Shown here: positions 1 through 44,461 of the stretch, piece after piece
Layout of the letters: the number at the start of each line of letters is the position of its first letter
Position numbering within the stretch: the stretch's first letter is position 1
IMG/VR virus record: IMGVR_UViG_3300009154_002012
Location: 1-44,461 of that record
Source of the DNA: a virus
Reading direction: 5' to 3' (one strand)
Length of the DNA: 44,461 bases
Notes under the pieces: model-generated
Told to the model about the DNA's origin: nothing
What the model saw: only the letters and a program-made list of their open reading frames with translations
The model's database searches: none
Made by a program: the position numbers and the translations under genes

Positions 1-519
1 CTTTCATATGTTGTTGAACAATGGATGGAAGAAAACCAAATCGCAATCGAAACTGGTCTACGTGCAGAACTAACAGAAGACTTTATTGGTGGCTTGCGTA
101 ACCTATTCGCAGAACACTATATTGATGTTCCTGCCGAAAAGATTGACCTCGTTGATGAACTTGCTGGTAAAGTTGAAGAACTGGAAGGCAAACTTAACGA
201 AGAAATCGAGCGTGGTGTATCATATGCTAAGGCATTAGTTGAATCACGTAAGAGTGAAATTGCTCGTGAAGTTACTGAAGGACTCACTGCCACTCAAGCT
301 GAAAAAATCAAATCACTCGCAGAGGGTGTAGAATTCTCCACAGAGGACGAATACCAATCAAAGCTTGAAACAATCCGTGAAAATTACTTCCCATCTGGCA
401 CTAAGAAAGCCAATGCGTCACAACTACACGAACAGTTTGAAGAAGAGGACGAAAAGAAAGTCATTAATGACCCATTCGTTGCTGCTGTCTCACAAGCAAT
501 TTCTAAATCAAAATTTTAA
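1..519 (+). CDS. 22: Prohead core scaffold protein, gp22-like (5' end missing)
   Basis: This is the C-terminal part of the T4-type internal scaffold on which the prohead shell assembles; the prohead protease later degrades it. The frame is open from base 1 (residues LSYVVEQWMEEN...), so the gene starts upstream and the ATG at 25 is internal. The pattern W-M-E-E-N-x-x-A-I-E-x-G-L-R followed by F-I-x-G-L-x-x-L-F matches T4 gp22 as I remember it. The rest is acidic and probably alpha-helical or coiled-coil (LAGKVEELEGKL), as expected for a scaffold. It lies 24 bases before the major capsid gene, the classic 22-23 order. The identification rests on motif, composition and position. Confidence 0.85.
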   Translation, partial: LSYVVEQWMEENQIAIETGLRAELTEDFIGGLRNLFAEHYIDVPAEKIDLVDELAGKVEELEGKLNEEIERGVSYAKALVESRKSEIAREVTEGLTATQAEKIKSLAEGVEFSTEDEYQSKLETIRENYFPSGTKKANASQLHEQFEEEDEKKVINDPFVAAVSQAISKSKF

Positions 520-543
520 TTTAAACCCCTAGGAGATAAAAAA

Positions 544-1872
544 ATGTATTTGTCCGAAGACCTACAAAGAAAATGGGAAGGCGTATTAGACCACGCTGAC
601 CTCCCAAAAATTAATGACCCATACAAACGTGCGGTTACTGCTGTTGTTTTAGAAAATCAAGCAACAGAAATGATGAAATCAGGAATGATTAACGAAGCTG
701 TGCCAACTAACTCTGCTGGTACAGGCGGTTTCGGTGGTGGTGCAACTGCAGCAGGTCCTGTTGCCGGTTTCGACCCAATCTTAATCAGTTTGGTTCGCCG
801 TTCATTACCTAACTTGATTGCATACGATATCTGCGGTGTTCAACCAATGACAGGTCCAACAGGCTTGATTTTCGCAATGCGTTCAGTTTATGGTTCACAA
901 ACACAATCAGCAACTAACGAAGCATTCTACAACGAAGCTAATACTGCTTTCTCTGGTGGTGCAACACAGACTCAAGGTACTCTTGCTACTGGTCTTGGTG
1001 GTTCTACTAACAACACTTTTGCGAACACAATCTTCTCTAACTCTCAGCCATATTTGACTGCAGCAGGCGAAGATAATCCGTTCCGTGAAATGGGTTTCTC
1101 AATTGAGAAAGTTACAGTAACTGCTAACACACGTGCTCTAAAAGCAGAATACTCAATCGAACTTGCACAAGACTTGAAAGCAGTTCACGGTTTAGATGCA
1201 GAAACAGAATTGTCAAACATTCTTTCTGCTGAAATTCTTGCTGAGATTAACCGTGAAGTTGTTCGTACAATCTACGGTACTGCTGTTACAGGCGCACAAA
1301 TCGGTACTACAACTGTTGGTACATTCGACTTAGACACTGACTCTAACGGTCGTTGGATGGTTGAAAAAGTTAAAGGTCTTGCATTCCAGATTGAACGTGA
1401 AGCTAACGCAATTGCTAAAGCTACACGTCGTGGTAAAGGTAATATCATGATTTGTTCTTCAGATGTTGCATCTGCATTGGCAATGGCTGGTATCCTTGAC
1501 TACAACTCTGCATTGACTTCTCAAGTTAACTTGACTGTTGATGATACAGGCAATACATTTGCTGGTACATTGTTCGGTCGTATCAAAGTTTACATTGATC
1601 CATATTTCATTGCAACTGGTACATCTGAGTTTGCCGTTATCGGTTACAAAGGTACTAACGCATATGATGCTGGTCTATTCTATTGCCCTTACGTTCCTCT
1701 ACAAATGGTTCGTGCAGTTGATACAACAACATTCCAACCAAAAATTGGTTTCAAGACTCGTTACGGCATGGTTGCTAACCCATTTGCACAAGGCACAACA
1801 CAAGGTGTTGGTAAATTTGCAGTATTGACAAACAACTACTATCGTGCGTTTGTTGTTAAGAACATCATGTAA
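544..1872 (+). CDS. 23: Major capsid protein, gp23-like
   Basis: This protein forms the hexamers of the T4-like icosahedral head. It has 442 residues, shorter than T4 gp23 (521). It follows the gp22 gene and has a strong ribosome binding site (AGGAG at 532-536). A prohead-protease type site, I49-N50-E51 followed by A52, lies at the end of the helical N-terminal peptide and fits the (L/I)-x-E rule, so mature protein should begin near A52. The segment GFDPILISLVRRSLPNLIAY and the following DICGVQPMTGPTG are typical of the family. Codon use is optimised (many GGT, GCA and AAC codons), as expected for the most abundant virion protein. A strong terminator follows the gene. Confidence 0.96.
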   Translation: MYLSEDLQRKWEGVLDHADLPKINDPYKRAVTAVVLENQATEMMKSGMINEAVPTNSAGTGGFGGGATAAGPVAGFDPILISLVRRSLPNLIAYDICGVQPMTGPTGLIFAMRSVYGSQTQSATNEAFYNEANTAFSGGATQTQGTLATGLGGSTNNTFANTIFSNSQPYLTAAGEDNPFREMGFSIEKVTVTANTRALKAEYSIELAQDLKAVHGLDAETELSNILSAEILAEINREVVRTIYGTAVTGAQIGTTTVGTFDLDTDSNGRWMVEKVKGLAFQIEREANAIAKATRRGKGNIMICSSDVASALAMAGILDYNSALTSQVNLTVDDTGNTFAGTLFGRIKVYIDPYFIATGTSEFAVIGYKGTNAYDAGLFYCPYVPLQMVRAVDTTTFQPKIGFKTRYGMVANPFAQGTTQGVGKFAVLTNNYYRAFVVKNIM

Positions 1873-1895
1873 TAAACCCCACTAAGAGGGTACTT

Positions 1896-1929
1896 AAAAG
1901 AGGAGTAGAAATACTCCTCTTTTTTTTCT
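1896..1929 (+). terminator. Rho-independent terminator after gene 23
   Basis: A perfect 9-bp stem AGAGGAGTA (1899-1907) pairs with TACTCCTCT (1912-1920) around a GAAA tetraloop. Three more A-T pairs extend the base, and a run of Ts follows (1920-1927). It separates the major capsid transcript from gene 19. Confidence 0.93.
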
Positions 1930-1930
1930 T

Positions 1931-1938
1931 TATAAATA
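1931..1938 (+). promoter_or_regulatory. T4-type late promoter of gene 19
   Basis: The sequence TATAAATA is identical to the T4 late promoter -10 box recognised by gp55. It starts right after the gene 23 terminator. Only five bases separate it from the gene 19 ATG (1944), so transcription would start at or next to the start codon. Confidence 0.8.
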
Positions 1939-1943
1939 CCAAT

Positions 1944-2483
1944 ATGAGCGCACTAGATAGAAACCCAACAAATCCAAACGTACTACAACCGAATAAATTC
2001 ATATTGAATTTTGCTCGGGCTCCAAGTATGCAATATTTTTGTCAGTCTGTAGGTATACCTGGTATTGCATTATCAGAAGTACCACAAAACACTCCATTCG
2101 TTGACGTATATGTTCCTGGTGAAAAGGCTATATACGATATGCTGAGTGTTACGTTTTTGATTGATGAAGAATTAAAAGCATGGACTGAAATGCATGACTG
2201 GATTCGTGCGATGACTTTCCCTACAAACTTTGATGAGTATAAAAATTTAGGTAGACTCAATAGAATTGCCAGTGCAACACAATCACCTAAGCCACAATAC
2301 TCTGACGCTTCAATTACTGTATTGTCTTCATCTAATACGCCGTACTTTAAGTTTAAATTTTACGATTGTTTCCCAACATCGGTATCTCAATTCATTTTGA
2401 GTGCTACCGATAGTCCAGATACTACCATGAGTGCCGATGCCACTTTTAGATTCAGTTATTTTGACATAGAAAAATTGTTTTAA
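1944..2483 (+). CDS. 19: Tail tube protein, gp19-like
   Basis: This is the subunit stacked as rings to form the inner tube of the contractile tail through which DNA passes. It has 179 residues, near T4 gp19 (163). The N-terminus (NPNVLQPNKFILNFARAPSM) has the N-x-F-x-x-x-x-x-R-x-P form of phage tube proteins, followed by a beta-rich body with VPGEKAIYDMLSVTFLIDEE. The start is supported by protein similarity only; there is no ribosome binding site and the late promoter touches the start codon. In T4, gene 19 lies upstream of 20-23; here it follows 23 and no gene 24 is seen between them. A second tail-tube-like paralogue is a lesser possibility. Confidence 0.87.
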   Translation: MSALDRNPTNPNVLQPNKFILNFARAPSMQYFCQSVGIPGIALSEVPQNTPFVDVYVPGEKAIYDMLSVTFLIDEELKAWTEMHDWIRAMTFPTNFDEYKNLGRLNRIASATQSPKPQYSDASITVLSSSNTPYFKFKFYDCFPTSVSQFILSATDSPDTTMSADATFRFSYFDIEKLF

Positions 2484-2489
2484 AAAGGC

Positions 2490-2518
2490 TTGACAGGCAT
2501 CCTTTTTTAGTGTATCCT
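2490..2518 (+). promoter_or_regulatory. Sigma70-like promoter of uvsY
   Basis: A -35 TTGACA (2490-2495), a 17-bp spacer and a -10 TATCCT (2513-2518) lie just after the gene 19 stop. The -35 sits in the context GGCTTGACA that recurs before other genes here. The predicted leader (about 17-20 bases) carries a full AGGAGG (2527-2532). Confidence 0.72.
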
Positions 2519-2541
2519 ATGTAAATAGGAGGATTTTAATT

Positions 2542-2976
2542 ATGAAACAGATTGATGATTTATTAGAAATGTGGCGTGCCGATTCTGTCATTGATAGAAC
2601 AGAACCAGGTAAAGCACTTATCAACATCCCACAACTACACAGTAAGTATTTGAATATTCTTTCAAGGCATCGTTTGCTTTCAAAAGAAGCTGAATTCAAG
2701 TTTAACAAGATGAAGAAGTTGAAATGGGAATACTACACAGGTAAGTTAGACAAAGACCAACTAGAAAAACATGGATGGGAGCCATTTCCATTTGTGCTCA
2801 AATCCGACATTACTACATACTTAGAGAGTGATGATGATATCAACAAGTACATTGCTCAAAAAATAGTACATGATGAAATTGTGGATGTATGCCAAAGCAT
2901 ATTAAAAGAATTGAACAGCAGGACCTTCCAACTTAGAGACTTTATTGCCTGGGAGCGGTTTATTCAAGGTGTTTAA
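2542..2976 (+). CDS. uvsY: Recombination mediator protein UvsY
   Basis: UvsY loads the UvsX recombinase onto gp32-coated single-stranded DNA during recombination-dependent replication and repair. The 144-residue length fits the family (T4 137). The Y-x-x-G-K motif in the middle (WEYYTGKLDKDQ), the helical charged N-terminal half and the ending with R-x-F-x-L-R-D-x-x-x-W-E-R-F match UvsY as I remember it. A strong Shine-Dalgarno AGGAGG lies 9 bases before the ATG, and a host-type promoter stands directly upstream. In T4 uvsY neighbours uvsW; here an HNH gene separates them. Confidence 0.88.
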   Translation: MKQIDDLLEMWRADSVIDRTEPGKALINIPQLHSKYLNILSRHRLLSKEAEFKFNKMKKLKWEYYTGKLDKDQLEKHGWEPFPFVLKSDITTYLESDDDINKYIAQKIVHDEIVDVCQSILKELNSRTFQLRDFIAWERFIQGV

Positions 2977-3002
2977 CATAGAATGTTAAATAATCATTTT
3001 TT
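2972..3002 (+). terminator. Terminator-like hairpin at the end of uvsY
   Basis: A perfect 8-bp inverted repeat TTTAACAT (2972-2979) and ATGTTAAA (2983-2990) has an AGA loop and includes the uvsY stop codon. A T6 run follows six bases later. The stem is AT-rich, so termination would be weak. Confidence 0.45.
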
Positions 3003-3009
3003 ATAAATA
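3002..3009 (+). promoter_or_regulatory. T4-type late promoter before the HNH gene
   Basis: An exact TATAAATA lies 18 bases before the HNH endonuclease ATG, followed by the ribosome binding site ATAGGAG (3015-3021). It would give the inserted gene late expression and could also feed uvsW. Confidence 0.7.
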
Positions 3010-3027
3010 AAGACATAGGAGAAAAAT

Positions 3028-3582
3028 ATGTCTAATTATAGAAAAATTTGTCAAAAATATTATGGATACACAAAAGAACAAATGATTGGTATGGATGTTC
3101 ATCATATTGATGGTAATAAAAATAATAATGAACCATCAAATTTATTACTTGTTACTCCAGAACAACATAAAGAAATACATCAAAATGATTTTGTTATGTG
3201 GGCTAGAACAGGTTCTAAATTAGGAAATGAAGCATTTATTAAAAGATTAAAAGAAAAGGGTCCAACCGAAAAAGAACTAGCTCACAGAGAAAAAATGGCA
3301 ATACTTAGAAAAAAAGGATTGCATAGAGTTCCACATAGTGAAGAATCAAAAAAGTTAATTGGTGAAAAAACAAAAGAAAGATTAAAAGATAAAACAAAAC
3401 ATCCTTTATGGGGTAAAACAACTTATAATGTAACATCACCAGACGGAGAAAATTTTATTATATCTGGTGGATGGAAACAATGGTGTATTGATAGAGGATT
3501 AAATTCTTCAAATATGTTAAAAGTTGCAAAAGGTGAACGAAAACATTGTAAAGGTTGGAAAGCAAAAATTATTAATGAGTGA
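3028..3582 (+). CDS. HNH homing endonuclease, free-standing
   Basis: This is a DNA endonuclease of the HNH family that probably spreads its own gene by cutting uvsY-uvsW alleles lacking it. The HNH core occupies residues 23-52: D23-V-H25-H26, I-D-G-N-K, then N38-L-L-L-V and H47, H51. A NUMOD3-like basic repeat (HSEESKKLIGEKTKERLKD) and a C-terminal GWKQWC...GWKAKI element are typical DNA-binding parts of such enzymes. The first hundred bases are only about 22% G+C, well below neighbouring genes, which indicates recent transfer. The last eight bases (ATGAGTGA) also contain the uvsW start, so the insert is neatly fitted and keeps uvsW translation coupled. Confidence 0.9.
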   Translation: MSNYRKICQKYYGYTKEQMIGMDVHHIDGNKNNNEPSNLLLVTPEQHKEIHQNDFVMWARTGSKLGNEAFIKRLKEKGPTEKELAHREKMAILRKKGLHRVPHSEESKKLIGEKTKERLKDKTKHPLWGKTTYNVTSPDGENFIISGGWKQWCIDRGLNSSNMLKVAKGERKHCKGWKAKIINE

Positions 3583-5038
3583 TATTATATTACATAAATT
3601 GAATGAAGCATTTATAAAATTTGAATGTGAAAAAGCATTAGCTCAAGAACTTTCTATATATTTTGAATTTTATGTTCCAGGTTTTCAATTTACTCCTGCA
3701 TACAAATCAAGAGTATGGGATGGTAAAATTAGGCTTGCAGACCTAAGAAACTTTACCATCTATCACGGTCTTGTTCCATACATTGAAACATTTTGTAAAG
3801 AACGTGACTACAAATTAGAGATTGACCCTGATGTTAATTGTACAGAAAATTATTCTGTTGTTGAGGCAGAACAATTCATATCGACATTAAATATTCCTCT
3901 TGAAGTAAGAGACTATCAATTAAAGTCATTTGTACATGCGGTTCGTAATAGACGAATCTTATTGTTGTCACCTACTGCATCAGGTAAATCACTAATCATT
4001 TATTTGATACTTCGTTATCTACAAGTTAATTGTAAAAGAGGTTTGTTGATTGTGCCTACAACATCTTTAGTTGAACAAATGTATAAAGACTTTAGTGACT
4101 ATGGTTATGATTCAGACCAATACTGCCATCGCCAATATTCTGGTAAAGAGAAACACACAAACAAGTTTCTAACGATTACTACATGGCAATCAATTTACAA
4201 AAACGACAAAGACTACTTTGAGCAATTTGACTTTGTTCTTGGTGATGAGGCACATCAATTCAAAGCCAAATCACTGACGACTATTCTATCTGGTTGTTCT
4301 AATGCCAAGTATCGTATTGGTACAACAGGTACACTTGATGGTACACAGACACATAAACTTGTATTAGAAGGTTTGTTTGGTCCTGTTTACAGAGCAACAT
4401 CTACCGCAGAGTTAATGGAAAAAGGTCAACTTGCTGCATTTAAGATTAAGTGTTTGATTCTGAAATACGATGATGCAATATGTAAACAAGCTAAGTCATG
4501 GGACTATAATACAGAACTTGAATACATAGTTAAAAACAAACAAAGAAATGAATTCATTAAAAACTTGGTGTTGTCTTTAAAAGGTAATACACTTGTCTTG
4601 TTTCAATTCGTTGAGAAACACGGCAAAGATTTACATGCACTGATTAAAGAGAATACCAAAAATAGACATGTGTTCTTTGTATACGGCGACACAGATGTTG
4701 ATGTTAGAGAATCGGTTCGTGCAATTACTGAAAAAGAAAAAGATGCAATTATTGTGGCATCTTATGGCACTTTTAGTACTGGCGTTAACATTCGCAACCT
4801 ACACAACATCATCTTTGCTTCTCCCTCTAAGTCTCGTATTCGGAACTTGCAGTCAATCGGTAGGGGTTTAAGATTAGGTGATAACAAGGAAGAGGCCGTT
4901 CTCTTTGACATAGCGGATGATTTTAGAATAGGCAAATATACCAATTACACGTTGCATCATTTCGTGGAACGTGTTAAAATATACGATGATGAAAAATTCA
5001 ATTACAAATTCTACAATATCAACCTCAAACATGAATGA
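3575..5038 (+). CDS. uvsW: DNA/RNA helicase UvsW
   Basis: UvsW is a superfamily 2 helicase that unwinds R-loops and branched DNA, migrates Holliday junctions and shifts T4 replication from origin-dependent to recombination-dependent initiation. Motif I is PTASGKS (133-139), motif II is D224-E-A-H227, then motif III-like GTTGTLDG, and motif VI is QSIGRGLRLG near the C-terminus. The 487-residue product is close to T4 UvsW (about 503). I start at 3575 rather than 3524 because MSDIILHKLNEAFIKFECE resembles the family N-terminus and overlaps the HNH stop. The first 120-150 bases are markedly AT-rich compared with the rest. Confidence 0.93.
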   Translation: MSDIILHKLNEAFIKFECEKALAQELSIYFEFYVPGFQFTPAYKSRVWDGKIRLADLRNFTIYHGLVPYIETFCKERDYKLEIDPDVNCTENYSVVEAEQFISTLNIPLEVRDYQLKSFVHAVRNRRILLLSPTASGKSLIIYLILRYLQVNCKRGLLIVPTTSLVEQMYKDFSDYGYDSDQYCHRQYSGKEKHTNKFLTITTWQSIYKNDKDYFEQFDFVLGDEAHQFKAKSLTTILSGCSNAKYRIGTTGTLDGTQTHKLVLEGLFGPVYRATSTAELMEKGQLAAFKIKCLILKYDDAICKQAKSWDYNTELEYIVKNKQRNEFIKNLVLSLKGNTLVLFQFVEKHGKDLHALIKENTKNRHVFFVYGDTDVDVRESVRAITEKEKDAIIVASYGTFSTGVNIRNLHNIIFASPSKSRIRNLQSIGRGLRLGDNKEEAVLFDIADDFRIGKYTNYTLHHFVERVKIYDDEKFNYKFYNINLKHE

Positions 5039-5480
5039 TTTAATCCAAGGCGTTAAGATAGTCCGTTTGCAAAGCGGAGAAGACATTATTGCAAGTATAA
5101 TAGAAGATGATGAATCAGATATGGTTATGTTGAATAATCCTATGCATCTTATCTTTAAAAGAACTTCTCAAGGTTCAATGATGGTTATGTTACCGTGGTT
5201 ACCTATTGAGTTGATTAAAGATAATACAGCTACGATTTATTCCTCTGACATTCTTACCATGGTAGACCCAAAAGATGCCCTCATTGAGTATTACGGTAAT
5301 ATGATTAATACGGAACAGTTGAAGAATCTGAGTGATGACACCCTCGTTAATAACTTGAAAGAAGCTATTCACGATAATGAGGATGATGAGTTTGATATTG
5401 AGGAAGAGAACGAAGAACGCCTAACTAAAGAAGAATCAATCGAAGTCTTCAATCGGAAGAGAAGCAACAGGTTACATTAA
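5031..5480 (+). CDS. Small acidic Sm-like protein of unknown role (paralogue of 24176-24472)
   Basis: I do not recognise a characterised family member. The product has 149 residues. Residues 5-60 read like an Sm/Hfq-type beta barrel strand series (VKIVRLQSGEDIIASIIED... then GSMMVMLPWLP), and the C-terminal third is very acidic (DNEDDEFDIEEENEERL). The same pattern recurs in the small gene just before gp43: K-x-I/L-x-x-x-x-x-x-x-x-I-x-x-x-V/I and G-x-M-M-x-x-x-P-x-L. I start at 5031, where ATGAATGA overlaps the uvsW stop. A nucleic-acid or protein adaptor role is inference only. Confidence 0.6.
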   Translation: MNDLIQGVKIVRLQSGEDIIASIIEDDESDMVMLNNPMHLIFKRTSQGSMMVMLPWLPIELIKDNTATIYSSDILTMVDPKDALIEYYGNMINTEQLKNLSDDTLVNNLKEAIHDNEDDEFDIEEENEERLTKEESIEVFNRKRSNRLH

Positions 5481-5553
5481 TCATTAACATCAAACGGAAC
5501 ACCGAGAGTATATAACATGTCAAGCAGTTTGTCAATAGAGAAAAAGGGTATAT

Positions 5554-6117
5554 ATGAGTGAGAAGAAACCAAAACATTATGTGAACAATGCCGATTTTTT
5601 AGAGGCTCTAATAGAGTACAAGAAAAATTGTGTGGTTGCCAAACAAGAGGGTAAACAGGACCCACAGATTCCAAATTACATTGGGGAATGTTTCCTGAAG
5701 ATTGCAGAACACCTGTCTCGCAAGCCTAACTTCTTTTCATATTCCTTCCGTGATGAAATGATATCAGATGGTATTGAAAACTGCCTAATGTACTTTCGTA
5801 ACTTTGATCCAGACAAGTCAAAGAACCCATTTGCATACTTTACCCAAATCATTTACTTTGCCTTTCTACGCCGTATTATGAAAGAGAAGAAACAACTCTA
5901 TGTTAAGTACAAGGCAACAGAACAATTCGGTATACTTGATGAATTTGAAATGTATGAAGATTCGGATGGCAACATGAAACAGTTCCAATTATATGACAAC
6001 ATTTCCGAATTCATTCAAAATTTTGAAAACAATAAGAAAAAGAAAAAGGATGGCAAGTCTAAAGGCCTAGAAAAATTTATTGAAGAATTGCCTGAAAAAC
6101 CATTGACAAATATCTAA
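5554..6117 (+). CDS. 55: Late-gene sigma factor gp55
   Basis: gp55 is the small sigma70-family protein that directs host RNA polymerase to TATAAATA late promoters, activated through gp33 by the DNA-loaded gp45 clamp. The N-terminus (KPKHYVNNADFLEAL) and the central block (RDEMISDGIENCLMYFRNFDPDK, then NPFAYFTQIIYFAFLRRIMKEKK), the sigma region 2-like core, match T4 gp55 closely. Its 187 residues compare with 185 in T4. AAAAAGGG before the ATG serves as ribosome binding site. The TATAAATA boxes elsewhere in this window are its expected targets. Confidence 0.94.
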   Translation: MSEKKPKHYVNNADFLEALIEYKKNCVVAKQEGKQDPQIPNYIGECFLKIAEHLSRKPNFFSYSFRDEMISDGIENCLMYFRNFDPDKSKNPFAYFTQIIYFAFLRRIMKEKKQLYVKYKATEQFGILDEFEMYEDSDGNMKQFQLYDNISEFIQNFENNKKKKKDGKSKGLEKFIEELPEKPLTNI

Positions 6118-6131
6118 ACTTGTGTTACGAT
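6103..6131 (+). promoter_or_regulatory. Sigma70-like promoter of gp47, leaderless candidate
   Basis: TTGACA (6103-6108), a 17-bp spacer and TACGAT (6126-6131) lie across the end of gene 55. The -10 ends only seven bases before the gp47 ATG, so the transcript would begin at the start codon. Confidence 0.65.
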
Positions 6132-6138
6132 GTAGATT

Positions 6139-7209
6139 ATGAAAATTTGTATTCTAGGTGATACGCATTTCGGTATGCGTGGTGATTCGTTAGAGTTTCA
6201 CCGTTATTATAAAAAATTCTATGATGAAGTATTCTTTCCGTATCTAATCGAAAACAAGATTGATACGGTGTTTCAACTTGGTGATTTGTTTGACCGCAGA
6301 AAGTTTATCAACTTCAACTCATTGTACCTGTGTCGTAAATATTTCTTTGACAAGCTCAGAGACAACAATATTTCACTTCACACATTACTAGGTAATCACG
6401 ATGTTGCCTTTAAGAATACACTTGAGGTAAATTCAACCAGTTTGTTACTACAAGAATATGAAAACATTAGAATCTATGATGATTTTGATACAGTATTCTT
6501 TGATGGTGTTGAGATTGATATTGTGCCTTGGCTTTGTGCAGACAACCAAGATGAAATCTTTGCAAATATAAAAACAAGTAGAAGTCAAATTTGTTTTGGG
6601 CATTTTGAGATTGATGGATTTGAAATGGATCGTGGCAATATTTGTCATGGAGGTATTGACAAACAACCATTAAACAAGTATGATATCGTATTGACAGGAC
6701 ACTTTCATCATAAATCAGATGACGGGCATATCTATTTTGTTGGCACACCAGGAGAAATGACTTGGGCTGATTATAATGACCCAAGAGGTTTTCATACCTT
6801 TGATACAAGTACCCGTGAACTAGAATTCATACAGAATCCATATCGTATGTTCCATAAGTTGTCTTATGATGATGCAGTAACTGATTTTGAATATTGGAAG
6901 TCATTTGATTATGCCGCATTGAAAGAAACATATGTAAAGGTGATTGTTGTTAACAAACAAAATCCTTATCTGTTTGATACCGTGATTGATAACTTATACA
7001 AGGCAGATGTTTCAGACATTTCTATTGTTGAAGATTTTACAGATATCGTTATTGAGAATGACCAAGAACTGATTGACCAAGCTGAAGACACTATGACAAT
7101 ACTGTCCAAGTATATTGATAATTTGACTTTGAATGTTGAGAGTGACAAACTAAAATCTCTAATGAGAGAACTCTACATTGAGGCATTGAATACAGAAACT
7201 ACTGAATGA
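6139..7209 (+). CDS. 47: Recombination endonuclease subunit gp47 (Mre11/SbcD-like)
   Basis: This is the nuclease half of the gp46/gp47 complex, which resects DNA ends for recombination-dependent replication and degrades host DNA. Metallophosphoesterase motifs are all visible: GDTH (7-10), GDLFDRR, GNHD, and GHFHHKS in the second half, providing the two-metal site of Mre11/SbcD proteins. The 356 residues are close to T4 gp47 (339). The gene overlaps gp46 by four bases (ATGA), so the two subunits are coupled. No ribosome binding site precedes the ATG; a promoter lies against it. Confidence 0.95.
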   Translation: MKICILGDTHFGMRGDSLEFHRYYKKFYDEVFFPYLIENKIDTVFQLGDLFDRRKFINFNSLYLCRKYFFDKLRDNNISLHTLLGNHDVAFKNTLEVNSTSLLLQEYENIRIYDDFDTVFFDGVEIDIVPWLCADNQDEIFANIKTSRSQICFGHFEIDGFEMDRGNICHGGIDKQPLNKYDIVLTGHFHHKSDDGHIYFVGTPGEMTWADYNDPRGFHTFDTSTRELEFIQNPYRMFHKLSYDDAVTDFEYWKSFDYAALKETYVKVIVVNKQNPYLFDTVIDNLYKADVSDISIVEDFTDIVIENDQELIDQAEDTMTILSKYIDNLTLNVESDKLKSLMRELYIEALNTETTE

Positions 7210-8918
7210 TAATTTTTCGTTATGTTAGGTGGAAGAATCTTCTTTCCACTGGCAATTATTTTACAGAAATAAAACTAGACAACAACATCAACACACTTGT
7301 TGTTGGTGAGAATGGTTCTGGTAAATCAACAATGCTTGATGCATTGTGTTTTGCTTTGTTTGGTAAAGCGTTTCGTAATGTCAACAAACCAAATCTACTA
7401 AATTCAATCAATGGTAAAGATTGTATTGTTGAAGTTGAATTCAATACCAATAACAAGTCATACAAGATTATTCGTGGTATCAAACCAAACAAATTTGAAA
7501 TCTATTGTGATGGTGATTTGGTAAATCAAGATGCAGCTGTAAGAGACTATCAGGAATACCTTGAGAAGTTTATTCTGAAACTGAACTACAAATCATTTAC
7601 ACAAATTGTAATTCTTGGTTCTGCATCATTTGTTCCTTTCATGCAATTGTCGGCATCAGACCGAAGAGCAATCATTGAAGACTTGTTAGACATTCAAATC
7701 TTTTCGACCATGAATGGTTTGTTGAAAGATAGATTGACTAACAACAAAGATATGATGGTGCATTATAAAAATGCAATTGAACTTACACAACAACGATATG
7801 ATTTGCAAGACAAACATATCAAAGGGCTTAAACAAAATAATGAAGACAAGGTGAATGAGTATGTTAGTGAGATACACGGGAATACAGGTGCCATACAAAC
7901 CTTACATGGAGAAATTGCTAACCTCTCCTCACAGGTCGAAACACATCAAAACATGGTCGCAGAAAAAACTTTGGTTGAGAATAAGGTCAAACAACTTACA
8001 AAACTTGAATCGCAGATTGAAAGCAATCTATCCAAATTTTGTAAGGATATCAGTTTCTTTGCACACAATGATGATTGTCCAACGTGCAGGCAAGCCATTG
8101 CCTCCGAGTTTAAAGAAACGGAGTTACAGACTCTACAATCAAAGGCGCAAGAATGTGAACACGGTCTGACACAATTAGAAGTTAAATTATTGGCAGAACA
8201 AACCAAACTGAATGAAATAACTGAAATTCAAAAACGAATTCAGTCCTTACAGATTGAGATTGCAACCAAGAACACTTCTATTGTTGAAACAAACAAATAC
8301 ATTGCTAAGTTGGAAAAATTAATTGAAGAATTAAAAACAAACAAGGCATCAACAGAGATAGAAGAATTAGAATTAAAGACATTAAATGATACGTTAACTG
8401 AGTTAAAAGGTAATTTAAGAACTCTTATTGATGAAAAGACATACTATGAGATAGCATCTGGTCTGTTAAAAGATACTGGTATAAAAACAAAAATTATCAA
8501 ACAGTATCTGCCAATCATCAACAAGTTGGTGAATAAGTATCTTGCATCATTAGATTTCTTTGTGAACTTTAATCTTGATGAATCTTTCAAAGAAACAATC
8601 AAGTCAAGGCATCGTGATGATTTCACCTATAACAATTTTAGTGAAGGTGAAAAACAACGAATTGATATGGCTTTGATGTTGACATGGCGTGCAGTTGCCA
8701 AGTTGAAGAATTCATCTAACACTAATTTGTTGATACTTGATGAAGTGTTTGATTCAAGTTTAGATACAAATGGTACTGAAGAACTGATGAAGATTCTTCA
8801 TATGCTTGAAGGTGTGAACCTGTTTGTTATCTCTCACAAAGGAGATATTTTACAGGATAAATTTAGTAACGTGATTCGATTTGAGAAAGTAAATAACTTT
8901 AGTAGGATAATGAAATGA
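7206..8918 (+). CDS. 46: Recombination endonuclease subunit gp46 (Rad50/SbcC-like)
   Basis: This is the ATPase partner of gp47, an SMC-like protein whose coiled-coil arms tether DNA ends. The Walker A is GENGSGKS (34-41). Long coiled coils flank a zinc hook C291-P-T-C294. The ABC signature is NFSEGEKQRID and Walker B is LLILDEVFDSSLD in the C-terminal part. Its 570 residues match T4 gp46 (560). It overlaps gp47 at the start and the peptide deformylase gene at the end, both by ATGA. Confidence 0.96.
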   Translation: MIIFRYVRWKNLLSTGNYFTEIKLDNNINTLVVGENGSGKSTMLDALCFALFGKAFRNVNKPNLLNSINGKDCIVEVEFNTNNKSYKIIRGIKPNKFEIYCDGDLVNQDAAVRDYQEYLEKFILKLNYKSFTQIVILGSASFVPFMQLSASDRRAIIEDLLDIQIFSTMNGLLKDRLTNNKDMMVHYKNAIELTQQRYDLQDKHIKGLKQNNEDKVNEYVSEIHGNTGAIQTLHGEIANLSSQVETHQNMVAEKTLVENKVKQLTKLESQIESNLSKFCKDISFFAHNDDCPTCRQAIASEFKETELQTLQSKAQECEHGLTQLEVKLLAEQTKLNEITEIQKRIQSLQIEIATKNTSIVETNKYIAKLEKLIEELKTNKASTEIEELELKTLNDTLTELKGNLRTLIDEKTYYEIASGLLKDTGIKTKIIKQYLPIINKLVNKYLASLDFFVNFNLDESFKETIKSRHRDDFTYNNFSEGEKQRIDMALMLTWRAVAKLKNSSNTNLLILDEVFDSSLDTNGTEELMKILHMLEGVNLFVISHKGDILQDKFSNVIRFEKVNNFSRIMK

Positions 8919-9493
8919 GTGATATATTAAAAATTGATACCGCAGTAGCTTCTGGAATCAAAAAGGTAGAAGAAAAAATAAATCCTTTACCTGTCTTTGA
9001 TGACAACAATGCTTTATTGTCTGTTGCAGTACCTGAATACACAGGTACTTTGCCAAGTGCTGCGATGACCACTTTAACTAAACGGTTGAAGATGACTATG
9101 AGACTATACAGTGGATTAGGTCTTGCTGCAAATCAATGTGGTATAAAAGAACGTGTGTTTGTTATTGGTACAGAACAGTTTCAAATGGCATGTATCAATC
9201 CAAAAGTACTTGCAGTATCAGAAGACCTTGTAGAAGATACCGAGGGTTGTCTTTCGTTCCCTGCTTTCTTTTTAAACTTTCCTCGTCCCAAATGGATTGA
9301 AGTAGAGTATGTAAATGAACAAGGTGAAACAATTCAAACACATTTAGATGGCTTGACTGCAAGATGTTTTCTACATGAACTCGACCATTTGAATGGTGTT
9401 AAGTTTACCAAGTATGTTGGTGCGGCATCTATTCTACAGGCAAAAAGAAAACAAGAAAAAATGATTAAGAAAATCGTTCGGAGAAAGAAATGA
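8915..9493 (+). CDS. def: Peptide deformylase
   Basis: This enzyme removes the formyl group from N-terminal methionine of new bacterial or phage proteins at the ribosome. All three metal-site motifs are intact: GLGLAANQ (67-74), E110-G-C112-L-S, and H154-E-L-D-H158; Cys112 and the two histidines bind the metal. An N-terminal extension of about 30 residues precedes the conserved domain. Aquatic phages often carry this gene. It overlaps gp46 upstream and the acetyltransferase gene downstream by four bases each. Confidence 0.95.
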   Translation: MSDILKIDTAVASGIKKVEEKINPLPVFDDNNALLSVAVPEYTGTLPSAAMTTLTKRLKMTMRLYSGLGLAANQCGIKERVFVIGTEQFQMACINPKVLAVSEDLVEDTEGCLSFPAFFLNFPRPKWIEVEYVNEQGETIQTHLDGLTARCFLHELDHLNGVKFTKYVGAASILQAKRKQEKMIKKIVRRKK

Positions 9494-9921
9494 ATCTTGC
9501 CACATTAGATGACTTGTCTGTGATAGAATCTATTTTTGCACCGTATAGAAAGGAATATTTTCCTCATATACGGCAAGATTACCTGAAAAGAAAAATCGAA
9601 GCAAAGAATGTTATTCTGCAAGATGGTGTGGTGATTGTTTTTGGTGTGTATAAACGAAAACAGAAAATTGGTAAATTAGAATCACAAAAAGGTGATGCAC
9701 ACATTGGCCAGATTGTCACACTACAACAAGGTTCAGGCAATGCAAGAAAAGTATTGAATGAATTCTTTTCAATGCACAAAGTTGTTTGGTTGACTGTCAG
9801 AGAAGCGAATACACGGGCAAGAGCATTTTATGAAAAAAATGGAATGAAGAATGTCGGTGATATCAGTTGGTCTGGTGGTAGTATTCCTGGTGTTGTATAT
9901 AAATTTGAAAACAAAGAATGA
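9490..9921 (+). CDS. GNAT-family N-acetyltransferase
   Basis: This protein transfers acetyl from acetyl-CoA to an unknown amine. The fold is recognisable from the beta4-alpha3 acetyl-CoA loop QQGSGNARKVLNEFF (about residues 77-91) and the GNAT C-terminal motif VREANTRARAFYEKNGM, in which A-x-x-F-Y-x-x-x-G-M contacts the cofactor. The 143 residues are one minimal GNAT domain. Its four-base overlaps with peptide deformylase and the methyltransferase suggest co-translation. Protein N-terminal or side-chain acetylation is possible, but the substrate cannot be read from sequence. Confidence 0.82.
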   Translation: MNLATLDDLSVIESIFAPYRKEYFPHIRQDYLKRKIEAKNVILQDGVVIVFGVYKRKQKIGKLESQKGDAHIGQIVTLQQGSGNARKVLNEFFSMHKVVWLTVREANTRARAFYEKNGMKNVGDISWSGGSIPGVVYKFENKE

Positions 9922-11495
9922 AATATTTTTACGAAAAAAATAGAGAACTGCTTGAATCAGATGTGAACAAGAAGTTTGAGGACATCCTTGCAATGAGTAA
10001 GGATGAGTTTCGTGCTTGGGCTATTGATTTGAGAAAAACAGTTGTCTATTTGTGGGATGAAAAAGGTCAACCTCCAAGAGTTGGGTATGATGAACAAGAA
10101 ATCATAGACCAGTTTAATGAGATGACTTCTTTTCCTGTCCACAAGTTTCTCGTTAAAGATGAACTCACTGGCGAAGAAGATGTTATTCGGAACACAAGTG
10201 TAATTGGTAATGCAGTCAATCAATGGTTTCCTACCATGATGAAGACTCGTATCAACTACACAGCAGATGTGAACAGTGGCAAATCAATTTACGATTACTT
10301 TGCCAAAGAAGAACTGTTAGATACATTCATTACGTATGCATCACGGCACTTCAAAAGAGATTCGTTCTATCATTATTCTGCACCAATTAAATTGAATCAG
10401 GTGATTGAGATTGGTTCTTTGACTTTCCGTGCAACATCAACCAATGAATTTCTGCAATGGTTTGAAACAAAGGCTCGTGCATATGGTACGCATGACTACT
10501 GGATTGAACCTAATGCAGGTGATAAAGAGTACACTGGTTACAATGAAGAATTGAAAGACCAGACATATCTGCGAATCACAAAAGATGAATTGCTTGCATT
10601 AGATTTTATTCCTGCAAACTGTACAACGAATGTTGAGCATAAAGATGCACAGTTGTTCCGTATTCGTTTGTATGAAAAAGGACAGAAACTATTTCCTGTT
10701 GGTCTAAAAGCATTCCGTATTTCATTCTGTCAGTATGCAGTTAACTTCCCACCATTGACTGCAAAGTTTTTGTATGAGAGATACACTGACCATATCAAAA
10801 CACAAGAACAAATTAATTTGTATGACCCATCATCAGGATGGGGTGGTAGATTGTTGGGTGCATTATCTGTTGATGATGAAAGAAACATTCATTACATTGG
10901 TACGGATCCAAACAAAGACCACAGTACAGAAAATGGCCGAACAAAGTACCATGAGTTTGCCGACTTCTTTAATACAAAGACATATCGTGCAACAGGATTA
11001 TATCCAAAGACACACACATACGAAATCTTCCAACATGGTTCGGAAGAGATTCATAAAGACCCTGAGTTTAAAAAATACAAAGGTAAGTTGGATATGATTT
11101 TTACATCACCACCTTATTTTGCAAAAGAAGCTTACTCAGAAGATGCTGAACAATCATACAAGAAGTTTTCTCAATATGATTTGTGGCGTGATGGGTTTCT
11201 ACGTCAAACGCTTGAGACATGTGTTGAGTATTTGAACCACGACCGATATCTTTTGTGGAATATTGCTGATGCAGTTTTTGGTGGTGAGATGTTGCCACTT
11301 GAACAAGATTCGATTGATATACTTACCTCTAAAGGTATGATATATAAAGGCAAGATAAAAATGGCACTTGCACAGATGCCAGGCGGTAACAGAATTGATA
11401 CTGAGACTGGTCTGCCTAAGGCGAAAAACTTTTGTAAGATAAACGACAAAATGTGGCTCAAATATGAACCCATTTTTGTGTTTTATAAACCTTAA
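9918..11495 (+). CDS. DNA modification methyltransferase with SPPY motif (paralogue of 31303-32574)
   Basis: This is an SAM-dependent amino-methyltransferase, probably acting on adenine N6 or cytosine N4 in DNA. A region of about 300 residues with no motif I recognise precedes the catalytic part. Motif I is DPSSGWGGRLLGAL followed by GTDPN; motif IV is TSPPYF; the order motif I then IV is that of gamma-type or alpha-type enzymes. S-P-P-Y is commonest in N4-cytosine enzymes, but the base cannot be decided by eye. A second gene at 31303 has the same core. No cognate nuclease is adjacent. It may protect phage DNA from host restriction. Confidence 0.8.
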   Translation: MKYFYEKNRELLESDVNKKFEDILAMSKDEFRAWAIDLRKTVVYLWDEKGQPPRVGYDEQEIIDQFNEMTSFPVHKFLVKDELTGEEDVIRNTSVIGNAVNQWFPTMMKTRINYTADVNSGKSIYDYFAKEELLDTFITYASRHFKRDSFYHYSAPIKLNQVIEIGSLTFRATSTNEFLQWFETKARAYGTHDYWIEPNAGDKEYTGYNEELKDQTYLRITKDELLALDFIPANCTTNVEHKDAQLFRIRLYEKGQKLFPVGLKAFRISFCQYAVNFPPLTAKFLYERYTDHIKTQEQINLYDPSSGWGGRLLGALSVDDERNIHYIGTDPNKDHSTENGRTKYHEFADFFNTKTYRATGLYPKTHTYEIFQHGSEEIHKDPEFKKYKGKLDMIFTSPPYFAKEAYSEDAEQSYKKFSQYDLWRDGFLRQTLETCVEYLNHDRYLLWNIADAVFGGEMLPLEQDSIDILTSKGMIYKGKIKMALAQMPGGNRIDTETGLPKAKNFCKINDKMWLKYEPIFVFYKP

Positions 11496-11508
11496 AACAA
11501 AAGTATTA

Positions 11509-11560
11509 CTGTTGCTTTCATGCAACAGGGGCTTGACTTCCTCATTGGTTCTGTTACAAT
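11509..11560 (+). promoter_or_regulatory. Hairpin and sigma70-like promoter of the zincin/VWA gene
   Basis: A 7-bp hairpin CTGTTGC (11509-11515)/GCAACAG (11522-11528) is followed by GGGGCTTGACT. The -35 is TTGACT (11533-11538) and the -10 TACAAT (11555-11560), with a 16-bp spacer. Almost the same arrangement stands before the partner ATPase gene (13971-14025). A near-late box TATAAATC lies just downstream (11566-11573). Confidence 0.68.
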
Positions 11561-11588
11561 AGTCTTATAAATCGAGATAGGAAAATCA

Positions 11589-13970
11589 ATGAGTTTTACA
11601 GTTGAACAAAAAAATCTCTTGACCAAATTAATGGCAAGTGAGAATCTTACAGTCGAACACCAAAAAATCCACACGGCTAAATTCGATCCTATAAATCGTG
11701 TTTTATATCTTCCTATCTGGCAAGATATGAGTGGTTTCATGTACGACCATTTAGGCGGTCATGAAGTAGGTCATGCATTGTATACACCTGCGGATGGTTG
11801 GCATGATGCCGCTGTTGACAAAACAAAAAATAAAAACTACAAATCTTTCCTGAATGTTGTGGAAGATGCTCGCATTGAGAAAAAAGTAACCCGTAAATTT
11901 CCTGGTCTGAAAACTTCCTTTAAAAAAGGTTTTCAAGAATTGCTTGACCGTGACTTTTTCGGTATCAAATATAAAGATGTTAACAAATTGGCTTTCATTG
12001 AACGCCTGAATCTTTATACAAAATCACAATACACTGCTGATTATATTAAATTCACCACACAAGAAATGGTCTATGTTACTAAGGTACAAAACCTTGAAAC
12101 ATGGGATGATGTTCTTGCCTTGACTGGTGAAATTTACGATTATTCAAAAGATGAACAATTCGACATGCACATGGAACAACAAATGCGTGATTTTGAAATG
12201 TTCAATTCTGATGATGATACCGATACTGATTCTAATTCCGATTCTGATTATGAATACTCTGAGGAAGAAGATGAAACTGGTGAGCCACAAGATAGTGACG
12301 ACTCTGAAAAATCCGATGAAAAATCAGAAAAACAAACAGAAGAATCTGGTGATGTTGATGCTGACTCAGACGATACAGAAGAAGAAGAAGATACGGAAGA
12401 AACCGAATCAGAAACAATCAATGAGCTTGACCGATACAAAGAATCGGTAGAATCACAACGTGACCAATTTACACCTGAATGTAGTACTGACGACTCTTAT
12501 CGCCAGAATGAAAATTCATTGCTTGATGCAAAATGCAAACCATACCTTTATGTGGATGTGCCTACTGTAAATGCTAAGAATGTATTTACAAGTGCTAAAC
12601 GTGTACATGAATTGTTGACTATAGGTTTCGATGAACAAATTGAAGGTGGTTATTTTGATAACGCATATGTTCAAGGATTAGTGAACGATTTCAAGAATAA
12701 GAATGACCGTTACATTGGTCTGCTTGCTAAAGAGTTTGAAATGCGTAAGGCTGCCAAGGCGTTTAGTAAATCTAAATTGTCTGACACTGGTGACATTGAT
12801 ATCAACAAATTGTCCAATTATAAATTTGATGATAACATTTTCCGCAAAGTGATGATGATACCAAAAGGCAAGTCACACGGTCTTGTATTGTTGCTTGATT
12901 GTTCTGGTTCTATGTCTGAAAATATGGAAGGTTCAATTGAACAGATTCTGGTTCTTTCCCTGTTCTGTCGCAAAGTGAATATTCCTTTCCGTGTGTTTGG
13001 TTTCACTGATTGTATTTCAACATACAATTTTGACCGTAATCTTGACCTAGATGCTTATAATGAAGACATTTCATTCTCTAATAATCCTGGTGAATTAGGT
13101 TTTTCTAATGTTCAATTACGTGAGTACTTGAATTCTAAAATGTCAAATACCGAATTCACTAAGTGTTTGCGAAACATGATTTTGTTGAAACAATCCTACA
13201 GTGTTATAAGATATCAAAATCGTGTTAGACGCCCTGCTAGTGAGAATCTTTCTAACACACCTTTGGTTCAGGCTGTATTTGCAATCGGTTCAATTATGGA
13301 TAACTTCCGTAAATCTAACAATGTTGATTTGACCAGTTTGATTATTGTACATGATGGTGATGCTGATACTGCTTCTTCCCATTATGTTGAAGTTGACCAC
13401 AAAGACCATAACGGTAAAATGATTAAAAAAGTTTGGTCATATAGTTTTGATTTGCGGACTTACAATGTTATTGTGCGTGACCGTAAAAACAAATTTCAAT
13501 ATGTAATGAAACAAAATCCAGAAAAGAGTTATTCTCATTATACCAATGAGGAATTGTTACGTGCTGCATTAGAATGGGTTCGTGTTGTTGGAAAATCCAA
13601 AGTGTTTGGATTCTTCATTCTCGGTTCACGGTACTCTGTGTCAAAAAATTCAATTCGTAATCGTTACTTTTTTGATGATGGTAAATCTCTTGCTGATTTG
13701 AGAAAAGAAAATGCGTTTGGTTATTTTGATACAGAAAAAAATCTGTTGAAGAAATTCAAAGCCGATAAATTCCTAATTTCAAATACTGTAGGCTACAATT
13801 CATTCTATTTGATTTCTGGTGGTTCTGATTTGCAAACCGAAGAAGAACAACTTGAAATTACTGGTACAGTTACCTCAAATAAATTGAAAAATGCTTTTAT
13901 GAAAATGACAAAAAAGAAACAAGTGAATCGGGTACTAGTATCCAAATTCATTCAAGGAATGGCAGTTTGA
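11589..13970 (+). CDS. Zincin-like HEXXH plus VWA-domain protein (CobT-like), partner of MoxR ATPase
   Basis: This large protein (793 residues) combines an N-terminal metalloprotease-like motif H58-E-V-G-H62 (inside GGHEVGHALYTPADGW) with a C-terminal von Willebrand A domain carrying a MIDAS D437-C-S439-G-S441 and later D-G-D-A-D. Between them, residues about 205-285 are a run of Asp, Glu and Ser. This arrangement resembles CobT-like VWA proteins that work with a MoxR/CobS AAA+ ATPase, and such an ATPase is the next gene. Cobalt chelation is unlikely without other cobalamin genes; remodelling or cleavage of a protein complex is more plausible, but the target is unknown. The start is supported by AGGA at 11579-11582. 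Confidence 0.8.
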   Translation: MSFTVEQKNLLTKLMASENLTVEHQKIHTAKFDPINRVLYLPIWQDMSGFMYDHLGGHEVGHALYTPADGWHDAAVDKTKNKNYKSFLNVVEDARIEKKVTRKFPGLKTSFKKGFQELLDRDFFGIKYKDVNKLAFIERLNLYTKSQYTADYIKFTTQEMVYVTKVQNLETWDDVLALTGEIYDYSKDEQFDMHMEQQMRDFEMFNSDDDTDTDSNSDSDYEYSEEEDETGEPQDSDDSEKSDEKSEKQTEESGDVDADSDDTEEEEDTEETESETINELDRYKESVESQRDQFTPECSTDDSYRQNENSLLDAKCKPYLYVDVPTVNAKNVFTSAKRVHELLTIGFDEQIEGGYFDNAYVQGLVNDFKNKNDRYIGLLAKEFEMRKAAKAFSKSKLSDTGDIDINKLSNYKFDDNIFRKVMMIPKGKSHGLVLLLDCSGSMSENMEGSIEQILVLSLFCRKVNIPFRVFGFTDCISTYNFDRNLDLDAYNEDISFSNNPGELGFSNVQLREYLNSKMSNTEFTKCLRNMILLKQSYSVIRYQNRVRRPASENLSNTPLVQAVFAIGSIMDNFRKSNNVDLTSLIIVHDGDADTASSHYVEVDHKDHNGKMIKKVWSYSFDLRTYNVIVRDRKNKFQYVMKQNPEKSYSHYTNEELLRAALEWVRVVGKSKVFGFFILGSRYSVSKNSIRNRYFFDDGKSLADLRKENAFGYFDTEKNLLKKFKADKFLISNTVGYNSFYLISGGSDLQTEEEQLEITGTVTSNKLKNAFMKMTKKKQVNRVLVSKFIQGMAV

Positions 13971-14025
13971 CCTGTTGTTTCTACGCAACACAGGGGCTTG
14001 ACAAATCTGCCCACTGTGTTATACT
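13971..14025 (+). promoter_or_regulatory. Hairpin and sigma70-like promoter of the MoxR gene
   Basis: Inverted repeat TGTTG (13973-13977)/CAACA (13986-13990) precedes GGGGCTTGACA. The -35 is TTGACA (13998-14003) and the -10 TATACT (14020-14025), spacer 16 bp. The whole element repeats that of the upstream partner gene, so the two are probably co-regulated. Confidence 0.72.
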
Positions 14026-14057
14026 ATGTGTATCTTGTGAATTAAAAGGAATTTGTA

Positions 14058-15227
14058 ATGACTAATCGTGTTGAGCTTCGTGATGAATTTTTAAGTCGCC
14101 TAACTAAATTGGGTAAACCAATTGTTACTCGCAACGAAGTTAAAGAAATTTGTAAATCAGTGGGTATTACTGCTCAGTGGTTTGTTAACAATCCAGAAAA
14201 TCGTATCGGTCGTGGTCAATACAAAGTCCCTTCCACTCCCGCAATTGCAATGACAGCTCAAGTTTTACCTATGACTAAACAAGTAGAAAAATCTGAGAAC
14301 CGTATTCAGAATGTTCAAACAGATTTGGACTCTACTGATTTGGTTCCTAAATCATATAAAAATTATGTGCCGTTCGGCAACTTTGAAGATGTGCTTTCGA
14401 TTGTAAATGCACAACGATTCTTTCCTGTTTTCATTACTGGTCATTCTGGTAACGGTAAAACAATGTCGATTGAACAGGCTTGTGCCAAGTCTAAACGTAA
14501 ATTTGTTTGCGTATCAATGACACCTGAAACCGATGAAAGTGATTTACTCGGTAACTATGTTTTGATTAATGGTAATATGGAATGGCGTGACGGTCCAGTT
14601 ACAACTGCTGCTCGCCAGGGTGCTGTTTTGTGTATTGATGAAATTGATTATGGTGCTCAAAACCTTTCCTCTTTGCAACGTGTACTTGAAGGTAAACCTT
14701 TCATGTTGAAAAAGAAAGGTGAGATGATTGTACCTGCCGCAGGATTTACTGTATTCGCTACTGCAAATACAAAAGGTAAAGGTTCTGATGATGGTCGTTA
14801 TATGTTCACCAACGTATTGAATGAGGCTTTCTTAGAACGATTCCGTACAACAATGGAACAAGAATTCCCTCCAGTCAAAGTTGAACGGAAGATTATCGAA
14901 AAAGAATTGACCTCTGTTGGTCGTGCTGACACTGATTTCGCTGAGAAACTTGTTACATGGGCTGATGTTATTCGTAAAACATTCGCTGACGGCGGTTGTG
15001 ATGAAGTGATTTCTACTCGCCGTTTGGTACACATTGTTGAAACATATGGTATCTTTGGTGATAAGATGAAGTCCATCGGTTTGTGTTTGAACCGTTTTGA
15101 TGCTGACACTAAGGCATCATTCCTTGACCTGTATACCAAAGTCGATGCAGGTGCAAATACCGAAGTGATTCTTGCCACTACAATGACAGAAGAACCTGAA
15201 ATTAATGAGGATGATATCCCATTTTAA
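14058..15227 (+). CDS. cobS: AAA+ ATPase of the MoxR/CobS type
   Basis: This is a ring-forming ATPase of the helix-2-insert clade that usually works with a VWA protein as a co-chaperone or chelatase-like machine. The Walker A is GHSGNGKT (128-135), Walker B is VLCIDEID (D194, E195), and the arginine-finger region reads NEAFLERFRT. A 90-residue N-terminal region with a helix-turn-helix look precedes the AAA+ domain. Phage versions are often labelled cobalamin biosynthesis CobS, but this neighbour is a zincin/VWA protein and no other cobalamin gene is seen, so I read it as a MoxR-type remodelling pair. AAAGGA before the ATG supports the start. Confidence 0.85.
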   Translation: MTNRVELRDEFLSRLTKLGKPIVTRNEVKEICKSVGITAQWFVNNPENRIGRGQYKVPSTPAIAMTAQVLPMTKQVEKSENRIQNVQTDLDSTDLVPKSYKNYVPFGNFEDVLSIVNAQRFFPVFITGHSGNGKTMSIEQACAKSKRKFVCVSMTPETDESDLLGNYVLINGNMEWRDGPVTTAARQGAVLCIDEIDYGAQNLSSLQRVLEGKPFMLKKKGEMIVPAAGFTVFATANTKGKGSDDGRYMFTNVLNEAFLERFRTTMEQEFPPVKVERKIIEKELTSVGRADTDFAEKLVTWADVIRKTFADGGCDEVISTRRLVHIVETYGIFGDKMKSIGLCLNRFDADTKASFLDLYTKVDAGANTEVILATTMTEEPEINEDDIPF

Positions 15228-15234
15228 TTAGGGC

Positions 15235-15282
15235 AATAGTGCGTTCTTTACCTTAAAAAGTATTGACGCACTATTTTTTTTA
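15235..15282 (+). terminator. Terminator after the MoxR gene, overlapping the next promoter
   Basis: A perfect 10-bp stem AATAGTGCGT (15235-15244) pairs with ACGCACTATT (15266-15275), followed by a T-run to 15281. The loop is long (21 bases) and includes the first half of the next promoter's -35 box. Confidence 0.8.
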
Positions 15283-15291
15283 TGTTATACT
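15263..15291 (+). promoter_or_regulatory. Sigma70-like extended -10 promoter of the small DNA-binding protein
   Basis: TTGACG (15263-15268), a 17-bp spacer and TATACT (15286-15291) with TGT before the -10 form a strong promoter. The -35 lies in the loop and 3' arm of the upstream terminator. Confidence 0.78.
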
Positions 15292-15299
15292 TACACATC

Positions 15300-15336
15300 A
15301 TTTGAGGGATTGAGTCGCCTCTCAAATAATTTTTTT
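15300..15336 (+). terminator. Leader terminator or attenuator
   Basis: ATTTGAG (15300-15306) pairs with CTCAAAT (15321-15327), extended inward by GG/CC with one bulged T, and is followed by T7 (15330-15336). It lies right at the predicted transcription start of the next gene, so most transcripts would end within about 40 bases unless it is bypassed. Confidence 0.68.
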
Positions 15337-15364
15337 AGCGATTCGTTTTTATCATGGAGTCTAT

Positions 15365-15637
15365 ATGACAACAAAATCTAAAGTCCTTGCCTATCTTTCT
15401 AAAGAAGGTTCTTACAACACTTTGACCGCAAACAAAATGCAGTCAGTTTTCGGTGTTGCAAACCCATCCGCAACCATCAATGAGTTGCGTAATGAAGGTA
15501 ATGCAATCTACTTGAACAGCCGTATCAATACAAGCGGAGAGAAAGTTTCTTTCTACCGTTTGGGCACACCAACTAAGCGCATGGTCGCTGCAGGCATTGC
15601 TGCAATCCGTTCACAAGGTGAACGTGCTTTTGCCTAA
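15365..15637 (+). CDS. Small helix-turn-helix-like protein, possible regulator
   Basis: This 90-residue basic protein has the layout of a small winged helix: SKVLAYLSKEGSYNTLTANKMQSVFGV, then PSATINELRNEG (recognition-helix-like) and IYLNSRINTSGEKVSFYRLG (wing-like hairpin). I do not recognise a named family. The gene is a single unit with its own promoter, leader terminator and downstream terminator, the pattern of a tightly controlled and probably abundant DNA-binding protein. GGAG (15356-15359) gives a good ribosome binding site. Self-regulation is inference. Confidence 0.65.
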   Translation: MTTKSKVLAYLSKEGSYNTLTANKMQSVFGVANPSATINELRNEGNAIYLNSRINTSGEKVSFYRLGTPTKRMVAAGIAAIRSQGERAFA

Positions 15638-15657
15638 AATTTCTTAGGAAAAGCCTC

Positions 15658-15692
15658 AAAGAAGCGATATATAATAGTATCGCTTCTTTTTT
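15658..15692 (+). terminator. Rho-independent terminator
   Basis: AAAGAAGCGATA (15658-15669) pairs perfectly with TATCGCTTCTTT (15678-15689), loop of 8, followed by more Ts. It closes the small helix-turn-helix unit. Confidence 0.92.
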
Positions 15693-15707
15693 TATTATAA
15701 GGTTATT

Positions 15708-16523
15708 ATGGAAATACAAGTTAAAATTGATGATTTGAAAAAACATAAACTGTTTGTTGCCACTCCTATGTACGGTGGAATGAATCACGGTTTATATATG
15801 AAGTCTTGCCTAGACCTACAGACAACAATGCATCGCTATGGAATCGAAGTTAAGTTTTCATTCCTGTTTAATGAATCACTAATCACAAGAGCTCGCAATT
15901 ATTTGGTTGACGAGTTTCTACGCACAGATTACACACACTTACTTTTTATTGATTCAGATATTCACTTCAATGCACAAGACGTAATTGCTTTGTTGGCACT
16001 CGACAAAGATGTTGCTGGTGGTCCTTATCCCAAGAAGTCTATGAATTGGAGTAACATTGCTCATGCAGCAAGAAAACATCCAGACCTAGAACCAAAAGAG
16101 TTAGAGAACTTAGTTGGTGAGTATGTGTTCAATGTTGTAAAAGGAACATCCACATTCTCTGTTACCGAACCACTTGAAGTCATGGAAATTGGTACAGGTT
16201 TTATGATGGTGAAACGTGAAGTGTTTGACAAGATGAAAGAAGAATATCCTTCTATTCGTTACAAACCAGACCACGTTGGACAAATGAACTTTGACGGCTC
16301 ACGATACATTCATGCTTACTTTGATACAGTAATTGACACCAAAGAATCAATCGTTGGTGGTGGTTCTGAACGATATCTTTCCGAAGATTATATGTTCTGT
16401 CAAATGTGGCGTAAAATGGGTGGCACAATTTTCTTATGCCCTTGGATGAAAACACAACACATTGGCACTTACGCATTTACAGGTAACATGCCTGCTGTTG
16501 CGAATTATACTGGTAAATTGTAA
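15708..16523 (+). CDS. GT-A-like glycosyltransferase
   Basis: This is a 271-residue nucleotide-sugar transferase of GT2-like shape. It opens with a beta strand and P-M-Y-G-G (LFVATPMYGGMNHG), followed by the SLITRARNYLVDEFL helix, and has a D-x-D motif in LLFIDSDIHF for metal and donor binding. GGPYPKK and the late acceptor-side S-E-D-Y-M-F-C segment (EDYMFCQMWRKMGG) are typical of phage and bacterial GT2-like enzymes. The acceptor is unknown: a virion protein, modified DNA base or host glycan are all possible. It stands alone, far from the sugar operon at 35.6-42.2 kb, with AAGG before the ATG. Confidence 0.75.
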   Translation: MEIQVKIDDLKKHKLFVATPMYGGMNHGLYMKSCLDLQTTMHRYGIEVKFSFLFNESLITRARNYLVDEFLRTDYTHLLFIDSDIHFNAQDVIALLALDKDVAGGPYPKKSMNWSNIAHAARKHPDLEPKELENLVGEYVFNVVKGTSTFSVTEPLEVMEIGTGFMMVKREVFDKMKEEYPSIRYKPDHVGQMNFDGSRYIHAYFDTVIDTKESIVGGGSERYLSEDYMFCQMWRKMGGTIFLCPWMKTQHIGTYAFTGNMPAVANYTGKL

Positions 16524-16530
16524 AGAATAA

Positions 16531-16632
16531 GGGGAGTAAAATCTCCTTAGTCTGTTTCTAAAACAGACAACCAAAACTAATAATTTTGGTGTGTTAGTAT
16601 GGTGTGTAAAAAACACCGTGGGTAAAAACCAC
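16531..16632 (+). promoter_or_regulatory. Row of five hairpins in the leader of gene 16657
   Basis: Five separate stem-loops follow each other: GGGGAG/CTCCTT (16531-16548), GTCTGTTT/AAACAGAC (16550-16568, perfect 8 bp), ACCAAAA/TTTTGGT (16570-16590, 7 bp), GGTGT/ACACC (16601-16617) and GTGG/CCAC (16618-16632). The last two share the identical 7-base loop GTAAAAA, and the first has the related loop TAAAAT. There is no T-run and no clear promoter, so these look like RNA structures rather than terminators. A cis-acting control of the next gene or a small RNA is inference. Confidence 0.6.
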
Positions 16633-16656
16633 ATTAAATTTTATATAGGGAAAAAA

Positions 16657-17826
16657 ATGAAAAAAAATATGATTAAAGAAATTACCAAGAATGGGTCTTT
16701 CACAGAGGAAGATTTAGAAAATGTAAAGAGTCTTCTAAACATAGACGCTTATCCACAGTTCTATAAACTTTATGATGGAACAGAATATTCTTTGCCTGAA
16801 GGTATTGAATATGTTGACACTATTATAATTGATGCAAAAGCCTTGACAAGAGAAGGCACAATCGGTAGTTCACAACCTACCCGTGCCTCTGGTGGTAATC
16901 AAAAACGTGAAGAATTGGCAAGAGATATTTTTGAAACAGGATGGAAACTTTTTTGTAGCCCCATTTCTGTTATACAAAGAAACAACAAAATTATCTTCCT
17001 CGATGGAAGAACAAAAGATAAAATTCTCCTAGAAGTAAAATATGGAAATCGAATTGTTCGTTTGTATAAATTTGTAGGCGAACATGAAAATGATGTTGAG
17101 TTACAAGATGATGCAATTGAAGATTTTGGTTTAGAAGGTAATGAAGAACCTTATACTGCTGGTTATAATGTACAAGCAGACTTCTTTGAAGTTGGAAAGA
17201 AAAAAGTTGCCAGAGGAACTCTAGAGCCAAGTCAGAGTGCAATTCTTGCTTGGGTTAATAAACGAGCAAAAAGTTTTGCCAAACAAAAGCGTGACGATAT
17301 TGCTTCAAGAATTTTTAATCACTACAGTAATACAAATGCTGGATTAGAAGTTGAATCTTGGACGCCAGAAGAAGCAGATGTTTGGATGAAAAAGAATAAT
17401 TATATTTCAGTCGGACATGTAATGTATTTGGTTGTATCTGCTGAAGTTACTTCTAAGGCTTTATTTGCTGCTTCAAAACTTGCACAAGAAAATCCTGGTA
17501 AAGAAATTCGTGTTGTATTACACACTGGTTACTTGACTGGATGGGACAGACCAAAAACATATGTCAATAAGATTAAGAAATTCAAAAATGAATGGTATCT
17601 TAAATTGTCACAAATAAGTTTTGGTTTCTTCAAAGGTACACAATTCACAGATTCACCAATCAAGTTGTATGGTGTTATGCCTGCAAACATTGTTAACTTA
17701 TGTGAAGATGATGGCAAATTAATTATCTTTGGTAAAAATGACCAGAAGATTGAAAACTTTAATCAATCTAGGACTTCAGCTAATCTTTCTCGTTACTTTG
17801 ATGTTGAAGAATTAGAAGAAGTTTAA
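16657..17826 (+). CDS. Conserved-looking protein of unknown function
   Basis: I do not recognise this 389-residue protein. It has a lysine-rich start, a mixed alpha/beta N-terminal part (IDAYPQFYKLYDGTEYSLP, VDTIIIDAKALTRE), a basic central helix (VNKRAKSFAKQKRDDIASRI) and beta-rich C-terminal segments (IRVVLHTGYLTGWDRP). No signal peptide, membrane segment or catalytic motif stands out. I start at 16657, after ATAGGG, instead of 16591, because the earlier start would lie inside the hairpin region. The long structured leader suggests post-transcriptional control. It lies just before nucleotide and replication genes. Confidence 0.6.
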   Translation: MKKNMIKEITKNGSFTEEDLENVKSLLNIDAYPQFYKLYDGTEYSLPEGIEYVDTIIIDAKALTREGTIGSSQPTRASGGNQKREELARDIFETGWKLFCSPISVIQRNNKIIFLDGRTKDKILLEVKYGNRIVRLYKFVGEHENDVELQDDAIEDFGLEGNEEPYTAGYNVQADFFEVGKKKVARGTLEPSQSAILAWVNKRAKSFAKQKRDDIASRIFNHYSNTNAGLEVESWTPEEADVWMKKNNYISVGHVMYLVVSAEVTSKALFAASKLAQENPGKEIRVVLHTGYLTGWDRPKTYVNKIKKFKNEWYLKLSQISFGFFKGTQFTDSPIKLYGVMPANIVNLCEDDGKLIIFGKNDQKIENFNQSRTSANLSRYFDVEELEEV

Positions 17827-17846
17827 TAAAGGGAAAACTATAAATT

Positions 17847-18194
17847 ATGATTACAACTGCTTTTGATGAAGTAAAAGCCTCACAAACTGCAACAACAGGT
17901 GGTCGTAAATTTGATGGTGACAAACTAGAATATGGTTTGTTGCCACCTGTTGCACTTGAAGCTACTGTTGATGTACTTACCTTTGGTGCTCAGAAGTATG
18001 AGAGAGATAATTGGAAAAGAGTGCCTGATTCTAAACGCAGGTACTATGATGCACTTCAACGGCATCTATGGGCATGGAAAAAGGGTGAGATTCTCGACCC
18101 TGAGTCCGGCAAACATCACCTAGCTCACGCTATGTGTTGCCTCATGTTTCTATATGAACATGATATAATGTATTCTTTAGATACATCGAATTAA
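17847..18194 (+). CDS. dATP/dGTP diphosphohydrolase-like protein (DUF5664 type)
   Basis: This is a small all-alpha protein of the type annotated in phages as dATP/dGTP diphosphohydrolase, related in shape to MazG-like pyrophosphohydrolases. Recognisable parts are GRKFDGDKLEYGLLPPVALE, FGAQKYERDNWKR and ALQRHLWAWKKGE...HHLAHAMCCLMFL, where acidic and histidine residues would bind the metal and nucleotide. Its likely role is adjusting the dNTP pool during phage DNA synthesis. It is 115 residues, one domain. The promoter of gp45 lies inside its last codons. The family name is from memory; activity on a given nucleotide is not shown. Confidence 0.72.
   Translation: MITTAFDEVKASQTATTGGRKFDGDKLEYGLLPPVALEATVDVLTFGAQKYERDNWKRVPDSKRRYYDALQRHLWAWKKGEILDPESGKHHLAHAMCCLMFLYEHDIMYSLDTSN
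18161..18169 (+). promoter_or_regulatory. Extended -10 promoter of the gp45 unit
   Basis: TGATATAAT is a perfect extended -10 (TGN-TATAAT) inside the end of the preceding gene; no good -35 is seen at 17 bp. The same nine bases occur just before gp43. A leader of about 36 bases with GGAG (18201-18204) would follow. Confidence 0.55.
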
Positions 18195-18211
18195 TTTTTT
18201 GGAGTTATATT

Positions 18212-18895
18212 ATGAAATTATCAACTGAAACAATCTCCGTCTTAAAGAACTTTGGTGCCATCAATCAAGGCATCATGTTCAAAAAAGGCAAAACACTTAA
18301 AACAGTTTCTTCACACAAGAACATTCTTGCAGAAGTTACAATCAAAGAAGATATTCCCGCAGAGTTTGGTGTCTATGACCTGAACAACTTCCTGTCGGTT
18401 GTATCTCTACACAAAGACGACCCATCATTTGAGTTTGATGATAAACATGTTGTTATCTGTGGCAACAAAGGTCGTTCCAAAATCAAGTATCGGTTCTGTG
18501 AACCTACTATGATTGTTACCCCACCAGAGAAAGCAATCTCAATGCCTGATGCAGAGATTAAATTCAGTTTGTCGGCTGAAGACTTTGACTGGATTCTCCG
18601 TGCTGCTTCTGTACTATCTTCACCACAGATTGCTATTGAATCAGACGGCAAGAAAGTTACCATCGTAACCTTAGATTTGCAAAACGATTCCGCACATACT
18701 GATTCACTTGACTTGACAGAAGGTGATGGTAGCAAGTATCGTATGGTTTTCAAAACAGAAAACTTGACTAAGATTATGCCTGGTGCATATGAAGTTGCAA
18801 TTTCATCAAAAGGAATTTCACACTTCCAACACAAAACTAATCCTCTTAAATACTGGATTACAACAGAGTCCGGTTCTAAATTTGAAAAGGCTTAA
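18212..18895 (+). CDS. 45: DNA polymerase sliding clamp gp45
   Basis: gp45 forms the trimeric ring that tethers DNA polymerase gp43 and also activates late transcription with gp55 and gp33. The N-terminus MKLSTETISVLKNFGAINQG is nearly that of T4 gp45, followed by GVYDLNNFLSVVSL and the second-domain ending PGAYEVAISSKGISHF. Its 227 residues are the T4 size (228). GGAG eight bases before the ATG supports the start. It begins the 45-44-62-regA replication block, separated from gene 44 by a small Tat-signal gene. Confidence 0.95.
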   Translation: MKLSTETISVLKNFGAINQGIMFKKGKTLKTVSSHKNILAEVTIKEDIPAEFGVYDLNNFLSVVSLHKDDPSFEFDDKHVVICGNKGRSKIKYRFCEPTMIVTPPEKAISMPDAEIKFSLSAEDFDWILRAASVLSSPQIAIESDGKKVTIVTLDLQNDSAHTDSLDLTEGDGSKYRMVFKTENLTKIMPGAYEVAISSKGISHFQHKTNPLKYWITTESGSKFEKA

Positions 18896-18897
18896 TC

Positions 18898-19263
18898 ATG
18901 GAACAGAGGCGTAATTTTCTCAAAGGTGCAGGCATCATTGGTGCCTTTGTTGTTGGTGCTGCTTCTTACAAACAAGTGAAAGAAATGGCTACTGAACATA
19001 AAGACATTAGTCATAAAGAAATGGCTACTGAACATAAAGACATTAGTCATCTTGCACCACCTATTAATGCAATAACTATTCAATTTACAGGAGCATATGG
19101 TGAGAAACCTAAAGCACCAGAACCAACTATGGGTCAACATACATTCTATGTCAATGGTTGGAATGAAGAAGTTACACACCGTGTTTCTATGACTGTCGGT
19201 AAAGACAATCGTTTGTGGATGAAAATTGGAGATGAATGGCACAGAGTTGCTATTGAATCTTAA
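18898..19263 (+). CDS. Small protein with a twin-arginine (Tat) signal and internal repeat
   Basis: The N-terminus MEQRRNFLKGAGIIGAFVVG fits a twin-arginine export signal (R-R-x-F-L-K followed by a hydrophobic stretch) and suggests export of a folded protein through the host Tat system or membrane anchoring. After it comes a perfect tandem repeat of twelve residues (KEMATEHKDISH twice), then a small beta-rich domain (TFYVNGWNEEVTHRVSMTVG, RLWMKIGDEWHRVAI). I do not recognise the domain. It starts two bases after the gp45 stop, an unusual place for an exported protein. The prediction rests on the signal motif. Confidence 0.7.
   Translation: MEQRRNFLKGAGIIGAFVVGAASYKQVKEMATEHKDISHKEMATEHKDISHLAPPINAITIQFTGAYGEKPKAPEPTMGQHTFYVNGWNEEVTHRVSMTVGKDNRLWMKIGDEWHRVAIES
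18979..19050 (+). repeat. Perfect 36-bp tandem duplication
   Basis: Units 18979-19014 and 19015-19050 are identical base for base and in frame, encoding KEMATEHKDISH twice. The lack of any difference indicates a recent duplication. Confidence 0.97.
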
Positions 19264-19292
19264 TGTGAATTATTTTATTATGAAAGTGGTGT

Positions 19293-20225
19293 ATGGAACA
19301 TTTATTATGGACAGAGAAGTATCGCCCTCAAACAATTGAAGATTGTATTCTACCTGAACGGCTGAAACAACCTTTTCAGGAGTATGTGAATCAACATAAT
19401 ATTCCTAATCTATTGTTGAGTGGTGGTGCTGGCGTTGGTAAGACAACAGTCGCCAAGGCTATGTGTAACGAAATCGGATGTGACTTCATGGTCATTAACG
19501 GTTCAGATGAATCTGGTATTGATACATTTCGTACCAAGATTAAAAACTATGCTTCATCTATGTCATTATCTGGTGGTCGTAAGGTCATCATTATTGATGA
19601 GGCAGATTATCTAAATCCAAACTCAACACAACCTGCTTTGCGTAATGCAATTGAAGAATTTGCAGTCAACTGCTCATTCATCTTTACTTGTAATTACAAA
19701 ACACGTATCATTGAACCATTACATTCTCGCTGTGCTGTGATTGACTTCACACTAAAGAACAATGAGAAGGCTCAGATGGCAGGTGGATTCTTTAAGAGAA
19801 TTCAGTCAATTTTGCAAAGTGAAAAAGTTGAGTATGATGACAAGGTAATTGCAGAACTAATCAAGAAACACTTTCCAGACAATCGCCGTATTCTGAATGA
19901 GTTGCAACGATACTCACAGTTTGGTAAGATTGATACTGGTGTTCTTTCACAGATTGGTAATGTTCAACTGACAGAGATTACTAAACATATCAAAGACAAA
20001 GACTTCACTGCAATTCGTAAGTGGGTCGCATCTACTGATTTGGATACTAACACAATGTTCCGTCAGTTATATGATTCCTTGTATGACTTTATGAAACCAC
20101 AATCTATCCCACAAGCAGTGGTGATTATTGCTGACTATCAATATAAGAACGCCTTTGTTGCTGATACTGAAATCAATCTTGTCGCATGTCTGACCGAACT
20201 GATGGTCGAATGTGAGTTTCTATGA
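19293..20225 (+). CDS. 44: Clamp loader ATPase subunit gp44
   Basis: gp44 is the AAA+ subunit (four per complex with one gp62) that opens gp45 and places it on DNA. It begins LLWTEKYRPQTIEDCILP, as in RFC-like loaders, with Walker A GGAGVGKT (44-51), Walker B IIIDEADY, and the C-terminal collar helices. Its 310 residues compare with 319 in T4. A weak upstream region and no clear Shine-Dalgarno make translation strength uncertain. The gene overlaps the following membrane-protein gene by four bases. Confidence 0.95.
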   Translation: MEHLLWTEKYRPQTIEDCILPERLKQPFQEYVNQHNIPNLLLSGGAGVGKTTVAKAMCNEIGCDFMVINGSDESGIDTFRTKIKNYASSMSLSGGRKVIIIDEADYLNPNSTQPALRNAIEEFAVNCSFIFTCNYKTRIIEPLHSRCAVIDFTLKNNEKAQMAGGFFKRIQSILQSEKVEYDDKVIAELIKKHFPDNRRILNELQRYSQFGKIDTGVLSQIGNVQLTEITKHIKDKDFTAIRKWVASTDLDTNTMFRQLYDSLYDFMKPQSIPQAVVIIADYQYKNAFVADTEINLVACLTELMVECEFL

Positions 20226-20509
20226 TTGAATTGTTTAGACCTACCTTTGAATGGATTCGTAATGATTGGAACAGTAATCGCTTTCGTTTTGTTATTGAGC
20301 TCATGGCTTGGGCTATTAGTATTGGGTGCAGTATTACTATGGCGGTTACCGTACCTAATCCACCTCTTCTTGCTTTGTATCCTGTATGGATTTCTGGTTG
20401 TGCTATGTACGCTTGGGCTGCTTACACTAGGAAATCATTTGGCATGCTTGCCAATTATGTACTCTTAACCACGATTGACTCAATCGGTTTGATTAGGATG
20501 CTGACATGA
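20222..20509 (+). CDS. Small membrane protein of unknown function
   Basis: This 95-residue protein has three predicted membrane segments, about residues 22-44 (FVIELMAWAISIGCSITMAV), 47-68 (PLLALYPVWISGCAMYAWAA) and 75-92. No family is recognised; the small helical bundle distantly recalls pieces of nicotinamide-riboside transporters, a weak resemblance. It sits exactly between the two clamp loader genes and overlaps both by four bases (ATGA), so it is made together with gp44 and gp62. A membrane anchor for the replisome is only a speculation. Confidence 0.65.
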   Translation: MIELFRPTFEWIRNDWNSNRFRFVIELMAWAISIGCSITMAVTVPNPPLLALYPVWISGCAMYAWAAYTRKSFGMLANYVLLTTIDSIGLIRMLT

Positions 20510-20889
20510 GCCCATTTGATTATGTAAACTCGGTTCTTCAAAACAAGAAGAATCTAATCGTAGATGAACTGACAGAAAAAGACTATCAACCATTTCTAGT
20601 AAATCGTAGCCTATCTTATCATAAAGATTGTATCTTGTATGCAAACGAAATGAATCGTAGGCATCAAACAGATAAAAAGTTACAATATGACTTTTTACTA
20701 AATACGATAAGGTCACAGAAAAGACCTTTTGCTAAGTGGGTTAAGGCTGAAAAAAGTGATGATTTAGAATGTATTAAGCAAGTATTCGGTCTGTCAGACC
20801 AAAAAGCTCGTGATGCCATGCGCCTCCTTAGTAATGAACAAATCCAAAAATTAAAAGAACAAACCGATACAGGTGGATTAAGGAAATGA
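20506..20889 (+). CDS. 62: Clamp loader small subunit gp62
   Basis: gp62 completes the gp44/gp62 clamp loader. This version has 127 residues, clearly shorter than T4 gp62 (187). The start MSPFDYVNSVLQNKKNLI, the R-S-L-S-Y-H-K-D and QYDFLLNTIRSQKRPFAKWVK segments, and the position between gp44 and regA support the call. It begins inside the stop of the small membrane gene and ends one base before the regA ATG. Confidence 0.85.
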   Translation: MSPFDYVNSVLQNKKNLIVDELTEKDYQPFLVNRSLSYHKDCILYANEMNRRHQTDKKLQYDFLLNTIRSQKRPFAKWVKAEKSDDLECIKQVFGLSDQKARDAMRLLSNEQIQKLKEQTDTGGLRK

Positions 20890-20890
20890 T

Positions 20891-21295
20891 ATGGTTGATT
20901 TGGCCAAATTCATTGAAGTCACTCTCAATGAACAAGATAATTTTTTAAAGGTTCGTGAAACTCTAACACGAATTGGTGTTTCATCACGCAAAGAAAAAGT
21001 TTTATACCAGTCTTGTCACATTTTACATAAACAGGGTAAATATTATATTGTTCATTTCAAAGAATTGTTTGCACTAGATGGTAAACCATCCAACATTTCT
21101 GAGAACGATATTCAAAGACGTAATGCAATTGCAAACTTATTGGAAGAATGGGGTCTTGTTAAAATCTTAAATAAAGAACTTATGAAAGATAACATCGCAC
21201 CATTACACCAAGTAAAGATTATTTCATTTAGGGAAAAAGATGATTGGGAGTTGATTACCAAATATAACATTGGTAAAAAACCTCAAGATTACTAA
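20891..21295 (+). CDS. regA: Translational repressor RegA
   Basis: RegA binds the start regions of early mRNAs and stops their translation, including clamp-loader messages in T4. Similarity to T4 RegA is strong: FLKVRETLTRIG, KEKVLYQSCHILHKQGKYYIVHFKELF, and the ending VKIISFREKDDWELITKYNIG. Length is 134 residues (T4 122). It is the last gene of the 45-44-62-regA block; a structured RNA follows. AT-rich start regions elsewhere in this window are its expected targets. Confidence 0.95.
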   Translation: MVDLAKFIEVTLNEQDNFLKVRETLTRIGVSSRKEKVLYQSCHILHKQGKYYIVHFKELFALDGKPSNISENDIQRRNAIANLLEEWGLVKILNKELMKDNIAPLHQVKIISFREKDDWELITKYNIGKKPQDY

Positions 21296-21312
21296 ATAAA
21301 TAATAGAATACC

Positions 21313-21424
21313 TACCTTAGGTTCCGTTGGTCGCTACGGCATAAGGCGTCCGTGTAATTACACCCTCGACACGAAAGTTCGAGCCAGTATAAGGTAAGCT
21401 GGATTGTGACGCCTTCGGGGTCAC
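21313..21424 (+). ncRNA. GC-rich pseudoknotted RNA before hsp20, riboswitch-like
   Basis: This gene-free segment is about 54% G+C against about 36% around it. Stem P1 AAGGCGTC (21343-21350) pairs perfectly with GACGCCTT (21408-21415) and encloses three hairpins: GTGT/ACAC (21352-21363), CTCGA-c-AC/GT-TCGAG with a GAAA loop (21365-21383), and CCAG/CTGG (21384-21402). The loop of the last, TAAGGTA (21390-21396), can pair 7 of 7 with TACCTTA (21313-21319), a pseudoknot. An alternative hairpin GTGAC/GTCAC with a TTCG loop (21406-21424) shares bases with P1, so the two exclude each other. A cis-regulatory RNA such as the phage wcaG motif is possible; I cannot confirm the family. Confidence 0.75.
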
Positions 21425-21455
21425 ATTTCATCAACTCGCTTAATAGGAGAAAACT

Positions 21456-21917
21456 ATGACACGCTTTACAACATTATATCCACAATTTGTTGGCTTTGAT
21501 AACTTGTTCAATGAGCTCGAAAGACTTGTTGAAGGTACTGCGCCACAAAGAAACACATCTTTCCCACCTCACAACATCATCAAAGTAGATGACAACAAGT
21601 ATGTCGTTGAAATGGCTGTTGCAGGTTTTGGACAAGATGAGGTCGATGTTGAACTCCAAGACGGTACACTAATCGTTAGGGGTGAAAAGAAAGACCAGAA
21701 AGAAGTGGACTATTTGTATCGTGGCATTGCAACTCGTTCTTTCACCAAGTCGATTAGATTGAGTGAAACGATTGAGGTACGTGGTGCCCAATTCAAAGAT
21801 GGTATTCTTAAAATTGGTTTAGAGAATGTAATTCCTGACCATAAGAAACCAAGGAAAATTGAGTTTAGTACCGAACTAAATTTCAGTAATCCTAAACTGC
21901 TTCAAGAAGCAGCATAA
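21456..21917 (+). CDS. Small heat-shock protein, Hsp20 family
   Basis: This ATP-independent holdase chaperone has an alpha-crystallin domain at about residues 43-135. The signature NKYVVEMAVAGFGQDEVDVELQDGTLIVRGEKK and the final GILKIGLENVIPD (G-x-L-x-I-x-L) are diagnostic. The N-terminus FTTLYPQFVGFDNLFNELERL is the IbpA-like oligomerisation part. Length is 153 residues. AGGAG (21445-21449) is a good ribosome binding site, and the structured RNA upstream suggests regulated expression. Phage Hsp20 may help capsid assembly or protect during infection. Confidence 0.94.
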   Translation: MTRFTTLYPQFVGFDNLFNELERLVEGTAPQRNTSFPPHNIIKVDDNKYVVEMAVAGFGQDEVDVELQDGTLIVRGEKKDQKEVDYLYRGIATRSFTKSIRLSETIEVRGAQFKDGILKIGLENVIPDHKKPRKIEFSTELNFSNPKLLQEAA

Positions 21918-21921
21918 GCGG

Positions 21922-21948
21922 TAGGGGTCGCAATGACCCCTATTATTG
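21922..21948 (+). terminator. Hairpin terminator after hsp20
   Basis: TAGGGGTC (21922-21929) and GACCCCTA (21935-21942) form a perfect 8-bp stem with loop GCAAT. Only a broken T-stretch (TTATT) follows, so it may be a weak terminator or an mRNA 3'-end stabiliser. Confidence 0.65.
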
Positions 21949-21972
21949 CCTCACAACTTTATTATTTTGGTG

Positions 21973-21978
21973 TATAAT
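21973..21978 (+). promoter_or_regulatory. -10 TATAAT six bases before the next ATG
   Basis: Consensus TATAAT with TG directly before it; no convincing -35 at 17 bp. Transcription would begin at about the ATG at 21985, giving a leaderless message. Confidence 0.45.
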
Positions 21979-21984
21979 TATACT

Positions 21985-22158
21985 ATGTTAAAAAGAGATA
22001 AAAACTTCCGCATTTCAAAACAAACTAAACGAATCATGGCAACTTTTGTTGACCCTGTTGCTCGACATGCATATAAAAATGCAATGATTGAGGCTCAACT
22101 TGTTGGGTCGCAAGTGTTTGAACGTAAAAAGAAGTTACATGAAAAAGAACCTGCTTGA
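21985..22158 (+). CDS. Small basic protein of unknown function
   Basis: This 57-residue, lysine- and arginine-rich protein (MLKRDKNFRISKQTKRIMATFVDPVARHAYKNAMIEA) is not assigned to a family. I start at 21985 because the longer frame from 21946 would begin inside the hsp20 terminator region and add a hydrophobic tail unlike the rest. Its last 20 bases overlap the start of the dCMP deaminase gene. The charge suggests nucleic-acid or ribosome contact, which is inference. Confidence 0.6.
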   Translation: MLKRDKNFRISKQTKRIMATFVDPVARHAYKNAMIEAQLVGSQVFERKKKLHEKEPA

Positions 22159-22594
22159 TGCATATATGAAGACTGCGGAGACATTCGCTGAATGTTCTAC
22201 CGCAATAAGACTTCATGTTGGTGCTATTGTAGTTAAAGATGATAGAATCATTTCTATTGGTTACAATGGAATGCCTTCTGGTTGGGATAACAATTGTGAA
22301 GAAGCTGTCAATGTTAATCCAAGTGATCCGAGATATGATTACAATAATTTTACCAAAGAATTAAAAACTAAACCAGAGGTGATTCATGCTGAAACAAATG
22401 CGATTGCAAAACTTGCTAAGTCTAACGAATCTGGTTTGGGTGCTACTATGTTTATTACCCATGCTCCATGTATGGATTGTGCCAAACTGGTATACCAAAG
22501 TGGCATTAGCCATGTTCTATATCGCAACTCTTATCGGAGTGATGATGGCATCTCGTTTCTACAAAAAGCAGGAGTGACAGTTGAAAAAATATAG
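22139..22594 (+). CDS. cd: dCMP deaminase (zinc-dependent)
   Basis: This enzyme converts dCMP to dUMP, feeding thymidylate synthesis for phage DNA. The zinc site is complete: H83-A-E85 within EVIHAETNAIAK and P110-C111-M-D-C114. The N-terminal AETFAECSTAIRLHVGAIVVKDDRIISIGYNGMP is typical of ComEB and T4 Cd proteins. The 151-residue form starting at 22139 fits the family N-terminus (short basic stretch then A-x-x-x-A-E-x-S); the longer frame from 22088 is not needed. It lies in a block of small nucleotide-related genes between hsp20 and gp43. Confidence 0.92.
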   Translation: MKKNLLDAYMKTAETFAECSTAIRLHVGAIVVKDDRIISIGYNGMPSGWDNNCEEAVNVNPSDPRYDYNNFTKELKTKPEVIHAETNAIAKLAKSNESGLGATMFITHAPCMDCAKLVYQSGISHVLYRNSYRSDDGISFLQKAGVTVEKI

Positions 22595-22919
22595 TGCAGA
22601 AGTTGTTGATGTTTGTAAGAACGGTGATGCAATACTTCAATTCTCAGATGAAATGATTAAAGACCTTGGCTGGAAACCAGGTGATGTAATCAAAATTTCA
22701 ATGATAGAAGGTGTAGTGCATTTGAAAAATATTACTAAAGAGAAAGAAAATATGGCTAAGAAAAAAATTGTTCTCTATGAACAAGCACCTTACATACAGG
22801 GTTATAATTCTGCAATAACTAAAGAAGAATTTTATAATCCTTATGATGATGTTGAAAATGCAGAAGCAGATGCAGAAGATTATGCTCGTGGTTATGATAA
22901 TGGTTCAGAGGTTGAATGA
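22581..22919 (+). CDS. AbrB/SpoVT-like DNA-binding domain protein
   Basis: Residues 1-52 match the swapped-hairpin AbrB fold (AEVVDVCKNGDAILQFSDEMIKDLGWKPGDVIKISMIEG), with the diagnostic L-G-W-K-P-G-D-V-I. The remaining half is acidic (DDVENAEADAEDYARGYD) and could also be made separately from an internal ATG at 22752. I choose the TTG start at 22581 because AGGAG (22570-22574) stands six bases before it and the domain would otherwise be cut. It overlaps the deaminase end and the next gene start. A regulatory or toxin-antitoxin-like role is possible but not shown. Confidence 0.68.
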   Translation: MKKYSAEVVDVCKNGDAILQFSDEMIKDLGWKPGDVIKISMIEGVVHLKNITKEKENMAKKKIVLYEQAPYIQGYNSAITKEEFYNPYDDVENAEADAEDYARGYDNGSEVE

Positions 22920-23395
22920 GTATGTTAGTTATGCCAGATAATATGATTGGTAAACCAGTAGGTTTTACCTGTTCAACTTTTGATTTACTTCATGCAGGAC
23001 ATATTCTTATGTTGGCTGAATGTAAACAAGTTTGTGACTACTTGATTGTTGGTGTTCAAAGTGACCCAACTATTGATAGACCAGGAACTAAAAACAAACC
23101 AGTACAGTCTATTGTTGAACGACATGTCCAACTCTCTGCGGTTAAGTTTGTAGATGAAATTATTGTCTACAACACCGAAAAAGACTTAGAAGATATGTTG
23201 ATGTTTCTTCCGATTGGTGTTCGCATCATTGGTGAAGAATATAAAGACAAAGATTTTACAGGTAAACAAATCTGTGAAGACCGTGGTATCAAAATTTGGT
23301 ACAATTCCCGTTCACATCGTTTCAGTTCTTCCGAATTGAGACAACGAACATATCAATCAGAAGTGACTAGAAATTTTGGAAAATCAAATGAGTAA
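22916..23395 (+). CDS. Cytidylyltransferase-like nucleotidyltransferase
   Basis: This is a Rossmann-like nucleotidyltransferase of the glycerol-3-phosphate cytidylyltransferase (TagD) type. The nucleotide-binding H-x-G-H is in FDLLHAGHILML, and the second signature, equivalent to R-T-x-G-I-S-T-T, is RSHRFSSSELRQR near the C-terminus. Length is 159 residues, one domain. The activated product could be a CDP-alcohol or CDP-sugar for surface polymers; the acceptor substrate is unknown. It overlaps its upstream neighbour by four bases and the MazG-like gene downstream by eight. Confidence 0.82.
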   Translation: MSMLVMPDNMIGKPVGFTCSTFDLLHAGHILMLAECKQVCDYLIVGVQSDPTIDRPGTKNKPVQSIVERHVQLSAVKFVDEIIVYNTEKDLEDMLMFLPIGVRIIGEEYKDKDFTGKQICEDRGIKIWYNSRSHRFSSSELRQRTYQSEVTRNFGKSNE

Positions 23396-23762
23396 AGTAT
23401 TTAATGATGTAAGTGTTTTTATGGCTGCAGCCGGACAAACCATTCGTGAAGATAACAAAGAACAAGCAGCACTATATCATAAATTAATTGTAGAAGAATA
23501 TGAAGAATTTATTTCTGCAAGACAATATAATGATGATGTGGAAACAATTGACGCTTGCTTTGATATGCTTTGGGTTATTGTTGGTTACATGCACTCTCGT
23601 GGTTGGGATTGTAATGGCATTTGGGATGAAGGTGCGCTAAGTAATCTCAGAAAAATCGACAAAGAAACACGCAAAGTTATCAAACGTGAAGACGGCAAGA
23701 TTTTGAAACCTGAAGGTTGGACTAAACCTGATTTTACTAAATTTGTTAAGGCAAACATCTAA
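23388..23762 (+). CDS. MazG-like nucleotide pyrophosphohydrolase
   Basis: This is an all-alpha NTP pyrophosphohydrolase-type protein. The metal-binding E-E-x-x-E motif is in LIVEEYEEFISAR, followed by a DACFDMLWVIVGYM helix with the second acidic site (D-x-x-x-D). Such proteins hydrolyse dNTPs or alarmone-related nucleotides; the substrate here is not known. I use the ATG at 23388, whose ATGAGTAA overlaps the upstream stop, giving 124 residues, rather than an in-frame TTG twelve bases earlier. Confidence 0.75.
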   Translation: MSKVFNDVSVFMAAAGQTIREDNKEQAALYHKLIVEEYEEFISARQYNDDVETIDACFDMLWVIVGYMHSRGWDCNGIWDEGALSNLRKIDKETRKVIKREDGKILKPEGWTKPDFTKFVKANI

Positions 23763-23770
23763 CATAATCC

Positions 23771-23799
23771 TTGTCATCTAACATTGTTTATGTTATAAT
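23771..23799 (+). promoter_or_regulatory. Sigma70-like extended -10 promoter
   Basis: TTGTCA (23771-23776), a 17-bp spacer and TATAAT (23794-23799) with TGT before it. It drives the small genes that lead into gp43. Confidence 0.75.
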
Positions 23800-23831
23800 G
23801 TTTTTTTATGTTACAAACAAAGAAAGAGAAT

Positions 23832-24056
23832 ATGAATATTCGTGAAGTAGCAAAGAAGTTGGCAGTTGAATTCAAAATGCCAAGAGCAGACAGGTACGAT
23901 TTGTACCTGCGTGAGTTCGACAAACAAGTCGAAGTTCTTGGATGGGTTCAAGACCCAACCGCAGATATGAACGACTATCGTGGAAGGGAAATGCTGTTCC
24001 CCAAACGATGGGTTACCATCGGTGTCTTACCAGAGAGGACTATGGTAAATGTATAG
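23832..24056 (+). CDS. Small protein of unknown function
   Basis: This 74-residue charged protein (MNIREVAKKLAVEFKM, then RADRYDLYLREFDKQVEVLGW) looks helical in its first half, with a short beta-like end. No family is recognised. I start at 23832, after GAAAGAG, because the frame's first ATG (23808) lies only eight bases after the promoter -10; that longer 82-residue form is possible as a leaderless product. Its last eight bases overlap a tiny gene at 24049. Confidence 0.55.
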   Translation: MNIREVAKKLAVEFKMPRADRYDLYLREFDKQVEVLGWVQDPTADMNDYRGREMLFPKRWVTIGVLPERTMVNV

Positions 24057-24204
24057 AGTCACCTATTTACTTGGTGGCTCTAAAGCAGTTGCTTCTAAGG
24101 AGTTTGATACTCTAAAAGAAGCGACTGATTTCTCTAATCAGCAACCAATCAATACAATTATAGAAATAAAATATTATGATAAAACTAATAACATTCAAAA
24201 CTAA
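24049..24204 (+). CDS. Tiny protein of unknown function, 51 residues
   Basis: A short frame, MYRVTYLLGGSKAVASKEFD...TIIEIKYYDKT, begins with ATGTATAG overlapping the upstream stop and ends 29 bases inside the next gene. It fills what would otherwise be a 119-base gap. The alternating pattern YRVTYLL...TIIEIKYYD suggests a small beta-alpha-beta unit. Overlapping placement and normal codon use support it, but it is short enough that chance cannot be excluded. Confidence 0.5.
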   Translation: MYRVTYLLGGSKAVASKEFDTLKEATDFSNQQPINTIIEIKYYDKTNNIQN

Positions 24205-24472
24205 TCAAACCATTCTTGGTGAAGTTGTAAGTGAAACTCCTACTCACATTACATTGAAACAAACTGTACAGGTTATTGTACAGCCAACTAAAGATGGTCC
24301 GATGATGGGTTTTTCTCCTTTCTTAGAATTTTCTGAAGAATTCAAAACAGGCATTTCATTGCCTAAAGAAAACATTCAATGCACTACAACACCTATTGTT
24401 GAGTTGGCAAACCAATACAATCAAGTATTTGGTTCAGGAATTCAAATTGCCTCTTCTATTCCTAAATTCTGA
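24176..24472 (+). CDS. Small Sm-like protein (paralogue of 5031-5480)
   Basis: This 98-residue protein has the same strand pattern as the gene after uvsW: KLITFKTNQTILGEVVSE, then a THITLKQTVQVIV strand pair and G-P-M-M-G-F-S-P-F-L. An Sm-type barrel is plausible by pattern, not proven. Unlike its paralogue it lacks the acidic tail. It lies directly before gp43, and the gp43 promoter -10 (24473-24478) begins at the base after its stop. A nucleic-acid or polymerase-linked role is inference. Confidence 0.6.
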   Translation: MIKLITFKTNQTILGEVVSETPTHITLKQTVQVIVQPTKDGPMMGFSPFLEFSEEFKTGISLPKENIQCTTTPIVELANQYNQVFGSGIQIASSIPKF

Positions 24473-24478
24473 TATAAT
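24470..24478 (+). promoter_or_regulatory. Extended -10 promoter of gp43, leaderless candidate
   Basis: TGATATAAT is a perfect extended -10 and is identical to the one before gp45. It ends six bases before the gp43 ATG, and no ribosome binding site intervenes. Confidence 0.6.
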
Positions 24479-24484
24479 GATTGA

Positions 24485-27034
24485 ATGAATTATTATACTA
24501 ATGTTGCCGCAATAGGCAACAACATTCTTTATCGTGGGGTAAAAGAAGGACGGCGTGTTAAGTTGGAAATTGCTTACACGCCGACTTTGTTTTTGCCATC
24601 CAACAAACAAACAAAATTCACATCATTAGATGGTGAATATCTCGAGCCAATGAAGTTTGAAAACATTCGTGATGCTCGTGATTTCGTAAATAGGTATAAA
24701 GAAGTACAGAACTTTAAAATCTTTGGCAACAGTAACTATACCTATGCGTTCATTGCTGATGAACAAAAAGAAATGGTTGAATGGAAGATTGAAGACCTTT
24801 CAATTGCAGTAATAGATATTGAAGTTGGTTCTGAGAATGGATTCCCCGACCCATATCTTGCAAACGAACCAATCACTGCGATTTGTATTAAGTATCTCAA
24901 TGGTCAAACAGTTGTGTTTGGTTGTGGTGATTATGATAAGAACCTTGACAAAGAAAATGATACTACGAATGTAACCTATGTCAAGTGTGAAGACGAATAT
25001 AATCTATGCAAAAAGTTCCTGCGTTTTTGGGAAGAGAATTGCCCTGATGTAATTTCAGGATGGAACATTAAGTTCTTTGATATTCCATATTTGATTAATC
25101 GTTTCAATAAGATTCTTGGTGAAGACAATACTAAGAAGTTGTCACCATGGAATTATATCAGTAGCCGAAAAGCTATTATGAACAACCAAGAGTTGACTGC
25201 ATATGAATTGGTCGGTGTATCTACACTAGACTATATTGAGTTATACAGATGGTATGCGCCAGGTGGTAAATCACAAGAGTCATATAGACTAGATGCGATT
25301 GCACAAGTAGAACTTGGTGAAGGCAAGATTTCATATGATGAGTATGATAATCTACATGCATTGTACCGATTGAATCATCAAAAGTTTATTGAGTACAACA
25401 TCAAAGACGTTGTGTTGATTTTTAAACTTGAGAACAAACTGAAGTTGATTGAATTGGGTCTTACTCTTGCGTATGATACTAAAACAAACTTTGAAGATAT
25501 CTTTGCACAAACAAGAATGTGGGATGCTCTAATCTACAATTACTTGTTGCAGAAGAACATCATTGTGCCACCGAAAGAAGAAAAACATAAGTCATCAGCC
25601 TTTGAGGGTGCATATGTTAAAGTGCCACAAGTCGGACTACATAATTATGTAGCATCGTTTGACTTGAACAGTTTGTATCCACACTTGATGATGCAATACA
25701 ATATCTCACCAGAGACATTGGTTGAAGTTTCTGATTACACACCAGAAATGCGTGAAGTAATTATGCGTGGCGTTACTGTTGACAAGTTGTTAGAAAAAGA
25801 AGTTGATACTTCCAAACTAACGAATGTCACACTTACACCTAATGGTCAATTCTTCCGTACTGACAAACAAGGTTTCTTACCTAAGATGTTAGAAGAAATG
25901 TATGTTGACCGAAGTAAGTTTAAGAAGATGATGATTCAGGCGAAGAAAGACTATGAAGTCGAAACTGACCCGAACAAAAAGAAAGAATTAAAAAATAAGA
26001 TTGCTCGATATGACAACTTGCAACTTGCAAAGAAAGTTTCACTAAACAGTGCCTATGGTGCTCTAGGGTCACAATACTTTAGGTTCTATGACCTGCGTAT
26101 GGCTCTTGGTGTTACTACTGCTGGTCAGTTTTCTATTCGATGGATTGAGAAGAAACTCAACAACTATCTGAATAACCTATTGAAGACGAATGAAGATTAC
26201 GTTATCGCCTCAGACACAGATTCGATTTATCTCCGTCTTGGTCCACTTGTTAACAAGGTGTATTCTGAGAAGACGGATGTTAATCAGATTATCTCCTTCA
26301 TGGACCGTGTCTGTGAATATAAGATACAACCGTACATTGACCAGAGTTATCAGGAGCTTGCTACGTATGTTCACGCATACGCACAAAAAATGCAAATGAA
26401 ACGTGAGGCATTGGCGAACAAAGGTATTTGGACTGCCAAGAAACGATACATTCTAAACGTGTATAACAATGAGGGAGTTGCGTATAAAGAACCTCAAATG
26501 AAAGTTATGGGTCTTGAAATGATTAAGTCATCTACACCTGCGGCTATCCGTGAGAAGATGAAACAGACTATTAAGATTATGATTAATGGTACACAAGAAG
26601 ACCTACATACTTTTATTGAAGACTTTAGACAAGAGTTTAAGAAGTTGCCACCAGAAGACATTTCTTTTCCAAGAGGTGTAAATGGTCTGAAAGAATATGC
26701 TGATTCAGTTATGATGTATAAGAAAGGCACACCTATTCATGTTAAGGGTGCAATTCTTTATAATCATTATTTGAAACAGATGAATTTGACAAAGACTTAT
26801 GCTCTGATACAAGAGGGTGAGAAACTTAAATTCACGTATCTGAAACAACCTAATCCTTTCAAAGATACAGTCATATCATTTCCAAATAGATTACCTAAAG
26901 AGTTTGGTATGCATGACTATGTTGACTATGATATGCAATTTGAAAAGTCATTCCTTGAGCCCATCAAAGTGATTTTAGATTGTATGAATTGGACAATTGA
27001 GAAACAGAATTCACTGGAGAGTTTCTTTGGATAA
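24485..27034 (+). CDS. 43: Family B DNA polymerase gp43
   Basis: This is the replicative polymerase with 3'-5' proofreading. The exonuclease motif I is D111-I-E113; polymerase motif A is D393-L-N-S-L-Y-P; motif B is KKVSLNSAYGALG; motif C is D577-T-D579-S. Its 849 residues compare with 898 in T4. All catalytic residues I can check are present and the frame is intact, with no intein or homing insertion, unlike some T4-like relatives. It is followed by an overlapping oxygenase-like gene. Confidence 0.97.
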   Translation: MNYYTNVAAIGNNILYRGVKEGRRVKLEIAYTPTLFLPSNKQTKFTSLDGEYLEPMKFENIRDARDFVNRYKEVQNFKIFGNSNYTYAFIADEQKEMVEWKIEDLSIAVIDIEVGSENGFPDPYLANEPITAICIKYLNGQTVVFGCGDYDKNLDKENDTTNVTYVKCEDEYNLCKKFLRFWEENCPDVISGWNIKFFDIPYLINRFNKILGEDNTKKLSPWNYISSRKAIMNNQELTAYELVGVSTLDYIELYRWYAPGGKSQESYRLDAIAQVELGEGKISYDEYDNLHALYRLNHQKFIEYNIKDVVLIFKLENKLKLIELGLTLAYDTKTNFEDIFAQTRMWDALIYNYLLQKNIIVPPKEEKHKSSAFEGAYVKVPQVGLHNYVASFDLNSLYPHLMMQYNISPETLVEVSDYTPEMREVIMRGVTVDKLLEKEVDTSKLTNVTLTPNGQFFRTDKQGFLPKMLEEMYVDRSKFKKMMIQAKKDYEVETDPNKKKELKNKIARYDNLQLAKKVSLNSAYGALGSQYFRFYDLRMALGVTTAGQFSIRWIEKKLNNYLNNLLKTNEDYVIASDTDSIYLRLGPLVNKVYSEKTDVNQIISFMDRVCEYKIQPYIDQSYQELATYVHAYAQKMQMKREALANKGIWTAKKRYILNVYNNEGVAYKEPQMKVMGLEMIKSSTPAAIREKMKQTIKIMINGTQEDLHTFIEDFRQEFKKLPPEDISFPRGVNGLKEYADSVMMYKKGTPIHVKGAILYNHYLKQMNLTKTYALIQEGEKLKFTYLKQPNPFKDTVISFPNRLPKEFGMHDYVDYDMQFEKSFLEPIKVILDCMNWTIEKQNSLESFFG

Positions 27035-27575
27035 TATCCGTATCATTAAAACAGGTATCAATGTCTCAAAAATAATGAGACAGTTAGAAAAGTATCCTGA
27101 AGATTGGGGTGCTCAAAAAAACATTGAAGGCGCTAAGTCTTTGTTAGACAAAGGCTTTATGAATCTACCTGCTGGTGTTATGCAATTAGTTATTGGTGCT
27201 GTCACTGACGTAAATCAATTCGTTGGTGATAGTGAAATTAATATTGCAACACCAGCATATGATAGACACACAGAAGTCATTCAGTTTCTCAGAAGGCACT
27301 TTCATAGTTTTTGCAGATGCGGTTTCCTATCACTAGAAAAAGGTGGTGAAGTCGGTCAACATATTGATATTGGTTCATACTATCAAACTAAGGATAGATA
27401 TCATTTATCAATTCAAGGCCGATATGAATACACTGTTGGTGGAGAAACTGTAATCGTTGAACCAGGTACTTTACTTTGGTTCAATAACAAATTAATGCAC
27501 GGAACAAAAAACATAGGAGATTGTACGAGAATTACCTTTGTGTTTGATGTTCCACATTCAAAGAAGAACCCATGA
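27027..27575 (+). CDS. 2OG-Fe(II) oxygenase-like (aspartyl/asparaginyl hydroxylase type)
   Basis: This is an iron- and 2-oxoglutarate-dependent dioxygenase fold of the aspartyl beta-hydroxylase type. The HxD-like iron site is GQHIDIGSYY, followed by RYHLSIQGRYEYTVGGETVIVEPGTLLWFNN and H-G-T-K-N, where the second histidine and the arginine of TRITFVFDV would complete the site. Substrates may be a protein or a small molecule. I choose a TTG start at 27027 because GGAG (27016-27019) stands seven bases before it and eight bases overlap the gp43 end. Length is 182 residues. Confidence 0.72.
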   Translation: MDNIRIIKTGINVSKIMRQLEKYPEDWGAQKNIEGAKSLLDKGFMNLPAGVMQLVIGAVTDVNQFVGDSEINIATPAYDRHTEVIQFLRRHFHSFCRCGFLSLEKGGEVGQHIDIGSYYQTKDRYHLSIQGRYEYTVGGETVIVEPGTLLWFNNKLMHGTKNIGDCTRITFVFDVPHSKKNP

Positions 27576-28393
27576 TACAAGTACTGTTACCATTTCTAAC
27601 TGCAATAGGATTATCAGCGATTGCAGCATACTATTCTGTTATCGGACTCGCACAGATATTTCCAGGTTCATACTGGCCAATTATCATTATGGGTTCTGTA
27701 CTTGAAGCATCAAAGTTGATAACAGTATCTTGGTTGTATAACAACTGGAATGATACTGTAAAGATAATGCGTTATTATTTTTTAGGTGCCATCATTCTTT
27801 TAATGTTGATTACATCAATGGGTATCTTTGGTTATCTTTCAAAGGCACACCTTGATACAAACATTGTTGTTGGTGCAAATAGTGTTCAATTAAAAACACT
27901 AGAATCACAAGAGAAGATTGCAAAAGAAAGATTGAATTATCTATTGCAAAGAGCAGGCGACCCAGCAACTGCAACACGGAAGATTGATGTACAAATCCAA
28001 GAAACACAGGCAGAACTCAAAAGAATTTCAACTGATAAGTTACCTTTGTTATCAGAAGAAAACAAACTAACGGCAGAAATTGGTCCTATCAAGTACATAG
28101 CCGAGTTATTCTATAGTAAGGATGACCCTAACTTCATAGATAAAGCAGTACGAAGTATAATTCTAATTATCATTATCGTATTCGACCCATTGGCAGTGTT
28201 GTTATTGATTGCATCAAATCAAACATACCAAAGACTAAAGATACCAGTTGAAGTAGAACCGACTAAGAAGGTAAAGAAGAAAAAAGAACTTGACAGCACC
28301 CCTACTATTAGTGTAGAATCATTCATGGCGGATGATAGAAACGAAGTTATACCTAAAACACAGATTACCAAAATGAATGGAGATTTTAAATGA
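27572..28393 (+). CDS. Membrane protein with central coiled coil
   Basis: This is a 273-residue protein of unknown function. Three hydrophobic segments (about 3-28, 34-54, 68-90) are followed by a long charged coiled-coil region (about 104-170, KTLESQEKIAKERLNYLLQR) and a fourth membrane segment (about 192-216, RSIILIIIIVFDPLAVLLLI), then a lysine-rich cytoplasm-like tail (EPTKKVKKKKELD). The layout suggests an extracytoplasmic or cytoplasmic coiled-coil arm between membrane anchors. It sits between gp43 and uvsX, overlapping neighbours by four bases, and is probably made with the replication proteins. Membrane tethering of replication, or altering the host envelope, are untested ideas. Confidence 0.7.
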   Translation: MIQVLLPFLTAIGLSAIAAYYSVIGLAQIFPGSYWPIIIMGSVLEASKLITVSWLYNNWNDTVKIMRYYFLGAIILLMLITSMGIFGYLSKAHLDTNIVVGANSVQLKTLESQEKIAKERLNYLLQRAGDPATATRKIDVQIQETQAELKRISTDKLPLLSEENKLTAEIGPIKYIAELFYSKDDPNFIDKAVRSIILIIIIVFDPLAVLLLIASNQTYQRLKIPVEVEPTKKVKKKKELDSTPTISVESFMADDRNEVIPKTQITKMNGDFK

Positions 28394-29445
28394 GTTTATT
28401 GGATAAGATTAAAAAGAATTCAACGATTAAAGATAGTGCGATTCTATCTAAGTCAAAATTCTTTACTGAGAAAGATATGGTTACAACAGGTGTGCCAATG
28501 ATTAATGTGGCACTATCTGGAAGACTTGATGGTGGTATTGTGCCTGGTCTTACAATGTGGGCAGGACCATCAAAACACTTTAAGACTGCCTTCAGTTTGC
28601 TAATGGCGAAATCGTATATGGACAAATACCCTGAGGCAGTCCTTTTATTCTATGATTCAGAGTTTGGTACACCAGTAAAATACTTTGAAACATTTGAGAT
28701 TGATATGGACAGAGTATTGCATACACCTTTGACTGACATTGAACAGTTGAAGTTTGATATCATGCAACAATTATCTGAGGTGAATCGTGGTGATAAATTG
28801 ATTATCATTCTTGATTCTATTGGTAATCTTGCATCAAAGAAAGAAGTTGAAGATGCACTAGAAGGCAAATCAGTTGCTGATATGAGTCGTGCAAAACAAG
28901 TTAAGAGTTTGTTCCGTATGGTAACTCCACACTTGAACATCAAAGACATTCCAATGGTTGTTGTTAATCACACCTACAAAGAGATTGGTATGTTCCCGAA
29001 AGATATCGTTGGCGGTGGTACAGGTTCTTACTACTCTGCTGACAACATCTATATCATCGGCCGTCAACAAGAAAAAGACGGAACAGAAATTGTTGGTTAC
29101 AACTTCATTATCAACGTAGAAAAATCTAGATATGTTAAAGAAAAATCTAAAATACCTATCTCTGTATCTTTTGATGGTGGTATTAGTAAGTACTCTGGTC
29201 TACTTGACCTTGCGATGGAATCCGGGCATGTGGTCAAGCCAACCAATGGTTGGTATGCAAAGGTAGACCAGAAGACAGGCGAGATTGGTGATAAGAAACG
29301 TATCGCTGATACTGCAAATGCTGAGTTTATGGAATCTATCCTAAAAGATTCCAAATTCAAAGACTTCATTAAACAAAAATATGAGATTGCATATGGGAAC
29401 ATTATGGGAGAAACTCCTGTTCTGGAAGAAACAGAAGATGCTTAA
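28390..29445 (+). CDS. uvsX: RecA-like recombinase UvsX
   Basis: UvsX forms filaments on single-stranded DNA and carries out strand exchange in recombination-dependent replication. The ATP-binding P-loop is GPSKHFKT (59-66), the T4-type variant of Walker A. FYDSEFGTP, DSIGNLASKKEVEDAL, NHTYKEIGMF and GGGTGSYYSAD match the family, as does FDGGISKYSGLLDLA. Length is 351 residues (T4 391), mainly because of a shorter C-terminus. The gene overlaps both neighbours. Confidence 0.96.
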   Translation: MSLLDKIKKNSTIKDSAILSKSKFFTEKDMVTTGVPMINVALSGRLDGGIVPGLTMWAGPSKHFKTAFSLLMAKSYMDKYPEAVLLFYDSEFGTPVKYFETFEIDMDRVLHTPLTDIEQLKFDIMQQLSEVNRGDKLIIILDSIGNLASKKEVEDALEGKSVADMSRAKQVKSLFRMVTPHLNIKDIPMVVVNHTYKEIGMFPKDIVGGGTGSYYSADNIYIIGRQQEKDGTEIVGYNFIINVEKSRYVKEKSKIPISVSFDGGISKYSGLLDLAMESGHVVKPTNGWYAKVDQKTGEIGDKKRIADTANAEFMESILKDSKFKDFIKQKYEIAYGNIMGETPVLEETEDA

Positions 29446-29743
29446 AGAGGGCGTTGATTATAATTTTATCAACTTCAAAGACAGTGATTTAACTGGTATA
29501 GAACTCCTTGTAGAAGAATATAAAGGGGTGATATACCATTATCACAAAGCGAAGATTGTAGAAGAAGGTGAATTTGCTCGTTTGCAATTCGGATATACGA
29601 TTGTTCATCCAGGTGAACAAGACATTGATGACTTGACAAACGATCCAAAATTGCATACAATCATGGGTGACATACTTAGTGTAATTATAACGGCTCAAAA
29701 TGAACAGATTAGAAACGACAATACTAAAGAACTTGATTTATAA
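29438..29743 (+). CDS. Small protein of unknown function between uvsX and gp41
   Basis: This 101-residue protein has an alpha/beta look (IELLVEEYKGVIYHYHKAKIVEEGEFARLQFGYTIVHPG, then helix DPKLHTIMGDILSVIITAQ). I do not recognise a family. I start at 29438, where ATGCTTAA overlaps the uvsX stop, because the earlier ATG lies well inside uvsX. Its last 44 bases overlap the gp41 start, an unusually long overlap that supports coupled expression with the helicase. Confidence 0.62.
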   Translation: MLKEGVDYNFINFKDSDLTGIELLVEEYKGVIYHYHKAKIVEEGEFARLQFGYTIVHPGEQDIDDLTNDPKLHTIMGDILSVIITAQNEQIRNDNTKELDL

Positions 29744-31091
29744 TGAAGAATACATTCGTAAAGTATTGCCATTCATTCGACCAGATTATTTCTCTGACAA
29801 CACCGAAAAGGTAGTATTCAAAGAAATATTTGAATTCATTAATCAGTACAAGAATCCTCCTACCCATGAGGCACTTGTAATCAATTTCACAGAGAAGAAA
29901 AATCTAACTGAGCCTCAAGTACAAGAGGCAATCGAATTACTAAACAAAGTACATTCAGATAGAGATGAACCAACTGAAACACAATGGCTGATTGAACAAA
30001 CTGAAAAGTTTTGCCAAGATAAAGCCATCTACAATGCCATTATGGAATCTGTTTCCATTTTGGATAGTAGGGGTGAAAAAAGAACTAAGGGAGAAATCCC
30101 ACAACTTCTAAGTGATGCTCTTGGTGTTTCATTTGATAATAACATCGGGCATGATTACACACAAGATTATGATTCTCGTTATGATTCATACCACAAAGTA
30201 GAATCACGTATTCGTTTTGACCTTGACCTCTTTAATAAGATTACAAAGGGTGGTCTTCCAATTAAGACATTGAACATTGCACTTGCTGGCACTGGTGTTG
30301 GTAAGTCTTTGTTTATGTGTCACGTTGCTGCAGGTAATTTGTCGCAAGGACAAAATGTTCTCTACATCACAATGGAAATGGCAGAAGAAAAGATTGCAGA
30401 ACGTATTGATGCTAATTTGCTAAATATTGATTTGGATGAATTGAGAACAATCAGTAAAGAAGATTACACAAGAAAATTCTCTGCATTGAAAGCAAAGACA
30501 CAAGGTAAGTTAATCATCAAAGAGTATCCAACTGCCGGTGCATCTGTACTCCACTTCCGTGCATTGTTGAATGACTTGGCTTTGAAGAAGAATTTCAGAC
30601 CTGATATTATCTTTATTGATTATCTAAACATTTGTTGCTCTGCAAGAATTAAGCCTGGTGCAAATGTAAACAGTTACTCATACATCAAGGCAATCGCAGA
30701 AGAACTGCGTGGTCTTGCTGTTGAGTTTAGTGTACCAGTTGTATCTGCAACACAAACAACTCGTAGTGGTTTCAGTAACTCGGATCCAGGCCTTGAAGAT
30801 ACTTCAGAATCTTTTGGTCTACCTGCAACTGCTGACTTTATGTTTGCTCTTGTGACAAATGAAGAACTAGAAGCATTGAATCAGATTCTTGTTAAGCAAT
30901 TGAAGAATCGTTATGGTGACCCTAATCTGTATAAGAGATTCGTTCTTGGTATTGACCGTGCAAAGATGAGACTATATGATGTTGAAGATTCTGCACAACA
31001 AGATATTGCTGATGCAGGTATTCCTGATAAACCTCTGAACACATTTGGTAACCGTGAACGAAGAAAAGACTTTGGAGGTCTTAAAGTATGA
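29700..31091 (+). CDS. 41: Replicative DNA helicase gp41 (DnaB-like)
   Basis: This is the hexameric 5'-3' helicase that unwinds the fork and works with the gp61 primase (not in this window). The N-terminal helical domain (residues 1-140) is followed by the RecA-like motor with Walker A GTGVGKS (197-203), VLYITMEMAEEKIAERIDANLL, DIIFIDYLN and the arginine-finger region. Its 463 residues match T4 gp41 (475). It overlaps the small upstream gene by 44 bases and the following one by four. Confidence 0.95.
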   Translation: MNRLETTILKNLIYNEEYIRKVLPFIRPDYFSDNTEKVVFKEIFEFINQYKNPPTHEALVINFTEKKNLTEPQVQEAIELLNKVHSDRDEPTETQWLIEQTEKFCQDKAIYNAIMESVSILDSRGEKRTKGEIPQLLSDALGVSFDNNIGHDYTQDYDSRYDSYHKVESRIRFDLDLFNKITKGGLPIKTLNIALAGTGVGKSLFMCHVAAGNLSQGQNVLYITMEMAEEKIAERIDANLLNIDLDELRTISKEDYTRKFSALKAKTQGKLIIKEYPTAGASVLHFRALLNDLALKKNFRPDIIFIDYLNICCSARIKPGANVNSYSYIKAIAEELRGLAVEFSVPVVSATQTTRSGFSNSDPGLEDTSESFGLPATADFMFALVTNEELEALNQILVKQLKNRYGDPNLYKRFVLGIDRAKMRLYDVEDSAQQDIADAGIPDKPLNTFGNRERRKDFGGLKV

Positions 31092-31306
31092 ACTACGGAA
31101 AACAACCATTGAACTACAAAGAACTGAAAACGATAACAATCAATTTCAATAAGTCTCTGTGGAATCCTGAGAAACAAACTATCATATTGAAATTTAATCC
31201 AAAGTCACCAACTGGATTTGATGTGAAGATGCTGGATGTATATAATGAACCAGAAGCAACCGATTTAACATTAGCGAATGATGTATTGAAAAAATTTAAA
31301 CTATGA
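31088..31306 (+). CDS. Small protein of unknown function
   Basis: This 72-residue product (NYKELKTITINFNKSLWNPEKQTIILKFNPKS) has two or three likely beta strands and a short C-terminal helix (TLANDVLKKFKL). It starts with ATGA inside the gp41 stop and ends the same way at the methyltransferase gene, so it is a genuine operon member by position. No family is recognised. Confidence 0.55.
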   Translation: MNYGKQPLNYKELKTITINFNKSLWNPEKQTIILKFNPKSPTGFDVKMLDVYNEPEATDLTLANDVLKKFKL

Positions 31307-32574
31307 TTAAAGAAGAACTTGTAGATTACTTTTCTAAAACTTGTGATAGTCGTGGCATACCAAATGTCAAATCAGAAAATTGGAAATCATTGATTGTTAC
31401 ATATGAAAAAGATGACATTCGTCAATCTTTGGCTGAGTATGTACATAGAAACAATGTTCCTTTTCCGACAAATGATTGCGAGTTGCATGAAGTGAAAAGT
31501 TATTTCACTGACTTCTATTATCGTTCTCATTTAGACCAGTACAAAGATTTTGATGTAGTTGAAGAACGATACAATTACAAATACAAATACTCTGATATGC
31601 CATTAGGTGTGATTGATAAATCAAATCATTACAATGTAGTGAGTGATTATTTTCAGCAAATGAACCGAATGAAATGTGGTTCTAATTCATCATCTGCACC
31701 ATTAGAAATCTGGAACGACAAAGATAGGTTAAGTAAGATGAACTGGACTTTTTGGCGTGAAGGTATTATGGGTGACAATGATTTGAATGAGGCTACATTT
31801 CGTACTGCATTTAGATTAGGCACATATACTGCAACACAATTCAGACCATCCGTTGCAAAGGCCTTGTATGAAAAACATAAAGCACAAAATGTATTAGATA
31901 CATCATGCGGGTGGGGTGATAGACTTGCAGGATTCTATGGCACACCATGTACAAAGATGTATGTTGGTTGTGACCCAAATCCTGATGTGTTTGAAGTGTA
32001 CAAGAAACAATGTGTCGCATATGAAAGACTTCTTGGTGGTGAACCAACTCTAATTGAGAAAACAGATTACTTTGAATGTATCGGTAAGAAGACTGTAAAG
32101 ATTTGGAATCTTCCATCAGAAGATGTGAATTGGGATTTGTATGTTGATACATTCGATTTCTATTTTACATCACCACCTTACTTTGAAACAGAGAAGTATG
32201 CAACAGATACTGACAAGGCTGCCAATCAATCATGGTCGAGATATGATTCATTCAATGGATGGAAATATGATTTCTTCTTTAAGGTAACTGAGACAGTTTG
32301 GAAGACAATCAAACAAGATGGTTATATGATGATAAACATTATTGAACCACGCACAAAAGGGTCGAAAAGACTTCCTCTGTGTGATGACATGGTTGAACAC
32401 TTTGCATCATTTGAAGACTCTTTTTATGTTGGCAAGATAGGTATGCGTATGATGGCCAGACCCAATGCCGTAGAATTGAAAGATGTGTTTATTGAACCGA
32501 TATGGGTGTTTCGTAAAGGAAATTCTGAATATCCAAAGACAGAAAAGAATACCCTAGATTCATTTTTCGCTTGA
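31303..32574 (+). CDS. DNA modification methyltransferase with SPPY motif (paralogue of 9918-11495)
   Basis: This is a second amino-methyltransferase. Motif I reads LDTSCGWGDRLAGFYG followed by GCDPNPD; motif IV is TSPPYF, and DFFFKVTETVWKTIKQDGYMMINI matches the strand after it. These blocks align with the gene at 9918 in order and spacing, but the flanking regions differ, and this protein is 423 residues. S-P-P-Y is commonest in N4-cytosine enzymes. A nuclease-like gene (32631) lies directly downstream. Duplicate enzymes could mark different sites. Confidence 0.8.
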   Translation: MIKEELVDYFSKTCDSRGIPNVKSENWKSLIVTYEKDDIRQSLAEYVHRNNVPFPTNDCELHEVKSYFTDFYYRSHLDQYKDFDVVEERYNYKYKYSDMPLGVIDKSNHYNVVSDYFQQMNRMKCGSNSSSAPLEIWNDKDRLSKMNWTFWREGIMGDNDLNEATFRTAFRLGTYTATQFRPSVAKALYEKHKAQNVLDTSCGWGDRLAGFYGTPCTKMYVGCDPNPDVFEVYKKQCVAYERLLGGEPTLIEKTDYFECIGKKTVKIWNLPSEDVNWDLYVDTFDFYFTSPPYFETEKYATDTDKAANQSWSRYDSFNGWKYDFFFKVTETVWKTIKQDGYMMINIIEPRTKGSKRLPLCDDMVEHFASFEDSFYVGKIGMRMMARPNAVELKDVFIEPIWVFRKGNSEYPKTEKNTLDSFFA

Positions 32575-32604
32575 CATAATACGGCAGTTGTGATAGTATA
32601 AATA
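32571..32604 (+). promoter_or_regulatory. Overlapping host-type and late promoters
   Basis: TTGACA (32571-32576), 17-bp spacer and TAGTAT (32594-32599, with TGA before it) overlap an exact late box TATAAATA (32597-32604). The following gene could be read early by host sigma and late by gp55. AGGAG (32620-32624) precedes its ATG. Confidence 0.7.
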
Positions 32605-32630
32605 CTCCAATAAAATCATAGGAGTATTTA

Positions 32631-33890
32631 ATGGCAGACTCACCAAAAGAAGGCGAAGCGGCTCAAGCATTATTTTGTGCTATTGCAGATTACTTAGGTT
32701 ATGCAAAGGTTCAAAAAGAATTCGATTTAACTAAACTTCCGACTTATAACGATTTCAAAAAACATTATGGTAAAGTCATAGATGATTGTTATGCTAAAAC
32801 GAACATGCCGCAGATTACTTTAAAACAGATTGAATCTTTTTTAAATACTGCTGATGGCTGGTATGAATCATCACTTAATATTGCTAAGAAATTGATACAT
32901 GATATTAAAACTATCAGTACAAAATTTTCTAAAATACAAGCACCTAAATGGCAAGATATAATGTATGTTCGTGGTGGCGCAAAAGAAAAAGGTAGGTCCT
33001 CAAACGCTATGGAAAATGTAGCTTCACTTTTTGATGTTGCGAACAAAAATGATGGTGGTTATTTTGGTGATATTAATAAATGGAGCCCTGCTGACATATA
33101 CTTTGTGTCGAAGAAAGCTGAAACTACTATTTTAAGTGAAATTACTTTGGCTACTGGTAAGTTAGCAAAGTCATATAATTTTGTCAATCTTAATAAACTA
33201 ATAGGTACTTTAGTTGATAGTGGTGATTTATTGCCACTTTCCTTAAAGAAGGCGGAACATGAAGTTCATCTAGTAAAAGTAAACTTCAAAAGGTCCGATG
33301 AGGAAAAATATTTAGGTGATATTAAGTATTATGGAATTAGTGATTGGAGTAAAAAATACACCAGAGATAAACCAGTGACAAGAGATATAAAAATATACTT
33401 TAGTAGAGATAAGAAAGATAAACTTAAAATTCGCCATGACCCATATAGTTCAAATTACGGAGTAAATAAAGCCGTAAAATGTGAGATTGAAGTTACTGGT
33501 GCAGGTGGACGTGGTGGTTCAGTTGTAGGCATTCCTTTAATAAGTCAATTAATATCAAAAGTTGATAAGAAATTTGGTGATGAATTAACTAAAGCTTTCA
33601 ATGATGGTATTAGAAAATATTCGATTGAATTGGAGAAGACCAATAAAGAGTTTAAAGTTAAATCTGGAACAAAATTAAAAAGTCCACAAAAAGAAATGTA
33701 TGATGATGAGAGAGCAACTTTAAGTGCGTTGTATATTTCAAATGCAATTATGCCAGTAATATATAAATGGTTTAAGAGTAATGAATCAGATAAAAAAAGA
33801 GTTCTTCTAAATGAAAAAGTGGTACAAAAGTTCATCGAATATACTTCTAGTAGAACAGAGAAATCTGGTAAATTTGTGATTGCAAAATAA
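32631..33890 (+). CDS. Unknown protein, possible PD-(D/E)XK-type nuclease
   Basis: I do not recognise a named family for this 419-residue protein. Some features recall restriction-endonuclease-like folds: a helix with E8/E10 near the N-terminus (GEAAQALFCAIADYLG), NKWSPADIYFV giving a possible catalytic Asp, then LLPLSLKKAEHEVHLVKVN, where S-L-K-K would be the (D/E/S)xK strand. A C-terminal alpha-rich part follows. G+C falls to about 26-28% in its second half, lower than its neighbours. It follows a methyltransferase gene directly, with its own promoters. The nuclease idea is inference from these patterns. Confidence 0.4.
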   Translation: MADSPKEGEAAQALFCAIADYLGYAKVQKEFDLTKLPTYNDFKKHYGKVIDDCYAKTNMPQITLKQIESFLNTADGWYESSLNIAKKLIHDIKTISTKFSKIQAPKWQDIMYVRGGAKEKGRSSNAMENVASLFDVANKNDGGYFGDINKWSPADIYFVSKKAETTILSEITLATGKLAKSYNFVNLNKLIGTLVDSGDLLPLSLKKAEHEVHLVKVNFKRSDEEKYLGDIKYYGISDWSKKYTRDKPVTRDIKIYFSRDKKDKLKIRHDPYSSNYGVNKAVKCEIEVTGAGGRGGSVVGIPLISQLISKVDKKFGDELTKAFNDGIRKYSIELEKTNKEFKVKSGTKLKSPQKEMYDDERATLSALYISNAIMPVIYKWFKSNESDKKRVLLNEKVVQKFIEYTSSRTEKSGKFVIAK

Positions 33891-33899
33891 AGAACAACC

Positions 33900-35132
33900 A
33901 TGAACTTCACACAATTTTTAACCGAAGCAAAAAAAGAAGGTGCAAATCTTCATCTAGAACACCTTGAGGATGAGATTCTAAATCGTGGTGTTGCTGGCGC
34001 CAGAGATGCAATTAATTTTCTACAGGCATTGAGAGATATGCTTGCTGGCCACTCATCGTCAAAAGTAAATACCACAACAAAGTGGGATGGCTCACCAGCA
34101 ATCTTTTGCGGTATTAATCCAGACAATGGTAAATTCTTTGTTGGTACAAAGGGTGTATTCAATGCAAATGCAAAGTTGAATTATACTGATGCAGACATTG
34201 ATAAGAATCATCCAGGTGAAGGTCTTAATGCAAAACTTAAAGTTGCACTCCGTTATCTTCCAAAACTTGGCATCAAAGGTGTATTGCAAGGTGATATGAT
34301 GTTTGCAAAGGGTGACCTGTCAGAGAAGACACTTGATGGTGAAGACTACATTACATTTCAACCAAACACATTAATCTATGCTGTGCCCTCTGATTCTAAA
34401 CTTGCAAAGACTATGCAGGCTGCACAGCTGGGTGTTGTCTTTCATACTTCATACACAGGTAAAACATTTGCTGATATGAAGGCATCATTCAATATTGATA
34501 TTAAGAATTTAACACCAACTAAAGATGTTTGGTTCCGTGATGCATATTTTACTGATGCATCTGGTACTGCATCATTCACAGAAGAAGAAACAAAAAAAAT
34601 TACCTATATCCTATCTGATATCGGTAGAGTATTCAAACAAACAAACTCAATGTCTATTGGTAGAATTTCTGGTAATGATACAGTTAGAGAATACATTAAG
34701 ACATTCAACAATACCAAAGTGCGTGAAGGGCAAAAGATTACTAATACAGCCGCACACACAAGAGAGTTGATGAAATGGGTTGAAGAAAAACTAAACAAAG
34801 ATATTGTCTCTGCAAAGATGGAGAAGACAAAGAGAGATAAGACTATGATTAAGAATGAAATCATGCGTACTCTCCGTAACAGTGCAAACGATTTGAAAAA
34901 CATATTTGATATGCAGAACAGCATGGTAGATGCCAAGAATATGATTATCAAAAAGTTACAACAGATGAAACAAGTTACAAGTACATTTGTACAAACAGAA
35001 GACGGTTTCAAAGTGACAAATCCAGAAGGTTTTGTTGCAGTTGATAAATTAACAGGCAACGCAGTTAAGTTGGTTGACAGACTTGAATTTAGTCATTTGA
35101 ATTTCACCGCACAGAAAAATTGGAGTAAATAA
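33900..35132 (+). CDS. Nucleotidyltransferase/ligase-like protein with capsid-targeting N-terminus (DUF6267-like)
   Basis: This 410-residue protein has ligase-superfamily-like motifs in order: K61-W-D63-G64-S (motif I KxDG, the lysine that would carry AMP), FFVGTKG (79-85), GVLQGDMMF (127-135), E376-G-F-V and V389-K390-L (motifs IV/V-like). The first ten residues, MNFTQFLTEA, resemble the T4 internal-protein targeting peptide MKTYQEFIAEA, with an L-T-E site after which the prohead protease could cut. That suggests packaging inside the head. I believe such proteins fall in DUF6267; the enzymatic activity is inferred. No clear ribosome binding site is seen. Confidence 0.6.
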   Translation: MNFTQFLTEAKKEGANLHLEHLEDEILNRGVAGARDAINFLQALRDMLAGHSSSKVNTTTKWDGSPAIFCGINPDNGKFFVGTKGVFNANAKLNYTDADIDKNHPGEGLNAKLKVALRYLPKLGIKGVLQGDMMFAKGDLSEKTLDGEDYITFQPNTLIYAVPSDSKLAKTMQAAQLGVVFHTSYTGKTFADMKASFNIDIKNLTPTKDVWFRDAYFTDASGTASFTEEETKKITYILSDIGRVFKQTNSMSIGRISGNDTVREYIKTFNNTKVREGQKITNTAAHTRELMKWVEEKLNKDIVSAKMEKTKRDKTMIKNEIMRTLRNSANDLKNIFDMQNSMVDAKNMIIKKLQQMKQVTSTFVQTEDGFKVTNPEGFVAVDKLTGNAVKLVDRLEFSHLNFTAQKNWSK

Positions 35133-35407
35133 TGCCCGCATATGATATAAACAAGATTATGGCAGAGTACGGAGACAATGACTTTGGTTTCTCTGCTGTA
35201 TCAGAAGAAGAATATAATGCTGTAATCAATGAAAAAGATGAGACAGTAGAAAACTATAAGCACAGATTGGCAGAAGTAGAGAAGTTGATTATGCCATTCT
35301 TAACTAATTTGTTGAAGACTGCTGACAAACCTTATATCAATTGGCCTAATCGTAAACCAATTTTAGAGGCACAGATTCAGAAAGTTTTAAGTCTGACAAG
35401 AGGATAA
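35132..35407 (+). CDS. Small protein of unknown function, helical
   Basis: This 91-residue protein begins on the last base of the upstream stop (TAATG) and is mostly helical (EEEYNAVINEKDETVENYKHRLAEVEKLIMPFL, with heptad-like spacing), then a short segment YINWPNRKPILEAQIQKVL. It resembles small coiled-coil proteins common in T4-like phage structural regions, without a known role. Confidence 0.6.
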   Translation: MPAYDINKIMAEYGDNDFGFSAVSEEEYNAVINEKDETVENYKHRLAEVEKLIMPFLTNLLKTADKPYINWPNRKPILEAQIQKVLSLTRG

Positions 35408-35408
35408 A

Positions 35409-35588
35409 ATGACAGAAGCGGTTCAACGAATTGTACGAAGAAGACAATTAAAAGAAGGCAGTAGTCCTGATATATTGCCTCCATCAGGTGGTGGAAACGA
35501 TGGTACGACTTATTTGTCGAATACATATAAGAGAGACACACCAGGACAGAGTGTTAAGAAGAAGATAAAACGATTTAAAGATTATTAA
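35409..35588 (+). CDS. Tiny basic protein of unknown function, 59 residues
   Basis: A short frame begins with MTEAVQRIVRRRQLKEG, continues with a glycine-rich middle (PPSGGGNDG) and ends in a basic tail (SVKKKIKRFKDY). AGAGG (35399-35403) precedes the ATG by five bases, and the gene fits exactly between its neighbours. No family is recognised; the charge pattern suits a nucleic-acid-binding or virion accessory protein. Confidence 0.6.
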   Translation: MTEAVQRIVRRRQLKEGSSPDILPPSGGGNDGTTYLSNTYKRDTPGQSVKKKIKRFKDY

Positions 35589-35603
35589 TTATTGGAGTTT
35601 GTT

Positions 35604-36458
35604 ATGGAAGATATAGTGGTTGGTTGTATCACAGGATACAACTTTGATAAAATTAGACCTTGGGTAAATTCATTAGACACTTGTGGATTTACTGGCACAA
35701 AGGCTATGATTTGTTATGATGTAGATTATGACACAGTTGACGAATTGGTGAAACGCAAATACACCATCCTTGCTTTTGGTAAGGACGAAGAAAAAAGAAG
35801 ATTCAAATACAAAGAGGATTTCTCAATTGTTGTTGAGAGATTTTTGCACATGTGGTATCTTCTAAAGAGATTCAAAGGGCAATATCGTTACATCATTACT
35901 ACAGATGTTAAAGATGTTGTCTTTCAAACAAACCCATCAACTTGGCTAGAGAACAACATCGGCGACAAAGAAATTAATGTTGCATGTGAATCTATTCGCT
36001 ACAAAGATGAAGAATGGGGTAATCACAATCTTATGAAAGCATTTGGTGCTCTCATACATGACCACAACAAAGACAATTTAATTTACAATGCAGGCACAGT
36101 ATCTGGTAAGTTTGATACTATGGTTGATTTGTTCCTAAACATCTATATGCTATGTAACAGTACCTCTCATTACACTGAGGGTGGTGGTGGACCAGACCAA
36201 GCCGCACTAAACATTTTGCTGAATATGAAATCATACAAAGACATTACCAATTTTGCAATGTCAGATGATGGATATGCCGCACAATTAGGCACAACAGGTC
36301 CTCAGATTGCAGGCAAATATGGGTCTAAGCTAGTTGACAAATCTCCAATTTTAGTAGATAATACAGTATGTACAAGTGACGGAACTCCTTTTGCAATCGT
36401 ACATCAATATGACAGAGTACCTGAATGGAAAAAAATTATAGAGGCAAAATATGAGTGA
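35604..36458 (+). CDS. Glycosyltransferase-like protein (GT-A fold)
   Basis: This 284-residue protein is the first gene of the sugar operon. It shows a GT-A-type beginning (IVVGCITGYNFDKIRPWVNSL) and an acidic metal/donor motif T-D-V-K-D in YRYIITTDVKDVVF, with E-G-G-G-G-P-D-Q-A-A later, as in many hexosyl and pentosyl transferases. I start at ATG 35604, six bases after GGAG (35594-35597), instead of an upstream TTG. The sugar and acceptor cannot be told. It overlaps the methyltransferase by eight bases. Confidence 0.65.
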   Translation: MEDIVVGCITGYNFDKIRPWVNSLDTCGFTGTKAMICYDVDYDTVDELVKRKYTILAFGKDEEKRRFKYKEDFSIVVERFLHMWYLLKRFKGQYRYIITTDVKDVVFQTNPSTWLENNIGDKEINVACESIRYKDEEWGNHNLMKAFGALIHDHNKDNLIYNAGTVSGKFDTMVDLFLNIYMLCNSTSHYTEGGGGPDQAALNILLNMKSYKDITNFAMSDDGYAAQLGTTGPQIAGKYGSKLVDKSPILVDNTVCTSDGTPFAIVHQYDRVPEWKKIIEAKYE

Positions 36459-37101
36459 GATTCTAACAATCAATACTGTAGATAATATAATGAGAAGTAC
36501 AGGCGCACCAAAACCTGGTTCTTCGGATCCTTGGGATCATTTGCCTCCAGACCAATGGGTAGAAAAACAAATTGAATGGGGTGAGAAGAACATATCAGGT
36601 TCTGGTCTTGTAGAACATATCAATAAACTAAAAGGTGATTTGATTGGTGTTGAGATTGGTGTTTGTCTTGGTGTTACTACAGAACTCTATGCAAAAGAAA
36701 TTCCTAATCTAAAGAAACTATATGCAGTAGACCACTATCCATCATTCATTGATTGGAACGGAACTGTTGTTAGTGAAGACAGACAAGAGGCTATGAAACA
36801 ACATGCAGCTAATCGTTTGCAACCATACAAAGACAAGATTGAATTTGTTTATACATCAAGTGTAGAATTTGTACAGACACTAGAAGATGAAAGTTTAGAT
36901 TTCATTTTCATTGATGGTGACCATTCATATGAAGGTGCATTAAGAGACTTTAAGAATTTCTATCCGAAAGTTAAAAAGGGTGGCATCTTTGCAGGTCACG
37001 ACCTTTACATTCCGACTGTAGAGAAAGCACTGATGGAGTTTTTCGGTAATATGGATATAGAATCTGTATCTCAAAATGCTTGGTTCAAGATTAAGGCTTG
37101 A
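36451..37101 (+). CDS. SAM-dependent methyltransferase (class I, family 24-like)
   Basis: This is a Rossmann-fold methyltransferase, probably acting on a sugar or small molecule. Motif I is GVEIGVCLGVTTELYAKE followed by LYAVDHYPSF (acidic residue at the end of beta 2); DFIFIDGDHSYEGALRDF is the characteristic metal-linked D-G-D-H-x-Y of the Methyltransf_24/TylF-like group. Length is 216 residues. Its place in the sugar operon suggests O-methylation of a sugar. The start overlaps the upstream stop (ATGAGTGA). Confidence 0.82.
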   Translation: MSEILTINTVDNIMRSTGAPKPGSSDPWDHLPPDQWVEKQIEWGEKNISGSGLVEHINKLKGDLIGVEIGVCLGVTTELYAKEIPNLKKLYAVDHYPSFIDWNGTVVSEDRQEAMKQHAANRLQPYKDKIEFVYTSSVEFVQTLEDESLDFIFIDGDHSYEGALRDFKNFYPKVKKGGIFAGHDLYIPTVEKALMEFFGNMDIESVSQNAWFKIKA

Positions 37102-37102
37102 T

Positions 37103-38095
37103 ATGAAGAAGTATAAAAAGATAATTGTTTGGGGTGCAAAATTAGACAGTGGTCACACACACGGTTTTATCCATGAGGCTTGTGTACGTGCTGCAAAGTC
37201 TATGGGTATTGATGTATACTGGTTAGACAACAGAGACAATGTTGAAAACTCATTCTTTGATAATGCAATCGTCATTACAGAACAATGGTTGGCATTTCAA
37301 AATGGATTCAGTAACAATCTTCCATTGAACAAGACTGCATGTTATTTTGTACATTATCTTGGCAACAGAGGACCAGTTGAAGGTAATCCAGGCGCATCAA
37401 TGTATCTTGGTAAAGTAGGTAAACTGATTGACTTTAGATTTACTGCTGAACATGGTTGGGGTTCTAATGGTGTAGAAGACAAGAACTACAATTACAAATT
37501 TGAAAAAGAAAAGTATGATGCATTTAATGATGTATCATTTTATGAACATGGCACAGACTATGATAATTTCTACACTGTATGGGCTACAGACCTGTTACCA
37601 GATGAAATTAATTTTGAAGACAGATTTAAACCATTAGAGAACAGAGCATTTTTCTGTGGTACGATCCGAGAAGACAATCAAGAAATGTTCATGCCATTTA
37701 TTAAGAGATGTGAAGATAGTAAAATACCTTTTCTATACAACACACCATGGCAGAATCCATTACCAACAGAAGTTGTTAGAAAATATGTTGTGGAGTCTTT
37801 GTTGCCACTTGATTGCAGACCAAAGAATCATCTTGTGAATGGTTATATTGCTTGTCGTGCAATTAAGAATGTTAGTTATGGCGCATTAGGTCTTACTAAC
37901 TCAAAAACAATTTATGATTTCTTTGATGGTGAAATTGCATATGCACCAGACTCAGGTGACTTGTTTGATGTTGCATTAGAGATGCAAAGAAATCCAAAGA
38001 CTAAAGACTTGATTCTAAATCAAATGAAGAAGATAAAAGAGCATCATACATATATTAATAGAATTAACGATATTATTAGAGCTGCGGAGATTTGA
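37103..38095 (+). CDS. Glycosyltransferase-like protein (GT-B type), uncertain
   Basis: This 330-residue product looks like a nucleotide-sugar transferase of GT-B architecture. The start has IIVWGAKLDSGHTHGF, then IVITEQWLAF and a middle segment RAFFCGTIREDNQEMFMPFIKRC. A later VSYGALGLTNSKTIYDFF with a charged helix resembles the donor-binding part of glycan transferases. No exact family is recognised. I start at 37103, two bases after the upstream stop, since the longer frame begins within the previous gene. AAGG upstream could serve as ribosome binding site. Confidence 0.5.
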   Translation: MKKYKKIIVWGAKLDSGHTHGFIHEACVRAAKSMGIDVYWLDNRDNVENSFFDNAIVITEQWLAFQNGFSNNLPLNKTACYFVHYLGNRGPVEGNPGASMYLGKVGKLIDFRFTAEHGWGSNGVEDKNYNYKFEKEKYDAFNDVSFYEHGTDYDNFYTVWATDLLPDEINFEDRFKPLENRAFFCGTIREDNQEMFMPFIKRCEDSKIPFLYNTPWQNPLPTEVVRKYVVESLLPLDCRPKNHLVNGYIACRAIKNVSYGALGLTNSKTIYDFFDGEIAYAPDSGDLFDVALEMQRNPKTKDLILNQMKKIKEHHTYINRINDIIRAAEI

Positions 38096-38096
38096 T

Positions 38097-38963
38097 ATGA
38101 GAATTTTGATTACTGGCCACATGGGTTTTGTGGGCAAATATTTTATGCGTAAGTATGCTGAACATGACATTGTGGGTATTGATATCAAAGAAGGCAACGA
38201 CTGCCGAGATTTTTTCAAAACAAATGATAGTTATTTTGACCTAGTAATTCACCTTGCAGCAATTGTTGGTGGTCGTCAAACGATTGAAGGCAACCCACTT
38301 TCAGTCGCAACAGACTTGGCGATTGATTCAGATATGATTCAATGGGCATTAAAAACAAAACCAGGTCGAGTAGTTTATTTCTCCTCATCAGCTGCATATC
38401 CAATTGAACTACAAGACTTGGAAAGAAAAAATAGATTAGTTGAATCTTTTATTGATTTGAAGAAAACAAAAATGCCTGACTTGACATATGGTTGGGCAAA
38501 ACTAACTGGTGAATTCTGTTTACAATTCTTAGAAGAAGCTGGTGTCAGAGTACATGTGTTCAGACCATTCAGTGGGTACGGAACAGACCAAGACTTAGAC
38601 TATCCTTTCCCATCATACATTCATCGTGCAAAGAATTTAATGAACCCATTTGATATTTGGGGTGATGGGCACCAAGTACGTGACTTCATTCACATGCAAG
38701 ATATTGTAGATGCAGTTGATGAAGCAATCAAACAAGACATTCAAGGTCCTGTAAATCTTGGTTCTGGTATCGCAACATCATTTAATGAATTGCAACAAAT
38801 CGTTTGCGGTATTCAAGGATACAATCCAGAAGTTAATCATATCAAAACTGCACCAGTTGGTGTGATGTATCGTGTTTGTCATCCAGATAAAATGTTATCG
38901 TTCTACAAACCAAAAATTAATATCTACGATGGTATCTCTAGAGCATTAAAAGGTGTCATATGA
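38097..38963 (+). CDS. NAD-dependent epimerase/dehydratase (WcaG/GDP-fucose synthase-like)
   Basis: This is a short-chain-type sugar-nucleotide enzyme. NAD(P)-binding is ITGHMGFVGKYF, the catalytic Y-x-x-x-K is Y-G-W-A-K in the middle (TYGWAKLTGEF), and S-S-A-A-Y-P precedes it. The best functional guess is the epimerase/reductase step after GDP-mannose dehydratase, as in GDP-L-fucose synthesis, because a Gmd gene is two genes downstream. Length 288 is a little shorter than bacterial WcaG (about 320). It follows its upstream gene with one base between and overlaps the next by four. Confidence 0.8.
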   Translation: MRILITGHMGFVGKYFMRKYAEHDIVGIDIKEGNDCRDFFKTNDSYFDLVIHLAAIVGGRQTIEGNPLSVATDLAIDSDMIQWALKTKPGRVVYFSSSAAYPIELQDLERKNRLVESFIDLKKTKMPDLTYGWAKLTGEFCLQFLEEAGVRVHVFRPFSGYGTDQDLDYPFPSYIHRAKNLMNPFDIWGDGHQVRDFIHMQDIVDAVDEAIKQDIQGPVNLGSGIATSFNELQQIVCGIQGYNPEVNHIKTAPVGVMYRVCHPDKMLSFYKPKINIYDGISRALKGVI

Positions 38964-39721
38964 AAATTGTAATTGTAACTGGTGGATTCGACCCATTACA
39001 TTCAGGTCATATTGCCTATATTAATGCAGCTAGAGCTCTTGGTGATTCTTTAATTATTGGAGTTAATTCTGATGAATGGTTACGTAGAAAGAAAGGGCAA
39101 GAATTTATGCCTTGGGAAGAACGTGCAACTATCATTTCAGCACTTCAAAATGTTGACAGAGTTATTAACTTTGATGACAGTGATAACAGCGCCAAAGATG
39201 TTATTAGAAAAGTAAGAGCAATACATCCAACGGCTCATATAATTTTTGCCAACGGCGGAGATAGAACAAAAGAAAATATTCCAGAAATGGACTTACTTAA
39301 AGAAATGCTTCAGTTAGAATTTGTCTTTGGTGTTGGTGGTGAAAACAAAATGAATTCATCATCATGGATTCTAAAAGAATGGAAAAACCCTAAGACTGAA
39401 AGACAATGGGGACACTATCGTGTTTTACATGAAACACCAACAGTCAAAGTCAAAGAGTTAGTAGTAGAACCAGGCAAATCTTTGAGTATGCAGAAACATT
39501 TTTTGAGAAATGAACACTGGCATATTTCAGAAGGTGTTGCAACTATTACGCAAGAGAGTTCCCATTCTGCAAGAAAGTATCAGTTAGAGGCTCAGAAAAG
39601 TTTAGAGATACCAGTTGGCACATGGCATCAACTATCTAATGAACAAGAAACTGAATTGAAAATTATTGAGATACAGTATGGCGAAAAGTGTATTGAAGAA
39701 GATATTGAAAGAAGAAAATGA
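38960..39721 (+). CDS. Fusion of cytidylyltransferase-like and cupin domains
   Basis: Two domains lie in one 253-residue chain. Residues 1-130 are a nucleotidyltransferase: VTGGFDPLHSGHIAYINAA (H-x-G-H) and GVNSDEWLRRKKG. Residues about 140-253 are a cupin like the C-terminal domain of type II mannose-6-phosphate isomerase/guanylyltransferase: QWGHYRVLHETPTVKVKELVVEPGKSLSMQKHFLRNEHWHISEG, with histidine metal ligands. No linker anomaly or frameshift is seen. It probably activates or isomerises a sugar phosphate for the operon's nucleotide sugar. Confidence 0.78.
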   Translation: MKIVIVTGGFDPLHSGHIAYINAARALGDSLIIGVNSDEWLRRKKGQEFMPWEERATIISALQNVDRVINFDDSDNSAKDVIRKVRAIHPTAHIIFANGGDRTKENIPEMDLLKEMLQLEFVFGVGGENKMNSSSWILKEWKNPKTERQWGHYRVLHETPTVKVKELVVEPGKSLSMQKHFLRNEHWHISEGVATITQESSHSARKYQLEAQKSLEIPVGTWHQLSNEQETELKIIEIQYGEKCIEEDIERRK

Positions 39722-40269
39722 TTATTGATATAGGATCAGGTCCATGGCCTAAACCAGATGCACACATTCGTATGGACTTCAACGATTGGCCTGGTGTGAA
39801 TTGTAAACATGATTTGTTAGAGACACCTTATCCATTTGGTGATGAAGTGTTTTCAAAGGCATACATGGGTGATGTAATTGAACACATCTACATTTTCGAT
39901 ATAGATAGAGTACTAACAGAAGTACATCGTATTCTGAAGAAAGATGCAGTCTTTGAAGTTGTTGTGCCTGATGCACGATGGATTTTTGAAAGAGTTGTTA
40001 AGGGTGATTGGAAAGAAAAAACAAATGCTGGTTGGTTGAATCAATCAGATGATGATTGGAAAAATGCAATGTCATATTTGTTTGGTGGTTTCCATAACAA
40101 AGAAGAATACAAAATGCCAGGCATGGGGCATGTAAATGCATTTGATACAGACTCACTTAAAAAGTTGTTAGAGAAGAATGGTTTTGTAAATTGTCGTAGA
40201 GTACCTGATACTCGTAATCCAGAACCTGCGGCTGGTTCAATATTGAAAATGATTTGTGAAAAAGGTTAA
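39718..40269 (+). CDS. SAM-dependent methyltransferase (type 11-like)
   Basis: This short class I methyltransferase (183 residues) opens directly with motif I (IIDIGSGPWPKPDAHIRMDFN), lacks an N-terminal cap, and has AYMGDVIEHIYIFDIDRVLTEVHRILKKDAVFEVVVP typical of type 11 enzymes (D-V-I-E-H as motif post I). It likely methylates a sugar or lipid intermediate made in this operon, but the substrate is not known. It overlaps its upstream neighbour by four bases. Confidence 0.75.
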   Translation: MIIDIGSGPWPKPDAHIRMDFNDWPGVNCKHDLLETPYPFGDEVFSKAYMGDVIEHIYIFDIDRVLTEVHRILKKDAVFEVVVPDARWIFERVVKGDWKEKTNAGWLNQSDDDWKNAMSYLFGGFHNKEEYKMPGMGHVNAFDTDSLKKLLEKNGFVNCRRVPDTRNPEPAAGSILKMICEKG

Positions 40270-40271
40270 TT

Positions 40272-41240
40272 ATGAAAAAGACAGCATTTGTAACAGGCAT
40301 CACTGGTCAAGATGGACCATATCTTGCAAAGTTTTTACTGAGTAAAGGATATCATGTATATGGATTGATGAAACGATATTCAAATCCTAATACAGACAAT
40401 CTAAAATTTCTAAACATTGAAAACGATATTGAGTTAGTGACTGGTGATATCACTGATGAAAATTCTATGAGTCATTTAGTCAAGTCAATCAGACCGGATG
40501 AATTCTATAATCTTGCAGCACAAAGTTTTGTTGGTTCTAGTTGGGACTTGAATAAGTTAACAACAGAAGTAAATGCAATCGGTCCTCTAAATATTCTCAA
40601 TTCGATTAGATTACATAATCCAGAAACACGATTCTATCAGGCAAGCACAAGTGAGATGTATGGTAATGCAAAAGACAATCATCAAGATGAAACAACTCCA
40701 TTCCATCCAAGAAGTCCATATGGTGTCGCAAAACTATATGCGTATTGGATTACAGTAAACTTCCGTGAGAGCTACAGTCTACACGCTTCTAATGGTATTT
40801 TGTTTAACCATGAATCACCCATCCGCGGAAAAGAATTTGTCACAAGAAAGATTACGGATGGTGTTGCACGAATAAAATTAGGTCTTGCAGATAAGATTAC
40901 ACTTGGTAATTTAGATTCTAAACGTGATTGGGGATTTGCAGGTGATTTCGTTGAGGCTATGTGGATGATGACACAACAAAAAGAACCTGGTGATTATGTT
41001 GTATCTACAAATGAATGTCATTCGATTTATGAATTCTTAGACTGTGCATTTAATCATGTCGGTATCACAGATTGGAAACAATATATTGCAAGTGACCCAA
41101 GATTCAAACGTCCTGCTGAATTGAATGTTCTTCGTGGTAACAATACCAAAGCGATAGAGACTTTAGGATGGCAAAACAAAACATCGTTTGAAGAATTAGT
41201 TAAGATGATGGTTGATGCAGATATAGAACGATTGAAATGA
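40272..41240 (+). CDS. gmd: GDP-mannose 4,6-dehydratase
   Basis: Gmd turns GDP-mannose into GDP-4-keto-6-deoxymannose, the branch point to GDP-fucose, GDP-rhamnose and related sugars. NADP binding is FVTGITGQDGPYLAKFLL; the sugar-binding block is ASTSEMYGN; catalytic Y-G-V-A-K lies in HPRSPYGVAKLYAYW; FNHESPIRGKEFVTRKI and RDWGFAGDFVEAMW are Gmd hallmarks. Length is 322 residues, slightly shorter than bacterial Gmd (about 350-370). It is the clearest enzyme of this cluster and defines its chemistry. Confidence 0.95.
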   Translation: MKKTAFVTGITGQDGPYLAKFLLSKGYHVYGLMKRYSNPNTDNLKFLNIENDIELVTGDITDENSMSHLVKSIRPDEFYNLAAQSFVGSSWDLNKLTTEVNAIGPLNILNSIRLHNPETRFYQASTSEMYGNAKDNHQDETTPFHPRSPYGVAKLYAYWITVNFRESYSLHASNGILFNHESPIRGKEFVTRKITDGVARIKLGLADKITLGNLDSKRDWGFAGDFVEAMWMMTQQKEPGDYVVSTNECHSIYEFLDCAFNHVGITDWKQYIASDPRFKRPAELNVLRGNNTKAIETLGWQNKTSFEELVKMMVDADIERLK

Positions 41241-42199
41241 AAAAAATATTATACGTAGTTCACAGATACGCACCTTATCCTGGTGGTTCAGAAAACCATA
41301 CAAGAGATTTGGCTGAAGAAACTCTAAGTCGAGGTCATCAAGTTGCTGTATTTACAGGTGAACACAAAGGTGATTGGAATGGAGTTCATGTAACAAGTGA
41401 CACTGCCATATTTAACTATCCATGGGACTTAGTTGTTGTTCATGGTGGTGATGTTGGTATTCAAAATCTTGTTCTTGTAAACATCAAAAATTTACCATAT
41501 CCAGTATTGTATTACATAATCAAACCATCAGAAAGTGCTGTGTGTTTGCAAGCACTGAATGACGCAAAATGGGTTGGTTGTGGAACACCACAAGACTGGG
41601 ATCATGTAATGAAACATGGTGCATTGAGTAGAAGTGTTAAGATTAATCTAAGTGTAAATGAAGCACATGCGATTGGTCGACCAGGTTTCCGTGAGAGATA
41701 TGGCATCAAAACAAAGAATATGTTCCTATCATGCGGTGGATATTGGCCACATAAAGGCATGAAAGAGTTAGCAAAATTGTTTAGTATACTGAACATTCCT
41801 GATACAACATTAGTTTTGACTGGTTATGATAATAGACATGATTTGATGCCAGAAGAATCTGAGTTTATTAAACCTCTAATGCTTGAAGACAAGGCAGAAG
41901 TTGCTGATGCAATGAAAGAAGCAGACCTGTATATCATGCACTCATTTGAAGAAGGCTTCGGTCTTGTTCTTGTAGAATCTATGCTCAATCATACACCATG
42001 GGTTGCAAGAGATATTGCTGGTGCAACCATGATGAAAGAATTTGGTAAAACCTATACGAATGACAAAGAATTGTCTGACTATCTTGTCAATTTTAAACGA
42101 CCAGATGACGAAAAACTTGATAATGCATACGAATATGCCGTTCATAATCACACCACAAAGAGTTCTGTAGACGCAATTTTAAAGCTGATAAATTACTAA
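41237..42199 (+). CDS. Glycosyltransferase group 1 (GT4-like)
   Basis: This is a GT-B retaining transferase of the group 1 type. VVHRYAPYPGGSENHTRDLAEE is the usual N-terminal signature of GT4 enzymes; the conserved donor-site E-x7-E appears as E-E-G-F-G-L-V-L-V-E near residue 237. It lies last in the operon with a four-base overlap to gmd, so it probably adds the GDP-derived 6-deoxysugar to a glycan on the virion or host surface. Length is 320 residues. Confidence 0.88.
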   Translation: MKKILYVVHRYAPYPGGSENHTRDLAEETLSRGHQVAVFTGEHKGDWNGVHVTSDTAIFNYPWDLVVVHGGDVGIQNLVLVNIKNLPYPVLYYIIKPSESAVCLQALNDAKWVGCGTPQDWDHVMKHGALSRSVKINLSVNEAHAIGRPGFRERYGIKTKNMFLSCGGYWPHKGMKELAKLFSILNIPDTTLVLTGYDNRHDLMPEESEFIKPLMLEDKAEVADAMKEADLYIMHSFEEGFGLVLVESMLNHTPWVARDIAGATMMKEFGKTYTNDKELSDYLVNFKRPDDEKLDNAYEYAVHNHTTKSSVDAILKLINY

Positions 42200-42233
42200 A
42201 TAGAGCATTAATCAACTGCTGTAGAGGCGGAGA

Positions 42234-44461
42234 ATGAAATTTAGAGAATTTATTAGCGAAAATAAAGAGGTGCATCATGTCATGGCGTTTGGCCGCATGT
42301 CTCCTCCTACTACAGGGCATGAAGTCCTTGTAAACAAAGTTAAAGAAGTCGCTGACAAAGTTGGCGGCAATCACAGCGTAGTCCTATCCCACACACAAGA
42401 TAAAGATAAGAATCCACTATCTTCTGCTGATAAACTCAAACACGCAAAAAGATTCTTCCCAAAAACAAACCTCTCTACATCCAGTAAAGAGTCACCTACA
42501 TTTCTTTCTCATGCAGAGAAGTTACACAAACAAGGTGTAACTCATTTACACATGGTCGCAGGTTCTGACCGTGTTCCAGAATACAAAAAGAAACTTGCAC
42601 AGTACAATGGTACAGGCGAAGGCAAGTTATATAACTTCAAAAAGATAACAGTACATTCCGCAGGTGAAAGAGACCCTGATGCAGAAGGTACTACAGGCAT
42701 GTCTGCATCTAAAATGCGTAGTCATGCATCTTCTGGTAATTTCAAAGAATTCAAAAAAGGTGTACCTGCACATGTACCTGAACATCATGCAAAAGAAATG
42801 TTTGCTGATGTGCGTAAAGGTATGCAAATCAAAGAGAGTATCAATGAAGAATTTGAATCTCTTTTGTTTGAAGGTGTACATGACAAAGCAATATTTAAAG
42901 TAGTATTTCTAGCAGGCGGACCAGGTTCTGGTAAAGACTATGTGCTAGATAATACACTTGCAGGCCATGGAATGACAGAGATGAATTCTGATAAGGCACT
43001 TGAGTTCTTAATGGACAAACAAGGTCTTGATAAGACTATGCCTGCATCAGAAGAAGAAAAAAGAAATCTCACCCGTGGTAAAGCAAAGAGTATGACTGAA
43101 TTGCGCCAACGACTTGCGATTCTAGGTCGCAATGGTTTGATTATCAATGGCACAGGTGATGACATAGAAAAAGTCACAAAGATTAAAGAGAAACTAGAAG
43201 AAGTTGGTTATGAATCATCAATGGTTCTAGTTAATACTGCTGATGAAGTATCTAAACAACGAAACATAGAACGTGGTCAACGTGGTGGTCGTACAGTACC
43301 AGAAAACATTCGTAAAGAAAAATGGGACAACGTACAACAAGGACGCCCTGAGTTTGCAAAGTTGTTTGGTGATAACTACATGGAGTTTGATAACTCTGAA
43401 GATTTAAGAAATGCACCACCTGATGTAGTCAAAGCTAAAAAAGATGAGATGCTTCAGATGTACACAAAGGTGCAACAGTTCGTAGCACAACCACCAAGTA
43501 ATCCTGTTGCATCAGCCTGGATTGCTATGGAGATGCAAAAGAAAGATACACTACCAATATCAAAAGATGGCGCAGAGAAGACTGCACATCCAGATTCAGG
43601 TGCGGCTAAAGAAGCTCGCAGAATGGGTTTGAAGTATTATGGTTTTGGTAGATATGGTAAAGATGGTAAGACAACACATAGAGTTGTGCATGATAAACTC
43701 GTTGAGGTTGAAAAAGAAGCACATAAAGAACCTAATGTTCCAACCTCAGGAAGTTCAACGAAGAAATCAGAACCTAAAAAAGTCAATGAAGAATTTGAGT
43801 CTTTCTTATCTGAATCAGAAGATGAATTATTTACAGAAGAAAAGAAGGTCAAACTATTGCGTGGTAATGATGGTAAAACAAGAGTGTTCTTGCTTCGCCG
43901 TTCAGCTGCAAAAGAATCCCATCTGCGTGGTGGTGAAGTAATGAAACATCCAAAAGGTTATGTAATTAAAATAAAAGAGGAGAATGACAATGTTGAGACT
44001 ACTAAAGAGCTTCTTGAGCAACGCCAAGGAACCAAAACCATTAGAGACATCCTTACCGAAGGCAGAATTGCCAACAGAGGAATTGAAAGTGGAAACTACA
44101 ACTTCACCCCAGCCGCAGACAGCATCGGTGTCAACAGTACAGAACAAGGTCAAGGTGAATCCAAACCGTACAAAGAAAAAATCACCATCAACCAAATCCG
44201 CACCAAGCAAAAAGCAGCCCTCCAAAACCACCAAGAAAGTATCGACAAAGGCATAGAGTCTGGTCTTTCAATGGCGAGTTCTGGTGAAAACTTAGCACGC
44301 CCATCTGGTGAAAAGATTGACTTGAAAAGAAAAGGCAAGTCAACTAGTATTCCAGAATCAATTGGTGCTGGTGGTGAAGATGCAACATCAACTTCAGATA
44401 ATAATGAATTAGAGTTGAAAAGAAAAGGCATCAATCTAAAAACATTCAAAGCAAACAGGTC
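42234..44461 (+). CDS. Multidomain protein: nucleotidyltransferase, P-loop kinase and more, 3' end missing
   Basis: The frame stays open to the window end (742 complete codons plus). Domain 1 (about 13-200) is a phage nucleotidyltransferase: FGRMSPPTTGHEVLV (T-x-G-H) and GMSASKMRSH. Domain 2 (about 222-510) is a P-loop kinase-like part with GGPGSGK (228-234). The N-terminus MKFREFISEN resembles the T4 capsid-targeting peptide. Related linkers N-E-E-F-E-S-L-L-F-E (204-213) and N-E-E-F-E-S-F-L-S-E (518-527) separate the domains, each containing an (L/I)-x-E site. A Lys/Gly-rich tail follows. Packaging and processing by the prohead protease is inference. Confidence 0.7.
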   Translation, partial: MKFREFISENKEVHHVMAFGRMSPPTTGHEVLVNKVKEVADKVGGNHSVVLSHTQDKDKNPLSSADKLKHAKRFFPKTNLSTSSKESPTFLSHAEKLHKQGVTHLHMVAGSDRVPEYKKKLAQYNGTGEGKLYNFKKITVHSAGERDPDAEGTTGMSASKMRSHASSGNFKEFKKGVPAHVPEHHAKEMFADVRKGMQIKESINEEFESLLFEGVHDKAIFKVVFLAGGPGSGKDYVLDNTLAGHGMTEMNSDKALEFLMDKQGLDKTMPASEEEKRNLTRGKAKSMTELRQRLAILGRNGLIINGTGDDIEKVTKIKEKLEEVGYESSMVLVNTADEVSKQRNIERGQRGGRTVPENIRKEKWDNVQQGRPEFAKLFGDNYMEFDNSEDLRNAPPDVVKAKKDEMLQMYTKVQQFVAQPPSNPVASAWIAMEMQKKDTLPISKDGAEKTAHPDSGAAKEARRMGLKYYGFGRYGKDGKTTHRVVHDKLVEVEKEAHKEPNVPTSGSSTKKSEPKKVNEEFESFLSESEDELFTEEKKVKLLRGNDGKTRVFLLRRSAAKESHLRGGEVMKHPKGYVIKIKEENDNVETTKELLEQRQGTKTIRDILTEGRIANRGIESGNYNFTPAADSIGVNSTEQGQGESKPYKEKITINQIRTKQKAALQNHQESIDKGIESGLSMASSGENLARPSGEKIDLKRKGKSTSIPESIGAGGEDATSTSDNNELELKRKGINLKTFKANR
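43984..44256 (+). CDS. Possible gene embedded in another frame of the large protein
   Basis: A 90-residue frame begins MTMLRLLKSFLSNAKEPK and continues as a proline-, serine- and lysine-rich tail. It has a strong ribosome binding site (AGAGGAG, 43975-43981) and third-codon A/T preference like other genes, whereas the host frame in this stretch uses unusual C-ending codons. G+C is about 50% in 44041-44140, higher than nearby. Either a truly overlapping gene or a chance by-product of low-complexity coding; I favour the former slightly. Confidence 0.42.
   Translation: MTMLRLLKSFLSNAKEPKPLETSLPKAELPTEELKVETTTSPQPQTASVSTVQNKVKVNPNRTKKKSPSTKSAPSKKQPSKTTKKVSTKA

Follow-up and report, generated by a model that had tools for sequence, protein, structure and literature searches.

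The ROSE-like RNA thermometers are diagnosed by the sequence U(U/C)GCU, which faces the SD; a short form with two hairpins is known from Pseudomonas ibpA (PMC3669281). Among phage mRNAs, the lambda cIII thermometer has temperature-linked, mutually exclusive folds (PMC4166951). Phage HK022 carries put, an RNA of about 70 nt with two stem-loops just after the promoter, which suppresses both intrinsic and Rho-dependent termination without a protein (PMC9378689).

The window, that is, the whole stretch of 44,461 nucleotides that was analysed (IMG/VR record IMGVR_UViG_3300009154_002012), comes from a T4-like freshwater phage, and the RNA considered here sits between regA and hsp20. The frame of the locus is as follows.

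20891..21295, plus strand: regA, the upstream gene (PF01818, E 3e-46); its stop codon overlaps the late promoter
21295..21302, plus strand: late promoter of the T4 type, AATAAATA, fitting NATAAATA, as read from the sequence
21406..21424, plus strand: hairpin I of the ROSE-like thermometer (GTGAC GCC TTCG GGG TCAC), with the pairing conserved in 89 leaders
21435..21449, plus strand: hairpin II, the anti-SD CTCGCT facing the SD AGGAG with one bulged G (ROSE motif)
21456..21917, plus strand: hsp20, small heat-shock protein (PF00011, E 6e-19)

The sequence NATAAATA is the late promoter of S-PM2 (PMC2984593). Nearly every relative has the same box immediately before either the module or the thermometer, and the inferred start of transcription is expected near 21308. 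The G+C-rich island of the original prediction is confirmed: 52.1% at 21308-21424 versus 36% for the window, with only two of 3412 stretches being as high.

According to the same prediction, the region contained one pseudoknotted RNA with a riboswitch-like competition of folds. A conserved pseudoknotted RNA does lie ahead of hsp20, but it is not a single element, as two separate RNAs had been merged. For comparison we took the 80 phage loci whose hsp20 proteins are nearest to that of the window. The stretch 21308-21403 is absent from 60; here a late promoter such as CTAAATA leads straight into a hairpin resembling GTGACGCCTTCGGGGTCAC, after which comes CTCGCT...AGGAG...ATG. The remaining 20 bear an insert, either window-like, denoted type A (L001, L002, L033), or type B (L040-L056). 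Since the TTCG hairpin is present in the module-free relatives, it has to be counted with the hsp20 leader; the RNA upstream of it is a separate, exchangeable module. The hsp20 leader is thus formed by the module at 21308-21403 and the ROSE-like thermometer at 21406-21463. At the level of sequence, the comparison shows that the late hsp20 mRNA leader is composite, a phage RNA module with a widespread core preceding a ROSE-like leader.

The pairing of hairpin I is retained in 99.4% of cases in 89 distinct leaders versus 68.5% with shuffled arms, with several pair types per position. The anti-SD in 90 distinct phage leaders is CTCGCT in 75 and CTTGCT in 15, the search itself having required CTYGCT. 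In the cultured marine phages HTVC008M, S-PM2, Melnitz-3 and C48C1 (L541-L544), which were not selected in this way, U(C/U)GCU and AGGAG are also found, at most about 45 nt from the hsp20 start. The thermometer is followed by hsp20, a small heat-shock gene, with a small ORF in between in some leaders. The Rfam model ROSE_3 scores 24.8 bits at 21403-21461 (251 nt searched, E 0.0028), under its cut-off of 43, and 22-30 bits exactly at the hsp20 start in four further phage loci. As the score is under the gathering cut-off, we call the leader ROSE-like and do not assign it to ROSE_3 as Rfam draws this family.

The phage leader shares with ROSE_3 (RF02523) and Pseudomonas ibpA the two hairpins, U(C/U)GCU set against the SD and the location directly before a small heat-shock gene, and its partial Rfam match ends at the ATG. 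It differs in scoring 22-30 versus 43 bits, in being phage-borne and driven by a late promoter, and in standing here behind an extra RNA module; its melting is predicted by likeness. The lambda cIII thermometer, in contrast, opens at low and not at high temperature and has an unrelated structure. ViennaRNA showed no heat-driven opening of the SD, its nearest-neighbour model being devoid of the non-canonical pairs that ROSE elements rely on. With good support, we infer that the ROSE-like part masks the hsp20 SD in the cold and opens on warming. No report of a phage ROSE-like thermometer was found in the open-access papers searched. These leaders suggest that a thermometer of the bacterial type lets T4-like phages of seas and lakes adjust the output of the chaperone they encode to temperature.

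Pattern scans of IMG/VR yielded 36 distinct type A sequences of the upstream module and many of type B. In the window, the module contains the following features.

21310..21322, plus strand: H1, a short hairpin with the loop (T)ACCTTA and compensated stem variation
21313..21319, plus strand: possible kissing partner of 21390-21396, originally noted as a 7/7 pairing
21324..21339, plus strand: H2, a CCGT/ACGG hairpin whose loop pairs with the linker (PK2)
21343..21350, plus strand: linker AAGGCGTC, first read as the 5' half of a closing stem and better explained by pairing with the H2 loop
21352..21363, plus strand: H3, GTGTAATTACAC, in type A only, with the 3' arm overlapping the core ACC
21360..21403, plus strand: core module, that is, ACC, hairpin a and hairpin b (covariance model R1)
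21362-21364, plus strand: core ACC, in a pseudoknot with 21393-21395
21365-21383, plus strand: hairpin a, with the RCGNNA loop ACGAAA at 21371-21376 and a bulge at 21378
21384-21402, plus strand: hairpin b, with the loop ATAAGGTAA at 21389-21397, a ANNNGGUAA loop

Types A and B have the core in common: ACC; hairpin a, consisting of 5 bp, a bulge, one more pair and the RCGNNA hexaloop; and, directly after it, the 5-bp hairpin b with the loop ANNNGGUAA, which allows for the ACC:GGU pairing. The GAAA tetraloop described initially is there in letters, but it is really part of this hexaloop, the closing pair of which covaries. Model R1 assigns 68 bits to the window core (E 1.8e-17, the window sequence being included in the model). 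In alignment A2 of 29 distinct sequences, 98.8% of the cells are paired and both partners vary in nine of the 14 pairs; covariation scores 0.537, and never more than 0.144 after sliding. Stem b tells us less, as it was fixed by the search scan. A relaxed scan with both stems free separated its matches sharply: stems of 5+5 or 5+4 bp at about 41 places, a figure that counts some loci twice, and poor stems at all others. The ACC:GGU-type pseudoknot can be formed in all 46 distinct cores, most though not all of which come from scans requiring ACC; in the podovirus MW202615 it is GCA:UGU, with C-G replaced by A-U. We consider the core structure and its spread nearly certain.

The original prediction offered the wcaG class, a phage 5' leader, or else a new RNA. 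A covariance-model scan of the window leader against all 4227 Rfam families gave no wcaG match even at E<=10, and in types A and B, the L290 class and L429 the module matched no Rfam family. The second alternative fits these results. GOLLD and ROOL are, like the module, structured RNAs of phage intergenic regions, often near tRNAs. However, the GOLLD model (RF02032) gave nothing over the cut-off in 17 records, with the control genomes silent too, and that of ROOL (RF03087) had no match in 11 records, where the positive control was also silent. Hence the module is not wcaG or GOLLD and, less firmly, not ROOL. A tRNA-like reading was discarded, since ARAGORN found no tRNA in the window. The phage of L208 has a second core (L429 1501-1543, or 83167-83209) between a DUF2828/DUF7788 gene and tRNA-Leu; as this copy follows a VWA-type gene, a Y RNA bound by Ro60 was considered and rejected, the adjoining gene being DUF7788/DUF2828, with TROVE absent everywhere and DUF7788 present in one of 13 records. 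The module is a real phage RNA family and, as far as the tools used show, an undescribed one. Its core represents a strongly covarying family outside the Rfam models scanned, found in unrelated phages and in several gene contexts.

The contexts were drawn from pattern-sampled collections, and their counts are raw and biased by the search patterns. In T4-like phages the module comes after a late promoter of the NATAAATA type, at a distance of a few bases up to some tens; TATAAATA/CTAAATA boxes stand directly 5' of it, and hsp20, alone or behind a small ORF, follows. In L466 it starts about 60 nt after a TTGACA-N17-TATAAC promoter. Five loci have the module directly 5' of a tRNA, namely tRNA-Thr (L225, L466), tRNA-Leu (L429), tRNA-Pro (L460) and tRNA-Trp (L464), and six directly 5' of an intrinsic terminator (L437, L443, L449, L459, L470, L509). 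In L449 and its relatives the leader is followed by a terminator, holin S and terminase; this leader-terminator-lysis order is similar to that of lambda pR'-tR'. In MW202615 and L467 the module is ahead of capsid genes. No terminator is evident beside the module copies of L230 and the L290 class. In the L290 phage, R1 finds three copies in one intergenic region of about 600 nt, of which two do not depend on the search pattern.

Some of these regions are long. Intergenic regions with up to three cores in L290 (3340-3970), L440, L451, L484 and L511 are probably larger structured RNAs, and in a Pseudomonas-type prophage (L449 1110-1570) a G+C-rich intergenic leader of about 400 nt extends between a phrog_3373 gene and the terminator before holin S.

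A search of 299 Pseudomonadota genomes with R1 gave no match, which makes the module phage-linked. A bacterial origin was rejected on the same grounds (R1 matched none of the 299), the GTDB scan for CCGTGTAATTACACC yielding only unrelated matches. BLAST of type A against sequenced phages had no match, and that of type B retrieved MW202615 and a chance Vibrio match only.

The closest functional parallel is HK022 put. Like put, the module is short (about 70-100 nt), has two stem-loops and occupies the beginning of phage transcripts in the vicinity of terminators. Unlike put, it has a different stem anatomy and the ACC:GGU pseudoknot; the two are likened by description and not by sequence. The put-type position, at the transcript front and ahead of terminators, is seen in many, but not all, module copies. 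The module would fold while leaving RNA polymerase and act in cis on the nascent transcript; once folded, it would render the polymerase resistant to pausing and termination at the next structured RNA, be it the ROSE hairpin, a terminator or a tRNA. Phages would then place it, as a small exchangeable part, at the fronts of transcripts. The covariation of the core, the transcript-front position and the neighbouring structured RNAs and terminators count for this mechanism. On the other hand, the terminator-like ROSE hairpin is retained in most T4-like relatives although these have no module, and so passing the hairpin does not require the module there. By analogy, we tentatively suggest that the module acts on phage transcripts as HK022 put RNA does, by antitermination. 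For the locus as a whole, the best explanation is a composite leader of a ROSE-like thermometer and a put-like module, to which we give somewhat less than even confidence. It is possible, but doubtful, that the 44-nt core defines a new class of phage nascent RNA, a portable cis-acting part of unrelated phages that would act on polymerase free of protein, be placed before late, lysis, capsid, chaperone and tRNA transcripts, and be fused to a ROSE-like thermometer in freshwater T4-like phages. If such a part is shared before tRNAs, terminators and late genes, it would point to a common unnamed step in phage gene expression. The module may represent a novel sort of RNA element with which phages control their own transcripts.

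Alternatively, the module could shield phage mRNAs at the 5' end from end-dependent decay, the ROSE-like part alone being regulatory. It begins a few nucleotides from the expected start of transcription, is densely structured, and has been gained or lost between close relatives with the promoter and the thermometer unchanged, all of which would suit such a shield. However, the module-free relatives already start with a stable hairpin, the strict conservation of the RCGNNA and GGUAA loops goes beyond the needs of bulk stability, and the copies just 5' of tRNAs or terminators would be left unexplained. We regard protection as unlikely.

Equally improbable, in our estimate, is a protein-binding or trans-acting noncoding RNA with the core as its 3' domain, captured into the hsp20 leader in T4-like phages and having its 3' end made by terminators or by RNase P at the next tRNA. 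In its favour, the core closes longer intergenic regions at their 3' end, with a terminator or tRNA next to it, and has several copies in the ~600-nt region of L290. This is difficult to reconcile with the T4-like phages, in many lineages of which the core is joined to hsp20 leaders without a terminator of its own, and with the lack of a constant partner gene (TROVE is absent, and DUF7788 is limited to one of 13 records).

A riboswitch with hsp20 as its output would involve pairings in type A, where the order of elements is H1, H2, the AAGGCGTCC linker, GTGTAATTACACC, hairpin a and hairpin b. The H1 stem has compensated variants (ACCT/AGGT, ATCC/GGAT, GCCC/GGGC, TCCC/GGGA), and its loop is nearly invariant. 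In PK2, the H2 loop GTCGC (21330-21334) faces GCGTC (21346-21350) with four of five pairs in the window; most relatives have GATGC:GCGTC with all five, and L205 and L208 have GATGT:ATATC, changed on both sides. H3 is invariant except for one loop base that varies within type A, and is missing from type B and from type C, to which loci such as L449 and L466 belong. The sequence CTACCTTAGG...CCGT...ACGG presumably resembles the antisense of a 23S rRNA helix. In the long type A leaders L203, L233, L234 and L285 an extra 5' domain precedes H1, with CGGGATGGGA and, in addition, an apparent H-type pseudoknot with compensating stems; this domain is missing in the window.

The pairings proposed originally are all present in the letters: the 8-bp stem of AAGGCGTC (21343-21350) with GACGCCTT (21408-21415), the three hairpins inside it, the 7/7 complementarity of TACCTTA (21313-21319) and TAAGGTA (21390-21396), and the TTCG hairpin at 21406-21424, which overlaps the 3' half of the closing stem. 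As a conserved helix, however, the closing stem fails. Comparison of relatives at 21343-21350/21408-21415 revealed no compensatory change, the helix is broken in L205/L287, L208 and L279, and its 5' strand covaries instead with the loop of hairpin 21324-21339. As covariation is missing from this stem, and the hairpin after it is part of the ROSE-like thermometer, which 60 of 80 relatives have without any module, competition of aptamer and expression folds through this stem is unsupported.

Exclusive folds may nevertheless exist elsewhere, inside the module. The GGU in the loop of hairpin b has two alternative partners, ACC at 21362-21364 and ACCUUA at 21314-21319, and the H3 hairpin (GTGT/ACAC, 21352-21363) is incompatible with the pairing of GGU with ACC 21362-21364. 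As exclusive pairings are built into type A, a switch is possible, but at another site than the one first proposed. ACCTTA:TAAGGT is invariant in type A, so that covariation neither supports nor opposes the loop-loop pairing, and the hairpin b loops of type B do not keep it. A switch through either the closing stem or the clash of ACC and ACCUUA for GGU is in our opinion quite improbable: mutually exclusive pairings do occur in type A, but the second pairing is missing in types B and C, the module-free relatives keep the whole downstream element, and the downstream genes share no pathway, tRNAs, terminators and capsid or lysis genes being unusual company for a metabolite switch.

Taken singly, the window sequence has a folding z-score of -0.38, not beyond chance, and an 8-bp Watson-Crick helix also arises in 18 of 300 dinucleotide shuffles; as the pairings of a single sequence are unremarkable, the relatives are decisive. 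Chance folding of an A+T-poor stretch with no function, compatible with this z-score, is contradicted by the covarying stems, the 46 distinct cores and the recurrent contexts, and carries practically no weight.

Several genes adjacent to the module deserve mention. In L151, L226, L265 and others, the ORF between the leader and hsp20 has about 70-79 aa (MFYANMAIDSIQDAK...) and looks phasin-like by eye, with no match in Pfam and PHROG searches. In L215, L217, L230, L259 and L270, a gene for a phage PqqA precursor peptide (MIWTTPTATDMRFGFEVTMYVMNR, PF08042, E 2e-9) lies shortly before the module, which hints that the host uses PQQ and is perhaps a methylotroph. In MW202615 (L410 1730-2666), a short ORF with a capsid-like start (MALTNFAALTADQK) is followed by a PacI-like endonuclease gene, possibly an intron or a split capsid gene.

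What the first reader, a model, noticed from the sequence alone, without database searches (positions are those of the whole stretch)
33900..35132. Ligase/nucleotidyltransferase-like protein with a T4-style head-packaging signal
MNFTQFLTEA lines up with the capsid-targeting peptide of T4 internal proteins (MKTYQEFIAEA, cleaved after E10), with L7-T8-E9 as a prohead protease site. The body has KxDG and later EGFV/K motifs of the ATP-dependent ligase superfamily. Packaging would deliver an RNA/DNA-repair or nucleotidylation enzyme into the host with the genome, comparable with T4 Alt and the internal proteins.
Basis: partly seen in the sequence, partly recalled or inferred. Interest (0 to 1): 0.82.

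Follow-up and report, generated by a model that had tools for sequence, protein, structure and literature searches.

The report
Ligase-like phage enzyme with head-packaging tag
A T4-like virus of bacteria encodes a protein that is predicted to fold like the enzymes that re-join broken RNA or DNA, and that carries the short removable address tag such viruses use to load proteins into their heads, so it is probably injected into the host together with the viral genome.

Summary
The ORF (33900-35132, 410 aa) is real. It belongs to DUF6267 (PF19782; phrog_455; T4-GC71), a family of unknown function in T4-like phages.

Body: a confident AlphaFold2 model (pLDDT 85.6) has only RNA and DNA ligases among its 50 best structural matches (best Z 9.0). 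K61-x-D-G, E376-G and K390 are invariant in 101 homologues. Sequence profiles alone did not find this kinship.

N-terminus: MNFTQFLTE|A keeps exactly the positions mapped in T4 IPIII for targeting (aromatic, +3 aromatic) and cleavage (L/I-x-E). T4 gp23 is cut at the identical FLTE|A. The same tag sits on neighbouring enzymes. Published virion proteomics of four cyanophages found a cytidylyltransferase, and all four copies carry the tag. A homologue of the window's upstream gene is also a virion protein. DUF6267 itself has not been shown in virions, and cyanophage copies lack the tag.

In relatives, a Pnkp-like HAD phosphatase follows directly, often tagged too. The best reading is a head-packaged, injected end-sealing (ligase-type) enzyme, probably repairing nucleic acid cut by host defence. 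Substrate and activity are unproven. It is a new variant of the T4 internal-protein strategy.

The parts
33900..35132 (+). DUF6267 gene (410 aa): predicted ligase-type covalent nucleotidyltransferase with N-terminal capsid-targeting-like peptide
   Evidence: ORF; PF19782 373 bits and phrog_455; AF2 model and ligase matches
33900..33929 (+). Capsid-targeting-like peptide MNFTQFLTEA; predicted prohead-protease cut between E9 (ends 33926) and A10 (starts 33927)
   Evidence: residues 1-16 disordered in the model; IPIII mapping in PMC9026906
34080..34091 (+). Motif I, K61-W-D-G64 (predicted adenylylated lysine)
   Evidence: invariant K61, D63, G64; K61 at the end of strand 56-61; some relatives carry a split intein exactly after this G
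34290..34295 (+). Motif III-like G131-D132 (QGDMM; aspartate where ligases have glutamate)
   Evidence: invariant; strand 128-136
34581..34961 (+). All-helical insert, residues 228-354, between the first part of the nucleotidyltransferase fold and motif IV
   Evidence: model secondary structure, pLDDT mostly over 90
35025..35036 (+). Motif IV, E376-G-F-V379
   Evidence: invariant E376, G377, V379; strand 377-382
35067..35069 (+). Motif V lysine K390 (AVKLVDR)
   Evidence: invariant K390 and R394; strand 388-392
32631..33890 (+). Upstream partner (419 aa, phrog_1462, T4-GC533 family), possibly PD-(D/E)XK-like nuclease (KWSPADIY ... LPLSLKK); occupies a slot filled by unrelated proteins in other phages; family member SSCSM1_90 is a virion protein
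   Evidence: (invariant K150-W-x-P-x-D155-I and S204-L-K206); nuclease reading is motif inference, no structure could be run
544..1872 (+). Major capsid protein gp23 of the same phage; N-terminal propeptide with predicted cleavage MINE51|A52 (694-699), the same (L/I)-x-E|A type of site
   Evidence: PF07068 460 bits from residue 73; sequence
25..519 (+). C-terminal part of the gp22 prohead core (scaffold) protein; its frame is open to the window start
   Evidence: PF25623 154 bits

Best explanation
The gene makes a ligase-type enzyme that is packaged in the phage head. Step 1 (strong inference): residues 1-9, MNFTQFLTE, bind the prohead core in the same way as the capsid-targeting sequence of T4 internal proteins. 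Step 2 (inference): the gp21-type prohead protease cuts after E9, leaving a mature protein starting at A10. Step 3 (inference): the protein leaves the head with the DNA and is present in the host before any phage gene is expressed. Step 4 (fold predicted, activity inferred): the body is a nucleotidyltransferase of the ATP-dependent ligase superfamily, K61 takes AMP from ATP, and the AMP is transferred to a 5'-phosphate end that is then sealed. Step 5 (weakest): the substrate is nucleic acid, more likely RNA (such as tRNA cut by a host anticodon nuclease) than DNA. In relatives a Pnkp-like HAD 3'-phosphatase lies directly downstream, often with the same tag, and would prepare ends for sealing. 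Estimated probabilities: ligase-superfamily fold 0.93, active adenylyl transfer 0.8, packaged in this phage 0.8, polynucleotide ends as substrate 0.6.
For: Fold: AF2 model pLDDT 85.6, pTM 0.79. VIA-align's 50 listed matches are all RNA or DNA ligases: NgrRnl 6vt3 Z 9.0, 3.6 A over 185 residues; REL1 Z 8.3; T4 Rnl1 Z 7.8; T4 Rnl2 Z 7.6. K61, D63, G64, E376, G377, K390 invariant in 101 sequences. Some relatives have a split intein exactly at KWDG|S, the active-site type of location inteins favour. Tag: it keeps the IPIII positions shown to matter (4 and 7 for targeting, 8 and 10 for processing; PMC9026906), with F3/F6 and L7/E9 here. T4 gp23 site SFLTE|A and IPII/IPIII MKTYQEFIAE|A were read from the T4 record. 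The window's own gp23 has MINE|A, and an S77 prohead protease lies in the contig of sister locus L037. Residues 1-16 are disordered in the model. Virion data: cytidylyltransferases detected in virions of S-CREM2 (MKNFSSFLTEAD), S-SZBM1 (MRFRQFIIEA), S-SCSM1 (MKSFLQFLKEA) and S-SM1 (MKKFSAFLNEA) all carry the tag, against 18 of 70 distinct cytidylyltransferases in my loci. In S-PM2, where the cytidylyltransferase is fused to an untagged DUF6267, it was not detected. SSCSM1_90, homologous to the window's upstream gene (hhalign 100%, E 6.6e-48), is annotated as a virion protein. Partners: a HAD protein matching phrog_415 polynucleotide kinase (E 4e-10) starts from 12 bp before to 0.9 kb after the DUF6267 end in 21 loci, 6 of 12 distinct ones tagged. 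DUF6267-cytidylyltransferase fusion in S-PM2 (591 aa) and in the phrog_455 profile.
Against: No sequence-level match to any ligase: PDB hmmsearch, hhalign to T4 Rnl2 and Pfam scan of 101 members were all negative. Foldseek gave no significant hit, and Z 9 is only modestly above the 7-8 the tool calls common. Motif III has D instead of E, and motif V lacks the second lysine. Invariant H18, H21, E23 and H182 are not ligase motifs and are unexplained. Cyanophage members lack the tag, so the enzyme's basic job does not require packaging. DUF6267 of S-SZBM1 (untagged) is not in its virion list. No virion detection of any DUF6267 protein was found. The window itself has no HAD or DUF6267-type cytidylyltransferase neighbour. 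Authors of the proteomics papers allow that such enzymes may be co-purified contaminants.
Confidence: 0.5

Rival explanations
1. Packaged nucleotidyltransferase that modifies a host protein or small molecule (AMPylation or capping-like transfer) rather than sealing ends, by analogy with T4 Alt. The fold is ligase-like but the final acceptor is not a polynucleotide.
For: The ligase superfamily includes capping enzymes; motif III is altered to GD; there is no known Rnl C-terminal domain but a unique helical insert; non-ligase invariant residues H18, H21, E23, H182; repeated partnership or fusion with HIGH-type CTP_transf_like proteins that act on small molecules.
Against: All listed structural neighbours are polynucleotide ligases, none a capping enzyme among the first 50; a Pnkp-like end-processing phosphatase is adjacent in relatives.
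Confidence: 0.2
2. The N-terminal peptide is not a packaging signal in this phage. The enzyme acts only after synthesis in the infected cell, beside the replication genes where it is encoded (next to the gp41-type helicase).
For: The gene lies in the replication region, not the head operon; cyanophage orthologues lack the peptide and are kept; untagged DUF6267 is absent from the S-SZBM1 virion list.
Against: The peptide is conserved at the four positions needed in T4 IPIII and is disordered ahead of the fold; it recurs on unrelated neighbouring proteins; tagged proteins of the cassette are virion proteins in four phages. T4 ip genes also lie outside the head operon.
Confidence: 0.2
3. It is a DNA-directed enzyme working with the adjacent nuclease-like protein. 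The hypervariable upstream protein cuts competitor or host DNA, and the ligase-like protein repairs or protects the phage's own DNA on entry.
For: The upstream slot holds many unrelated proteins, several with D ... (E/S)-x-K motifs typical of PD-(D/E)XK enzymes (for example VEVKMSH in L096, VEVKLDLK in L110); a phrog_1462 member is a virion protein.
Against: Packaging an active DNase with the genome would need a control mechanism.
Confidence: 0.15

Closest known systems
T4 internal proteins IPI, IPII, IPIII and Alt (head-packaged, injected)
   Same: N-terminal targeting peptide with the same residue pattern and predicted gp21-type cut, removable and attached to unrelated bodies; T4-like phage with gp21/gp22/gp23 type head
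   Different: IPI-III are small inhibitors of GmrSD restriction enzymes (PMC12373910) and Alt is an ADP-ribosyltransferase; a ligase-type body on such a tag was not found described in the papers searched
ATP-dependent RNA ligases (Naegleria Rnl, T4 Rnl1/Rnl2, REL1, Trl1)
   Same: Nucleotidyltransferase fold with motif I KxDG, motif IV EG(F/Y)V and a motif V lysine downstream
   Different: No sequence-detectable homology; GD in motif III; about 127-residue helical insert before motif IV; no separate ligase C-terminal or OB domain in the model
PF19782 DUF6267 / phrog_455 / T4-GC71
   Same: Full-length member, 373 bits
   Different: This branch carries the head-packaging tag; cyanophage members do not, and some are fused to a cytidylyltransferase
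Virion-associated cytidylyltransferase/NMNAT of cyanophages (T4-GC190)
   Same: Same genomic cassette and same N-terminal tag where found in virions
   Different: HIGH-type CTP_transf_like fold, unrelated to the ligase fold

Membership tests
DUF6267 (PF19782) | Match over the curated Pfam cut-off across the profile | tested here: met
   373 bits against a cut-off of 27, profile 1-376 of 376
ATP-dependent ligase-type nucleotidyltransferase superfamily | Nucleotidyltransferase fold | tested here: met
   All 50 listed VIA-align matches are ligases, best Z 9.0 over 185 residues; Foldseek alone not significant
ATP-dependent ligase-type nucleotidyltransferase superfamily | Motif I KxDG with invariant lysine | tested here: met
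   K61, D63, G64 invariant in 101 sequences
ATP-dependent ligase-type nucleotidyltransferase superfamily | Motifs IV (EGxV) and V (lysine) in adjacent strands | tested here: met
   E376-G-x-V379 in strand 377-382 and K390 in strand 388-392, invariant
ATP-dependent ligase-type nucleotidyltransferase superfamily | Motif III glutamate | tested here: inconclusive
   Invariant G131-D132 at the likely position, aspartate instead of glutamate; no residue-level structural alignment was available
RNA ligase (Rnl1/Rnl2-type) proper | Sequence-profile homology to Rnl families | tested here: inconclusive
   No Pfam ligase hit in 101 members, none in PDB hmmsearch, hhalign to T4 Rnl2 negative
RNA ligase (Rnl1/Rnl2-type) proper | ATP-dependent sealing of RNA ends through lysine-AMP | not testable with these tools
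   Needs biochemistry
T4-type internal (capsid-targeted) head protein | N-terminal CTS: aromatic/aromatic spaced by 3, then hydrophobic-x-E before a small residue | tested here: met
   MNFTQFLTE|A; positions conserved 27/27 in close relatives; compared with T4 IPs and IPIII mapping
T4-type internal (capsid-targeted) head protein | Phage has a gp21-type protease with matching cleavage sites | tested here: met
   S77 protease in the sister contig of L037; MINE|A in the window's gp23; the gp21 gene itself lies outside the window
T4-type internal (capsid-targeted) head protein | Present in virions with processed N-terminus | not testable with these tools
   Not reported for any DUF6267 found; tagged proteins of the cassette are in virions
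PD-(D/E)XK nuclease (upstream gene 32631-33890) | Restriction-endonuclease-like fold | not tested
S204-L-K206 was seen

The most novel reading that the evidence does not exclude
Many T4-like phages of freshwater and sea carry a modular, head-packaged nucleic-acid repair kit. A ligase (DUF6267), a Pnkp-like 3'-phosphatase, HIGH or Pol-beta-type nucleotidyltransferases and a hypervariable nuclease-like protein would be addressed to the prohead by interchangeable copies of one 10-residue tag, and injected to undo RNA- or DNA-cutting defences before phage transcription begins.
Probability: 0.33. Interest if true: 0.82.

Novelty: new variant of a known kind. Interest (0 to 1): 0.64.

Why it matters
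T4 internal proteins have been known for decades, but they are mostly small restriction inhibitors. If this reading holds, the same address tag is used across T4-like marine and freshwater phages to inject enzymes, including a sealing enzyme and its end-healing partner. It would give a function and a delivery route to DUF6267, which matches 466 phage records in the collection searched. It would also explain why proteomics of cyanophages repeatedly finds a cytidylyltransferase that authors could not distinguish from contamination. The tag gives a simple sequence rule for predicting injected proteins in uncultured phages, and that rule can be tested at once on existing mass-spectrometry data.

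Tried and rejected
Sequence-only routes to a ligase were negative: PDB phmmer and hmmsearch, hhalign to T4 Rnl2 with gp23 as control, neither significant, and a Pfam scan of all 101 members. Foldseek alone was not significant, although ligases recur among its weak hits. I suspected that SSCSM1_90, a virion protein in the DUF6267 position of S-SCSM1, was DUF6267; it is not (BLASTP E 8.2) but a phrog_1462 protein like the window's upstream gene. PADLOC gave no defence-system match for the cassette proteins. Rfam at gathering threshold gave nothing for the insertions in L043, L054, L055 or for the window, so those loci do not show a catalogued intron; L054 and L055 instead hold a split intein. 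Literature search for DUF6267 found no paper; one search with a two-character term failed. Supplementary tables of the proteomics papers could not be opened, so detection of T4-GC71 in S-SM1 virions (Table S8 of PMC3037559) is unchecked.

Full report
WHAT IS THERE. It is a full-length member of Pfam DUF6267 (PF19782, 373 bits) and of phrog_455, both of unknown function. Relatives occur in 466 phage records, mostly T4-like cyanophages, where the family is called T4-GC71. The nearest named phages are Melnitz on Methylophilales (50% identity), C48C1 (46%) and DLP_6 on Stenotrophomonas (45%). The window is a 44.5 kb virus record. It runs from the gp22 scaffold and gp23 capsid genes through replication genes to glycosyltransferase-type genes. 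DUF6267 lies just after the gp41-type helicase region, as it does in Melnitz, Syn1, S-PM2 and S-SZBM1.

THE BODY IS LIGASE-LIKE. I aligned 101 homologues from viral and genome contigs (33-79% identical to the window protein). K61, D63, G64, G131, D132, E376, G377, V379, K390 and R394 are invariant. AlphaFold2 on that alignment gave pLDDT 85.6 and pTM 0.79. Foldseek alone gave no significant hit, although DNA ligase IV, REL1, T4 Rnl2 and capping enzymes recur in its list. VIA-align of Foldseek's top 1000 chains listed 50 entries, all RNA or DNA ligases. The best is Naegleria RNA ligase, Z 9.0, 3.6 A over 185 residues; then REL1 8.3, T4 Rnl1 7.8 and T4 Rnl2 7.6. The tool warns that Z 7-8 is common by chance, so the weight lies in the unanimity and in the motif placement. 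K61 is at the end of a strand, EGFV at the start of strand 377-382, and K390 in strand 388-392, fourteen residues after E376. Differences from textbook ligases are aspartate in place of the motif III glutamate, a helical insert of about 127 residues before motif IV, and invariant H18, H21, E23 and H182 that no ligase motif explains. Sequence-profile methods did not find the kinship, so 'ligase superfamily fold' is a structural claim and 'RNA ligase' is not established.

THE TAG. In T4, ipII and ipIII begin MKTYQEFIAE|A, ipI begins MKTFKEF, and gp23 has SFLTEA at residues 61-66, the known E65|A66 cut (cut position from general knowledge). Work on IPIII showed that residues 4 and 7 direct targeting and residues 8 and 10 processing, and that ten residues suffice (PMC9026906). 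The window peptide MNFTQFLTE|A has the same register shifted by one: F3, F6, L7, E9. Among 27 distinct nucleotide versions from close relatives, F3, [FY]6, [LI]7 and E9 are kept 27/27. Position 4 takes five residues, position 8 takes three, and position 10 is A, S, G or T. More distant members keep the pattern despite different linkers. The model leaves residues 1-16 disordered. In DUF6267-bearing loci the pattern starts 206 of 2,394 ORFs, against 40 of 15,436 internal methionines. A gp21-type S77 protease is present in the contig of the sister locus L037, and the window's own gp23 has MINE|A ahead of its folded part.

THE TAG PREDICTS VIRION PROTEINS ELSEWHERE. In published virion proteomes, a cytidylyltransferase was found in S-CREM2 (PMC10665884), S-SZBM1 (PMC9146016), S-SCSM1 (PMC9602691; record notes) and S-SM1 (PMC3037559). 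I read their N-termini: MKNFSSFLTEAD, MRFRQFIIEA, MKSFLQFLKEA and MKKFSAFLNEA. All four carry the tag, while only 18 of 70 distinct cytidylyltransferases in my loci do. In S-PM2 the cytidylyltransferase is fused behind an untagged DUF6267 (591 aa) and was reported as not detected in that virion. Untagged DUF6267 of S-SZBM1 is absent from its list of 30 proteins. In S-SCSM1 the protein just upstream of the cytidylyltransferase, SSCSM1_90, is annotated as a virion protein. It is homologous to the window's upstream gene 32631-33890 (phrog_1462; hhalign E 6.6e-48). None of these papers, in the parts read, mentions the tag. The S-CREM2 and S-SCSM1 authors left contamination open.

NEIGHBOURS. Upstream of DUF6267 is a slot with at least 20 unrelated protein clusters. 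Several show D ... (E/S)-x-K patterns like restriction-endonuclease folds, but this is motif reading only. Downstream in 21 loci a HAD protein matching phrog_415 'polynucleotide kinase' (E 4e-10) starts from 12 bp before to 0.9 kb after the DUF6267 end. Six of 12 distinct copies carry the tag. Other tagged neighbours include an adenylate-kinase-like protein (L291), an HD_4 protein (L247) and a protein with CTP_transf_like and weak Pol-beta matches (L252). The window itself lacks the HAD and the DUF6267-type cytidylyltransferase.

MECHANISM. Best reading: the tag loads the protein into the prohead core, the gp21-type protease trims it at E9|A10, it is injected with DNA, K61 is adenylylated, and nucleic-acid ends are sealed, probably together with the HAD phosphatase where present. 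This fits the established role of phage ligase-phosphatase pairs in repairing tRNA cut by host defence (reviewed in PMC7824862), shifted to the moment of injection. Shown here: sequence, conservation, predicted fold, and association with virion proteins from published data. Inferred: packaging and cleavage of this protein, its activity and its substrate.

NOVELTY. The tag is known and the fold type is known. A tagged ligase-type protein, and the tag on a set of nucleic-acid and nucleotide enzymes, were not described in the papers found (DUF6267: no paper). I rate it a new variant of the T4 internal-protein strategy.

LIMITS. Supplementary proteomics tables could not be read. Loci are metagenomic and many are fragments, so absence of a gene is weak evidence. 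Counts over relatives are not phylogenetically independent.

Noticed in passing
L055:1893-2343 and L054:1112-2232 (also L056, L077): A split intein interrupts DUF6267 exactly after KWDG (N-half CVHEDTVILTNNGDMTI..., C-half ...GYILVHN|S); in L054 a separate endonuclease-like ORF (1473-2132) lies between the halves, a 'fractured gene' arrangement.
   Followed up: partly
L043:5185-6001 (also L033, L045, L046, L047, L057): A GIY-YIG-like ORF (L043 5267-5926) is inserted at the HLE|H codons of DUF6267, followed by a second 5'-end-like stretch (MFNFKNFTMEGSQDVILAEEKSGKNLHLE then stop) before the body; no Rfam intron found. How the body is expressed is unclear.
   Followed up: partly
L082:4920-9583 (Methylophilales phage Melnitz-3): Four consecutive genes (15-18) start with tag-like peptides (MQGFKTFLSEA, MINFSKYITED, MKKFSELTSE, MKKFSEIIEA); the phage's gp23 has FLSE|A.
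   Followed up: partly
Upstream slot of DUF6267, window 32631-33890 and about 215 loci: Hypervariable slot with at least 20 unrelated clusters, several with PD-(D/E)XK-like motifs, next to a conserved ligase-like gene.
   Followed up: partly
L247:12162-12719, L291:7703-8290, L252:2512-4989: Tag-like N-termini on an HD_4 (RelA/SpoT-type) protein, an adenylate-kinase-like protein and an 825-aa CTP_transf_like plus weak Pol-beta protein.
   Followed up: no
window 22916-23395 and 38960-39721: Two other cytidylyltransferase-like genes in the window, without the tag; the second is fused to a mannose-6-phosphate isomerase/cupin domain and sits in a glycan gene cluster.
   Followed up: no

Follow-up and report, generated by a model that had tools for sequence, protein, structure and literature searches.

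Phage T4 draws proteins into its prohead by means of a short N-terminal capsid-targeting sequence (CTS) of ~10 to 19 residues, exemplified by the leader MKTYQEFIAE of the internal protein IPIII, in which residues 4 and 7 serve targeting and residues 8 and 10 serve cutting by the protease gp21 (PMC9026906). The latter cleaves at L/I-x-E (PMC9026906). In cyanophages, homologues of nicotinamide mononucleotide adenylyltransferase (NMNAT)/cytidylyltransferase enzymes have been reported by mass spectrometry in purified virions of S-SM1 (PMC3037559), S-CREM2 (PMC10665884), S-SCSM1 (PMC9602691), and S-SZBM1 (PMC9146016). The accounts of these virion proteomes point to carry-over in CsCl preparations as another possible source of such enzymes.

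Here, we analyzed a 44,461-nt (44.5 kb) stretch of viral DNA, hereafter the window, which derives from a T4-like phage with relatives among the marine phages currently assigned to Kyanoviridae. This fragment includes gp23, preceded by the final part of the scaffold gene, along with genes for SbcC/D-type subunits, a DNA polymerase, and a helicase. A modular polyprotein gene (42234 to 44461, plus strand; 742 codons) extends from 42234 beyond the window end, which truncates it at 44459. A 95%-identical relative contig encodes 746 aa, so the window version, cut by the contig end, is short of only ~4 residues. Consistently with the domains named by the first-pass annotation, residues 10 to 200 (42261 to 42833, plus strand) form a nucleotidyltransferase (NTase) matching the phage cytidyltransferase families PHROG 3041/395 with E values down to 1e-65; its structure model adopts the NadD/NMNAT fold, and a sequence search for a solved relative returned none. 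Residues 214 to 433 (42873 to 43532, plus strand) form a P-loop kinase of the Zeta_toxin/PNK/adenylate-kinase type (PF06414, E 5e-13; 49.3 bits versus a cut-off of 22.3), for which adenylate kinase and PNK rank alongside zeta in Foldseek. Two small modules follow, GLKYYGFGRYGKDGKTTHRVVHDKLV at residues ~456 to 492 (43599 to 43709, plus strand), which precedes the NTase in syn9 gp184, and KVKLLRGNDGKTRVFLLRRSAAKE...GYVIKIKEE at ~540 to 582 (43851 to 43979, plus strand); beyond the second, the chain is a tail modeled mostly with low confidence in the whole-protein prediction. Scans with Pfam, PHROGs, and NCBIfam found no peptidase domain in the polyprotein. As a guess from the models, the kinase might act in nucleotide or RNA-end phosphorylation and the NMNAT-like part might have an NAD-related role. 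The pair could also be read as a NadR-like enzyme of the cytoplasm, with NMN adenylyltransferase and ribosylnicotinamide kinase activities in one bifunctional protein and no connection to the head, given that one chain joins an NMNAT fold to a P-loop kinase and yields a very weak NadR match (E 0.003, far under the cut-off). This reading is barely credible, however, because the kinase groups with zeta, PNK, and adenylate kinase types, the two domains are encoded by separate genes ~50 kb apart in the phage Melnitz, and the head is indicated by the CTS leaders, by the late promoter of homologues, and by the detection of NMNAT homologues in virions. Assignment to the NadR family proper was rejected (TIGR01526, 16.7 bits versus a cut-off of 341).

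The polyprotein starts with the CTS-like candidate propeptide MKFREFISE (42234 to 42260, plus strand), with a predicted cut after E9. Residues F3, F6, I/L7, and E9 align with Y4, F7, I8, and E10 of MKTYQEFIAE and are invariant or conservatively replaced in relatives. Two internal elements resemble this leader: NEEFESLLFE ahead of the kinase (residues 204 to 213; 42843 to 42872, plus strand; predicted cut E213|G214) and NEEFESFLSE behind it (residues 518 to 527; 43785 to 43814, plus strand; predicted cut E527|S528), the latter kept in part of the homologues. The leader (as MKFREFISEN), both elements, and the tripeptide L607-T-E (44052 to 44060, plus strand) lie where the first-pass annotation had placed them. 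Its proposal of L607-T-E as a further cleavage site did not hold, since this tripeptide is not conserved as L/I-x-E in the homologue alignment. The pattern [FY]xx[F/L][I/L]xE matches the window protein at exactly three places (MKFREFISE, FESLLFE before the kinase, and FESFLSE after it), and the broader [FY]xx[FLIMY][LIVM]xE is found at residues 3 (MK-FREFISE-N), 207 (NEE-FESLLFE-GVHD), and 521 (NEE-FESFLSE-SE), all of which are module starts. Across 15 homologues, which are not independent of one another, the broader pattern has 35 occurrences versus 2.3 (maximum 8) in shuffled sequences. The shuffles and the placement of the motif rule out a chance origin. Bare [L/I]xE was dropped as evidence: there are 12 occurrences in the window protein, two of them within the kinase, and only the longer motif is therefore informative. 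The presence of bare L/I-x-E in the folded kinase also means that accessibility must decide cutting. In the whole-protein model, the three elements are short helices (residues 3 to 9, 205 to 214, and 519 to 525), and the internal two sit in low-confidence linkers.

Conservation across 14 non-redundant homologues follows the predicted cut sites. The leader has fixed residues at F3, F6, and E9, only I or L at position 7, and no constraint at position 8. The linker before the kinase is fixed at F207, L211, E213, and G214, and residue 212 varies more than any other in this stretch (2.56 bits). The residue preceding the glutamate is thus the most variable of each site (2.2 to 2.6 bits). A fixed L/I and E around a free middle residue is the pattern expected from selection by a protease that needs L/I-x-E. 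Of the cleavage elements that the first-pass annotation had proposed between the domains, the one on the NTase side of the kinase is strongly supported by comparison; the element behind the kinase is partly conserved and is absent in some relatives (L009 and L014).

The kinase also exists as a stand-alone protein, and its N terminus then carries a leader of its own, as in HTVC008M gp129 (MIPFILKE|GLYDPGIFK), Melnitz (MKTFAELQE|GVYDPNIFK), L120 (MITE|GVND), and L225 (MLRFKTFINE|GVND). The internal NEEFESLLFE|GVHDKAIFK of the window is thus the counterpart of a leader that was once N-terminal. When viral contigs and genomes were scanned, 90 usable kinase sequences were obtained, 50 N-terminal and 40 internal, with a query that contained the leader and may slightly bias the relatives retained. 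Whether stand-alone or internal, 89 of these 90 kinases bear [L/I/V/M]xE|G directly ahead of the conserved core, with L (64), I (23), V (1), or M (1) at P3 and 15 kinds of residue at P2. The kinase tree contains seven changes between the N-terminal and internal states, at least five of which are forced by well-supported branches. Other partners accompany the internal kinase in L110, L119, and L127, and in Atu_ph07 a different N-terminal part does so. By eye, this part of the Atu_ph07 protein (L060:1748-4084) resembles an ADP-ribosyltransferase, a class represented among head-packaged proteins by T4 Alt; the protein starts with MKWNDLNE|A and has EVTE|G ahead of the kinase. A genome scan for a bacterial kinase outgroup lacking a prohead protease gave only phage-like contigs in metagenome-assembled genomes; all kinase relatives found, these contigs included, look phage-derived, so that the set holds no such outgroup. 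The NTase of HTVC008M, gp130, is without a clean leader (MKTLKELLRKK).

Two readings of this site compete with cleavage. In the first, L-x-E-G would be conserved for kinase structure or activity and its likeness to a protease site would be coincidental. No sequence in the kinase alignment departs from E10 or G11, and VxDxxIFK just behind them is also conserved. The kinase model, obtained from a separate 38-row alignment because the whole-protein fold from a narrow alignment gave a poor kinase, nevertheless has a mean pLDDT of 90.6, and only residues 2 to 11, i.e., the leader plus the invariant E-G, fall below 50 while the remainder stands at 90+. Disorder of the site in an otherwise good model renders conservation for the kinase fold unlikely. 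Moreover, the same F/L-I/L-x-E pattern heads unrelated families, namely the NTase, the DUF6267 protein, the downstream DUF6321 protein, and the T4 internal proteins. Altogether, we regard a structural explanation as very improbable. In the second, only the N-terminal tag would be removed, and the internal elements would persist as uncut relics or extra scaffold-binding tags within one fused multifunctional enzyme. T4 fusion proteins packaged via a CTS can stay functional (PMC9026906), and bare L/I-x-E motifs within folds presumably stay uncut, both of which suit this proposal. We nonetheless judge it unlikely: a disordered [LIVM]xE|G site with a free P2, held in 89 of 90 kinases, fits protease-site selection better than relic drift, and the equivalent residues end the leader in stand-alone kinases.

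The polyprotein combines several domains of enzymatic or effector type in one chain, and these are reshuffled among relatives. An extra module lies between NTase and kinase in L015, and an additional one follows the kinase in L020, L021, and L027, headed by DEEFESFISE or DDEFENLISE in the first two. In L028, a DUF6934-like module (a weak match, below the cut-off) has VNEEFESL on either side, and three near-identical copies of the element flank the insertion. The inserted modules of L015, L020, L021, and L028 are thus preceded or flanked by a CTS-like element. The small module behind the kinase of the window sits before the NTase in syn9, and S-PM2 and five contigs carry a fusion of DUF6267 with the NTase, which in the contigs starts with MINFNSYLTE or similar sequences. 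Both internal elements of the window share 16 identical nucleotides (TCAATGAAGAATTTGA), which, together with the three copies in L028, suggests a possible additional role of the elements as handles for recombination. That the repeats are mainly such handles for module swapping, with no part in targeting or cleavage, is a highly improbable explanation, even though the shared nucleotides, the L028 copies, and the changing position of modules agree with it. Distant relatives retain just L/I, E, and G while the DNA and the P2 residue diverge, so it is the protein pattern that is selected, and a handle role is in any case compatible with cleavage.

At the start of the window, the C-terminal part of a gp22-like scaffold protein (1 to 519, plus strand), recognized by its position before gp23 and its similarity to annotated gp22, is followed by the major capsid protein gp23 (544 to 1872, plus strand), which has its own candidate prohead-protease site, MINE|AVPTN. 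Equivalent L/I-x-E|A sites occur in the N-terminal region of gp23 from G001 (QLTE|ATPTN), Melnitz (FLSE|AAPTN), and S-SZBM1 (ILTE|AAPTM), and they apparently obey the same protease rule as the elements of the polyprotein. The gp21 gene itself lies off the window contig. A Peptidase_S77 gene is present in the relatives G001, G002, and G004 and adjoins gp22 and gp23 in G001. Upstream of the polyprotein gene, the degenerate promoter box CTAAATA (42196 to 42202, plus strand) occupies the place of the T4-type late promoter in several homologues, either TATAAATA ~40 nt upstream of the start (L020, L021, L024, and L027) or CATAAATA at the upstream promoter place (five other loci). A perfect T4-type late promoter element, TATAAATA, was also located at 32597 to 32604 (plus strand), upstream of the genes that start at 32631 and 33900.

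To survey other CTS-like starts, a strict N-terminal pattern, slightly narrower than the three-element motif, was run on five sequences. In T4, it matched IPII and IPIII alone, and in the window only the polyprotein and DUF6267 genes. Its matches in the relative G001 (214 kb) were the homologues of these two genes, the gene that follows the polyprotein, a gene close to that of the portal, and one match that is probably false. HTVC008M gave no match to the strict pattern; shorter LxE starts are visible there in gp126, gp127, and gp129. The DUF6267 protein of the window (33900 to 35132, plus strand) starts with MNFTQFLTE|A, and, judged by eye, its KWDG and late EGFV...KLV motifs suggest that it is a covalent nucleotidyltransferase from the ligase superfamily. 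The interval from this gene to the polyprotein (35592 to 42199) holds genes of glycosyltransferase, NAD-sugar epimerase/dehydratase, methyltransferase, and mannose-phosphate-isomerase type, assigned mostly by eye. In relatives, the gene that would lie just past the window end starts with MKSFKSFIAE, MKSFKAFIAE, MKSFKAFITE, or MKSFTQFINE (L002:5238, L003:5391, L009:5397, and L027:5742), even closer to the T4 CTS than the leader of the polyprotein. A 4-nt overlap with the polyprotein gene is seen in many relatives, and the encoded protein has a DUF6321 module at the end with variable modules ahead. In L027 (5742 to 6266), a HicA-toxin domain (PF07927) stands behind the CTS-like leader, possibly an RNase-type toxin domain packaged in the head. 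Another CTS-like leader, MTQKFSQFITE, starts a RimK-like ATP-grasp protein of Melnitz (L049:82-1131). Finally, the proteins encoded at 175735 to 178571 of G001 (L042) and by S-SCSM1 genes 89 and 92 (L238) are modular, with repeated linkers (KEEVELDE/KEEVELEE) that each include LxE; since the S-SCSM1 counterparts bear a virion label, similar processing may occur.

Homologues of the NTase in cyanophages start in the same manner, i.e., MKSFLQFLKE|AAES in the NMNAT enzyme of S-SCSM1, MKKFSAFLSE|A in syn9, MKSFTSFFTE|A in P-TIM68, and MKLFNQFFKE|A in S-CRM01. A 40 kb portion of S-SCSM1 showed no significant enrichment of CTS starts among virion-labeled proteins (1/9 versus 2/48 others, p 0.41), owing to the fact that most virion proteins there do not depend on a CTS. 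A leader match by itself is thus not a sufficient predictor of virion proteins. For the polyprotein, the proposal of a capsid-targeting start gains from the match to the T4 CTS, the conserved leader, the late promoter in several homologues, and the NMNAT homologues in virions.

Collectively, these findings are best explained by a modular, CTS-headed, late-expressed polyprotein that is packaged in the head and cut by the prohead protease into separate enzymes, a reading to which we assign a probability of about 0.75. As far as sequence can tell, head packaging is well supported and internal cleavage between NTase and kinase is strongly implied. We infer that MKFREFISE would act as a capsid-targeting sequence that draws the polyprotein into the prohead core, as for the T4 internal proteins, and that a gp21-type protease would cut after [L/I]xE during head maturation. 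The cut after E9 would remove the tag, that after E213 would separate an NMNAT-like enzyme of ~22.7 kDa from a ~35-kDa kinase that keeps the small module behind it, and that after E527, in the window version, would release a third product of ~24 kDa. Peptides predicted from the internal cuts are ESINEEFESLLFE (monoisotopic mass, 1584.72) and VNEEFESFLSE (1328.58), together with a start at GVHDK. The freed enzymes would be ejected with the DNA, so that a single gene would probably supply the newly infected cell with several distinct enzymes. The internal elements would be former N-terminal leaders of separate head-packaged proteins, retained after gene fusion or module shuffling.

By a narrower balance of odds, slightly on the favorable side, T4-like phages of aquatic bacteria may possess a general cassette system in which CTS/protease-led effector enzymes are shuffled into polyproteins, processed into separate enzymes, and injected at time zero. 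Such a system, if true, would be a prokaryotic-virus counterpart of polyprotein processing inside a capsid. The polyprotein reading predicts exact cut positions, offers a sequence rule for spotting proteins injected by T4-like phages, many of which are now "hypothetical" genes of abundant aquatic phages, and suggests that phages may evolve the injected set through shuffling of self-contained cassettes. It would also account for the recurrence of NMNAT-like enzymes in cyanophage virion proteomes, for which the published discussions leave packaging and contamination undecided. The parts are known, and the combination is new; in the open-licence literature, we found no paper on head-packaged enzyme polyproteins with repeated CTS elements.

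The window protein resembles several described systems in part. T4 IPII and IPIII (MKTYQEFIAE|A) share with it a short N-terminal leader with an aromatic residue, F, I/L, and E at equal spacing and an L/I-x-E end for gp21, but they are single small proteins with one leader, whereas that of the window recurs between enzyme domains of one chain. The cyanophage T4-GC190 cytidylyltransferase/NMNAT-like proteins contain a homologous NTase module behind a CTS-like start (syn9, P-TIM68, S-CRM01, and S-SCSM1) and are reported in virions. They differ in being ~290 to 410 aa long and devoid of a kinase, and the passages that describe them make no link to a CTS or gp21. The kinase and NTase modules of the window are likewise those of HTVC008M gp129/gp130 (a Pelagibacter phage) and of Melnitz (a Methylophilales phage), where the kinase starts with a leader and LxE|G. 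In both phages, however, the two modules are separate genes, and the fused state is therefore not universal. As predicted for the window protein, the T4 core proteins gp22 and gp67 are gp21 substrates at several L/I-x-E sites, and Alt is one at both ends; T4 core proteins are destroyed to free space, whereas the cuts in the window protein would release intact enzymes. Lastly, the polyvalent proteins of phages and conjugative elements (Iyer et al. 2017) also string several shuffled, effector-type domains along one chain, with proteolytic release proposed. In some of their members, release relies on embedded peptidases, whereas the protease predicted for the window protein is the prohead protease of the phage, acting on CTS-like elements.
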